From assembly GCA_902571925.1 (NCBI GenBank), contig CACGDW010000005.1, positions 1 to 48,677 on the forward strand: a stretch of DNA of 48,677 nt, read 5' to 3'. Source of the stretch: an uncultured Pelagibacteraceae bacterium. GTDB lineage: Bacteria > Pseudomonadota > Alphaproteobacteria > Pelagibacterales > Pelagibacteraceae. A model generated the notes under the pieces. It worked only from the letters and a program-made list of their open reading frames with translations, was not told the DNA's origin and made no database searches. The position numbers and the translations under genes are program-made. Position 1 is the stretch's first letter. Each line of letters begins with the position of its first letter. Positions 1 through 48,677 of this stretch are shown here, piece by piece.

Positions 1-1
1 G

Positions 2-2068
2 TTAATTTCACATAAGTTTTCAAATGAAAAACAGCTTTTGCAGATCAGATTAAACAAATCAATATATTTAATTGAAATTAACTTAATTGGTAAAATACAA
101 ATAAAAAATATATTAATGGCAATATTGGCCGCACATAAGACTGGTCTTAAATTTGAAAAAATAATTAAAGTTATTCATAAATTGAAACCTGTCAAAGGTA
201 GATTAGAAAAAATAGGAAAAATTAAAAATAATAGTAAGGTAATTTTAGATTATGCCCATACTCCAGAAGCGTTAAAACTTGCTTTATCAAATCTTAGAGA
301 GCAGTTTCCTTCAAGCAAGATAAGTTTAGTATTTGGCTGTGGGGGTAATAGAGATTATAAAAAAAGATCTATAATGGGTAGAATTGCAGAAAAATATTCT
401 GATGAAATTTATTTAACAGACGACAATCCAAGAAATGAAAATCCTTCAAAAATTAGAAAAGATATTAAAAAAGGTTTCAAAAAAGTTAAATTTCAAGAAT
501 TTTCTAGTAGGAAAAAAGCAATTTACGATGCCGTAATGCGTCTCAAAACTGGGGATTTATTATTAGTAGCTGGAAAAGGCCATGAAGAAACTCAAGATTA
601 TGGAAAAAGAAAATTATTTTTTTCAGATACTCAAGTTATTTTGAAATCAATTAAATTTAAGAATAAATCTTTATCTAACAATTTAAAATTAAATATTATT
701 AAAGAAGTATCAAATTCTGCAATACCAAATAAACTTAATATTAACAATATTTCTATCAATTCAAAAACAATTAAAGAAGATGATGTTTTCTTTGCAATTA
801 AAGGAAAGAGAGTTGATGGGAATAAATTTATTTCAGAGGCTTTCAAAAAAAAATCAAGTTTGGTGATTGTGAATAAAATAAATAAAGATTATCCATCTTC
901 TAAACAAATTAAGGTAGATAATACTCTTAATTTTTTGTCAAAATGTTCAAGTATTTTAAGAGAAAATACAGATGCGAAAATAATTTCAATTACAGGAAGT
1001 TGTGGAAAGACAACTCTAAAAGAAATGGTTGGATATACCTTAGGAAAAATATCAAAAACAACTTATTCTCAAAAATCTTATAATAACAAGTATGGAGTTC
1101 CTCTAAGTTTATTTAATTTAAAACATAATGACAATTTTGGTGTACTCGAGGTAGGGATGGATAAGAAAGGCGAAATAGACAATTTAACAAAAATTATAAA
1201 ACCAGATTTAGGAATTATTACCAATATAAGCTATGCCCATTCAAAAAATTTTAAAAATATAAAACAAATAGCCTCTGCTAAAGCAGAAATGATGAATAAT
1301 ATTAAAGAAGGAGGAATAATTGTTCTTAATTCAGATGATACTTTTTATAGCTACCATAAAAGGGTAGCTATGAAAAAAAAATTAAAAGTAATTTCATTTG
1401 GGATTGAAAATAAATCTTCTATGGCAAGATTGATTAAAATTAGAAAGATGAAAAATAAATATGAATTGTTTTTCAATATTAATAACGTTAATGTCTCATT
1501 TTATTCTGATAATGATAATAAAAGCAATCTATACAATATACTCGCAACTCTTACCTTGATAAATTTATACAAAGATATCAAAAGATTAAAGAAAAATATT
1601 TTTCTGGGTTTCAAAATCCCTAATGGAAGAGGAGATATTTCAAAAATTAGATTAAAAGATAAAAAGATTTTTTTAGTAGATGAGACTTATAATTCAAATC
1701 CATTATCGTTAAAAACAGCAATAGAGAATTATAATAAGATATTATCAAAAAATTCAAAAAAATATCTAATATTGGGTGATATGCTTGAACTAGGTAAACA
1801 TTCTATAAATCAGCATAAGTTAATAAGTAAGATTATCAATAAAACAAATATAAACCAGGTATATGTGATTGGAAAATATGTCAAACATACTTTTAGGAGT
1901 TTAAAAAAAAATAAAAAAGCTCAAATATTAGATAATAAATTAGGTATAGTAGATTTAATTACTAAAAATTTAAATAATAATGATTATTTAATGATCAAAG
2001 GATCAAATTCAACTGGACTTCATAAAATAACATCTAGTTTAAAACAAAGAAATTTACATGCTATATGA
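2..2068 (+). CDS. murE-murF: MurE-MurF fusion ligase (5' partial)
   Basis: One uninterrupted frame carries the C-terminal part of MurE followed by a complete MurF; the frame is open to the left edge, so the 5' end is missing and the TTG at 38 is not a credible start. MurE adds meso-diaminopimelate, and MurF adds D-Ala-D-Ala, to the UDP-MurNAc peptide in the cytoplasm. The MurE part shows the motif DYAHTPEAL, the CGGNRD segment and, at about nt 422-433, DNPR, the signature known to select meso-DAP over lysine. The MurF part begins roughly at nt 690-750 and has the P-loop GSCGKTT at nt 995-1015 and the DETYNSNP motif. The fusion puts two consecutive lipid II steps on one chain. The stop overlaps the mraY start by 11 nt. 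Identity is secure; the N-terminal MurE half is not visible. Confidence 0.93.
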
Positions 2069-3143
2069 ATTTTTACTCAACTTTGTTGAGACTTTTACTT
2101 TTTTGAATGTTTTTAAATATATTACTTTTAGAACCGGATTAGCTTTTTTTTCATCATTATTAATTACCCTTTTAATTGGAGAACCATTTATAAGATTATT
2201 TTCTAATAAAAAAATTTTTAACCCTATAAGAGAAGATGGACCATCTGATCATATTGTCAAAAAAATTGGAACACCAACAATGGGTGGTGTTATCATTTTA
2301 TTAGGTTTAATAGTCTCAGTCTTACTTTGGGCTGATCTTTCAAATATTTATATTTTATTTTGCTTATACATTGTTACATCTTTTGGAATTTTAGGTGCCT
2401 ATGATGATTATAAAAAAATAAAAAAAAATAGTTCTTTTGGCATTTCATCAAAATTAAAAATATCATTACAAATATTTATAGCTATAATAGGCTTAGTTAT
2501 TTTGACATATTTTGTCGAATATGAAGAATTTAGAAATCTCTATTTTCCATTTTTTAAAAATTTAATTATTAACCTTGGATGGTTTTTTATTCCTTTTTCT
2601 GTTTTTGTTATCATAGGTTCATCTAATGCAGTAAATTTAACTGATGGCTTAGATGGTTTAGCCACTGTCCCAGTGATTTTAGTTGCAGGTTGCTTTGCTT
2701 TTATTAGTTATGTTACTGGAAATATTGTTTTTTCAGAATACCTTCAAATTTTATATATTGAAGGAACAGGTGAAATATCTATTTTTTGTGGTTCAATTAT
2801 AGGAGCATGTTTGGGTTTTTTATGGTTTAATGCTCCACCAGCAAAAATATTTATGGGTGATACAGGATCCTTATCTTTAGGGGGATCTTTAGGAGCTGTA
2901 GGAATAATTACAAAACATGAAATAGTCTTAGCTATAACAGGAGGCTTATTTGTTTTAGAGGCTTTGTCAGTAATGGTTCAGGTAATCTCATTTAAATTAA
3001 CTGGTAAAAGAATATTTAGAATGGCCCCAATACATCATCACTTTGAAAAGAAGGGATGGCCAGAATCAACTGTTGTTATAAGATTCTGGATAATTTCCAT
3101 TATTTTGGCAATGATTGGTCTTGCGACACTAAAATTAAGATAA
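2058..3143 (+). CDS. mraY: Phospho-MurNAc-pentapeptide transferase MraY
   Basis: MraY transfers phospho-MurNAc-pentapeptide to undecaprenyl phosphate, giving lipid I at the inner membrane. The 361-residue length is typical. Family signatures seen are GTPTMGGV near residue 75, the Asp-rich loop [29 protein letters not shown] and the terminal [13 protein letters not shown] histidine motif. About ten hydrophobic segments are spread along the chain. The ATG lies inside the last codons of murF, which implies translational coupling. The order murF-mraY-murD-ftsW-murG is the standard dcw order. Confidence 0.97.
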
Positions 3144-3154
3144 AGGACTGAGTC

Positions 3155-4444
3155 TTGAATATCTTTTTAAATAAAAAAATATTAATTTATGGCTTAGGAA
3201 TAAGTGGCTTATCTTCCTATAAATTTCTAAAAAATAAAAATGATATTTTTTTATATGATGACAACAAACTTAAGATTAAAACTTTAGGCACCAAAAAAAA
3301 TTTGATTAGTTATAAAGAAATCCTCAAAACAAAGTTTGATCAAATAATTATTAGTCCAGGTATTGATATTAATAAATGTAAATTGTCTAAATTTTTAAAA
3401 AAAAATTATAATAAAGTTTTTTCAGACTTAGATGTATTCTATTCATTTTATAAAAATGATTTTATTACAATTACGGGTACAAATGGCAAATCTACGACTT
3501 GTCAACTTATGTATGATGTTTTATCGAGTCAAAAATTTGATACTAGATTAGTTGGAAATATTGGAAATCCTGTTTTATCAGTTAAAAATGTTAAGAAAAA
3601 AACAGTTTTTGTTATCGAGGCTTCTTCTTATCAATTAGAATATAGTAGAATTTTTAAATCAAAATATGCTGCGATACTAAATTTATCCCCTGACCACATG
3701 GAGAGACATAAAAATCTTAATGAATATATCAAAGCTAAATTTAAATTATTAAAGAATCAAAGCAAAGAAGATCTGGCCTTTGTTAATAAAGATGATCTGC
3801 TAATCAATAAGGAACTAAAATTAAACAATTTTAAAAGTAAGGTAATTAAAATAAGTACAAAAAAAGATAATAGATTTTTAAAAAATATAGATAATGAATA
3901 TTTTTTAACAGAATCTAATAAAGAAAATTTATCATTTGTTTTAGCGATATCAAAAAAATTTTATATCAAAAAAAATTTATTAATAGAAACGATCCAAAAA
4001 TTTAAAGGATTAAAATATCGTCAACAAATCATTTTTAGGAAAAAAAACTTAACAATTATAAATGACTCAAAATCAACAAGCTTTTCATCTTCTATAAGTC
4101 TTTTAAAAGAAAATAAAAAAATTTTTTGGTTATTAGGAGGTATATATAAAAAAGGAGATAAATTAGAGTTATCAAAAAAATATTTTAAAAATATAAAAGC
4201 CTTTATTTATGGAAAAGATAAAAAAATTTTTAGTAAAAAGCTTAAAGATAAAATAAAATATAAAAATTTTAATAACTTAAAGGATGCTCTTAAAGAAATA
4301 TTTGTAATTGTTAAAAAAGAAAGACCATTAAATTCAACAATATTGTTTAGTCCATGCGCAGCATCATTTGATAATTTTAAAAATTTTGAGGATAGAGGCT
4401 TATATTTTAATAAATTAGTGAAGATGTATAAAAATGAATTATAA
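3155..4444 (+). CDS. murD: UDP-MurNAc-L-Ala:D-Glu ligase MurD
   Basis: MurD adds D-glutamate to UDP-MurNAc-L-Ala in the cytoplasm. The N-terminal Rossmann region IYGLGISGLSSY begins about ten residues in, the Mur-ligase P-loop TGTNGKSTT sits near residue 107, and the C-terminal ligase domain has the NDSKSTS segment and a late SPCAASFD motif. The start is a TTG preceded by AAGGA at 3143-3147, about 7 nt upstream. No ATG is available near the N-terminus of the Rossmann fold, so TTG is preferred. Length 429 residues, usual for MurD. The end overlaps ftsW by 11 nt. Confidence 0.95.
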   Translation: MNIFLNKKILIYGLGISGLSSYKFLKNKNDIFLYDDNKLKIKTLGTKKNLISYKEILKTKFDQIIISPGIDINKCKLSKFLKKNYNKVFSDLDVFYSFYKNDFITITGTNGKSTTCQLMYDVLSSQKFDTRLVGNIGNPVLSVKNVKKKTVFVIEASSYQLEYSRIFKSKYAAILNLSPDHMERHKNLNEYIKAKFKLLKNQSKEDLAFVNKDDLLINKELKLNNFKSKVIKISTKKDNRFLKNIDNEYFLTESNKENLSFVLAISKKFYIKKNLLIETIQKFKGLKYRQQIIFRKKNLTIINDSKSTSFSSSISLLKENKKIFWLLGGIYKKGDKLELSKKYFKNIKAFIYGKDKKIFSKKLKDKIKYKNFNNLKDALKEIFVIVKKERPLNSTILFSPCAASFDNFKNFEDRGLYFNKLVKMYKNEL

Positions 4445-5558
4445 TAGTTCAATACATAATCTATACTATGAATGGTGGAAAAATATTGATAAATTTATAT
4501 TTTCTTTAATCATTCTTTTATTTGTTACTGGATTATTTTTTTCTTTACTATCAACCTCTTTATTAGTTTCTGATAAATTGGATACAAATGATTACACTTT
4601 TTTCTTTAAACATCTTTCTTTTGTTTTCTTAGGATTAGTAATAATTTTTATGATATCTTCTATAAATGAAGAAAAACTTTTTAAGATTTCTCCTATAATT
4701 TTCATATTTTCTTTAACCTTTTTGTCTTTAGTTCCTATTATAGGTATTGAAGTAAATAGTGCGCAAAGATGGTTGGACTTTAATATATTACCTAGATTTC
4801 AACCAATAGAATTAGTTAAACCATTTTTAATTATTCTTATCAGTTTAATTTTAAGTAATGAAAAATATACCAATATATACTTTAAATACTTAATTTCTTT
4901 TTTAATAACCTTAGTGATAGGTTTATTATTAGCTGCTCAACCAGACATTGGACAAACTTTACTAGTTTTTTTTAGTTGGTCAGTCTTAATTTTTATATCC
5001 GGCATTAATGTAATTTTTTTAGTAATATCATGCCTTGTTTTATCTCTAGCTCTTTATTTTTCTATAAATTTAATTCCAAAATTTGCATACATTAAGAATA
5101 GGATACTATCTTTTTTTAATACTGAAACAGGGACACATAACGCACAATCAGAAAAAGCAATTGACTCTATTACTAGTGGAGGTTTTTTTGGAAAAGGAAT
5201 AGGAGAAGGAACATTAAAAAATCGAGTACCAGAGGCTCATACAGATTATATAATATCTGTTATTTCAGAGGAATTTGGTGTGATTGCCATAATTTTAATC
5301 TTATTAATGTTTTTAGTACTAATTTATTCTGTTTTTAAAAAAATTAATTTAGAAAATAAGGAAAGAACAAAATTAGTTTTAGTTGGATGTGTAAGTCTTA
5401 TTTTGTTGCAGGCAATGATACATATTGGAGTAAATATCAGATTGTTTCCCACAACTGGAATGACTTTGCCTTTTATAAGTTATGGGGGTTCTTCAATTAT
5501 AAGTATTTCAATTTTATCAGGTATAATTTTAAACTTAACTAAAAGAAGAGTAAGTTGA
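4434..5558 (+). CDS. ftsW: Divisome SEDS glycosyltransferase FtsW
   Basis: FtsW is the septal SEDS-family peptidoglycan polymerase, working with the class B PBP FtsI. The sequence has multiple hydrophobic helices and the SEDS signatures SAQRWLDF, RFQPIELVKP, AAQPDIGQTLL, the loop SGGFFGKGIGEG followed by PEAHTDYI, and the terminal LPFISYGGSS. It resembles RodA, which is separately present at 42515-43642; its place between murD and murG argues for FtsW. Start ATG overlaps murD, and the stop is followed one base later by murG. Confidence 0.94.
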   Translation: MNYNSSIHNLYYEWWKNIDKFIFSLIILLFVTGLFFSLLSTSLLVSDKLDTNDYTFFFKHLSFVFLGLVIIFMISSINEEKLFKISPIIFIFSLTFLSLVPIIGIEVNSAQRWLDFNILPRFQPIELVKPFLIILISLILSNEKYTNIYFKYLISFLITLVIGLLLAAQPDIGQTLLVFFSWSVLIFISGINVIFLVISCLVLSLALYFSINLIPKFAYIKNRILSFFNTETGTHNAQSEKAIDSITSGGFFGKGIGEGTLKNRVPEAHTDYIISVISEEFGVIAIILILLMFLVLIYSVFKKINLENKERTKLVLVGCVSLILLQAMIHIGVNIRLFPTTGMTLPFISYGGSSIISISILSGIILNLTKRRVS

Positions 5559-5559
5559 A

Positions 5560-6624
5560 ATGAAAAAAAATTTTTTAATTTCAACAGGTGGCTCAGGAGG
5601 CCATGTAATTCCAGCTACAATTCTCTATAAACATTTGTCTAGCGTTGCAAATATAATATTATCAACTGACAAAAGGGGACTGAAATATTTTAATAAAGAT
5701 AATATTAAATTTGAAGTTATTAATACCCCAAAGTTAAATAATATTTTTTTTTTTCCAATTAACTTTATTTTGATTTTAATTTTAACTTTTAAATCATATT
5801 TTTTATTAAAAAATAAAGAAATAGAAAAAATTTTTTCTACAGGTGGTTATATGTCCTTGCCTATAATCCTAGCAGCAAAATTATTAAGATTAAAAATTTA
5901 TTTGGTAGAGCCCAATCAAGTATTAGGACGAGCAAATAAATTTTTTTTAAATTCTTGTGAGAAAATTTTTTGTTATACAAAAGAAATTAAGAATTTTCCC
6001 GAAAAGTTTAAGAATAAAATTATTACTATTTTCCCTTTAGTAAAAGAAAATATCTATAGACTTAAACAACCCAATGAAAATAAAGATGAATTTACTTTAT
6101 TAGTAGTTGGAGGAAGTCAAGGGGCAAATATTTTTGATAAAAATTTGAAAAACCTTATTGTAAAAATTTCAAAGGAAAAATCTATTAAAATAATACAACA
6201 AACTCATCAGAATAATATTACTGATTTAAAAAATTTTTATACAAAAAATAATGTCAAAAATGAAATTTTTAGTTTTGATGAAAATTTTGCTAATAATATA
6301 ATTCAATCAGATATTTGTATATCTAGAGCTGGAGCTTCAACGCTAGCTGAGTTATCGGTTTTAAATGTTCCCTTTATAGCAGTACCACTTCCAACTTCTA
6401 AGGATAATCACCAATATGAAAATGCATTTTTTTATGAAATGAAAAATTGTTGTTGGATAGTTGAGCAAAATCAATTTGAGGAAAAGATTGAAAAAGTATT
6501 AAAAGATATTTTATATGATAAAAGTAATTATTTAAAAAAAAAAGAAAGTTTAAAAAAATTAAATTTTCAAAATACATGGGCTAATGCAAACCAAAAAATA
6601 TTAAAAACTGTAAATGAAAATTGA
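5560..6624 (+). CDS. murG: Lipid II GlcNAc transferase MurG
   Basis: MurG adds GlcNAc to lipid I to give lipid II on the cytoplasmic face of the membrane. The two-domain GT-B fold is marked by the N-terminal loop TGGSGGHVIPA at residues 9-19, the FSTGGYMSLP segment, the second glycine-rich loop VVGGSQGAN, and the nucleotide-binding ISRAGASTLAEL with downstream Gln-rich DNHQYENA. Length 354 residues is normal. The start overlaps nothing but follows ftsW after one base; the end overlaps murC by 11 nt, consistent with a single polycistron. Confidence 0.96.
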   Translation: MKKNFLISTGGSGGHVIPATILYKHLSSVANIILSTDKRGLKYFNKDNIKFEVINTPKLNNIFFFPINFILILILTFKSYFLLKNKEIEKIFSTGGYMSLPIILAAKLLRLKIYLVEPNQVLGRANKFFLNSCEKIFCYTKEIKNFPEKFKNKIITIFPLVKENIYRLKQPNENKDEFTLLVVGGSQGANIFDKNLKNLIVKISKEKSIKIIQQTHQNNITDLKNFYTKNNVKNEIFSFDENFANNIIQSDICISRAGASTLAELSVLNVPFIAVPLPTSKDNHQYENAFFYEMKNCCWIVEQNQFEEKIEKVLKDILYDKSNYLKKKESLKKLNFQNTWANANQKILKTVNEN

Positions 6625-8005
6625 AATAGCAAAAACAGAAATTATACATTTTATAGGGATTGGTGGCATTGGAATGAGTGGACTTTCTTTAATTATGAGG
6701 GGTAAAGGATTTAAAATTCAGGGGAGCGACTTAACTTCCAATAAGAATGTTGAAAGATTAAAAAAAGAAAAAATAAAAATTTTTATAGGACAAAAGAAAC
6801 AAAATTTAAAAAATGCAACAATAGTTGTAATTTCGTCAGCGATAAAAAAAAATAATCCAGAAATAGTAGAGGCAAAAAAAAAAAATTTACCAATTATAAC
6901 AAGAGGTAAAATGTTAGCTCATATTGTTTCTTTAACTAAAAATATTGTTGTTGCTGGTTCCCATGGAAAAACCACTACCACATCTTTAGTAACTTCAATT
7001 TTTCAGAAAACAAAGTTAGATCCCACAATTATTAATGGAGGAGTTATTAATTCAATAAGAAATACAGCCAAACTTGGTAAGAGTGACTGGTCTATTTTAG
7101 AAGCAGATGAGTCCGATGGTAGCTTCGTTCATATTCCACCAACGTACTCAATCATTACAAATATAGATAGAGAACATATGGATTACTATAAGTCTATAGA
7201 TGATTTAAAAAAATATTTTCTTAAGTTTATAGAAAAAGTTCCATCATTTGGAAAATCATTTATTTGTATAGATGATAAAGTTAATAGTGAAATTATAAAA
7301 AAAATTAAAAGTAAAAATTTTTATACTTATGGATTGAGTCCTAAATCTAATTTCTTAATTAAAAATATCAAACAAAGTACGACATTTTCTAAATTTGATT
7401 TATTAATGAATGTTCCAAATAAAAAAACTACCTTTAAAAATCTAAGAATCCCATTAATTGGAATTCATAACATTAGGAATTCAGTTGCAGCAGCAGCAGT
7501 TGCATTAACTGTTGGTATATCTATTTCAAATATTAAAAAAGGTTTATTAAATTTTAAAGGAGTTCAAAGAAGATTTAATAAAGTTTTTACATATAATGGC
7601 ATTGAATTTTATGATGACTACGCGCATCATCCAACTGAAATAAAAGTGGTTTTAGAAGGTGTTAACAAAGTTTATCAAAATTTTGATAAGGTTTGTATAT
7701 TTCAACCACATCGAATTTCTAGATTAAAAGATTTAAGGAAAGAGTTTTCTTATGCATTTAAGGATGCTGATACTGTTATTCTTTGTCCGATATATACTGC
7801 TGGAGAAAAGATTAAATTAGGATTTAATTATCTGAAATTTGCTAAAGAAATTATAAAAAATTCAAAAGTGAATTTATTTTTAGTAGAAAATAATAATCAA
7901 TTGGCAAAATTTATTAAAAAAAATATGTATGGAAAAAAAATTGTAATTGGAATGGGTGCGGGATCTATTTCTAATTGGATGAGAAAGATTCCTCAATTAA
8001 TCTAA
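6614..8005 (+). CDS. murC: UDP-MurNAc:L-Ala ligase MurC
   Basis: MurC attaches L-alanine to UDP-MurNAc, the first peptide step of peptidoglycan synthesis. Seen are the N-terminal HFIGIGGIGMSGL dinucleotide-type loop, the P-loop GSHGKTTTT near residue 115, the ADESDGSF motif, the NIRNSVAAAA segment that opens the third domain, and DDYAHHPTEI in the C-terminal domain. The 463-residue length is typical. The TAA stop and the preferred murB ATG share one base (TAATG). Confidence 0.97.
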   Translation: MKIEIAKTEIIHFIGIGGIGMSGLSLIMRGKGFKIQGSDLTSNKNVERLKKEKIKIFIGQKKQNLKNATIVVISSAIKKNNPEIVEAKKKNLPIITRGKMLAHIVSLTKNIVVAGSHGKTTTTSLVTSIFQKTKLDPTIINGGVINSIRNTAKLGKSDWSILEADESDGSFVHIPPTYSIITNIDREHMDYYKSIDDLKKYFLKFIEKVPSFGKSFICIDDKVNSEIIKKIKSKNFYTYGLSPKSNFLIKNIKQSTTFSKFDLLMNVPNKKTTFKNLRIPLIGIHNIRNSVAAAAVALTVGISISNIKKGLLNFKGVQRRFNKVFTYNGIEFYDDYAHHPTEIKVVLEGVNKVYQNFDKVCIFQPHRISRLKDLRKEFSYAFKDADTVILCPIYTAGEKIKLGFNYLKFAKEIIKNSKVNLFLVENNNQLAKFIKKNMYGKKIVIGMGAGSISNWMRKIPQLI

Positions 8006-8913
8006 TGGATATAAATCAATTAAAAGAAATATTAAGTGAGTTTGGTGACAGCGTTAGATTTAATCATGATCTTAAAAAAAAAAACTGGTTTAATATAGGT
8101 GGAAAATCGAAAGTTTTTTACAAATCAAAAAATTTAAGAGAATTAGTAAATTTTTTGAAAAAATTGCAGAATAGTGAAAAAATATTTATTCTTGGTGCTG
8201 GTTCAAATACTCTTATTAGTGACAATTTATTTGATGGGGTAGTAATAAAGCTTGATAAAAATTTTAATAATATTTCTCTGCTTAAAGAGGATATAATAAT
8301 AGCTGGTAGTGCAGTTTTAGATAAATCTTTATCAGATTTTGCATTAAATAACAGCATAAGTGGTTTTGAATTTTTATCATGTATTCCTGGAACAGTAGGT
8401 GGAGGAATTAGGATGAATGCGGGATGCTTCGATAAAGAATTTAAAGATATTCTATTATCTGTTCAAGCAATTGACAAATCAGGAAATATAATAACCATAC
8501 CATCAAAAGATATTAAATTTGAATATAGAGAAAGTGATTTATCAGACGATTTGATCTTTTTAAGTGCATCTTTTAAAGGAGTAAAAAGTAATAAAATAAA
8601 AATTAAAGATAAGATGAATAAACTCAAAATTGAGAAAGAAACAAATCAACCAAGTAAAATTAAAACTAGTGGTAGTACTTTTAAAAATCCTAAATCACAA
8701 TCAAAAAAAAAAGTATGGGAACTAATTAAAGAGTCAGTACCTTTAGATAAAAGTTTTGGTGACGCTTGTATTTCACAAAAACATTGCAACTTTTTTGTAA
8801 ATAAAGGACAAGCTTCATTTGAAGATATGAACAAATTGATCGATTTTGTTGCTAAAAAAGTTTTGGAAAAGACTGGGATTAGTTTAGAAAAAGAAATAAA
8901 AATTTTAAAATAA
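8005..8913 (+). CDS. murB: UDP-N-acetylenolpyruvoylglucosamine reductase MurB
   Basis: MurB is the FAD enzyme that reduces enolpyruvyl-UDP-GlcNAc to UDP-MurNAc. The NTFxxGG-like segment appears as NWFNIGG, followed by the FAD-binding GAGSNTLISD, CIPGTVGGGIRMNAG, the YRESDL motif, the SGSTFKNP segment with the catalytic serine, and a final Glu in LEKEIKIL. I chose the ATG at 8005, which forms a TAATG overlap with murC and gives 302 residues, the usual size. An in-frame ATG at 7975 would overlap murC by 31 nt and add ten unmatched residues. Confidence 0.94.
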   Translation: MDINQLKEILSEFGDSVRFNHDLKKKNWFNIGGKSKVFYKSKNLRELVNFLKKLQNSEKIFILGAGSNTLISDNLFDGVVIKLDKNFNNISLLKEDIIIAGSAVLDKSLSDFALNNSISGFEFLSCIPGTVGGGIRMNAGCFDKEFKDILLSVQAIDKSGNIITIPSKDIKFEYRESDLSDDLIFLSASFKGVKSNKIKIKDKMNKLKIEKETNQPSKIKTSGSTFKNPKSQSKKKVWELIKESVPLDKSFGDACISQKHCNFFVNKGQASFEDMNKLIDFVAKKVLEKTGISLEKEIKILK

Positions 8914-8914
8914 C

Positions 8915-9829
8915 TTGAAAAAAAGAATATTAATAATTTCTGGAGGAATATCTAAAGAAAGAGTTATAAGCCTTGATACAGGTCGACAAGTAGCAAAAGA
9001 ACTTATTAAGAATAATTATAAGGTAAAAATTGTTGAACCTAATTTTAAATTACTAAATTTAACTAAATTATTTAAACCAAATATCATTTTTAATGCACTT
9101 CATGGTCAATTTGGTGAGGATGGATATATTCAGACTATTTTAGAGACTTTAGGAATACCATACACTCACTCAGGCGTAATTTCATCTTCAATAGCTATGG
9201 ACAAAGAGCTTTCAAAAAAGATATTTATCAAAAACAGAATATTAACTCCTAAATATTTTTTATATTGTTTTGATAAATCAAAATCAGAATTAGTAAAGTT
9301 AATAGAAAAAAAAATAAAGTTTCCAGTAGTGATCAAACCAATAAATGAAGGTTCAAGCGTCAATGTATTTATCTGTTCAAAATCAAATATATTTGAAAAA
9401 ATTAAATTGTTGAAAGATTATAAAAAAATTATTGTTGAGCAGTTTATACCAGGTCGAGAAATTCAAGCAGCTATTATTGGTCAAAAAAAACTTGGAGCTA
9501 TCGAACTAAAACCAAAAAGAAAATTTTATGACTATCAGGCAAAATATAACTCTAACGCAAAAACTAAGCATATTATTCCAGTTGATTTATCAAAAAAGAA
9601 TTATAATAAAATTATGAATTTAGCTTTTAAAGCACACACGCTAATTGGATGTAGAGGTGTAACTCGATCAGATTTTAAATTTCATGAAGGAAAATTCTAT
9701 CTTCTTGAAATAAATACTCAGCCAGGTATGACAAGTCTTTCTTTAGTTCCCGAGATAGCTGCATATCATGGGATTAGTTTTATAAAATTAATTGAATTAG
9801 TTCTTAAAGATGCCTCTACGAAAAAATAA
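8915..9829 (+). CDS. ddl: D-alanine--D-alanine ligase
   Basis: Ddl makes the D-Ala-D-Ala dipeptide used by MurF. This ATP-grasp enzyme of 304 residues shows the N-terminal SGGISKERVISL segment, ALHGQFGEDGYIQ, the ATP-binding PVVIKPINEGSS, and the Mg-binding EINTQPGMTSLSLVPE near the C-terminus. The start is a TTG one base after the murB stop; no better upstream start exists because the family motif begins about eight residues in. The 3' end overlaps ftsQ by 20 nt. Confidence 0.95.
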   Translation: MKKRILIISGGISKERVISLDTGRQVAKELIKNNYKVKIVEPNFKLLNLTKLFKPNIIFNALHGQFGEDGYIQTILETLGIPYTHSGVISSSIAMDKELSKKIFIKNRILTPKYFLYCFDKSKSELVKLIEKKIKFPVVIKPINEGSSVNVFICSKSNIFEKIKLLKDYKKIIVEQFIPGREIQAAIIGQKKLGAIELKPKRKFYDYQAKYNSNAKTKHIIPVDLSKKNYNKIMNLAFKAHTLIGCRGVTRSDFKFHEGKFYLLEINTQPGMTSLSLVPEIAAYHGISFIKLIELVLKDASTKK

Positions 9830-10484
9830 AAAGATTTGGGTATATTTTTTTTTATTTATATTGTGTGGGACTTTTAGTAATAAATATTTAAATAATATTA
9901 ATTTTCCAAAAATAAAAAAAATTGAAGTTTTAGGTCTTGAAGAGAACAATAAAATTAGATTATCTGAAAAACTAAGTTATTTAAAACAGCAAAATCTTTT
10001 AATTCTAGATCAAGATAAGATTAAGAATATCTTAAACTCTAATTATTTAATAGAGAAATATTTTATTGTTAAGGAATATCCTTCATCTTTAAAATTTAAG
10101 ATTATAAAAACAAAATTTTTAGCTAATTTAAGTAAGGATGGTAAATTGTTTTTTTTAGGATCAAATGGAAAATTAATTGAAACAAAAAAATCTCTTGAGA
10201 ATATTCCTTTTGTTTTTGGTGAGTTTAATGAAGTAGAATTTTTTATATTTAAATCAATAATAGATGATACTTCATCATTAGATTATAAAGAAATTAAAAA
10301 TCTATTCTTTTTCCCCTCAGGAAGATGGGATTTTGAAACTCATTCGGATCAATTAATTAAACTACCAAAAGTAAAAATAAGAGAGTCTTTAGAATTGTAT
10401 TCTAAGATAAAAAAAGATGAGACTTTTAGTAATGCAAAAGTTATTGATCTTCGACAAATAAATCAATTAGTAATAAATGAATAG
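9810..10484 (+). CDS. ftsQ: Cell division protein FtsQ (short)
   Basis: FtsQ is a bitopic divisome scaffold that binds FtsB/FtsL. The protein has a short basic cytoplasmic N-terminus, one membrane helix at about residues 8-26, then a POTRA-like stretch starting at KIEVLG with the typical NLLILD and SSLKFKIIKTKFLA segments. C-terminal similarity to FtsQ is weak by eye, but the size (224 residues), topology and position between ddl and the ftsA remnant fit. It is at the short end for alphaproteobacterial FtsQ. Confidence 0.85.
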   Translation: MPLRKNKKIWVYFFLFILCGTFSNKYLNNINFPKIKKIEVLGLEENNKIRLSEKLSYLKQQNLLILDQDKIKNILNSNYLIEKYFIVKEYPSSLKFKIIKTKFLANLSKDGKLFFLGSNGKLIETKKSLENIPFVFGEFNEVEFFIFKSIIDDTSSLDYKEIKNLFFFPSGRWDFETHSDQLIKLPKVKIRESLELYSKIKKDETFSNAKVIDLRQINQLVINE

Positions 10485-11181
10485 CGATAAAGATTTTAAA
10501 AGTTACTTATTAGTTAGTCCAAAAAAAATTGCTATTCTTGTAAAAGAGGAATTAAATCCCAAGGAAATCTATAAAAAAGAAATATTTGTACATACTGAAT
10601 CAAACTCAATTAATTTAGAATTTTTAAGTCATTTTCTCGACGAAAATATCTTTAAGATAGAAAAAACTTTCAAAAGATTTATTAAGAATATTTATTTAAT
10701 TATCGATACTAATGATTTTTTACCGATTAAAATCTCTATTAGAAAAAAAGATCATAATAATACAATTGACACGAAAAATTTGATTTATCTATTGAACGAA
10801 GCAAAAGATCAGTGTCAAAAAACATTAGAAAATCAAAGAATAGTTCATACTACTATTGAAAATTACTTAATTGATAATATCAGTTATTCTTCTTTACCAG
10901 AAAATAAAGAGTGTGGTAATTTTTGTTTAGATATAAAATTTATTTGTATTTCCGATAAATTTATAAAAAATTTAGAGAATATTTTAAAAAGATATCACAT
11001 TTCTGTAAATCAAGCAGTGAGTGTAGAATATTTAAACCAGTATTTTTCTCAAAATGAGCATAAAATATTCGATATGGCTGAAAAAATAATTTCTGGTTGT
11101 AATGAAAATGAAATTATATTCAGTAACAAAAGTAGCAAAAACAAAGGTTTTTTTGAAAAGTTTTTTAATTTATTTAGCTAA
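10477..11181 (+). CDS. ftsA: Minimal FtsA-like protein lacking the ATPase core
   Basis: This 234-residue protein sits exactly where ftsA is expected, between ftsQ (8-nt overlap) and lpxC. By eye it aligns with the first ~190 residues of FtsA. Residues 9-24 match the first strands of domain 1A, but the phosphate-1 DIGT loop is replaced by VSPK. Residues ~50-78 match the helix and strand before domain 1C. Residues ~96-190 match domain 1C/SHS2, including the stretch QRIVHTTIENYLID and the segment KNLENILKRYHISVNQAV. Domains 2A and 2B, with phosphate-2 and adenosine motifs, are absent. It ends with GFFEKFFNLFS, which looks like the FtsA-type amphipathic membrane anchor. FtsA normally has about 400-440 residues. 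Inference: it may bind membrane and divisome partners without nucleotide-driven polymerisation. The homology is by position and partial pattern and needs a profile or structure check. Confidence 0.7.
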   Translation: MNSDKDFKSYLLVSPKKIAILVKEELNPKEIYKKEIFVHTESNSINLEFLSHFLDENIFKIEKTFKRFIKNIYLIIDTNDFLPIKISIRKKDHNNTIDTKNLIYLLNEAKDQCQKTLENQRIVHTTIENYLIDNISYSSLPENKECGNFCLDIKFICISDKFIKNLENILKRYHISVNQAVSVEYLNQYFSQNEHKIFDMAEKIISGCNENEIIFSNKSSKNKGFFEKFFNLFS

Positions 11182-11246
11182 CTTGTATTTAATAGTAACA
11201 TTTGTTGTTTTTAATGTTAGTTTTTTTCGTACTAAAACTTCTCTCA

Positions 11247-12167
11247 ATGTCAAGTTTGAACCAAAAAACCATTAAGAATAGTTTCACGCTAGAGGGTATA
11301 GGTCTGCATACAGGAAAACAAGTGGTAATGACTGTAAAGCCAGCTGAACCAAATTTTGGTATTGTTTTTAAAAGGGTTGATCTTTTAAAAGATAATCTTG
11401 TGGTTCCAAATGTTTACAATGTGAGTAATGCATCTTATTGCACTACAATTACTAACGATAATGGAATTTCAGTATCTACTATTGAACATTTAATGGGAGC
11501 TCTTTATGGAATAGGTATTGATAATGCTTTAATCGAAATTGATAATCAAGAAGTCCCTATTTTAGATGGATCTGCAAAAATTTTTGTAGAAAAAGTTTTA
11601 AATGTTGGAATTGAAGTTAGTGATACTCCAATCAAAATTATCAAAATAGAGAAAGAAATTGAATTATCATTAAATGGGAAAAATATAAAAATAAAACCAA
11701 GTAAACTTAGCTTAGATATAGATTTTGAAATAAAATATACTAATTCTTTAATTGGCACACAAAGAAATTCAATTGACGTTTATAAATCAAATTTAGAAGA
11801 TATTTACAGTTCAAGAACATTTTGTCTATTTGAAGATATAGAAAAACTAAGATCAAATAATTTAGCTTTAGGTGGTTCTTTAGATAATGCAATCGTTGTT
11901 AAAGACAATGAAGTTTTAAACAAGGAAAAATTGAGAAATGATAAAGAATTTGTTAACCATAAAATTTTAGATTGTATGGGCGATCTATATCTTTCAGGTT
12001 ACAAAATTCTTGGAACCTTAATTTGTTCTCAAGGTGGACATATGCTTACTAATCAGCTTTTAAGAAAGGTATTTGATAATAACAGTAACTTTTCACTTCT
12101 TGAAGTTAAAGAAAAAACGGTACCCAATACATTAGTAAACAGAAGACATTTAAAATCTATCGCTTAA
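11247..12167 (+). CDS. lpxC: UDP-3-O-acyl-GlcNAc deacetylase LpxC
   Basis: LpxC is the zinc deacetylase that commits UDP-GlcNAc derivatives to lipid A synthesis. Seen are GIGLHTGK, the zinc-ligand histidine in VSTIEHLMGAL (His81), VPILDGSA, the second zinc motif NHKILDCMGDL, and GGHMLTN with the catalytic-loop histidine. The ATG at 11247 gives 306 residues, matching the family; the frame extends to an ATG at 11202, but the 15 extra hydrophobic residues do not match LpxC. Its presence indicates a lipid A-containing outer membrane. The usual upstream neighbour ftsZ is missing. Confidence 0.96.
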   Translation: MSSLNQKTIKNSFTLEGIGLHTGKQVVMTVKPAEPNFGIVFKRVDLLKDNLVVPNVYNVSNASYCTTITNDNGISVSTIEHLMGALYGIGIDNALIEIDNQEVPILDGSAKIFVEKVLNVGIEVSDTPIKIIKIEKEIELSLNGKNIKIKPSKLSLDIDFEIKYTNSLIGTQRNSIDVYKSNLEDIYSSRTFCLFEDIEKLRSNNLALGGSLDNAIVVKDNEVLNKEKLRNDKEFVNHKILDCMGDLYLSGYKILGTLICSQGGHMLTNQLLRKVFDNNSNFSLLEVKEKTVPNTLVNRRHLKSIA

Positions 12168-12210
12168 TAGTTTAGTTTTAATAAAAAAACTGATAAATAA
12201 TTTCATTTTA

Positions 12211-13041
12211 ATGAAATATATTATTTACATAACTTTATTTATTTTGATTCAGGCTTGTTCTCAGAAAACAGAGGAAATTAAAACGCAAGTTAAAGGCGAT
12301 AGTTTAAAACAACAAATGATTGAAGCTTATAATTCAGGAGCAGTTGCTTTAGAGAACGGCGATGTTTTATTTGCAGCTAAAAAATTTAATGAAGCTGAAT
12401 TATTTTTTCCCCAGTCTGAATGGGCACCAAAAGCAGCTTTGATGGCATCTTATGCTTATTGGACCCAAGGGTATTATAGAGACTCTATAAATGAGTTAAA
12501 AAGATTTATAAAACGATATCCAAAAAATAATAATTTAGATTATGCATATTATCTTTTAGCAATAAATTATTACGACAGTATAATTGATGAAAAAAAAGAT
12601 ATAAGACCTTTAAATGAGGCAAAAAAGTATTTTGAATTTATTTTAAAAAATTATCCCAAATCTGATTATGCTTTGGATGGAAAATATAAGCTCGAGTTAA
12701 TCCAAGATTTATTAGCTGCCAAGGAGATGTATTTAGCAAGACATTATATGAAAAAACAAAAATGGATTGCTGCTATTAATAGACTAAAATTTGTTACTGA
12801 AAATTATGATACAACTATTTATATAGAGGAAGCGTTACATAGGTTGGTTGAGGTACATTATAAGATTGGGCTTGAAAATGAGGCACAAAAATATGCTCAA
12901 ATTTTGGGTTATAACTATCAATCAAGCGATTGGTACAAACAATCTTACAAAGTTTTTAACAAGAATTATTCCTCAATTACCAACAAAAAAAAAGAGAAAG
13001 ATAAAAAAGATTTATTAGATAAAATTAAATCTTTTTTTTAA
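12211..13041 (+). CDS. bamD: Outer-membrane assembly lipoprotein BamD
   Basis: BamD is the essential lipoprotein of the beta-barrel assembly complex on the periplasmic face of the outer membrane. A short signal peptide ends in a lipobox with Cys16 (IQAC). The mature chain is made of TPR-like helical repeats, visible as AYNSGAVALENGDVLFAAKKF, AALMASYAYWTQGYYRDSINEL, and LDYAYYLLAINYYDS with an intervening RYPKN. The length (276) and pattern match BamD/YfiO. The C-terminus is lysine-rich. lpxC-bamD is a recognised alphaproteobacterial arrangement; ligA follows one base later. Confidence 0.92.
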   Translation: MKYIIYITLFILIQACSQKTEEIKTQVKGDSLKQQMIEAYNSGAVALENGDVLFAAKKFNEAELFFPQSEWAPKAALMASYAYWTQGYYRDSINELKRFIKRYPKNNNLDYAYYLLAINYYDSIIDEKKDIRPLNEAKKYFEFILKNYPKSDYALDGKYKLELIQDLLAAKEMYLARHYMKKQKWIAAINRLKFVTENYDTTIYIEEALHRLVEVHYKIGLENEAQKYAQILGYNYQSSDWYKQSYKVFNKNYSSITNKKKEKDKKDLLDKIKSFF

Positions 13042-13042
13042 A

Positions 13043-15070
13043 ATGAAAAAAGAACAAATAAGAGACCTTTATAAAAAAAAAATTAAAGAATTTAAACATC
13101 ATAACTTTCTTTACTTTGAAAAAAATAATCCAAAACTTACTGACGGTGATTTTGATAAGCTTAAAAATGAGATTTTGGAGTTAGAAAAAAATTATAAATA
13201 TCTCAATGATAAAGATTCACCATCAGACTCTATTGGTTTTAAACCTTCAAAAAATTTTAAAAAAATATTACACAATGTACCTATGCTCTCACTTGCTAAT
13301 GCATTTACTCAAGAAGATTTATTAAATTTTGAAAAAAAAATTCTAAATTATTTAGATAGAGGAAGTGATTTTGAAATTAAGTATAGTGCTGAACCAAAGA
13401 TTGATGGGATTTCAGCATCTTTAATTTATAGGCATGGAAAATTTATCACTGGATTATCTAGAGGTGATGGAAAAGAAGGTGAAGATATAACAGAAAATTT
13501 AAAAACAATTGAGGATATACCACATAATATTAAATCAGAAAATTTTCCGGAAGAAATTGATATTAGAGGTGAAGTGTTTATTCAAAACAGTGATTTTAAA
13601 AAATTAAGTGATAAATTTGCTAATCCAAGAAACGCTGCTTCAGGTTCATTAAGACAAAAAGATCCTAAGGAGACAAAAAAAATTCCATTAAAATTTATTG
13701 CTTATACGTTTGGCCATGAAAAAGGTTTAGAAATATCATCACAAGATAAATATTTAATCAAATTAAAAGAATGGGGTTTTAAAACAAATCCTTTAAATGA
13801 GACTATCAAAAAAGTAGAAAACTTAATGAAAAACTATAATGAAATTGAGAAAAAAAGAGATCAATTAGATTTTGATATTGATGGCATTGTTTATAAAGTA
13901 AATGATTTTGAATTACAAAAAAGACTTGGCAATGTTGCTAATGCACCAAGATGGGCGATTGCACATAAATTTTCAGCAAATAACGCAATTTCAATAATAG
14001 AAAATATCGAAATTCAGATTGGAAGAACTGGAGCTTTAACACCTGTTGCTAAGATAAAACCGATTAATATTGGAGGTGTTGTTGTGTCAAATGCAACACT
14101 ACATAATGAGGAAGAAATAATTCGTAAAGATATAAGAATAGGCGATACAGTTGTAGTTGAGAGAGCAGGAGATGTTATACCTCATGTTGTTTCTGTAAAT
14201 ACAAATAAAAGAAAGTCTAATTCAAAAAAGTTTAATTTTCCCAAAAAGTGTCCTTGTGGTTTTGAGACTACAAAAGATTTCAATAAAATTACAAAAAAAT
14301 TTGATGCAGTTAGAAGATGTCCAGACAGAGGTTTTGATTGTGATAGAATGGCAATAGAAAGAATTAAACATTTTGTATCAAAAGAAGCTTTTAATATAGA
14401 AGGATTTGGAAAAAAAATAGTAGAAAATTTTTGGAATTTAAATTTGATAAAATTGCCCCAAGATATATTTAAGCTTGATTATAAAAAAATTGAAAATTTA
14501 GATGGCTGGGGAAAACAGTCTGTAGCTAACCTTAAATATTCTATAAACTTAAAAAAAGTAATTTCATTTGAAAAATTAATTTATGCCTTGGGTATAAGAC
14601 ACATTGGTTTAGAGAATGCAAAGTTATTGTCAAAAAATTTGAAATCCTTAAAAAATTTTTTGTCATTATCAAAAAGTGATAGTTTCGATGAATTACTTAA
14701 TATTGATGGGATAGGTGAAACTCAGATTAGTTCAGTAAAAAATTTTTTTAAAAGTAATACGAATATCAAAGTTTTAAGAGAACTTGAAAAAATCCTGCAT
14801 GTAAAAGATGCTAAAATTTCAAAAGATAATGGAATATTGAGTAATAAAACATTCATGTTAACAGGTAAGCTTGATGGAATAAGTAGAGCGGAGGCTAAAT
14901 TTATAATTGAGGAAAATTCGGGATCAATTGTAAGCAATGTTTCAAAAAAACTTGATTATTTGATAATTGGTGAAAAACCTACAAAAAGAAAAATAGAATC
15001 TGCGAAAGAATTAAAGGTAAGGATACTTACACAAAAAGAATGGTCCGCTATGCTAAAAAAAACTAGTTAA
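13043..15070 (+). CDS. ligA: NAD-dependent DNA ligase LigA
   Basis: LigA seals nicks during replication and repair using NAD+. Domain Ia opens the chain with the YFEKNNPKLTDGDFD segment; the adenylation motif AEPKIDG follows near residue 117, then SRGDGKEGEDIT, GEVF, DIDGIVYK and the OB-fold region GRTGALTPVA. A four-cysteine zinc finger lies around residues 400-430 (CPCGF, later CPDRGFDC), followed by helix-hairpin-helix repeats and a C-terminal BRCT domain (FMLTGKL onward). Length 675 residues is standard. It starts one base after bamD and overlaps the convergent aminopeptidase gene by 18 bp at its 3' end. Confidence 0.97.
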   Translation: MKKEQIRDLYKKKIKEFKHHNFLYFEKNNPKLTDGDFDKLKNEILELEKNYKYLNDKDSPSDSIGFKPSKNFKKILHNVPMLSLANAFTQEDLLNFEKKILNYLDRGSDFEIKYSAEPKIDGISASLIYRHGKFITGLSRGDGKEGEDITENLKTIEDIPHNIKSENFPEEIDIRGEVFIQNSDFKKLSDKFANPRNAASGSLRQKDPKETKKIPLKFIAYTFGHEKGLEISSQDKYLIKLKEWGFKTNPLNETIKKVENLMKNYNEIEKKRDQLDFDIDGIVYKVNDFELQKRLGNVANAPRWAIAHKFSANNAISIIENIEIQIGRTGALTPVAKIKPINIGGVVVSNATLHNEEEIIRKDIRIGDTVVVERAGDVIPHVVSVNTNKRKSNSKKFNFPKKCPCGFETTKDFNKITKKFDAVRRCPDRGFDCDRMAIERIKHFVSKEAFNIEGFGKKIVENFWNLNLIKLPQDIFKLDYKKIENLDGWGKQSVANLKYSINLKKVISFEKLIYALGIRHIGLENAKLLSKNLKSLKNFLSLSKSDSFDELLNIDGIGETQISSVKNFFKSNTNIKVLRELEKILHVKDAKISKDNGILSNKTFMLTGKLDGISRAEAKFIIEENSGSIVSNVSKKLDYLIIGEKPTKRKIESAKELKVRILTQKEWSAMLKKTS

Positions 15071-16753
15071 CCATTTTTTTTCATTTTTATTTAAATATTT
15101 TGATAATTTTGAGTAAATATTTAAATGGTAATTAAATAGATAATTTTGTTCGTGCTGACTGAGAAGTTTAAAGTTAATTAACTCTTTATCTATTGGTGCT
15201 AAAGTTAAATTTTCAAAAAATAATTTTTTCCCATATTTTTTAACATAAATTAAATTTTCAATTCGTATTCCAAATTCACCTTTTTTATAAAATCCTGGCT
15301 CATTACTTAGTATCATTCCCTGTTTTAATCTAATTGAATTAAATTTTGATATAGCTTGAGGACCCTCATGTACATTTGAAAAAAAACCAACACCATGACC
15401 AGTGCCATGTGCATAATCTAATCCACTTTTTTTTAAATATTTTCTAGCTCTAATGTCAATAAGTTTACCGTTAAAGTGGGTTTTAAGATTTGAAGTTGCA
15501 ACAGCAATATGACCTTTTAAAACCTTTGTAAAAATATTTTTGATATTTTTTTTTGGATTTGAAAAACAAAAAGTTCTGGTTACATCTGTGGTTCCATACT
15601 TATATTGTCCTCCAGAGTCACATAAGAAAATATCTTTTTTATTGATTGTTTTAGTATTTTCTTTTCTGGCTCTATAATGAATTATTGCTCCATTTTTACC
15701 CGCACCAGCAATTGTGTTAAAACTCGGAAATAAATAATCCTTACTTTTTTTTCTAAATTTTTCTAATTTATTTTGAGCGTCAACTTCTGAGATTCTTTTA
15801 TTATTTAATATTTTAATCCAATAAATAAATTTAGTTAAAGCTACTCCATCAATAATATGACTCGAAATCATATTATTTATTTCTGTTGGATTTTTGATAG
15901 ATTTTAAAAGGTAAATAGGATCTTCCTTACTTATCATTTTAAATCTATTTTTTATAATATTTTCATAAAATATTGAGCAAGTTCTACTATCGGTAATAAT
16001 ATTACCTTTAATTTTTAATCTATCTAAAAATAAATTAAATTTTTTTGGATTTATAACTCTTTTTTGAATTATTTTTCTCTCTCTTATTAATTTTTTTGCT
16101 TTGTTTATTTCACAAATAAGAAATATCTTTTTATCAGCACTCATTAAAAGCCGACAGTTAGGTATAGGACTATTTGGATTATCATGTCCTCTTATATTCA
16201 ATAACCAAGCAACATTTTCAGGGGCGGTAATAAAAATATAGTTAATTTTATCTTTATTTAAAATAGAGGAAACCCTTCTGATTTTATCTTTGTGTCCTTC
16301 TCCAGCAATACTTTTGTCCAATGAAAAAAAGGGTTTTGTTTTGATTAAATATTTATTTAAAATTGTATCAATAAGATTTACTTCTATTTCCTTAACATTA
16401 TTATATTTTAAAAAAAAATTTGAAATTTGTTTTGATGTGAACAGTGAGGGGTCAATACCTATTGTGAGATTTTTGAATAATGCACAATTTAATATTTTCT
16501 CATACGGAACTATTTTAAAAAACTTTCCAGACTCAATTTTAGCCTGTAAAGAATATCTTCCATCAACAAATAAATAATTTTTATTTTTGAGAATAACTGC
16601 AAATCCAGCAGAACCTGTAAAATTTGAGATAACTTTTAATCTGTCTTTTTTTGAATATTCAGAAAAAAAATCATCATTCTTTGGGATTATGTATCCATCT
16701 ATATCTAAGCTTTTAAATTTTTTTCTTAAAAGATTTATTCTTTTATTAATCAT
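15053..16753 (-). CDS. pepP: M24 Xaa-Pro aminopeptidase (PepP type)
   Basis: This cytoplasmic M24 metallopeptidase probably removes N-terminal residues ahead of proline. Two creatinase-like N-terminal domains precede the pita-bread catalytic domain. The dinuclear metal ligands are visible as Asp379 (CDSGGQY), Asp390 (TTDVTRT), His453 (GTGHGVG), Glu485 (NEPGFY) and Glu499 (RIEN). The 566-residue size matches the long eukaryote-like/alphaproteobacterial aminopeptidase P class rather than the ~440-residue E. coli PepP. The start overlaps the uvrD stop by 4 nt (ATGA), so the two are likely co-transcribed. Confidence 0.92.
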   Translation of the reverse strand: MINKRINLLRKKFKSLDIDGYIIPKNDDFFSEYSKKDRLKVISNFTGSAGFAVILKNKNYLFVDGRYSLQAKIESGKFFKIVPYEKILNCALFKNLTIGIDPSLFTSKQISNFFLKYNNVKEIEVNLIDTILNKYLIKTKPFFSLDKSIAGEGHKDKIRRVSSILNKDKINYIFITAPENVAWLLNIRGHDNPNSPIPNCRLLMSADKKIFLICEINKAKKLIRERKIIQKRVINPKKFNLFLDRLKIKGNIITDSRTCSIFYENIIKNRFKMISKEDPIYLLKSIKNPTEINNMISSHIIDGVALTKFIYWIKILNNKRISEVDAQNKLEKFRKKSKDYLFPSFNTIAGAGKNGAIIHYRARKENTKTINKKDIFLCDSGGQYKYGTTDVTRTFCFSNPKKNIKNIFTKVLKGHIAVATSNLKTHFNGKLIDIRARKYLKKSGLDYAHGTGHGVGFFSNVHEGPQAISKFNSIRLKQGMILSNEPGFYKKGEFGIRIENLIYVKKYGKKLFFENLTLAPIDKELINFKLLSQHEQNYLFNYHLNIYSKLSKYLNKNEKKWLTSFF

Positions 16754-18780
16754 TTAATTCTCTTTTGATATCTAATCCAGCCGGGACTTCTAACGTTATC
16801 ATCATCTAAATCCTGATTAAATTCAAAATCATCAATTTCATCTCTCGTTTCATCAAAAAATGAATTTTTTTCGATATATTTTTCTGGTAGTTCGTCAATA
16901 AATCTAGAAGCCATACTATCAATCCAATCACCTTGATAAAATCTATTCATTGAAAAGGATATAATTGCTTTTTTTTTGGCTCGAGTAATTCCAACATAAG
17001 CTAGCCTTCTTTCTTCCTCTAGTCCATTCTGACCTTTTTCCTCAATAGATTTTTGATGTGGGAATAGTCCCTCTTCCCATCCAGGTAAAAATATTAAATC
17101 AAACTCCAAACCCTTAGACGCATGCATTGTCATCATATTTATTTTCTCACCATCCCATTCTTGGTCAACAGACGTTGCTAAAGAAACATGTTCTAAAAAA
17201 CTTTCTAAAGTATCAAATTCTTTCATTGCATTTAAAAGTTCTTTAATATTTTCAAGTCTATTTTCATTTTCTAAATCTTTTTTATTTTTTAACATTGAAG
17301 AATAACCAGACTCATCTAAGATTAGTTGTAATAATTTTACATGATTGCATTTTTTAGAATTTAAATCATTTCTCCATTTCATCATTAAATCCAGAAATAG
17401 AGTTAATCCAATTTTAGCTTTAGGTTTAATTAGATTTTGTTCTAACATTTTTTTTGATGATAATTCTAGATTGAGCAAATTTTTTTTTGCAAATTCATGA
17501 ATAGATTTAAGTGTAGTTTCTCCTAAAGACCTTTTAGGATTATTTATAATTCTTTCAAAAGCTAGATCATCTTTATTTTGATAAACAAGTCTCAAGTATG
17601 CAACACAATCTTTAATTTCAGCTCTTTCATAAAACTTTGTTCCTCCAATAATTCTATAAGGTAATCCAATTTTAAGAAATCTTTCTTCAAACTCTCTTGT
17701 TTGGAAAATTGCTCTAACAAGTATAGCCGTATTGTTAAAAGAATACTTCTTTTTATTTTTTTCTATTTCATCTGAAACCCCAATTGCCTCATCTTTACCA
17801 TTCTTAAAACAATTTAATTTTATTAGGTCTCCATCTTCCATAGTAGTTTTTAAATTTTTACCAACTCTATTTTGATTGTTAGAGATTAAATTTGATGCTA
17901 CTGAGAGAATGTTTTGAGTAGATCTGTAATTTTGTTCTAGTCTAATAATTTTAGTATTTTTATAGACTTGATCAAATTCTAAAAAATTTTTAATTTCTGC
18001 TCCACGCCAGCTATAAATTGATTGATCATCATCACCTACACAACATATATTTTTATTTTTGTTAGTAAGTAAATTGAGCCATCTACTTTGAATAAAATTT
18101 GTATCTTGATATTCATCAACCAATATATATTTAAAATTCTTCGAGTATATCTCCCGAATATCATTATTTTTTTCAAGAATTTTTACACAATGTAAAATTA
18201 AATCTCCAAAATCACACGCGTTAAGTTCAATTAGTTTTTGTTGATAAAGCTTATAAATTGGCAGGATAGTTTTCTCATATATATCTTTTTGATTAACAAT
18301 GACTTCTATTGGATAAAACCCTCTATTTTTCCATCTATCAATTATTGCAAGAATATATCTAGGAGCTAACTGTTTAACATCAATATTTTCAGCTTTACAA
18401 ATATTTTTTATTAATCTTATTTGATCATCTGTATCAGTAATAGTAAAATTTGAATTAAGATTAGCAGCTGAGGCATGCTTTCTTAAGAGTTTAGCGCAAA
18501 TGGAATGAAAGGTACCAAGCCAAGGAAGCCCCACAGCAGCAGAACCAAGGGTCTTGCTAACTCTCAATTGCATTTCTTTAGCTGCCTTATTTGTAAAAGT
18601 TACTGCAAGAATTTGATTTGGAAATGCTTTTTTTTCTTTTATAAGGTTGGCAATTCTTGATGTAAGAACTTTAGTTTTTCCTGATCCAGCTCCAGCCACT
18701 ATTAATAAAGGTCCTTCAGTGTGAAGAACTGCATCTTTTTGAGCTTTATTTAAATTTTTTAGATATTCGGAGTTTACCAT
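16750..18780 (-). CDS. uvrD: UvrD/PcrA-type superfamily 1 DNA helicase
   Basis: A 3'-5' helicase of the UvrD/Rep/PcrA family, acting in nucleotide excision and mismatch repair. Motifs: Walker A GAGSGKT at residues 30-36, motif Ia TFTNKAAKEM, motif II DEYQD at 222-226, motif III GDDDQSIYSWRGA, motif IV EQNYRSTQNIL, motif V TMHASKGLEFD and motif VI EERRLAYVGITRAKK. The 676-residue length is slightly short, through the variable C-terminal tail. Which of UvrD, Rep or PcrA it matches best cannot be settled by eye. A near-consensus promoter lies just upstream on this strand. Confidence 0.94.
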   Translation of the reverse strand: MVNSEYLKNLNKAQKDAVLHTEGPLLIVAGAGSGKTKVLTSRIANLIKEKKAFPNQILAVTFTNKAAKEMQLRVSKTLGSAAVGLPWLGTFHSICAKLLRKHASAANLNSNFTITDTDDQIRLIKNICKAENIDVKQLAPRYILAIIDRWKNRGFYPIEVIVNQKDIYEKTILPIYKLYQQKLIELNACDFGDLILHCVKILEKNNDIREIYSKNFKYILVDEYQDTNFIQSRWLNLLTNKNKNICCVGDDDQSIYSWRGAEIKNFLEFDQVYKNTKIIRLEQNYRSTQNILSVASNLISNNQNRVGKNLKTTMEDGDLIKLNCFKNGKDEAIGVSDEIEKNKKKYSFNNTAILVRAIFQTREFEERFLKIGLPYRIIGGTKFYERAEIKDCVAYLRLVYQNKDDLAFERIINNPKRSLGETTLKSIHEFAKKNLLNLELSSKKMLEQNLIKPKAKIGLTLFLDLMMKWRNDLNSKKCNHVKLLQLILDESGYSSMLKNKKDLENENRLENIKELLNAMKEFDTLESFLEHVSLATSVDQEWDGEKINMMTMHASKGLEFDLIFLPGWEEGLFPHQKSIEEKGQNGLEEERRLAYVGITRAKKKAIISFSMNRFYQGDWIDSMASRFIDELPEKYIEKNSFFDETRDEIDDFEFNQDLDDDNVRSPGWIRYQKRIK

Positions 18781-18792
18781 TTAATAATTTTT

Positions 18793-18821
18793 ATTATAAG
18801 TAATGCAAATTACAATGGCAA
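18793..18821 (-). promoter_or_regulatory. Predicted uvrD promoter
   Basis: On the minus strand a perfect TATAAT lies at 18793-18798, 17 bp from TTGCCA at 18816-18821. Transcription would begin about 6 nt before the uvrD ATG (18780), giving an almost leaderless message. The -35 box lies inside the start region of the divergent AsmA-like gene, so the two genes must share control DNA. Prediction from pattern only. Confidence 0.45.
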
Positions 18822-20305
18822 AACAAAACTTTTTTTTAAAAAACCTCAAAAGGCATTTTTTATCTTTCAATGAGTCTATTGAAAATTATTTTGATAAATT
18901 AAGATTTTTTGTACTAAATCTTAAAAAAACAAAACTCAACACTAAATACAAAGTATTTGGAGGATTAGGAGTTATTTTTGTCTTATTCTTACTTTATATG
19001 ACTATACCAAATCTTTATAATAAAAGCCAAATTCAATCTCAGATAAAGGATCAGATACTTAAAAAATATAATATTCAAATTAAATTGAATGAGGCCATAC
19101 AATACTCATTTTTTCCAAAACCACATTTTTTTGTAAAAAATCTAACTATCTTAAGAAAAGATAAAGAAATTGGTTTATCACGAGATTTTAAAGTATTTAT
19201 AAGTTTTGATAATTTTCTAAATTTTAATTCTGTAAATATTAAAGATTTGGTTTTTAATATGACGGACTTTAAGATTTATGAGAAAGATATAATCTTTTTT
19301 TTTGATCTTTTAAATACAGAACCTAATGAAAACAAAATTACTATTAAAAACAGTAATATTTTTTTTAATAGCAAAGAAGATGAAGTACTTTTCATAAATA
19401 GAATATACCAGAGTAAATTTTATTATGATCAAAATAAACTTATGAATATATTGTCTGCAAAAAATAAGATATTTAACATACCTTTTGATATCGAAATTAA
19501 AAATGATAAATTTAATAAAAAAATTTTTTCAGAATTTAAATCTAAAAAATTTAGATTATCTGTAACAAATTTATTCGAATATGATGATAAGAATAATTTT
19601 GGATTTATGGACGTTTTATTAATTAATAAAAGTACATCTTTTAATTATAAAATTAAAAAAAATTCTCTGAGTTTTATTTCGGACATTAGAAATAATTCAT
19701 ACGATGGAACGATAGATTTTAAACCATTTTATTTTAATGCAAATTTTAATTATGATGGCCTGAGTTCAAAAAATTTGTTTAATAATGATTCAATTATATT
19801 TCAAATGATTAAATCTGAATTGTTCAACAATGATAATTTAAATATTTTATTAAATATAAATGTTAAAAATATTGTTAATATTAATGAATTGAATAATCTA
19901 TTTTTAAAAGTCGCTATAGAAGAAGGTGAAATAAGACTTTCAAACTCAAGTATAAAATGGAAAGATGATTTAGATATCATTTTAAATGAATGCTTAATTG
20001 ATTATGAAAATGATGAAGTTAAATTAATTGGAGACGTTAAGTTGAAATTTAAAGATATAGATAATTTTTACAGTTCTTATCAAGTAAAAAAAGATCATAG
20101 AAAAAAAATTCAAGAAATACAGCTTGATTTTGTTTATAACTTTATTCAGAAAAAAATTAGTTTTGATAATGTGAAAATAGATAATATGTCCAATGAAAAG
20201 ATAGATGAATTTATAAATCAATTTGATCAGAGAGGTACTAAAGTTTTTAATAAGATAACTTTTAAAAATTTCTTAAACAATTTTTTTGGAATTTACGCTG
20301 GGTAG
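18815..20305 (+). CDS. AsmA-like membrane-anchored envelope protein
   Basis: A ~496-residue protein with a basic amphipathic N-terminus, one membrane helix at about residues 48-64, then a long beta-rich, Asn/Asp/Lys/Phe-rich chain. Just after the helix, the block around [20 protein letters not shown] followed by FFVKNLTI resembles the start of AsmA-family proteins, where a short strand pair is followed by an amphipathic patch naming the first sublayer. AsmA proteins are thought to shuttle phospholipids between membranes; that role is inference here. Two starts are possible, ATG 18803 and ATG 18815. I prefer 18815 because the upstream gap is so small. The 3' end overlaps fumC by 13 bp. Confidence 0.65.
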
Positions 20306-21681
20306 ATCATTTTTTTTGGATTAACTATTAAATTATAATCTTTTTCATTTATTAATCCTGATTTAAGCGCCTCTTCTTTTAAAGTAGTATTATTTTTTAA
20401 AGCTTTCTTTGCGATCTTCGCTGAATTATCATAGCCAATATGTGGCGCTAAAGCCGTAACCAACATTAAAGAGTTGTTTAAATACTCTTTGATTTTGTTT
20501 TTATCTGCTCTCAAGCCCTTAACACAATACATTGAAAAATTTTTAGTACTGTCAGCTAATAAATCTATAGATTGTAAAATGTTATGGGCAATTAAAGGTT
20601 TAAAAACATTAAGTTCAAAATGACCATGTGAACCTGCCATAGTTATTCCATTATGGTTTCCAATTACTTTCACACAAACCATTGTCACTGCCTCCGACTG
20701 AGTTGGATTTACTTTACCAGGCATTATAGAAGACCCTGGCTCATTAGCTGGAAGAATTAGTTCTCCATAACCAGCTCTTGGACCAGAACCTAAAAATCTT
20801 ATATCATTTGCAATTTTCATTAAACTTACTGCAGTTGTATTTAAAGTACCTGAAAAGTTGACTATTTCATCATGTGCTGCCAATGCTGAAAATTTATTTT
20901 TTGTTGGTTTAAACGGAATTTTTGTTATTTTTTTAATTTCTTTAATAATTTTTTTATCAAAACCTTTTTTAGTATTAATTCCAGTACCTACAGCTGTACC
21001 GCCTTGAGCTAAAAAATGAATCTCTTTTAAGGCATTTTTAATTCTATAAATACAATCTTCTATTTGAGATTGATATCCTGAAAATTCCTGTCCTAAAGAT
21101 AAAGGTGTTGCATCTTGAAGGTGAGTTCTTCCTACCTTAATAATATTTTTGAACTGAGAAATTTTCTTTTTTAAGTCTTTATTCAAAATCTCTAAAGATG
21201 GTAGCAATTTATTTTTTGTTTCAATAGCAATCGCTATATGCATAGCAGTTGGAAAAACATCATTTGTAGATTGAGATCTATTTACATGATCATTTGGATG
21301 TACAGGTTTTTTTGTCCCTTTTTTTCCACCTAAGATTTCTATAGCTCTATTAGCAATAACCTCATTAACATTCATATTCGTTTGAGTACCAGAACCAGTT
21401 TGCCAAACTTTAAGTGGAAAGTGATCATCTAATTTGCCAGATATGACTTCATCGGAAGCTTTAATTATAGCTTTTGAAATATTAGGTAAAATTTGTTTTT
21501 CCTTGACATGAACTTTTGCAGCTGCTTTTTTTATTATTGCTATAGATTTTATTAAAATTGGTCTTACTAAAAACTCACCAATATCAAAATATTTTTTTGA
21601 TCTCTGTGTTGATGCTCCCCAGTATTTATCACTAGGGACATTTATTGATCCAATACTATCAAATTCTTTTCTAAATTTCAT
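20293..21681 (-). CDS. fumC: Class II fumarate hydratase FumC
   Basis: Fumarase C interconverts fumarate and malate in the TCA cycle, without an Fe-S cluster. The superfamily signature [11 protein letters not shown] is at residues 316-326 and carries the catalytic serine; [27 protein letters not shown] and [10 protein letters not shown] (His187) form the rest of the active site. The 462-residue length is typical. It is transcribed divergently from the MazG-like gene and convergently with the AsmA-like gene. Confidence 0.97.
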
Positions 21682-21709
21682 TGATCTGATAAAACTATAT
21701 ATATATTAA
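21681..21709 (+). promoter_or_regulatory. Possible promoter in the fumC/MazG-like divergent gap
   Basis: The 53-bp gap between divergent start codons contains TTGATC at 21681-21686 and TATTAA at 21704-21709 with 17 bp between them on the + strand. The alternating TATATATATA stretch could also serve fumC on the other strand. Weak, pattern-based call. Confidence 0.3.
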
Positions 21710-21734
21710 AAATTTAATAACTTACAGGAGCAAA

Positions 21735-22106
21735 ATGACAAATTTTGAAAAAGTTGGGACTTTTATGAAAACCTTTGGTCAAGAAGTTAAGGAAAAATCA
21801 TCTTTGGCTTCTGACAAAATTAATAAACTAAGACTCGATCTGATTGAAGAAGAATTAGGAGAATTAAAAGAAGCAATGAAAGATAATGATTTATTAGAGG
21901 TTGCCGACGCATTAACTGATATACTTTATGTTACTTATGGTGCCGGACATGCTTTTGGGATTAACCTAGACAAATGTTTTGAAGAAGTTCAGAATTCAAA
22001 TATGAGTAAACTAGATGCTGCTGGTGAACCAATATATAACGACGTTGGAAAAGTAATGAAAGGCCCTAATTATTTTAAACCAGACTTAAGTAAATTTATT
22101 AAATAA
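21735..22106 (+). CDS. MazG-like/phosphoribosyl-ATP-type pyrophosphohydrolase
   Basis: A 123-residue all-alpha NTP pyrophosphohydrolase-like protein. The Mg-binding pattern EEELGEL (ExxE type) near residue 40 and the downstream ADALTDILYVTYG (D...D) are the marks of the MazG/HisE superfamily. It more closely resembles the stand-alone MazG-like group than HisE, and no his gene is nearby. The probable role is hydrolysis of a non-canonical or damaged nucleotide; the substrate is unknown. A clear Shine-Dalgarno AGGAG lies at 21726-21730. It ends only about 4 bp before the convergent tmRNA gene. Confidence 0.8.
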   Translation: MTNFEKVGTFMKTFGQEVKEKSSLASDKINKLRLDLIEEELGELKEAMKDNDLLEVADALTDILYVTYGAGHAFGINLDKCFEEVQNSNMSKLDAAGEPIYNDVGKVMKGPNYFKPDLSKFIK

Positions 22107-22168
22107 TTATTAGGGGGCGTTCTGTTGCCAGGTGCCCCGGACCCCGTCTACATAATTAACAAAGTTAA

Positions 22169-22198
22169 TTAAGCAGCAAGTGCGTAACTTTCGTTAGC
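22169..22198 (-). other. ssrA: tmRNA proteolysis-tag reading frame
   Basis: On the minus strand the resume codon GCT at 22198-22196 starts a frame reading Ala-Asn-Glu-Ser-Tyr-Ala-Leu-Ala-Ala and ending in TAA (22171-22169). The ALAA end matches the ClpXP/ClpAP-type degron known for tmRNA tags. The charged alanine would make the full tag AANESYALAA. Confidence 0.93.
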
Positions 22199-22280
22199 AA
22201 TTATAAATTAGCCCGTTACGGTGGAACAATTCCGAACGAAAGAATAGCCTTTAGTCACCCGTCGAATCTAGTTCACCCCC

Positions 22281-22292
22281 ATAAGTTGTAAA
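22281..22292 (-). other. tmRNA intervening segment
   Basis: Twelve bases (minus strand TTTACAACTTAT) lie between the encoded CCA end of the acceptor piece and the first G of the coding piece. They should be removed to free the 3' CCA and the 5' end. RNase P and 3' processing nucleases are the expected enzymes by analogy with tRNA maturation. The boundaries follow from the acceptor-stem pairing. Confidence 0.75.
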
Positions 22293-22378
22293 TGGTGGAG
22301 GTGGTGGGTACTGCCCCCACGTCCGCAATGGTTATTACGAAATTCGTTTATCGTCGTAGTTGGCAAGCCAACACTATT

Positions 22379-22406
22379 AATATAAAAGGAATTACAAGAG
22401 ATTCAA
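22379..22406 (-). promoter_or_regulatory. Predicted ssrA promoter
   Basis: On the minus strand TTGAAT (22406-22401) and TATATT (22384-22379) are separated by 16 bp. A start about 6-7 nt downstream would coincide with the first hairpin of the acceptor piece near 22372. The element lies within 36 bp of the divergent thyX start. Pattern-based. Confidence 0.5.
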
Positions 22407-22414
22407 TAACAATC

Positions 22415-23362
22415 ATGAAATTAACCAAAGAGCAATCACAAGAGATCAAAGATCAACAATCTCAACAAAATATAACAAAAAGAGTTTCATCCCCTGAGCT
22501 CGAAAAGATTTTATACGAAGCAATACCTGCTCTTGACCATGGTTTTGTAAGAGTAATTGATTACATGGGAGATGATACGTCAATTGTTCAATCAGCAAGA
22601 GTTTCTTATGGAAAAGGAACAAAAAAAGTTTCAACCGATGCAGGATTAATAAAATATTTAATGAGACATTGGCATAGCACTCCATTTGAAATGTGCGAAA
22701 TTAAATATCATGTAAAGCTTCCAATATTTATTGCTCGACAATGGATTAGACACAGAACAGCAAATGTAAATGAATATTCAGCAAGATACTCCATTTTAGA
22801 TAAAGAATTTTATTTACCCTCACCAGAAAATTTAGCAGCACAATCGTCTAGTAATAGGCAAGGTCGTGGAGATGTTATTGAAGGAGATCAAGCGAAAGAA
22901 GTTCTAGAGCTTTTAAAAAATGATGCAGAGAGAACTTATGACAATTATGAGATGATGCTAAATGAAAGATTTGATGGAACAACCATCAATGAAAATAAAA
23001 GAGGTTTAGCTAGAGAACTAGCAAGAATGAATTTAACTTTAAATACTTATACCCAATGGTATTGGAAAACAGATTTGCTTAATTTGATGAATTTTTTGAG
23101 ATTAAGAGCAGATAGCCATGCTCAGTTTGAGATAAGAGTTTACGCTGATATCATGTTAGATACTGTTAAAAAATGGGTTCCAATTACTTATGATGCATTT
23201 ATGGATTATAGAGTTGGAGGAACAGAGGTTTCAGCAAAAGGTAAAATAATAATTCAAAAATTAATTAAAGGTGAAAATGTTAACTTAGATGACTCAGGTC
23301 TTTCTAAAAGAGAATGGAATGAACTTATGACTTCTTTAGATCTTAAAGATAAGTTGATTTAA
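22415..23362 (+). CDS. thyX: Flavin-dependent thymidylate synthase ThyX
   Basis: ThyX makes dTMP from dUMP using FAD, NADPH and methylene-tetrahydrofolate. The diagnostic RHRx7S motif is present (RHR at residues 112-114, Ser122), and [35 protein letters not shown] and the [10 protein letters not shown] segment match the family. The open frame extends upstream to 22292, but that stretch is the tmRNA acceptor piece and its promoter, so ATG 22415 is the real start (315 residues). No strong Shine-Dalgarno is seen; AAGAGA lies at 22396-22401. The 3' end overlaps the convergent mrp gene by 20 bp. Confidence 0.96.
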
Positions 23363-24167
23363 TTTTGTTAGCTAAATCTAAATATATCTTTGAAATTTCG
23401 TGATTAGGATTAGTCTCAACGATGGGTTTTCCCTCATCTCCACATTTTCCAACTTCAGGATTAATTGGAATTTCACCCAAAAATTCCTTCTGAAATTCTT
23501 CTGCAGTTTTCTTAACACCTCCTTCACCAAAAATTTTATATTTTTTTTTATCATCTCCAATGAAATAACTCATATTATCAACCAGACCTAAAATCTTTAC
23601 ACCTAATTTATCAAACATTTTAATTCCTCTTTTAACATCTAAAAGTGCTACTTCTTGAGGTGTAGAAACAATAATTGCTCCATCCATTTTAATATCTTGT
23701 GAAAATGTCAATTGAGTATCACCAGTACCTGGGGGCATATCAACTATTATGAAATCTAAATCTTTCCAATTTACTTTTTGGGTAAAAGTTTTTATTGCAC
23801 TTGTTACCATTGGTCCTCGCCATATCATAGGAGTTTGTTGGTCAGTCAAAAAACCAATAGACATACATTGGATATCATATTTATTTATTGGTTCTAATTT
23901 TTGTCCATCACTTTTAGGTTTCTCATTAATATTAAACATTTTTGGTATTGAAGGACCATAGATATCCGCATCTAACAAGCCAACTTTGCATCCCTTATTT
24001 TTAAGAGCTAAAGCTAAATTGGTTGCAAAAGTAGATTTTCCAACACCTCCTTTTGCGCTTGAAATCGCAATGGTAAACTTTGTTCCCTGAATTGGGTTTT
24101 TCTCAGGTGATTTTCCACTCAATTTTTTTCGCATTGCGTCACTTAATTCTGGTTTTTCCTTCGGCAT
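23343..24167 (-). CDS. mrp: Mrp/ApbC-type P-loop ATPase (Fe-S cluster carrier family)
   Basis: A 274-residue Mrp/NBP35-family ATPase. The deviant Walker [12 protein letters not shown] is near residue 36, followed by [15 protein letters not shown], the MIWRGPMV segment, [13 protein letters not shown] and NMSYF. Two features differ from well-studied members. The N-terminal MIP18/DUF59 domain is absent or reduced to about 27 residues, and the CxxC normally found after NMSYF is replaced by [14 protein letters not shown]. Known members carry Fe-S clusters at that CxxC, so cluster transfer by the same residues is doubtful. Function assigned by family only. Confidence 0.88.
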
Positions 24168-24181
24168 AACTAGATCTTAAC

Positions 24182-24209
24182 TTGTTTTTCGGGATAAAGA
24201 CATTATATA
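24182..24209 (+). promoter_or_regulatory. Possible hflK promoter
   Basis: In the 51-bp gap between divergent mrp and hflK, TTGTTT (24182-24187) and TATATA (24204-24209) are 16 bp apart. Transcription would start within a few bases of the hflK ATG at 24219. Weak pattern-based call. Confidence 0.3.
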
Positions 24210-24218
24210 GATTGACAT

Positions 24219-25325
24219 ATGTCAGATGATTTTCAACAAAGAGGAGGAAGTCCTTGGGGAACACCTCCCGGGGGAGGAAGCGGTAATGGTTCAGGAAGAG
24301 GCCCAACACCTCCAGATGTTGAAAAAATTATTAGAGAATTTCAAGAAAAAATTAAAAAATTTTTGCCGGGTGGTAGTTCCTCTGGTGGAAAACAAGCCAT
24401 TTTAGTATTAATCATTTTAGGTTTTGTTTGGTTGGCAAGTGGTCTTTATAGAGTTTTACCTGACGAGCAAGGAGTTGTTTTAAGATTTGGAAAATTTATA
24501 AAAACTACTCAACCTGGATTAAATTATCATATTCCATTTCCAGTAGAGTCTGTTTTGACACCAAAAGTAACAAAAGTTAACAGAATTGATATCGGTTTTA
24601 GGTCAGAAAGAGATAGTGGTTTTTCTTCATCTGGGGGAGTAGCAGATGTTCCACAAGAAAGCTTAATGTTAACCGGTGATGAAAACATTGTTAACATCGA
24701 TTTTTCAGTTTTTTGGGTAATTAAAGATGCTGGAAATTTCCTATTTAAAATTCAAGATCCTGAAGGAACTGTAAAAGCTGCAGCAGAGACGGCTATGAGA
24801 GAAGTTATTGCAAGATCAGATATTCAGCCTATTTTAACAGAAGGAAGGTCTTTGATAGAGACTGACACTCAAGAAATAATTCAAAAAATTTTAGACGAAT
24901 ACACAAGTGGTATTCAAATAACTCAAGTTCAAACTCAAAAAGCTGACCCACCAGATCAAGTTATTGATGCATTTAGAGATGTGCAAGCTGCAAGGGCAGA
25001 CATGGAAAGATCAAAAAACGAGGCTGAAGCTTATGCAAATGATGTTATACCAAGAGCCCGAGGAGAAGCAGAAAAAATTTTACAAGCCGCTGAAGCTTAT
25101 AAGAAAGAAGTTGTAGCTAAAGCCGAAGGTGAAGCGAGCAGATTCTTAGCAATTTATAACGAATATAGAAATGCAAAATCTGTAACACAAGAAAGAATGT
25201 ATTTAGAAACAATGGAAAAAGTTTTAGCAGACATAGATAAGGTGATTATTGAGAAAAATGCAGGTTCAGGAGTAGTTCCTTATCTTCCATTACCAGAATT
25301 AAGCAAAAAGAAAGCAACTAATTAA
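24219..25325 (+). CDS. hflK: FtsH regulator subunit HflK
   Basis: HflK is an SPFH-domain protein that, with HflC, forms a membrane cage around the FtsH protease. The N-terminus (about residues 8-32) is a Gly/Pro/Ser-rich linker, followed by a membrane helix near 58-78. The SPFH domain starts at YRVLPDEQGVVLRFGKF and includes PGLNYHIPFP. A long Ala/Glu-rich coiled coil (AEAYANDVIPRARGEAEKI) covers the C-terminal half. The 368-residue size is normal. hflC follows after a single base. Confidence 0.96.
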   Translation: MSDDFQQRGGSPWGTPPGGGSGNGSGRGPTPPDVEKIIREFQEKIKKFLPGGSSSGGKQAILVLIILGFVWLASGLYRVLPDEQGVVLRFGKFIKTTQPGLNYHIPFPVESVLTPKVTKVNRIDIGFRSERDSGFSSSGGVADVPQESLMLTGDENIVNIDFSVFWVIKDAGNFLFKIQDPEGTVKAAAETAMREVIARSDIQPILTEGRSLIETDTQEIIQKILDEYTSGIQITQVQTQKADPPDQVIDAFRDVQAARADMERSKNEAEAYANDVIPRARGEAEKILQAAEAYKKEVVAKAEGEASRFLAIYNEYRNAKSVTQERMYLETMEKVLADIDKVIIEKNAGSGVVPYLPLPELSKKKATN

Positions 25326-25326
25326 A

Positions 25327-26196
25327 ATGAATATGGGAAAAATTATAGCTGGGATAATAGTTGCAATTGCTGCAACATTATTTTTTTCAATCTTTATAGT
25401 CAAAGAAGTTAATCAAGCTATCGTTCTTCAGTTTGGTGATCCTAAAAGAATAATCTCAAAACCAGGATTAAATTTTAAAATTCCATTTATCCAGAATGTA
25501 GTTTTTTTGGATAAAAGAATTTTAAATTTAGATACTCCACCAGAGGAAGTAATTGCATCTGATCAAAAAAGATTAATTGTAGATGCTTTTGCAAGATTTC
25601 AAATAATTGATCCTCTTAAGTTTTATATTTCTGTTGGAAACGAAAGAGTTGCAAGATCAAGATTAGCAACGATTATAAACTCAAGAATAAGAAATGTTTT
25701 AGGTCAACAAGAGCTTCAAACACTCTTATCAGAGGACAGAACTAAACAAATGGCTTTAATTCAAGAGGGTGTAAATAATGAAGCTGAAAATTTTGGAATT
25801 AAAATCAATGATGTGAGAATAAAAAGAGCTGACCTTCCCCAAGCAAACAGTGATGCAATTTTCAGAAGAATGCAAACTGAAAGGGAAAGAGAAGCAAAAG
25901 AATTTAGAGCAAGAGGTGCAGAGATGGCAGTAACTATCACGTCGACTGCAGATAAAGAAGTAACAGTTATTTTAGCTGAGGCTCAAAAGAAATCTGAAAT
26001 CATGAAAGGTGAAGGAGATGGTAAAAGAAATAATATCTTTGCTGGTGCTTTTGGACAGGATCCAGAATTCTTTGCATTTTACAGAGCAATGCAAGCTTAT
26101 GAAAAAGCTTTAATTGGGGGAGAAACTTCACTAATATTATCGCCTGATAGTGAGTTTTTTAAATTTTTTGGAAATATAAAACCTAAATCAAATTAA
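25327..26196 (+). CDS. hflC: FtsH regulator subunit HflC
   Basis: HflC pairs with HflK to modulate FtsH-mediated degradation of membrane proteins. One N-terminal membrane helix (about residues 5-25) is followed by the SPFH segment VNQAIVLQFGDPKR, PGLNFKIPFIQNV, the DLPQANSDAIFRRMQTERERE stretch and a C-terminal FAFYRAMQAYEKAL motif typical of HflC. Length 289 residues. An internal ATG two codons in is an equally possible start. Confidence 0.96.
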   Translation: MNMGKIIAGIIVAIAATLFFSIFIVKEVNQAIVLQFGDPKRIISKPGLNFKIPFIQNVVFLDKRILNLDTPPEEVIASDQKRLIVDAFARFQIIDPLKFYISVGNERVARSRLATIINSRIRNVLGQQELQTLLSEDRTKQMALIQEGVNNEAENFGIKINDVRIKRADLPQANSDAIFRRMQTEREREAKEFRARGAEMAVTITSTADKEVTVILAEAQKKSEIMKGEGDGKRNNIFAGAFGQDPEFFAFYRAMQAYEKALIGGETSLILSPDSEFFKFFGNIKPKSN

Positions 26197-26202
26197 TCTT
26201 TA

Positions 26203-26388
26203 ATGAGGGAATTGATCATTGCTTTTGGTCTGTTCTTATTTATTGAGGGAATTTTATATGCCTTATTTCCATCAAAAATGAAAAATATGTTAAAAAAACT
26301 TGAGTTAATTAAAGACAATCAGTTAAGGATTGGTGGGTTAATTTTTGTGTTAATAGGATTTATTATTATTTACATTGTTAAAAACTAA
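26203..26388 (+). CDS. DUF2065 small inner-membrane protein
   Basis: This 61-residue protein has two hydrophobic helices (about residues 3-20 and 42-59) separated by a basic loop KMKNMLKKLELIKDNQLRIGG. The pattern ELIIAFGLFLFIEGILYALFPS with a later QLRIGGL matches DUF2065 (YjeT-like), a family frequently found beside hflC. Its function is unknown. It lies 6 bp after hflC and 1 bp before the protease gene, so it is surely co-expressed with both. Confidence 0.85.
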   Translation: MRELIIAFGLFLFIEGILYALFPSKMKNMLKKLELIKDNQLRIGGLIFVLIGFIIIYIVKN

Positions 26389-26389
26389 T

Positions 26390-27805
26390 ATGACTAAAAT
26401 TAAAACATTTTTTTTTATAATTATACTATTTTTAAACTTTCCTTTAGTTGCTTATTCCCATGATATTCCAAATTCTTTTGCTGATTTAGCTGAAAAATTA
26501 ATGCCATCAGTAGTTAATATCGCTACTACTCAAACTGTAGTTACTAAAAGTAATCCTTTCCCAAATTTTCAGTTTCCCCCTGGATCACCCTTTGAAGACA
26601 TGTTTAAAGAATTTGGAACACCACAAGAGAGACAATCTTCAGCCCTAGGCTCAGGATTTATTATTGATGAAAAAGGAATAGTAATAACAAATAATCATGT
26701 AATCGATGGTGCTGAAGATATTGTAGTTCAAGTTAATGGAGACAAAGATTTTAAAGCAAAAGTTATAGGTGCTGACCCATTATCTGATATTGCTGTTTTA
26801 CAAATAGAAGCAACAGAAAAGTTTATCCCAGTTAAGTTTGGAGACTCTGATAAAGCAAGAATAGGGGATGAGGTAATTGCAATAGGAAATCCATTTGGTT
26901 TAGGTGGAACTGTCACATCAGGAATTATTTCTGCAAGAAATAGAAATTTAGGAGGAACGTTAGCAAGATATGAGGATTATATTCAGACCGACGCATCAAT
27001 TAACACTGGTAATTCAGGTGGACCATTATTTGATTTGAATGGTGATGTAATTGGAATCAACACTGCAATTTTAGGTCGAAGTGGAAATGTAGGAATTGGT
27101 TTTGCTATACCATCAAACAGTGCTGAAATTGTAATTGATCAATTAATTAAATTTGGTGAAACTAAGCGAGGATGGTTAGGAGTTAGAATACAGGATGTCA
27201 CAAGAGAAATTGCGGATATCGAAAAGTTAGATAAAGCAAGAGGAGCGCTAGTAGCTAGTGTTGCTCAAAATAGTCCATCAAAAAAAGCAGGTATAAAAGC
27301 AGGGGATATAATTCTTGAATTCAATGGAGAAAAAATTAAAGAAATGAAAGAGCTCCCAATCATAGTTGCAAAAACTAAGGTTGGAAAAAAAGTAAAAGTT
27401 AAAATTTGGAGAAATAAAAGAGAAATTATCAAAACTGTAACACTAGGTAGATTGGAAACTTCTGAAGAATTTAAAGTTACAGAAAAAAATGAACCACAAA
27501 AAGAATTAGAAATTAAAAATTTAAAAATATTTGTTAGAGAATTGACTAATGAGGACATAAAAAATAGAAAGTTACCAAATCAAACTACAGGTCTTGTAAT
27601 AACTCAAATTAAAAATGACAGTCCTTTGATTAACACTATAGAAATTGACAGTATAATTTTAGAAGCTCAAAAGAAAAAAATTAAATCTGTTAACGATTTA
27701 AAACAGACTTTAGAAAAAGTATTAAGCAGTAACCAAAAAACTGTATTATTAGTTATTTTTAATAAAGAAAATCAAAGAAGATATATTGGTGTAAAATTAG
27801 ACTAA
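26390..27805 (+). CDS. degP: Periplasmic Do-type serine protease/chaperone (DegP/DegQ)
   Basis: An HtrA-family protease that degrades or refolds misfolded envelope proteins. A signal peptide covers about residues 1-23. The trypsin-like triad is His103 (NNHVID), Asp133 (SDIAVL) and Ser209 (GNSGGP). PDZ1 starts around RGWLGVRIQDV and a second PDZ-like domain fills the last ~95 residues. The ATG at 26390 (471 residues) sits one base after the DUF2065 stop; a TTG at 26375 would overlap it and add five residues. hflK-hflC-DUF2065-deg is a known alphaproteobacterial order. DegP versus DegQ cannot be separated by eye. Confidence 0.94.
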   Translation: MTKIKTFFFIIILFLNFPLVAYSHDIPNSFADLAEKLMPSVVNIATTQTVVTKSNPFPNFQFPPGSPFEDMFKEFGTPQERQSSALGSGFIIDEKGIVITNNHVIDGAEDIVVQVNGDKDFKAKVIGADPLSDIAVLQIEATEKFIPVKFGDSDKARIGDEVIAIGNPFGLGGTVTSGIISARNRNLGGTLARYEDYIQTDASINTGNSGGPLFDLNGDVIGINTAILGRSGNVGIGFAIPSNSAEIVIDQLIKFGETKRGWLGVRIQDVTREIADIEKLDKARGALVASVAQNSPSKKAGIKAGDIILEFNGEKIKEMKELPIIVAKTKVGKKVKVKIWRNKREIIKTVTLGRLETSEEFKVTEKNEPQKELEIKNLKIFVRELTNEDIKNRKLPNQTTGLVITQIKNDSPLINTIEIDSIILEAQKKKIKSVNDLKQTLEKVLSSNQKTVLLVIFNKENQRRYIGVKLD

Positions 27806-27808
27806 GAT

Positions 27809-28717
27809 ATGGATTTTAAATCCAAAATTATTTTGATCTATGGTCCCACAGCCTCTGGAAAATCAAAACTTGCAATCCAAATTGCAAAAAAAATAAATGG
27901 AGAAATAATTAATGCAGATAGTATGCAGGTTTATAAGGAATTAAAAATTTTATCAGCAAGACCTCATAAAAAAGAATACAAAAAAATCAAACATCATTTA
28001 TATGGATTTCAAAGTGTAAAAAAAAATTTTTCTACAGGTGATTGGTTAAAGTTAGTTAACAAAAAAATATCTGATTTAAAAAAAAGAAAAAAAACCCCTA
28101 TTCTTGTTGGAGGAACAGGTCTATATTTTAAAAGTTTAACTGAAGGTCTGGTTAATATTCCAAATATTCCAATAAGATTTAGAAAAGAAATAAGGTCTTT
28201 GCACAAAAAATTAGGAGCAAAAAAATTTTTTTCTAAATTAAAAAAATTAGATCCTCAAATCAAAAATCAAATTAATTCTTCTGATACTCAAAGATCAATA
28301 AGAGCTTATGAAGTTAAGTTATTTACTAAAAGATCTATTTATGATTGGTTTAAAAAAACAAAATCAAATTACCAGCAGATAGATTTTTACAAAATTTATA
28401 TTGATTTTCCAAAGAATGAGTTATTACTGAGGATAAAACAAAGAGCTCAAGAAATGATCAAAAAAGGTGTTATTTCAGAGGTTAAAAAATTCAATAGTAT
28501 TAAAGTTCGTGAAGACAGAACATCTACTAAAGCCATTGGGATTAACGAAGTGAACGAATATCTCCAAAAAAAAATTGAAATTAATGAAGTTATTGAGAAA
28601 ATATCAATAAAGACAAGGCAATATGCTAAAAGACAAAGAACTTGGGCAACTAGCAACATGCAAAATTGGATTAAATTGAATCCAAATGAGTTAAATAAAT
28701 TTTTAAAAAAATTTTAG
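27809..28717 (+). CDS. miaA: tRNA dimethylallyltransferase MiaA
   Basis: MiaA adds a dimethylallyl group to A37 of tRNAs reading UNN codons. The P-loop GPTASGKSKLA is near residue 12, followed by the ADSMQVYK substrate motif, the VGGTGLYFKSL segment and the late KTRQYAKRQRTW basic motif that contacts tRNA. The 302-residue size matches. The gene starts 3 bp after the protease stop and probably ends that transcription unit. Confidence 0.96.
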   Translation: MDFKSKIILIYGPTASGKSKLAIQIAKKINGEIINADSMQVYKELKILSARPHKKEYKKIKHHLYGFQSVKKNFSTGDWLKLVNKKISDLKKRKKTPILVGGTGLYFKSLTEGLVNIPNIPIRFRKEIRSLHKKLGAKKFFSKLKKLDPQIKNQINSSDTQRSIRAYEVKLFTKRSIYDWFKKTKSNYQQIDFYKIYIDFPKNELLLRIKQRAQEMIKKGVISEVKKFNSIKVREDRTSTKAIGINEVNEYLQKKIEINEVIEKISIKTRQYAKRQRTWATSNMQNWIKLNPNELNKFLKKF

Positions 28718-28734
28718 ATATCCTTCACTTAGTC

Positions 28735-28764
28735 TTGACCAATTAGCACAACTTCAGCTAGATT
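28735..28764 (+). promoter_or_regulatory. Possible ilvB promoter
   Basis: The 53-bp miaA-ilvB gap holds TTGACC (28735-28740) and TAGATT (28759-28764) separated by 18 bp. Transcription would begin at or next to the ilvB ATG (28771). I see no leader peptide or attenuator hairpin. Weak pattern-based call. Confidence 0.3.
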
Positions 28765-28770
28765 GGATAA

Positions 28771-30537
28771 ATGTCTAAATTATATTCAGGAGCAGAAATA
28801 GTATTCAAATGTCTTGAGGACCAAGATGTTAAATTTATTTTTGGATATCCAGGGGGTGCAGTTTTACCAATTTACGATGAATTAAAGAATCATTCTTCTA
28901 TTAAACATATTTTGGTTCGACATGAACAAGGAGCGGGTCATGCAGCAGAAGGTTATGCAAGATCATCCGGAAAACCTGGAGTAGTTTTAGTTACTTCAGG
29001 ACCAGGTGCAACAAACGTTGTTACCGCTCTGACAGATGCATATATGGACTCAGTCCCCTTGGTATGTATTTCAGGACAAGTACCTACTCACTTGATTGGA
29101 ACAGATGCTTTTCAAGAGTGTGATACAACTGGAATAACTAGACCTTGTACAAAACATAATTGGTTAGTTAAAGATGTTAAAGATTTATCAAAAGTTTTGC
29201 ATGAAGCATTTAAAGTTGCCACAACAGGAAGACCAGGACCGGTACTGGTTGATATTCCTAAGGACATTCAGTTTGCTTTAGCAAATTATTCTAAACCAAA
29301 AAAAGAAAAAAAAATTAATGAAAAGGTGCATAATAAATTTTCACAAAATGAAATAGATAAATTAATAGATTTAATTTCTAAATCAAAGAGGCCTGTAATT
29401 TATACTGGAGGAGGAGTTATTAACTCTGGACCAAAAGCAAGTGAAGCGTTAAGAGAGTTCGTAAGGTTAATTGGTTTTCCAATTACATCAACGCTACAAG
29501 GTTTAGGTGCATTTCCAGGTGATGATAATCAATTTATTGGTATGCTCGGTATGCATGGAACTTACGAGGCAAACAATGCAATGCATGATTGTGATCTTTT
29601 AATAAATATTGGAGCAAGATTTGATGATAGAATTACCGGTAAGATAGATGAGTTTTCACCTAATTCAAAAAAAGTGCATATAGATATTGATCCATCATCA
29701 ATCAATAAGATTATAAAAGTTGACTTAGCTATTGTTGGAGATGTTAATGAAGTTCTTAAATCAGTAATAAAAAAAATTAATAAAAAACAGAATGGTTTTA
29801 AAACTTCAAATAAGCAAAAAACATCTAAGTGGTGGGAACAAATCCAAAAGTGGAGATCAAAAGACTCCTTAGGTTTTGTTAATAGCGAACAAACCATAAA
29901 ACCTCAACATGCGGTACAAAGGTTATATGAGCTTACTAAGAACCAAGACACTTTTATTACTACTGAAGTTGGACAGCATCAGATGTGGGCTGCACAACAT
30001 TATAAATTTAATAAACCAAATAGATGGATGACGTCAGGTGGACTCGGGACTATGGGCTATGGTCTTCCTGCAGCTGTGGGAGTTCAAATTGCTCATCCAG
30101 ATAAACTTGTTGTAGACATAGCTGGAGAAGCATCAGTTCTGATGACTATGCAAGAAATGTCTACCGCAGTTCAATATAATTTACCTATAAAAATTTTTGT
30201 TTTAAATAATCAGTACATGGGAATGGTAAGACAATGGCAAGAATTACTTCATGAAAAAAATTATTCAGAAAGCTACTCAGAAGCATTACCAGATTTTGTT
30301 AAATTAGCAGAAGCTTATGGATGTAAGGGTATTAAAGTCCAAAAACCATCTGAATTAGATGATAAGATTAAAGAAATGCTTAATCATAAAGGTCCGGTTA
30401 TATTTGATTGCCAAGTTGATCCTAACGAAAATTGTTTCCCAATGATACCATCAGGGAAACCACATAATCAGATGATTTTAGGACCTAACGATAAGAAAGA
30501 AAATAAGATCACAGGAAAAGGAAAAGCTTTAGTTTAA
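28771..30537 (+). CDS. ilvB: Acetolactate synthase large subunit
   Basis: The ThDP-dependent catalytic subunit condenses pyruvate (or pyruvate with 2-oxobutyrate) in valine, leucine and isoleucine synthesis. Motifs seen are FGYPGGAVLP, the catalytic glutamate in RHEQGAGHAAEGYAR, SGPGATN, the GMLGMHGTYEAN segment, and the cofactor region from AGEAS to LNNQYMGMVRQWQ. The Mg/ThDP motif, normally GD(G/A)S, reads GEAS here, a conservative Asp-to-Glu change in a metal ligand. Length 588 residues. The stop overlaps ilvH by one base (TAATG). Confidence 0.96.
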   Translation: MSKLYSGAEIVFKCLEDQDVKFIFGYPGGAVLPIYDELKNHSSIKHILVRHEQGAGHAAEGYARSSGKPGVVLVTSGPGATNVVTALTDAYMDSVPLVCISGQVPTHLIGTDAFQECDTTGITRPCTKHNWLVKDVKDLSKVLHEAFKVATTGRPGPVLVDIPKDIQFALANYSKPKKEKKINEKVHNKFSQNEIDKLIDLISKSKRPVIYTGGGVINSGPKASEALREFVRLIGFPITSTLQGLGAFPGDDNQFIGMLGMHGTYEANNAMHDCDLLINIGARFDDRITGKIDEFSPNSKKVHIDIDPSSINKIIKVDLAIVGDVNEVLKSVIKKINKKQNGFKTSNKQKTSKWWEQIQKWRSKDSLGFVNSEQTIKPQHAVQRLYELTKNQDTFITTEVGQHQMWAAQHYKFNKPNRWMTSGGLGTMGYGLPAAVGVQIAHPDKLVVDIAGEASVLMTMQEMSTAVQYNLPIKIFVLNNQYMGMVRQWQELLHEKNYSESYSEALPDFVKLAEAYGCKGIKVQKPSELDDKIKEMLNHKGPVIFDCQVDPNENCFPMIPSGKPHNQMILGPNDKKENKITGKGKALV

Positions 30538-31085
30538 TGGCAAATCCAAAATCAGCATATAGTGTTCCTACTAAAAAAGGTAAATCTGACACCCATATCA
30601 TTGTTGTTTGGGTAGATAATGAGGCGGGTGTTTTAGCAAGAGTAGTAGGTTTATTTTCAGGAAGAGGATATAACATCGAGTCTTTAGCTGTGGCAGAAGT
30701 CGATGCATCAAAAAATATTTCACGAATTACTATTGTTACAACTGGAACTCCTGAAGTAATAGATCAAATCAAATTACAATTAAAAAAATTAGTACCGGTC
30801 CATAAAGTGGCTGATTTTAAAAGAGAGGATAAAAAAGTAATATTTAAAGAAATGGCATTATTAAAGGTTGTTGGAAATAAGAAAAAGATAGAAAAAACAC
30901 TTAAAGCATGTAAAAGCTTCAACCCAGTAGTACTTGATAAAACAAAACAATCAGTTGTTATCCAAATAACTGCATTAAGAAGAGAGATTGATAAAATGGG
31001 AAAAAAATTAAAAAATCTTGGTTTAACTAGCACATCTAGAACAGGCGCAATAGCAATGACAAGAGGTGCTGAAATTTTTAAATAA
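30537..31085 (+). CDS. ilvH: Acetolactate synthase regulatory subunit
   Basis: The small ACT-domain subunit activates the large subunit and normally confers valine feedback inhibition. The ACT signature VDNEAGVLARVVGLFSGRGYNIESLAV lies at about residues 26-52 (the family core is NxxGVLxRVxGLFxxRGYNI), with a C-terminal domain ending GAIAMTRGAEIF. At 182 residues it is slightly longer than E. coli IlvH because of a ~20-residue N-terminal extension. It is one base overlapped with ilvB and 19 bp ahead of ilvC. Confidence 0.95.
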   Translation: MANPKSAYSVPTKKGKSDTHIIVVWVDNEAGVLARVVGLFSGRGYNIESLAVAEVDASKNISRITIVTTGTPEVIDQIKLQLKKLVPVHKVADFKREDKKVIFKEMALLKVVGNKKKIEKTLKACKSFNPVVLDKTKQSVVIQITALRREIDKMGKKLKNLGLTSTSRTGAIAMTRGAEIFK

Positions 31086-31089
31086 ATAA

Positions 31090-32127
<1,038 letters not shown>

Positions 32128-32140
32128 TTAAATTATTAAT

Positions 32141-32851
32141 ATGGAAAAGTTACAAAATTTAACAAAATCTGACTTAAATTTTTTTGTAAATCAAAATATC
32201 CAAATAGATTTACCAGGTTTTGTTTTAAGCCTAATTTGTGCAGCAATATTAAGTTTTTTAGTGCAATTATTTTATATAAGATATTCATCAACATTATCTA
32301 ATAGAACAGAGTTTTCAAAAAATTTTGTAATTTTAGGAGTAGCAACTTGTATTGTTATTATGATCGTAAAAAGTTCATTGGCACTATCTTTAGGTTTAGT
32401 AGGGGCTTTATCAATAGTTAGGTTTAGAGCTGCAATAAAAGAACCTGAAGAATTAGTTTATCTTTTTTTGATTATTGCAACTGGGCTAGGATGTGGGGCA
32501 AATCAATTGGCAATAACTATTGTTGGAATATTTTTCTCCTTAACAATTATTATGATTTATTCAGGATATTTAAAAAAATCTAAAAAAAACATCGAAGAAA
32601 AAATTAATTTAGGGATAATTATTGAACAAAATATCAATGACACTCAAATAGACAATCTAATATCTGATATTAAAAAAATATCTAAAGAAATGAAATTTAT
32701 ATCGATGTCTAGAAGTAATGACAGCACAACAATAAATATAGATTTAAAACCAAAAAAATTTGAAAACTTAACTTCTTTGTCAGGTAAAATAAAAAAGAAA
32801 TTTTCAAGCTCAAAAGTTATATTGGCATATAATGACGATTTATCACTATGA
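32141..32851 (+). CDS. DUF4956 membrane protein
   Basis: A 236-residue protein with about four hydrophobic segments in residues 25-145 and a soluble, charged C-terminal domain of about 85 residues. The central stretch SLGLVGALSIVRFRAA followed by KEPEELVYLFLIIATGLG is the hallmark of DUF4956. Function is unknown. It is the first gene of a three-gene cassette, and its stop overlaps the CotH-type gene by 4 nt (ATGA). DUF4956 genes are often found near VTC-domain and CotH-kinase genes in other bacteria (from memory, not checked), which fits this context. Inference: it could supply the membrane channel or anchor for the soluble VTC partner. Confidence 0.82.
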   Translation: MEKLQNLTKSDLNFFVNQNIQIDLPGFVLSLICAAILSFLVQLFYIRYSSTLSNRTEFSKNFVILGVATCIVIMIVKSSLALSLGLVGALSIVRFRAAIKEPEELVYLFLIIATGLGCGANQLAITIVGIFFSLTIIMIYSGYLKKSKKNIEEKINLGIIIEQNINDTQIDNLISDIKKISKEMKFISMSRSNDSTTINIDLKPKKFENLTSLSGKIKKKFSSSKVILAYNDDLSL

Positions 32852-35466
32852 TAATAAAAAAATGGAAGAAAAAAAAAGAAAAAAGTTTTTTTTCTTTTAA
32901 CAAGTTTCTTTATCTTTATTTTTTTTCTTCGGTAATTATAGGAATGTTTATTTTTATAGCTATCTTAAAGTCTCAAACTTTCACAGAAACTAAAGAAAAG
33001 TATTTAGATTATTTTTCAAAAGGTGGTAGACTCGAATACATATATTTACCTTCTATAGCAATAAAAGCTTTTAAAAGTAATTTTTATAAAATTGATAAAG
33101 TTGAATTAGAAATAACATTTGAAGATATGTTGATGCTTGAAAATGTGAGAAAGAAAGCAATATTGGTTGGTACAGATGCTGCCTTGCCAGATTCTAGTCA
33201 AATGCCAAATGTAAAAACAAATATTATTTTTAAAGATAAAAAATATAGAGGAGATATAAGATTAAAAGGAGATAGAAAAATACATTATGTTGATAAAAAA
33301 AAATCATCATATAAAATAGATTTAGACAAAGATCAATACATCTTAGGTATTAAAAAATTTTCTATACAAAAACCTAGAGCACGAAACTATGTTCATGAGT
33401 GGATATTTCATGAGCTAGCTGCAGATTTTAATATTATTAAAATTAAATATGAGTTTGTTGATTTGGTTATTAATGGAGAAAAAAAAGGGCTTTATGTTAT
33501 TGAAGAAGGTTTTGGAAAAGAACTAATAGAGAGAAATGAAAGAAGAAATGGACCAATCTTTGGATTAGATGAAAATATTTATGCAGGTTATGATGATCAA
33601 GTTTGGGAAATATATAATAAGAAATATTGGAATAAAGATGAAAATCTACCTTTAGTAAAAATAGCTTCACAAAAGTTAACAGATTTTTTTGAGGATAAAA
33701 TTGAATTAGAGAAAGTTTTTGATCTTGAAAAATGGGCAGCCTTTTTTGCAGTAATGGATCTGAGTCAGAATTACCATGGAGCTTTTTTAAAAAGTGTTAA
33801 GTTTTATTATAATCCTCTTAATGGTTTATTTGAACCTATACCATTCGATGGTCATAGAATGAAACATAACTATCACAAATATCATTTAAATTATGACAAT
33901 AGTCTTTTAATTGATTATGTAGAAGACTCTTTAAAAAATAAATCTGAACAGTTTTCTTGGATCCAAAAATTTTTTTATAAGAATAATAAAATAAATCAGG
34001 ATTTTTATGGTTTATATTTAGATAATTTAAATATAATTAGCTCCGATAACTATATTGATAAATTTCTTTCTACAAATTTGAAAGAAATAGAAAAAATTAA
34101 CTCACATATTTATGCTGATTATTTTTATTTTGATAATATTTCAGATTATGGTGTTGGATTATATTATTTTTTATTAGATGATTTTAAACATCAAGCAAAT
34201 AATATTAAAGATAAGTTAAAAATACAGAGAAAAACTCAAGTTCTAAAAAAAAATGATTCAAAATTTTTAATAAAAAATTATTATAAAAATTATGGACTTT
34301 TTTTTGTTGATAAATTTTTATGCAGTAAAAATGATCAAAAGTTTGAAATAAAAATTAATAAAAGTTTAAACAATTTTTCAGATACAATTGTAGAATTACC
34401 TCAAAAATTGAACAGAAATTTAAAGTGTAACCATGTCAAATTAACTAATAAGCACAATAATAATTCAATATTATTAAAAATAGATCATATAAACTCTAAG
34501 TACGATTATGACCTATTTAAACAATATGACCCACAAATAATTAAAAAATATTTTGTAAAAAAAGGTACAAATTTTTATTTAATAGAGGATGAAATTAACA
34601 TTGATCAAAATTTATATATTCCTAATGGATTTAAATTTTTTGTAAAACCTGGCCAAAAAATAATTTTAACAAACAATTCTTTTATTATTTCAAATTCTCC
34701 ATGGATTATTGGTGGCGAAGGAAAAAAAACAATTATTACAGGAGAAAAAAATAATTTTGGTGGCGGAATGTATATTGGTGAGACAAGTAAGTTGTCTAGA
34801 ATACAAAATACAGAATTTTCTTATTTAACTGGAAACAAACATAGTTCTGAATTTTTAGTTTTAGGATCAATCAATTTTCATGACACAAGTGTAGATATAA
34901 AAAATGTAAATTTTAACAATATTTTTTCTGAGGACGCAATTAATATCTTTAGGTCCAAATTTAAAATCCAAAATGGTATTTATTCAAATATTGCATCTGA
35001 TGCTATTGATATAGATTTTAGCGACGGGGAAATTAAAGATATTAAATTTAAGAATATTAAAAATGATGCAATAGATTTTTCTGGCTCAAATGCAATTGTA
35101 AATAACTGTTATTTTGATAATGTATACGATAAAATAATAAGTGTTGGCGAAAAATCAAAAGTAAATATATCTGAAATAAAAGCTATTAATTCTTTTGTTG
35201 GAATAGTTAGCAAAGATGGTTCTAGAGTATATACTAATAATATAAGTTTTGATGATGTTAAAATTCCTTTTGCCGCCTATCAAAAAAAGAAAGAATATAA
35301 TCACGGTGTTTTAATTGCAAAAAATTCTAATTTTCATGATTTTTTCATCAAATGGATTAAAGATAAAAAATCTAAAATGACAATCAATAATAAGTTAGTT
35401 GAAAAAGAAACAAAAAAAATTCTTCCAATAATTTATGAAAAAAAACTCTTTTTATTAAATCAATAA
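32848..35466 (+). CDS. Membrane-anchored CotH-kinase/beta-helix fusion protein
   Basis: An 872-residue protein with three parts. A basic N-terminus and one membrane helix (about residues 20-41) predict an extracytoplasmic body. Residues ~110-340 resemble CotH-family atypical kinases: RGDIRLKGD, KSSYKIDL, GIKKFSIQKP, WIFHELAADF, EFVDLVINGEKKGLYVIEE, and a later EPIPFDGHR with a candidate metal-binding Asp. Residues ~590-830 show short repeated strands such as DAINIF, DAIDIDF and NDAIDFSGSNAIVNN, the pattern of a right-handed parallel beta-helix. CotH kinases phosphorylate secreted proteins in spore formers; that activity is not shown for this group. The substrate is unknown. It overlaps the DUF4956 gene and is 4 bp from the VTC gene. 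Confidence 0.75.
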   Translation: MIIKKWKKKKEKSFFSFNKFLYLYFFSSVIIGMFIFIAILKSQTFTETKEKYLDYFSKGGRLEYIYLPSIAIKAFKSNFYKIDKVELEITFEDMLMLENVRKKAILVGTDAALPDSSQMPNVKTNIIFKDKKYRGDIRLKGDRKIHYVDKKKSSYKIDLDKDQYILGIKKFSIQKPRARNYVHEWIFHELAADFNIIKIKYEFVDLVINGEKKGLYVIEEGFGKELIERNERRNGPIFGLDENIYAGYDDQVWEIYNKKYWNKDENLPLVKIASQKLTDFFEDKIELEKVFDLEKWAAFFAVMDLSQNYHGAFLKSVKFYYNPLNGLFEPIPFDGHRMKHNYHKYHLNYDNSLLIDYVEDSLKNKSEQFSWIQKFFYKNNKINQDFYGLYLDNLNIISSDNYIDKFLSTNLKEIEKINSHIYADYFYFDNISDYGVGLYYFLLDDFKHQANNIKDKLKIQRKTQVLKKNDSKFLIKNYYKNYGLFFVDKFLCSKNDQKFEIKINKSLNNFSDTIVELPQKLNRNLKCNHVKLTNKHNNNSILLKIDHINSKYDYDLFKQYDPQIIKKYFVKKGTNFYLIEDEINIDQNLYIPNGFKFFVKPGQKIILTNNSFIISNSPWIIGGEGKKTIITGEKNNFGGGMYIGETSKLSRIQNTEFSYLTGNKHSSEFLVLGSINFHDTSVDIKNVNFNNIFSEDAINIFRSKFKIQNGIYSNIASDAIDIDFSDGEIKDIKFKNIKNDAIDFSGSNAIVNNCYFDNVYDKIISVGEKSKVNISEIKAINSFVGIVSKDGSRVYTNNISFDDVKIPFAAYQKKKEYNHGVLIAKNSNFHDFFIKWIKDKKSKMTINNKLVEKETKKILPIIYEKKLFLLNQ

Positions 35467-35470
35467 TTTA

Positions 35471-36145
35471 ATGCAAAATAAAATAAATAGATTTGAGAGA
35501 AAGTGGATATTTAAAAGTGAAAATCATTTAGCTTTAATTAATACTTTATTAAGATCAGAATTTTTTTTTACAAATCAATATCCTCAAAGAAAAGTAAATT
35601 CAATTTATTTTGATGATGATAATTTTTCTTCAATTAAAGAAAATTTAGATGGAGTTAGTAATAAAAGAAAAATAAGAATCAGATGGTATGGAGTAGAAAA
35701 AAAATTAATAAAACCCCAACTCGAGATAAAAGGTAAAAAAGGATCCGAAACAAGAAAGAGAAACTATTCAATTAATGAATTAAGTAATCTAAAATTTTCT
35801 GATTTAAAAAACATAGAAAAAATAAAAAATTTAGTAAATGTTAAAATTCAATTAAAAAAGATAATTTATCCTGTTTTATCTACTCATTATGATAGACAAT
35901 ACTTTATATCTAACAATAACAAAATAAGAGCAACAGTTGATTATAATATACAAAGCGTTTATTTAAAAAATATAAGCCAAATGAATATTGTAAAAAATTT
36001 TTCTAAAGTTTGTATATTGGAACTTAAATATCCTACAAAGTTAGATCGATATGTGAGAGAAAAACTTAAAAATATTACACTTCGTTTGTCAAAAAATTCA
36101 AAGTTTGTTAATTCTGCATTCCAGACACCTAGATTTTTTTCTTAA
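35471..36145 (+). CDS. VTC-domain protein (polyphosphate polymerase-like)
   Basis: A 224-residue protein matching the VTC domain, the triphosphate-tunnel fold used by yeast Vtc4 to polymerise phosphate from ATP. Alternating charged strand motifs seen are FERKW near the start (ExK type), SIYFDDDN, KRKIRIRWYG with an Arg-x-Arg-x-Arg face, QLEIKGKKG, RATVDYNI and CILELKYP. These supply the basic tunnel lining plus acidic metal ligands. Unlike many VTC proteins it has no membrane segment, so the DUF4956 neighbour is the plausible membrane partner. Substrate and product are inferred from the fold only. Confidence 0.8.
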   Translation: MQNKINRFERKWIFKSENHLALINTLLRSEFFFTNQYPQRKVNSIYFDDDNFSSIKENLDGVSNKRKIRIRWYGVEKKLIKPQLEIKGKKGSETRKRNYSINELSNLKFSDLKNIEKIKNLVNVKIQLKKIIYPVLSTHYDRQYFISNNNKIRATVDYNIQSVYLKNISQMNIVKNFSKVCILELKYPTKLDRYVREKLKNITLRLSKNSKFVNSAFQTPRFFS

Positions 36146-36153
36146 AATTAAGT

Positions 36154-36255
36154 TTTATTTTGCAATCTAGGCGAGTCGATAGTGATAAGAGTTAATTTAA
36201 AATAGACCCAAAAAGATCAGTTTAAAAAAAATTATTTTAACATTTATTTTGCAAT
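36154..36255 (+). repeat. Pair of 13-bp direct repeats upstream of leuA
   Basis: TTTATTTTGCAAT occurs at 36154-36166 and again at 36243-36255 in the 153-bp gap before leuA. The second copy contains the predicted -35 box TTGCAA. The gap holds no ORF, and I see no terminator hairpin. The repeats may be regulator sites or a duplicated promoter element, or chance in AT-rich DNA. Confidence 0.35.
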
Positions 36256-36276
36256 ATCACTTATAGATTGTATTAT
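36249..36276 (+). promoter_or_regulatory. leuA: Predicted leuA promoter
   Basis: TTGCAA at 36249-36254 and TATTAT at 36271-36276 are 16 bp apart, 22 bp upstream of the leuA ATG (36299). This is one of the longest non-coding gaps in the window, consistent with a new transcription unit. It would also drive mreBCD-mrdAB, since no gap large enough for a second promoter follows. Confidence 0.45.
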
Positions 36277-36298
36277 AGTTTTCAATAAAATTTTAAAT

Positions 36299-38910
<2,612 letters not shown>

Positions 38911-38915
38911 GTGCA

Positions 38916-40139
38916 ATGGCCTCAAGCAGAGATGATTTTATAATAGCAATCCGATCTGCTTTTCTAAAAAAAAGTACCCAACAAAAATTTTCATTATTAT
39001 CACTAGTATTTGTTTCATTATTTACTCTTATTTTATCAAGTTATGATTTTCGAATAATAAAATATATCAAAATAGGCATAAGTGAAATTGTCTATAGATC
39101 CTCATTTATTGTTTCTATACCAGAAAACTTTATCAAAAATTCTTTTATTGAAATAAGTGATTACTCAACTTTTTATAGCGATTATAAAAAAAATAAGAAA
39201 GAGTTAAATAGTCTAAAATCTAATTATGTTTCAAGCGAAATAATTCAGAATGAAAATAAAGAATTAAAAGAGTTAATCAATGATTATGTTTCTAGTTCAA
39301 ACAAAGTTTTAGCAAAAATAATTGTTGACCATAAAAGCCCATTTTTAAAAAGTATAATTATAAACAAGGGAAGCAAGGATAATATTAAAATAGGTACCAA
39401 TATATATGATCAATCTTATTTAGTTGGTAGAGTAATTGAAGTTAACTTTAAAACATCTAGGGTATTATTGTTATCAGACTTAAATTCTAATGTTCCAGCC
39501 ACAATTGCACCTCAAAATATACAGGCAATTATAAGAGGTAATGGAACTGAATACGGTCAATTGAAATATATTAAAGAGGGTATCTTCGATAAATTCACAG
39601 TGGATAGTATTGTTTATACCTCAGGGACTGGGGATATATTTAAAAGTGGTACTCCAATAGGTAAATTAAAGATAATAAAAGAAAACAAAAACCCAGATTA
39701 TTTGGTAGAGTTTTATAGTGATTTTTCTCAGCTAAAATACGTATTTGCTGAGATAGAGTTTAAAAACGAAACACAAAAGTCAAACCAGGATACTCTGGAA
39801 TTTAATAACGAAATTAAAAGTACTGTAGACACAAAAATAAAGATTCTAGAGGACGAATTAAAGATTATTGAAGAGAGTAACTCTAAGTTTCTTATAGAAA
39901 ATGAAAAATTAAAAGTACAAATTAATTCATTAAATAATGATCTTTCAAATTTCGAAAAAAAAAACTTAGACCAAAAAAAAATCATTGATAAGTTAAGCAC
40001 AGATGAAGATGAATTAAAATTTTTAAGATTAAATTTACAACACAGTCATAAATGTAGAAAAACGATCTTTAATATTAAAGGTTTTCTAGTAAATACTCCA
40101 GAATACAAAGAATGTATTTTGAGCAAAGGTAAGAATTAA
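38916..40139 (+). CDS. mreC: Rod-shape protein MreC with extra C-terminal coiled coil
   Basis: MreC is a bitopic periplasmic scaffold of the elongasome. One membrane helix (about residues 24-41) precedes a coiled coil (85-125) and the beta domain with KIIVDHKSPFLKSIIINKG, SYLVGRVIEV, LLLSDLNSNVPA and VYTSGTGDIFKSGTPIGK, all family-like. The canonical domain ends near residue 282. A further ~125 residues follow, most of them a second predicted coiled coil (about 300-375), ending in a tail with Cys380 and Cys400. This makes 407 residues, longer than most MreC. The stop overlaps mreD by one base. Confidence 0.92.
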   Translation: MASSRDDFIIAIRSAFLKKSTQQKFSLLSLVFVSLFTLILSSYDFRIIKYIKIGISEIVYRSSFIVSIPENFIKNSFIEISDYSTFYSDYKKNKKELNSLKSNYVSSEIIQNENKELKELINDYVSSSNKVLAKIIVDHKSPFLKSIIINKGSKDNIKIGTNIYDQSYLVGRVIEVNFKTSRVLLLSDLNSNVPATIAPQNIQAIIRGNGTEYGQLKYIKEGIFDKFTVDSIVYTSGTGDIFKSGTPIGKLKIIKENKNPDYLVEFYSDFSQLKYVFAEIEFKNETQKSNQDTLEFNNEIKSTVDTKIKILEDELKIIEESNSKFLIENEKLKVQINSLNNDLSNFEKKNLDQKKIIDKLSTDEDELKFLRLNLQHSHKCRKTIFNIKGFLVNTPEYKECILSKGKN

Positions 40140-40645
40140 TGACTATTTTAAAACAAAAGGGATTTTATTATAAATTATATTCTTGTTTACCAATCATTTT
40201 ATTATTTATATCTGTATTGAACGAATTTGACTTCAATTATTTAAATTTGAAATTTTTTTCATTTAATTTTCCTTTTATTCTTATTTTTTTCTTTACTCTA
40301 AAAGATGTTAAGAACTTTGATTATTCATTAGTTTTCATTGCAGGGTTAATAAATGATACTGTGGTTGGGTTACCTTTGGGTATTAGCAGCTTTTCTTATA
40401 TAATAATATGTATCGCCACATCTTATTTTAGAAACATAACAATAAGACCAAATCTAACAAAAGATTGGTTCTTTTTTTTATTCATAATCAGTCTAATTAA
40501 TTCTATTAATTATACTATTCTAACTTTATTCTTTTCCTATGATATTTTGTTATGGAGTTATTTAGTTAATACTTTCTTTACTTTTTTATTCTACTTAATT
40601 TTTTTAACTATCTTTAGATATTATATCAAGGGCTTAAATGATTAA
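40139..40645 (+). CDS. mreD: Rod-shape membrane protein MreD
   Basis: A 168-residue, very hydrophobic protein with about five membrane helices and the motif FIAGLINDTVVGLPLGISSFSYI near residues 66-88 (core GLxxD...PLG), as in MreD. Sequence conservation is low in this family, so position between mreC and the PBP2 gene carries much of the call. It overlaps both neighbours (1 nt and 8 nt). Confidence 0.9.
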   Translation: MTILKQKGFYYKLYSCLPIILLFISVLNEFDFNYLNLKFFSFNFPFILIFFFTLKDVKNFDYSLVFIAGLINDTVVGLPLGISSFSYIIICIATSYFRNITIRPNLTKDWFFFLFIISLINSINYTILTLFFSYDILLWSYLVNTFFTFLFYLIFLTIFRYYIKGLND

Positions 40646-42512
40646 CTCCTCAAGTGATAATGTAAAAAAACTTAATTCAATAAATAGACGAATGTTTATT
40701 ATTGGATCTTGTAAATTCTTTATTATGATTGGCTTAATTAGTAGATTATTTTTTCTACAAGTTAAAGAGAATAAAAAATATTTAACCCTTTCAGATAAAA
40801 ATAGAATTAGAGAATGGAAGTTAGCTCCAGTAAGAGGTGAATTTCATGATTATTTTGGAAACATCATAGCAGGCAATTTTGAGGCCTATCAACTCCACAT
40901 AATTCCAGAAGAGGTAGAAGATTTTAGATATGTAATTTATCGATTAAAAGATTTATTAGAATTATCTGAAAGGGATTTTAAAAAGATAATAAAAAAAAAG
41001 AATGAAATCAAACCATGGGAGACATTAATAGTTTCTGATAATCTAGATTGGATCAAATTTTCTAAAATTAATAACCAATTATATGATTTAAATGGAGTAA
41101 AGCCTGTGATTTCAATTTCTAGAAATTACCCTTATAAAGAAATTTATACTCATGTATTGGGTTATGTGAGCCAAGCTAATGAAATGGATATAGAAAAATC
41201 AGAGTCAATCAAAAAAAATTTTGTTCCAGGTCTTAAAGTTGGAAAGGTAGGACTTGAAAAATCTTTTGAAAAAAAGTTGATAGGTTCTAATGATATTGAG
41301 AGATATGAAGTAAATGCTTACGGCAGAAGAATAAGCCAATTAGAATTTCAAAAAGGAAAAAAGGGACAAAATCTAAAATTAACTTTAGATACAGAAGTTC
41401 AACAATTAGCTAATGAATTATTAAAAGAAAAGTCTGGTTCAATTTGTGTAATGGATATTTATACAGGGTCTATAATTGCAATGCATTCATCGCCATCATT
41501 TGATCCTAATCATTTTGTTTTTGGAATAAGTCAAGATGATTGGCAAGTTATTCGAAATAACCCAATGAAACCATTAGTAAACAAAACTTTACAGGGTACT
41601 TATTCACCAGGATCAACAATTAAACCAATAGTAGCTTTATCTGCTTTGGAAAATGGGATTATTGATACTAATTTTACTGTTAAATGCACAGGGAAAACAG
41701 AAATGTACGATCAAACTTATCATTGTTGGAAAAAAAAGGGACACGGTTTTGTAAGCTTGAGAAATGCTATGAAGCAGTCTTGTGACACATATTTTTATGA
41801 AGTAGCACGTAAACTTGGAGTAGATAGACTAAATGAAACTGCAAAAAAATTTGGCTTAGGGGAAAAAGTATTTGGTAACTTATTTGATATTGAAAAAAAT
41901 GGCCTTGTCCCTAGCACTCAATGGAAAAAAAATGCTTTGGGTAAAGGATGGTTACTTGGGGAAACAATAATTACAGGTATAGGTCAAGGCTATATTCAAA
42001 CAACTCCAATTCAGTTATGCTTAATGACTGCTCAAATTGCAAATGGTGGATATAAAATTTATCCTAACATTTTTATGGAAGATAATGAAAAAAATGAACC
42101 AAAAGATAAATTTACTCAATTATTCCAAAGTTCAACAAATATTAAAATTGTCCAAGATGCAATGTTTGGTTCTACAAACGAGGTGATGGGCACTTCTTAT
42201 AGATCTAGAATCGATGATCCAATATATCAATTTGCTGGTAAAACTGGAACTTCTCAAGTCAAACGAATAACTGAGAGAGAAAGAGAATTAGATTTAAAAA
42301 CATTTGAAATACCTTATGAAGAAAGAGATCATGCTCTCTATGTAGCATTTGGACCTTATAAGAATCCAAGATATGCATTGAGTGTTGTAGTAGAACATGG
42401 TGGTAACGGAAGTACAACAGCTGCTCCGATGGCAAAAAAATTATTTAAATTAATCATAGACAGACATTCAATTAGAGAATCGATTAAAAAAGACAGATAT
42501 ATGGACACTTAA
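40638..42512 (+). CDS. mrdA: Penicillin-binding protein 2 (elongasome transpeptidase)
   Basis: PBP2 cross-links new lateral wall peptidoglycan with RodA. A single membrane helix (about residues 20-40) is followed by the pedestal domain and the transpeptidase. The catalytic motifs are Ser326 in STIK, the second motif SCD at 381-383, and KTG within AGKTGTSQ near residue 533. Cysteine and histidine residues around TYHCW and VKCTGK resemble the zinc site known in E. coli PBP2. The 624-residue length is typical. Confidence 0.96.
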   Translation: MINSSSDNVKKLNSINRRMFIIGSCKFFIMIGLISRLFFLQVKENKKYLTLSDKNRIREWKLAPVRGEFHDYFGNIIAGNFEAYQLHIIPEEVEDFRYVIYRLKDLLELSERDFKKIIKKKNEIKPWETLIVSDNLDWIKFSKINNQLYDLNGVKPVISISRNYPYKEIYTHVLGYVSQANEMDIEKSESIKKNFVPGLKVGKVGLEKSFEKKLIGSNDIERYEVNAYGRRISQLEFQKGKKGQNLKLTLDTEVQQLANELLKEKSGSICVMDIYTGSIIAMHSSPSFDPNHFVFGISQDDWQVIRNNPMKPLVNKTLQGTYSPGSTIKPIVALSALENGIIDTNFTVKCTGKTEMYDQTYHCWKKKGHGFVSLRNAMKQSCDTYFYEVARKLGVDRLNETAKKFGLGEKVFGNLFDIEKNGLVPSTQWKKNALGKGWLLGETIITGIGQGYIQTTPIQLCLMTAQIANGGYKIYPNIFMEDNEKNEPKDKFTQLFQSSTNIKIVQDAMFGSTNEVMGTSYRSRIDDPIYQFAGKTGTSQVKRITERERELDLKTFEIPYEERDHALYVAFGPYKNPRYALSVVVEHGGNGSTTAAPMAKKLFKLIIDRHSIRESIKKDRYMDT

Positions 42513-42514
42513 AA

Positions 42515-43642
42515 ATGTATCAACATACTAGATTAACAAAAAATAGATTTAACCTTTTTCAAAAATTTCGAGATTTTGATTATATTTTATTAACTTGTAT
42601 TCTTTTATTGGGCTTAATAAGCCTTATGACAATGTATTCTACAGATGGTGGAAAGATTTTATTTCATACCAAAAGTCATTTTACAAAGTTGATAGTCTTT
42701 ACAATAATGATGTTAATCTTTTCATTTATTAATATAAAATATTGGTTCTTAATTGGTTATTTTTTTTATGTTATAGTTATTGGATTATTGGTTTGGACGT
42801 ATTTATTTGGAATAAAGTCATCAGGATCACAAAGATGGATAGATTTATACTTTATAAATCTTCAACCTTCTGAATTAATGAAAATTTGTATCATCTTATG
42901 TCTGGCTAAATTTTTTCATAGAATGAAATTGGAAAATGTGAATTCAATATATACAATTCTTACTTCATTAATAATAATTTTATTACCAATGGGCCTAGTA
43001 ATAGTTCAACCTGATTTAGGAACTGCATTATTAATTGCTATAAGTGGTATTGCAGTTTTATGGTTTGCAGGAATTAATCATAAGTATTTTTTATATACCA
43101 TGATGGGTTTTTTAATATCTTTGCCTTTTATTATATCTTTTCTCAAACCATATCAAAAATTAAGAGTTCTGACTTTTTTGAATCCTGATAGGGACCCTTT
43201 AGGTGCTGGGTATCAAATCATCCAATCGAAAATTGCAGTTGGTTCAGGAGGAATTTTTGGAAAAGGTTTTTTAAAAGGTACTCAAAGTTATTTAGAATTT
43301 TTACCAGAAAAGCACACTGATTTTATTTTCACACTTTTTTCTGAAGAATTTGGTTTTGTTGGATCAGCTTTTCTTCTTATAATTTATGCAATAATAATTT
43401 ACAGAATCATTGCAATTGGAGCATCATCTAGGAGTTATTTCGCCAAAATTTTTTGTTATAGTTTTGGAGCAGCAATATTTGTTTATATTGTAATCAATAT
43501 GAGTATGGTGCTTGGTTTAGTGCCAATAGTTGGCTCTCCACTACCGATAATGTCATATGGTGGATCTTCAATGCTTGCAACAATGATAGGATTTGGCATT
43601 GTGATGAGTGCCAAAGTCCACAATCAACAACCAATTGCTTAA
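42515..43642 (+). CDS. rodA: Elongasome SEDS glycosyltransferase RodA
   Basis: RodA polymerises glycan strands for cell elongation with PBP2. About ten membrane helices and SEDS motifs are present: GSQRWIDL, NLQPSELMKI, VQPDLGTALLI, the loop GGIFGKGFLKGTQ followed by PEKHTDFIF, and LPIMSYGGSSML near the end. Its place two bases after the PBP2 gene distinguishes it from FtsW at 4434-5558. Length 375 residues. Confidence 0.96.
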   Translation: MYQHTRLTKNRFNLFQKFRDFDYILLTCILLLGLISLMTMYSTDGGKILFHTKSHFTKLIVFTIMMLIFSFINIKYWFLIGYFFYVIVIGLLVWTYLFGIKSSGSQRWIDLYFINLQPSELMKICIILCLAKFFHRMKLENVNSIYTILTSLIIILLPMGLVIVQPDLGTALLIAISGIAVLWFAGINHKYFLYTMMGFLISLPFIISFLKPYQKLRVLTFLNPDRDPLGAGYQIIQSKIAVGSGGIFGKGFLKGTQSYLEFLPEKHTDFIFTLFSEEFGFVGSAFLLIIYAIIIYRIIAIGASSRSYFAKIFCYSFGAAIFVYIVINMSMVLGLVPIVGSPLPIMSYGGSSMLATMIGFGIVMSAKVHNQQPIA

Positions 43643-43649
43643 GTATAAT

Positions 43650-43678
43650 TTGTCGCTTAAATTATTTTAGAGTTTAAT
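43650..43678 (+). promoter_or_regulatory. Possible promoter of the post-rodA operon
   Basis: The 49-bp gap after rodA holds TTGTCG (43650-43655) and TTTAAT (43673-43678), 17 bp apart and 13 bp before the next ATG. Downstream genes are separated by 3 bp or less, or overlap, so this could drive the whole run to the window end. Pattern-based. Confidence 0.35.
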
Positions 43679-43691
43679 TGTATATTTAAGT

Positions 43692-44933
43692 ATGAATAAT
43701 AAGTTAAGCATTGGCATAGTAGGAGCGGGTATTCAGGGAATTTCAAATGCTCTATTTCTTCAAAAAAAAGGATTTCAGGTAACTATTTTTGATAGAGATG
43801 AACCGGGTAGCCCAGCTGCGTCTTATGGGAATGCTGGCCATTTTTCTCCATACGCATCTCTATCATTGAATAGAACTGATGTTTTGGCTGATGTTCCAGC
43901 AATGTTGTTAAGTTCAACAGGACCTTTGGCTTTAAAATGGAACTATGTACCCAAAATGATTCCTTGGTTCATAAAATTTGTTTTTAATACAACAAAAAAA
44001 AGGATGATGCACACAGCTAAAAATATGCATCAAATTTTAGATTTAGCTTTACCAGCATATGATGAGTTGTTCGATGAAGTAGATTTAGAGGGTTTAATTG
44101 AAGAAAAAGGGATTCTTTATGTTTGGAACGAAAAAGATTTAAAAAGTAGAGAATTAGAAATTAAAGTTAGAAATGAGTTAGGGGTTAAACAGCAACTTGT
44201 TAATAAAAGTGAGATTCATGATTTAGAACCTAATTTAAAACCATTTTACCATGGGGGAGTTTATTACCCATATGCAAGACACGCAAGAAACCCAAAAAAA
44301 ATTCTATTAAAATTTTTTGAGTTATTTTTAAAAAAAGGGGGAAAGTTTAAAAAACTAGACGTAAAAGAAATAGAATTTAATGATAGTCTTCCAATAATCA
44401 AATCAGACTCTGAAAGATTCAATTTTGATAAAATTGTTGTTGCTTGTGGTGCTTTTTCAAAAAAATTAACTGATAATTTAGGAGAAAAAATCCCATTAGA
44501 TACTGAGAGAGGTTATCACATACATTTTAAAAATTGTGACCATCTATTAAGTAGACCAGTAATTTTTTCTAATAGAGGTTTCGGAATTACGCCCATGGAG
44601 CAAGGGCTAAGGGTAGTAGGCACAGTTGAATTTGGTGGTTTAAATAATCCCCTTTCAAAATCAAGAATTAAAAACTTAATTAATAACGCAAAATATATGT
44701 TAGGAGATCTACCTGAACATGAAGATGAGTGGTTAGGTTTTAGACCAACCTTACCAGATTTTTTGCCAGTAATGGGCCCATCTAAAAATCATAAAAATGT
44801 ATTTTATTGTTTTGGCCATCATCATTTAGGATGGACATTAGGTCCGATATCTGGAAAGATTGTTTCTGGAATGATAGCTAAAGAAAATACCAATCTAAAC
44901 TTAGATCCTTATAGCTCAGCAAGATTTAATTAA
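43692..44933 (+). CDS. DadA-like FAD-dependent amino acid oxidoreductase
   Basis: A DAO-fold flavoenzyme of 413 residues. The N-terminal FAD loop GIVGAGIQGISNA is followed by the FDRDEPGSPAASYGNAGHFSP segment typical of D-amino acid dehydrogenases; VVACGAFSKKL, ERGYHIHF and a late FRPTLPDFLPVMGPS with GHHHLGWTLGP complete the fold. The likely reaction is oxidative deamination of a D-amino acid feeding the quinone pool, but the substrate could be another secondary or N-substituted amino acid. Location after rodA may hint at D-amino acid turnover; this is inference. Confidence 0.85.
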   Translation: MNNKLSIGIVGAGIQGISNALFLQKKGFQVTIFDRDEPGSPAASYGNAGHFSPYASLSLNRTDVLADVPAMLLSSTGPLALKWNYVPKMIPWFIKFVFNTTKKRMMHTAKNMHQILDLALPAYDELFDEVDLEGLIEEKGILYVWNEKDLKSRELEIKVRNELGVKQQLVNKSEIHDLEPNLKPFYHGGVYYPYARHARNPKKILLKFFELFLKKGGKFKKLDVKEIEFNDSLPIIKSDSERFNFDKIVVACGAFSKKLTDNLGEKIPLDTERGYHIHFKNCDHLLSRPVIFSNRGFGITPMEQGLRVVGTVEFGGLNNPLSKSRIKNLINNAKYMLGDLPEHEDEWLGFRPTLPDFLPVMGPSKNHKNVFYCFGHHHLGWTLGPISGKIVSGMIAKENTNLNLDPYSSARFN

Positions 44934-44936
44934 TTT

Positions 44937-45830
44937 ATGCAAAATACCAAAGCATATATAATGCTGGTATGTGCTACATTATTTTGGGCGGGTAATTTTA
45001 CATTAGGAAAGTTTGCTTATTTAGAAAATGTACCTCCAAATTCACTTGCATTTCTTAGGTGGTGCCTAGTATGGATAATATTACTTCCCTTCACTTATAA
45101 AGAGATATTAAAATTAAAAACTCATATTAAAAAAAATTTATCACTATTTATTATTTTGGGCTCTACTAGTGTATGCATATTCACATCATTAACTTATAAT
45201 GCTTTAAACTATACACAAGTGATCAATGCATCTCTTTTTAATACCGCAATACCTGTAACAATAATTTTAGTTTGTTTTTTGTTAAAAATTGAAAAAACAA
45301 ATATTTTTCAAATATCTGGATTATTAATTTCAATTTTTGGAATTTTAGCTATTATTACCAGACTAGATCTTGACATTTTACTGTCCTTAAATTTTAATAA
45401 AGGTGATTTACTCATGATTGGAGCAATAATTGCTTGGGGAATATATTCTGCTTATTTAAGAAAAAGAACCTTTGAAGTATCTTTACTTACTCTTGTTCAT
45501 ATAATTTGTACATTTGGATTAATTTTTCTATTACCACTATTTATTTTTGATATAACAAATGGAAAAATTGTTGAGATAAGTAGTAATCTTTTTTATATTT
45601 TGATCTATGTTGCAATATTTCCTAGCATTGGATCTTATTATTGTTGGGCTGGAGCGGTTTCTATTATTGGGGCAAACAGAGCAGGCATATTCTTATCTTT
45701 AATCCCATTATTTAGCACAATAATGGCAATATTTTTTTATAATGAACAATTTCAATTTTTTCACTTGATTGGAGCAATTTTGATTATATTAGGTTTATTC
45801 TTATCAAATAAGGAAATAAAAAATGCTTAA
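44937..45830 (+). CDS. EamA/DMT-family membrane transporter
   Basis: A 297-residue protein with about ten hydrophobic helices arranged as two EamA repeats. The first repeat opens with ATLFWAGNFTLGKFAY and the second with GAIIAWGIYSAYLRKR, the duplicated tryptophan-bearing motif of the drug/metabolite transporter superfamily. Family members export or import amino acids and small metabolites; the substrate cannot be told from sequence. The gene starts 3 bp after the oxidoreductase and overlaps the dehydrogenase by 8 nt. Confidence 0.9.
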   Translation: MQNTKAYIMLVCATLFWAGNFTLGKFAYLENVPPNSLAFLRWCLVWIILLPFTYKEILKLKTHIKKNLSLFIILGSTSVCIFTSLTYNALNYTQVINASLFNTAIPVTIILVCFLLKIEKTNIFQISGLLISIFGILAIITRLDLDILLSLNFNKGDLLMIGAIIAWGIYSAYLRKRTFEVSLLTLVHIICTFGLIFLLPLFIFDITNGKIVEISSNLFYILIYVAIFPSIGSYYCWAGAVSIIGANRAGIFLSLIPLFSTIMAIFFYNEQFQFFHLIGAILIILGLFLSNKEIKNA

Positions 45831-46776
45831 AGTAGCTATTCTAGATGATTATCAAAATGTTTCTCAACAATTTATTGATATAGAAAAACTATCTGGGAAA
45901 TATGAAATTAAAATCTTTAGTGAACCTTTTCAGGATGAAGCAGAAGCACTAGATCAGTTATCTGATTTTGAGGCATTATTGGTAATGCGAGAAAGAACCC
46001 CAATTACGAAAAATATCATAGAAAATTTATCTAAATTAAAATTTATTGTTACAAGTGGATTAAGAAATAAATCTATTGACCTTGAATCCGCTAAAAAAAG
46101 AAAAATTATAGTTTGTGGAACAGAAATGAATATTAATCCAACACCAGAACTAACTTGGGGATTGATACTTGGCTTAGCAAGAAATTTTAAAGAAGAAATT
46201 GATAATATGTACCAAGGTTACTGGCAAACAACAGTAGGAGTGGAACTTAAAGGAAAAATTTTAGGCATAATTGGTTTAGGGAAAGTTGGATCTCAAGTTG
46301 CTAAAATTGGAAAAGTTTTTGGAATGGAAGTTATGGCCTGGAGCGAAAATTTAGATTTAAATACCTGCAAAAAACTAGATGTTCTGCCTTGTAGCAAGGA
46401 AGATTTAATTAAGAATTCAGATTTTTTGTCGATACATGTTCAGGGAGGAGAAAGGTATAGAAATTGTATTACTTTAAAAGAGATGGATAAAATGAAAAAA
46501 ACTGCTTTTTTAATAAATACATCAAGAGGCTCAATTGTTAATGAAGATGATTTAATAGTTGCCTTATCTACAAATGAAATAGCTGGGGCAGGACTAGATG
46601 TTTATGAAAAAGAACCATTACCAGAAAATAATAAATTAAGGTTTTTGCCAAATGCTTTATTAACTCCCCACATAGGATACGTAACTGCAGAAAATTATAG
46701 TATATTTTATAAACAAATGATTGAAGCTTTAGAAAGTTGTGTCAACAACAAACCTATCCGATTAATTGATAAATGA
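45823..46776 (+). CDS. D-2-hydroxyacid dehydrogenase (NAD-dependent family)
   Basis: A 317-residue enzyme of the D-isomer-specific 2-hydroxyacid dehydrogenase family. The NAD-binding loop is GIIGLGKVGSQVAKIG, and the catalytic trio is the Arg in a VQGGERYRN-type segment, the Glu in DVYEKEPLP and the His in LTPHIGYV; NTSRGSIVNEDDL is the family signature. It may reduce a 2-keto acid made by the neighbouring oxidoreductase, or act as a phosphoglycerate dehydrogenase-like enzyme; the substrate is not resolved. Overlaps the next gene by 4 nt. Confidence 0.9.
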   Translation: MLKVAILDDYQNVSQQFIDIEKLSGKYEIKIFSEPFQDEAEALDQLSDFEALLVMRERTPITKNIIENLSKLKFIVTSGLRNKSIDLESAKKRKIIVCGTEMNINPTPELTWGLILGLARNFKEEIDNMYQGYWQTTVGVELKGKILGIIGLGKVGSQVAKIGKVFGMEVMAWSENLDLNTCKKLDVLPCSKEDLIKNSDFLSIHVQGGERYRNCITLKEMDKMKKTAFLINTSRGSIVNEDDLIVALSTNEIAGAGLDVYEKEPLPENNKLRFLPNALLTPHIGYVTAENYSIFYKQMIEALESCVNNKPIRLIDK

Positions 46777-47477
46777 TAAGATATTTAAGACTTTTTTATT
46801 ATCTATTTTACAGACCCAAAATTTTTTTCCCTAGAAATAGTTATTCTTTATTAGGAGAAGACATATTTTTGAAAAATTATTTTAGAAACCAAAAAAAGGG
46901 ATTTTATATAGATGTAGGTTGTTACCATCCATTATTTGGAAACAATACTTTTTTACTTTATAAAAAAGGTTGGAGGGGTATGAATTTTGATATCAGCAAG
47001 TATTCAATCGAGCTTTTTAATTTTTATAGAAAAAAAGATCAAAATATATGGTGTGGGATTTCAAATAAAAAGGGTAATAAAAAATTTTTTTATAGAAAAA
47101 AAATTAATATGTTGAATACATTAAATAAAGATATAGCAAAAATTCATTTTAGAAACGGTTTTAAATCAGGATTAGTTCAAGTAAATACTCTTAACTTTTT
47201 TTTAAAAAAGTTTCATGGATCTTCTAAAAAGATAGATCTTTTAAAAATTGATGTTGAGGGTGAAGAATTAAACGTTCTTAAATCAGTTAATTTTAAGAAT
47301 TATAAACCAAGATTAATCTCTGTAGAAATTCACAATAAAGATTTTATGTATGATGATAACTATGAATATCTAAAATCAAATAAAGTTTATAAATTCATCT
47401 TAAGTTTAAAATATAAATTAATTTGGCAAAATAAATATTCATTTATTTTTGAAAATAGCAGAATAATTAAAAGATGA
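46773..47477 (+). CDS. FkbM-family methyltransferase
   Basis: A 234-residue SAM-dependent methyltransferase. The SAM-binding motif FYIDVGCYHPLFGNNT lies at about residues 44-59, and LLKIDVEGEELNVLKSV is the family's second signature. FkbM enzymes O-methylate sugars, lipids or secondary metabolites. No glycosyltransferase genes accompany it, so the acceptor is unknown. The protein is unusually basic and aromatic. Four-nt overlaps on both sides bind it into the operon. Confidence 0.87.
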   Translation: MIRYLRLFYYLFYRPKIFFPRNSYSLLGEDIFLKNYFRNQKKGFYIDVGCYHPLFGNNTFLLYKKGWRGMNFDISKYSIELFNFYRKKDQNIWCGISNKKGNKKFFYRKKINMLNTLNKDIAKIHFRNGFKSGLVQVNTLNFFLKKFHGSSKKIDLLKIDVEGEELNVLKSVNFKNYKPRLISVEIHNKDFMYDDNYEYLKSNKVYKFILSLKYKLIWQNKYSFIFENSRIIKR

Positions 47478-48370
47478 GCAATCTTCCAATAGTAAATCAT
47501 GAGGATTATTTTGCTAAAATTGGAGATGATCACAAATTTCCAATAAATAAGTTTGGCGAACTTGCAAATTATTTGACATTAAAAAAGATAGTTAAAGAAT
47601 TTTTTAAACCTTATCCATGCTCTGATGAGACTCTTAAAAGAGCTCATTCAACAAATTATATAAAAGATATAAGGAACAAAACGCTGGACGAAAAGGGCAT
47701 TAAAAAAATAGGATTTCCATTGGTTGATAGTGTGGTGCAAAGATCTTTAATAGCAACTGGTGGAACAGTGCTATCGTCTAAACTTGCACTTAAATTTGGT
47801 CTTGCTTGCAACACCGCTGGAGGCAGCCATCACGCAAATTTTGACGGAGGTGCTGGTTATTGTGTGTTTAATGATGTAGCAGTTGCAGCTCAACATTTAC
47901 TTAAAAAAGGGCTAGCAAAAAAAATATTAATCTGTGACTTAGATGTACATCAAGGAAATGGAAATTCAGATATTTTTAAAAACAACAAAAATGTATTTAC
48001 TTTTAGTATGCATTCAAAGTCAAATTATCCTGCAAAAAAATCAATTAGCGATCTTGATATTGAGCTCGAAGACAATATGGAAGATAAAAAATATATTGAA
48101 ATGTTGAAATTAAATTTACATCAATTAAATCAAGAAAATTTTGACTATGTTTTTTATATAGCTGGAGTTGATGTTCATTTTAATGATCGTCTTGGAAAAT
48201 TGAAAATTTCAGATGAAGGAGTTAAGGAGAGAGATGAAATCGTAACAGAAAATTTTTTCTCAAAAAATATTCCTTTATGTGGTGTTCTAGGTGGAGGATA
48301 CAATAAAGATTTTAATAAATTAGTAGAATTACACTCATTTTTACACCAATCTTGTGCTAAATTAATTTAA
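47474..48370 (+). CDS. Histone-deacetylase-fold amidohydrolase
   Basis: A 298-residue zinc deacetylase of the arginase/HDAC superfamily. The active site is visible: GGSHHA with His119-His120, zinc ligands Asp157 and His159 in DLDVHQGNG, Asp233 in AGVDVHFND, and Tyr276 in LGGGY. Bacterial relatives deacetylate polyamines, acetoin-related substrates or protein lysines; the substrate here is unknown. It is shorter than AcuC-type proteins. Overlaps the FkbM gene by 4 nt and is 4 bp from msrB. Confidence 0.9.
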   Translation: MSNLPIVNHEDYFAKIGDDHKFPINKFGELANYLTLKKIVKEFFKPYPCSDETLKRAHSTNYIKDIRNKTLDEKGIKKIGFPLVDSVVQRSLIATGGTVLSSKLALKFGLACNTAGGSHHANFDGGAGYCVFNDVAVAAQHLLKKGLAKKILICDLDVHQGNGNSDIFKNNKNVFTFSMHSKSNYPAKKSISDLDIELEDNMEDKKYIEMLKLNLHQLNQENFDYVFYIAGVDVHFNDRLGKLKISDEGVKERDEIVTENFFSKNIPLCGVLGGGYNKDFNKLVELHSFLHQSCAKLI

Positions 48371-48374
48371 GTTA

Positions 48375-48677
48375 ATGACTAAAAAAAATCCAAATCTTAC
48401 TGCAGAACAAAAATTAGTTTTGTTCGAAGATGGAACAGAAATGCCAGGTTCTAGTGAATTAAACAACGAAAAGCGAGAAGGAAGTTACCACTGTGCTAAT
48501 TGTGGAATAAAATTATTTGATTCAATCTCTAAGTATGAAAGCGGTTCAGGATGGCCATCTTTTTATGAATCTTTACCAGAAGTTTTTGAAACTAAAACTG
48601 ATCATTTGTTAGGATATGCAAGAACAGAGTATCATTGTAAAAATTGTGGTGGTCATCATGGTCACATCTTTGAAGAT
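48375..48677 (+). CDS. msrB: Methionine-R-sulfoxide reductase MsrB (3' partial)
   Basis: An open frame from ATG 48375 runs off the right edge after 101 codons. MsrB repairs oxidised methionine. The structural zinc is held by paired CxxC motifs (CANC near residue 40 and CKNC near residue 88). YESGSGWPSFYE, GYARTEYHCKNCGGHHGHIFED and the N-terminal LTAEQKLVLFEDGTE match the family. The catalytic RFCIN-type cysteine lies beyond the window. The start is 4 bp after the previous gene. Confidence 0.94.
   Translation, partial: MTKKNPNLTAEQKLVLFEDGTEMPGSSELNNEKREGSYHCANCGIKLFDSISKYESGSGWPSFYESLPEVFETKTDHLLGYARTEYHCKNCGGHHGHIFED

Follow-up and report, generated by a model that had tools for sequence, protein, structure and literature searches.

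A shortened FtsA without domain 2 between ftsQ and lpxC in a genus of Pelagibacteraceae

FtsA is regarded as a homologue of actin that binds ATP and links FtsZ both to the membrane and to the enzymes that build the wall. Its usual and best known partner at subdomain IC is FtsN. According to the sections of PMC7613929 on FtsA contacts, FtsN binds the cleft between IA and IC, mainly IC, which also takes part in lateral contacts; longitudinal contacts within the filament are made by IIA and IIB, and the tail attaches to the membrane. The relevant extract of PMC4281207 assigns FtsZ binding to S12-S13 of subdomain 2B. No earlier description of an FtsA lacking domain 2 was found in the open-licence literature.

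A stretch of 48,677 nucleotides from an uncultured Pelagibacteraceae bacterium (assembly GCA_902571925.1, contig CACGDW010000005.1), hereafter the window, contained a short ftsA frame on the plus strand. It started with ATG, its first few bases still lying within the 3' end of ftsQ. The ftsA stop was separated from the first possible lpxC start by 20 bases, and the gene thus stood between ftsQ and lpxC in a division and wall cluster. The features of the locus were as follows.

9810–10484, plus strand: ftsQ, upstream neighbour; POTRA_1 22.7 bits (cut-off 23) and FtsQ_DivIB_C 20.5 bits (cut-off 21), both marginally below
10477–11181, plus strand: short ftsA, a domain-1-only FtsA of 234 aa, from profile matches, model and fold comparison
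10495–10704, plus strand: first part of domain IA, residues 7–76, with three strands, a helix and a strand, from model secondary structure and alignment to long forms
10513–10524, plus strand: degenerate phosphate-1 loop VSPK, D/E-x-G-S in long relatives, from sequence comparison
10720–10953, plus strand: domain IC (SHS2), residues about 82–159, from TIGR01174, structure-chain and Pfam matches and the model
10954–11043, plus strand: second part of domain IA, residues 160–189, from profile match and model
11044–11064, plus strand: site of the missing domain 2 (about 150 residues in the long form), from alignment
11065–11091, plus strand: last helix of domain IA, residues 197–205, from alignment and model
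11101–11115, plus strand: conserved [ND]xxE[VI] linker stretch, in 71 of 73 short and 11 of 45 long forms
11143–11178, plus strand: amphipathic tail KGFFEKFFNLFS at the C-terminus, better conserved than any other part of the short forms, from alignment and conservation
11202–12167, plus strand: lpxC, downstream neighbour; 11202 is its first possible start

ftsQ was found at the same locus in all 74 short forms counted, and the gap between ftsA and lpxC comprised 0–216 bases at these 74 loci. About 450 bases would be required for the other half of ftsA, so that neither these gaps nor the 20 bases of the window offer space for it. The frameshift considered in the first-pass annotation as a possible cover for the missing half was therefore not present. 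In members of the genus, murE and murF formed one fused frame of about 940–955 aa (window 38–2068; L089, 10514–13357), which matched the NCBIfam bifunctional MurE/MurF with an E-value of 1.3e-282. In the sister family, murF was separate, with about 454–461 aa.

In the alignment of short and long forms, domain 1 was shared to about residue 189. A single block of about 150 residues, carrying the phosphate-2 and adenosine motifs, was then absent, and the short forms resumed with the last IA helix, the linker and the tail. The short protein is thus an FtsA that lost domain 2 through an internal deletion, with IA, the inserted IC (SHS2) and the membrane tail remaining. IIA and IIB, which hold the filament interface and the FtsZ site, were both missing. 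The domain 2 model PF14450 had no match at E 0.1 among 16 short forms and matched all three long FtsAs scanned. The C-terminal 38 or so residues of one short form (G108) and one long form (G025) were nearly letter-identical. Of 73 short forms, 72 showed the tail pattern, which, judged by sequence, represents a putative membrane-targeting helix. The tail was only mildly amphipathic, with a median of 5.7% of shuffles reaching the same value. The [ND]xxE[VI] stretch, with columns N209 and E212 in L032–L035 and A2, followed the last helix and preceded the tail. The first-pass annotation had described the loss of the 2A/2B half and the retention of the C-terminal tail, and both hold against the long relatives, the tail following directly on the aligned last helix and linker. 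Its description of a protein reduced to SHS2 and tail was wrong. Alignment, model and fold comparison all placed the remainder of domain IA, including its last helix, in the short protein.

The replacement of the phosphate-1 loop by VSPK, also read from the window at first pass, proved general. The [DE]xG signature was found in none of 73 short forms versus 43 of 45 long ones in the genus, and the phosphate-2 and adenosine signatures were likewise missing from the short FtsA. One short form (G108) retained the D of phosphate-1 (DLSS). The loss of phosphate-1 within the retained part would fit a decay of the nucleotide site after the loss of domain 2. From the missing motifs and the missing IIA–IIB interface, it is fair to infer that the short FtsA would neither bind ATP nor form actin-like filaments. 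Full-length FtsAs of the sister family (including L102, L103 and L106–L108) showed DIR at phosphate-1 in six of eight cases and QVG and QID in the other two, with Q, N or R in place of the phosphate-2 G, so that their ATP site looks weakened too. The 396-aa FtsA of L239 (G114), whose ATP motifs are degenerate (EINN) and whose branch is very long, was counted as long.

The FtsA ancestry of the short protein was established by locus, profile matches and fold, in agreement with the first-pass assignment of the frame at the ftsA position. TIGR01174 matched residues 86–182 of the window protein on profile positions 85–179 (E 9e-4, 18.4 bits), below its curated cut-off of 175.85, which was reached by only two of 61 genomes and by no long form of the genus. 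Pfam gave no match for the window protein alone, and SHS2_FTSA matched five of 16 short relatives (best E 6e-5). A profile of 16 short forms matched 11 long FtsAs of the genus over residues 5–189 (E 9.5e-33) and seven long FtsAs of the sister family (E 7.9e-7). Among solved FtsA chains, this profile matched 7q6d (E 1.9e-4), with residues 92–191 on FtsA 99–196. An AlphaFold2 model built on a six-row alignment showed a pLDDT of 80.9 and a pTM of 0.78, with residues 217–234 of the tail below 50. Foldseek searches with this predicted model returned FtsA at ranks 1–19, with 4a2a as the best match (E 1.8e-11, TM 0.63 by model length), which supplies the structural match the annotation had called for. 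In VIA-align, 194–204 residues of the model were superposed on FtsA at 3.1–4.2 A (Z 12.2–15.4). The aligned range ran from FtsA residue 2–8 to 371–392 in chains of 362–388 residues, and about half of FtsA was therefore skipped.

A first protein search of 60 relatives already showed two sizes of FtsA within one genus. A 34-row profile of FtsA domain 1 then matched 131 of 201 genus genomes, including 24 of the 29 that were at least 90% complete. Five of the 131 were left out as fragments (G117, G152, G167, G198 and G209). The 140 loci examined comprised 126 of the genus, nine of the sister family and five named contigs (L032–L036), which may duplicate some of the other genomes. An ftsA frame was present in 139 of these loci and absent from G045. 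After exclusion of 10 frames at contig ends, 129 uncut frames were counted. Of these, 73 encoded 220–249 aa, 53 encoded 360–399 aa (eight from the sister family) and three were disrupted (G010, G012 and G164); none encoded 250–359 aa. The shortened protein expected at the ftsQ–lpxC junction of relatives is thus retained in many species. A second draw across the whole order yielded frames of 223–245 aa in at least 53 additional genus genomes and of 370–401 aa in at least 23. Three more genus genomes, among the matches listed, had shorter frames (G334, G357 and G360). Seven single-contig genus genomes were among the matches listed: G226, G227, G231 and G106 with intact short forms, G230 and G232 with long forms, and G012 with a disrupted short form. 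The frame in G012 (L019, 1470–2169) broke at a T and A run, and its mraY and murD frames were short as well, which suggests sequencing slips. In seven genomes, contigs ended within ftsA (L240, L242–L246 and L232), which may reflect differences between strains in this gene. Other genera of the family were represented among the matches listed by five frames of 320 (near a contig start), 398, 399, 399 and 405 aa, and the sister family by frames of 397–403 aa. Among the matches listed, the short form was seen in this genus only. The genus may be Pelagibacter itself or may fall in the HIMB59 group, which is divided into two families in the portion of PMC10734472 that treats it.

A tree of eight linked genes with 27 rows required three changes of form. 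A single short clade was rejected in the AU test (p 0.0016), with p 0.008 for the pairing A+C, 0.013 for B+C and 0.062 for A+B, values that take no account of the groups having been defined after viewing a first tree. A tree of five genes with 124 rows, in which seven cut frames and G012 were assigned their form by hand from the preserved part, showed five changes, and the long forms of G023, G183 and G201 were nested in a short clade. FtsA's own tree showed two short groups, and one origin was not rejected (p 0.413). Set against each other, the linked-gene trees and the FtsA tree point to several deletions, or to one deletion with recombination or locus exchange. Domain 2 was perhaps dropped more than once or its loss spread by recombination.

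A second FtsA was searched for with an ftsA profile in nine short-form and four long-form genomes of 95–100% completeness. None was present in the nine near-complete short-form genomes. Other matches in these genomes were frames of 343–366 aa (profile 169–346) and of 641–655 aa. The short ftsA of G226, G231, G227 and G106, four of these nine, and of G012 scored too low to be listed. In the window's genome, the frame corresponding to the 343–366 aa class was MreB (window 37876–38910), and a frame of 647 aa also matched; the 641–655 aa frames, this one included, were taken for DnaK by size. With 73.55% completeness on 37 contigs, the window's genome cannot by itself prove the absence of a second FtsA. 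The full-length copy that would have overturned the annotation was thus found neither in the near-complete genomes nor in this incomplete one.

This incompleteness and the frame break in G012 are the points in favour of an assembly error or sequence slip, with a full-length FtsA hidden or located elsewhere. The single-contig G226, G227, G231 and G106 carry intact short forms and no further FtsA, and the gaps to lpxC are only 0–216 bases, which reduces this explanation to a negligible probability. It is scarcely more credible that the protein is not FtsA and belongs to another membrane-anchored family of the fold. The model also matched PilM (E 6.8e-7) and GspL/EpsL (E 1.5e-5; Z about 10), but behind the 19 FtsA ranks with E down to 1.8e-11 and Z 12–15. 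Locus and sequence are moreover common to the long FtsAs of sister species, and the cluster is one of division and wall genes rather than of secretion or pilus genes. A decaying remnant of little use, disappearing in the course of genome reduction, deserves somewhat more attention, since the sequence changes fast. The A2 rows were only 25–49% identical to the window protein, the three disrupted frames among 129 are compatible with decay, and the distant short pair G022/G024 reached a dN/dS of 0.528. Against this stand 73 intact frames that hardly vary in length, and the invariant residues E62, K63, Y185, E212, F226 and F230. Mean pairwise identity in the 73 short forms was 0.655 for the tail, 0.326 for IC and 0.267 for the first strands. 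The closest short pair, G032/G035, had a dN/dS of 0.143 (NG86) and 0.185 (YN00) over 207 codons, and the lpxC of the same genomes 0.062 and 0.045. These estimates show a signature of purifying selection on the close short pair. Two wider short pairs had 0.272 and 0.289, similar to the 0.217–0.334 of wider long pairs, with dS high throughout the wider pairs and YN00 mostly failing. A remnant thus appears quite unlikely.

Divisome partners were then compared. The FtsZ C-terminal peptide [LF]EIPAFLRRQ was present in all nine short-form and all 11 long-form genomes with the FtsZ end available, G021 being excluded from the count for its cut ftsA frame. Its retention suggests that some partner still reads the FtsZ peptide, perhaps the short FtsA. 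SepF was found in none of 201 genus genomes by a profile search with a positive control, and the ZipA C-terminal domain in none of 15 genomes, the control being positive in E. coli only; together these results leave no known replacement anchor. FtsN was not found in the 15 genomes. SPOR matches in six of them looked RlpA-like with lipoprotein starts, and one SPOR protein scanned had an RlpA match (E 1.1e-4) below its cut-off. These proteins were rejected as FtsN on those grounds, and a diverged FtsN may exist. FtsZ had no match in the window's genome and was also missed in the short-form G006 (68% complete) and G035 (86% complete). In relatives, ftsZ was located about 15 kb upstream of ftsA, ahead of murE–murF and not between ftsA and lpxC (e.g., G022, C1, 116732–117214). 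The corresponding position lies beyond the contig start of the window, so that the absence there carries no meaning, and a loss of FtsZ was rejected. Sister-family frames of 192 aa with 30% identity, presumably a Maf-type protein, were dropped as chance matches.

The retained part is the docking and membrane part, and the lost part holds ATP binding, filament contact and FtsZ binding, which suggests that the short FtsA serves the divisome as a monomer-like adaptor at the membrane. A maintained FtsA without domain 2 that serves as a membrane adaptor without ATPase, FtsZ being anchored otherwise or via a new contact, is the best explanation and a reasonably probable one. The short FtsA would be held on the inner membrane by its tail, either monomeric or linked through IC–IC contacts, without ATP binding or actin-like protofilaments. 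Its IA–IC cleft would be offered to the cytoplasmic tails of other divisome proteins; the recruitment of late divisome proteins, proposed at first pass, may be inferred from this. FtsZ would probably be tied either by another anchor or through domain 1 at a new contact, because its known site lay in the lost IIB. The short FtsA could also have remained the FtsZ anchor itself, with the FtsZ peptide bound on a new site of domain 1, e.g., the IA surface bared by the loss of domain 2. The conserved FtsZ tail and the lack of SepF and ZipA make this a serious rival, and the tail of the short FtsA is kept as well. The FtsZ site described for other bacteria lay in IIB (PMC4281207, relevant extract), however, and the FtsZ tail may serve other partners, which leaves direct anchoring rather unlikely. 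We tentatively consider it a real possibility, if not quite a probability, that the genus divides by FtsZ without an FtsA-IIB contact, ZipA or SepF, its ring held by a contact or anchor new to science.

If the genus does divide in this way, FtsA would come apart naturally into an actin-like half that can be dispensed with and a docking half that cannot. A natural FtsA minus domain 2 separates the roles assigned to FtsA and reveals which half evolution can drop. That the shortened gene is kept after domain 2 has gone raises the question of how the ring stays on the membrane. As short and long forms occupy the same locus in one genus, comparative tests of partners, of a surviving FtsZ contact and of the role of IC are at hand.

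Among known systems, the closest were the long FtsAs of the genus, with open frames of 377–402 aa. They share the ftsQ–ftsA–lpxC locus, domain 1, the final IA helix and the tail motif with the short form, but possess domain 2, the phosphate-2 and adenosine motifs and, in 43 of 45, [DE]xG. The FtsAs of the sister family f2 (open frames of 397–403 aa) have the locus, domain 1 and SHS2 in common with it and differ in having kept domain 2, although phosphate-1 [DE]xG was present in none of eight. GspL/EpsL, in its cytoplasmic domain, and PilM have a related fold, GspL being titled an inner-membrane component of type II secretion; they differ from the short FtsA in a weaker fold match and in locus and pathway. 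The solved FtsAs of Thermotoga, Vibrio, E. coli and Staphylococcus (1e4g, 4a2a, 7q6f, 7q6d and 3wqt) show the same fold of IA and IC, whereas domain 2 and the ATP and FtsZ sites are absent from the short form.
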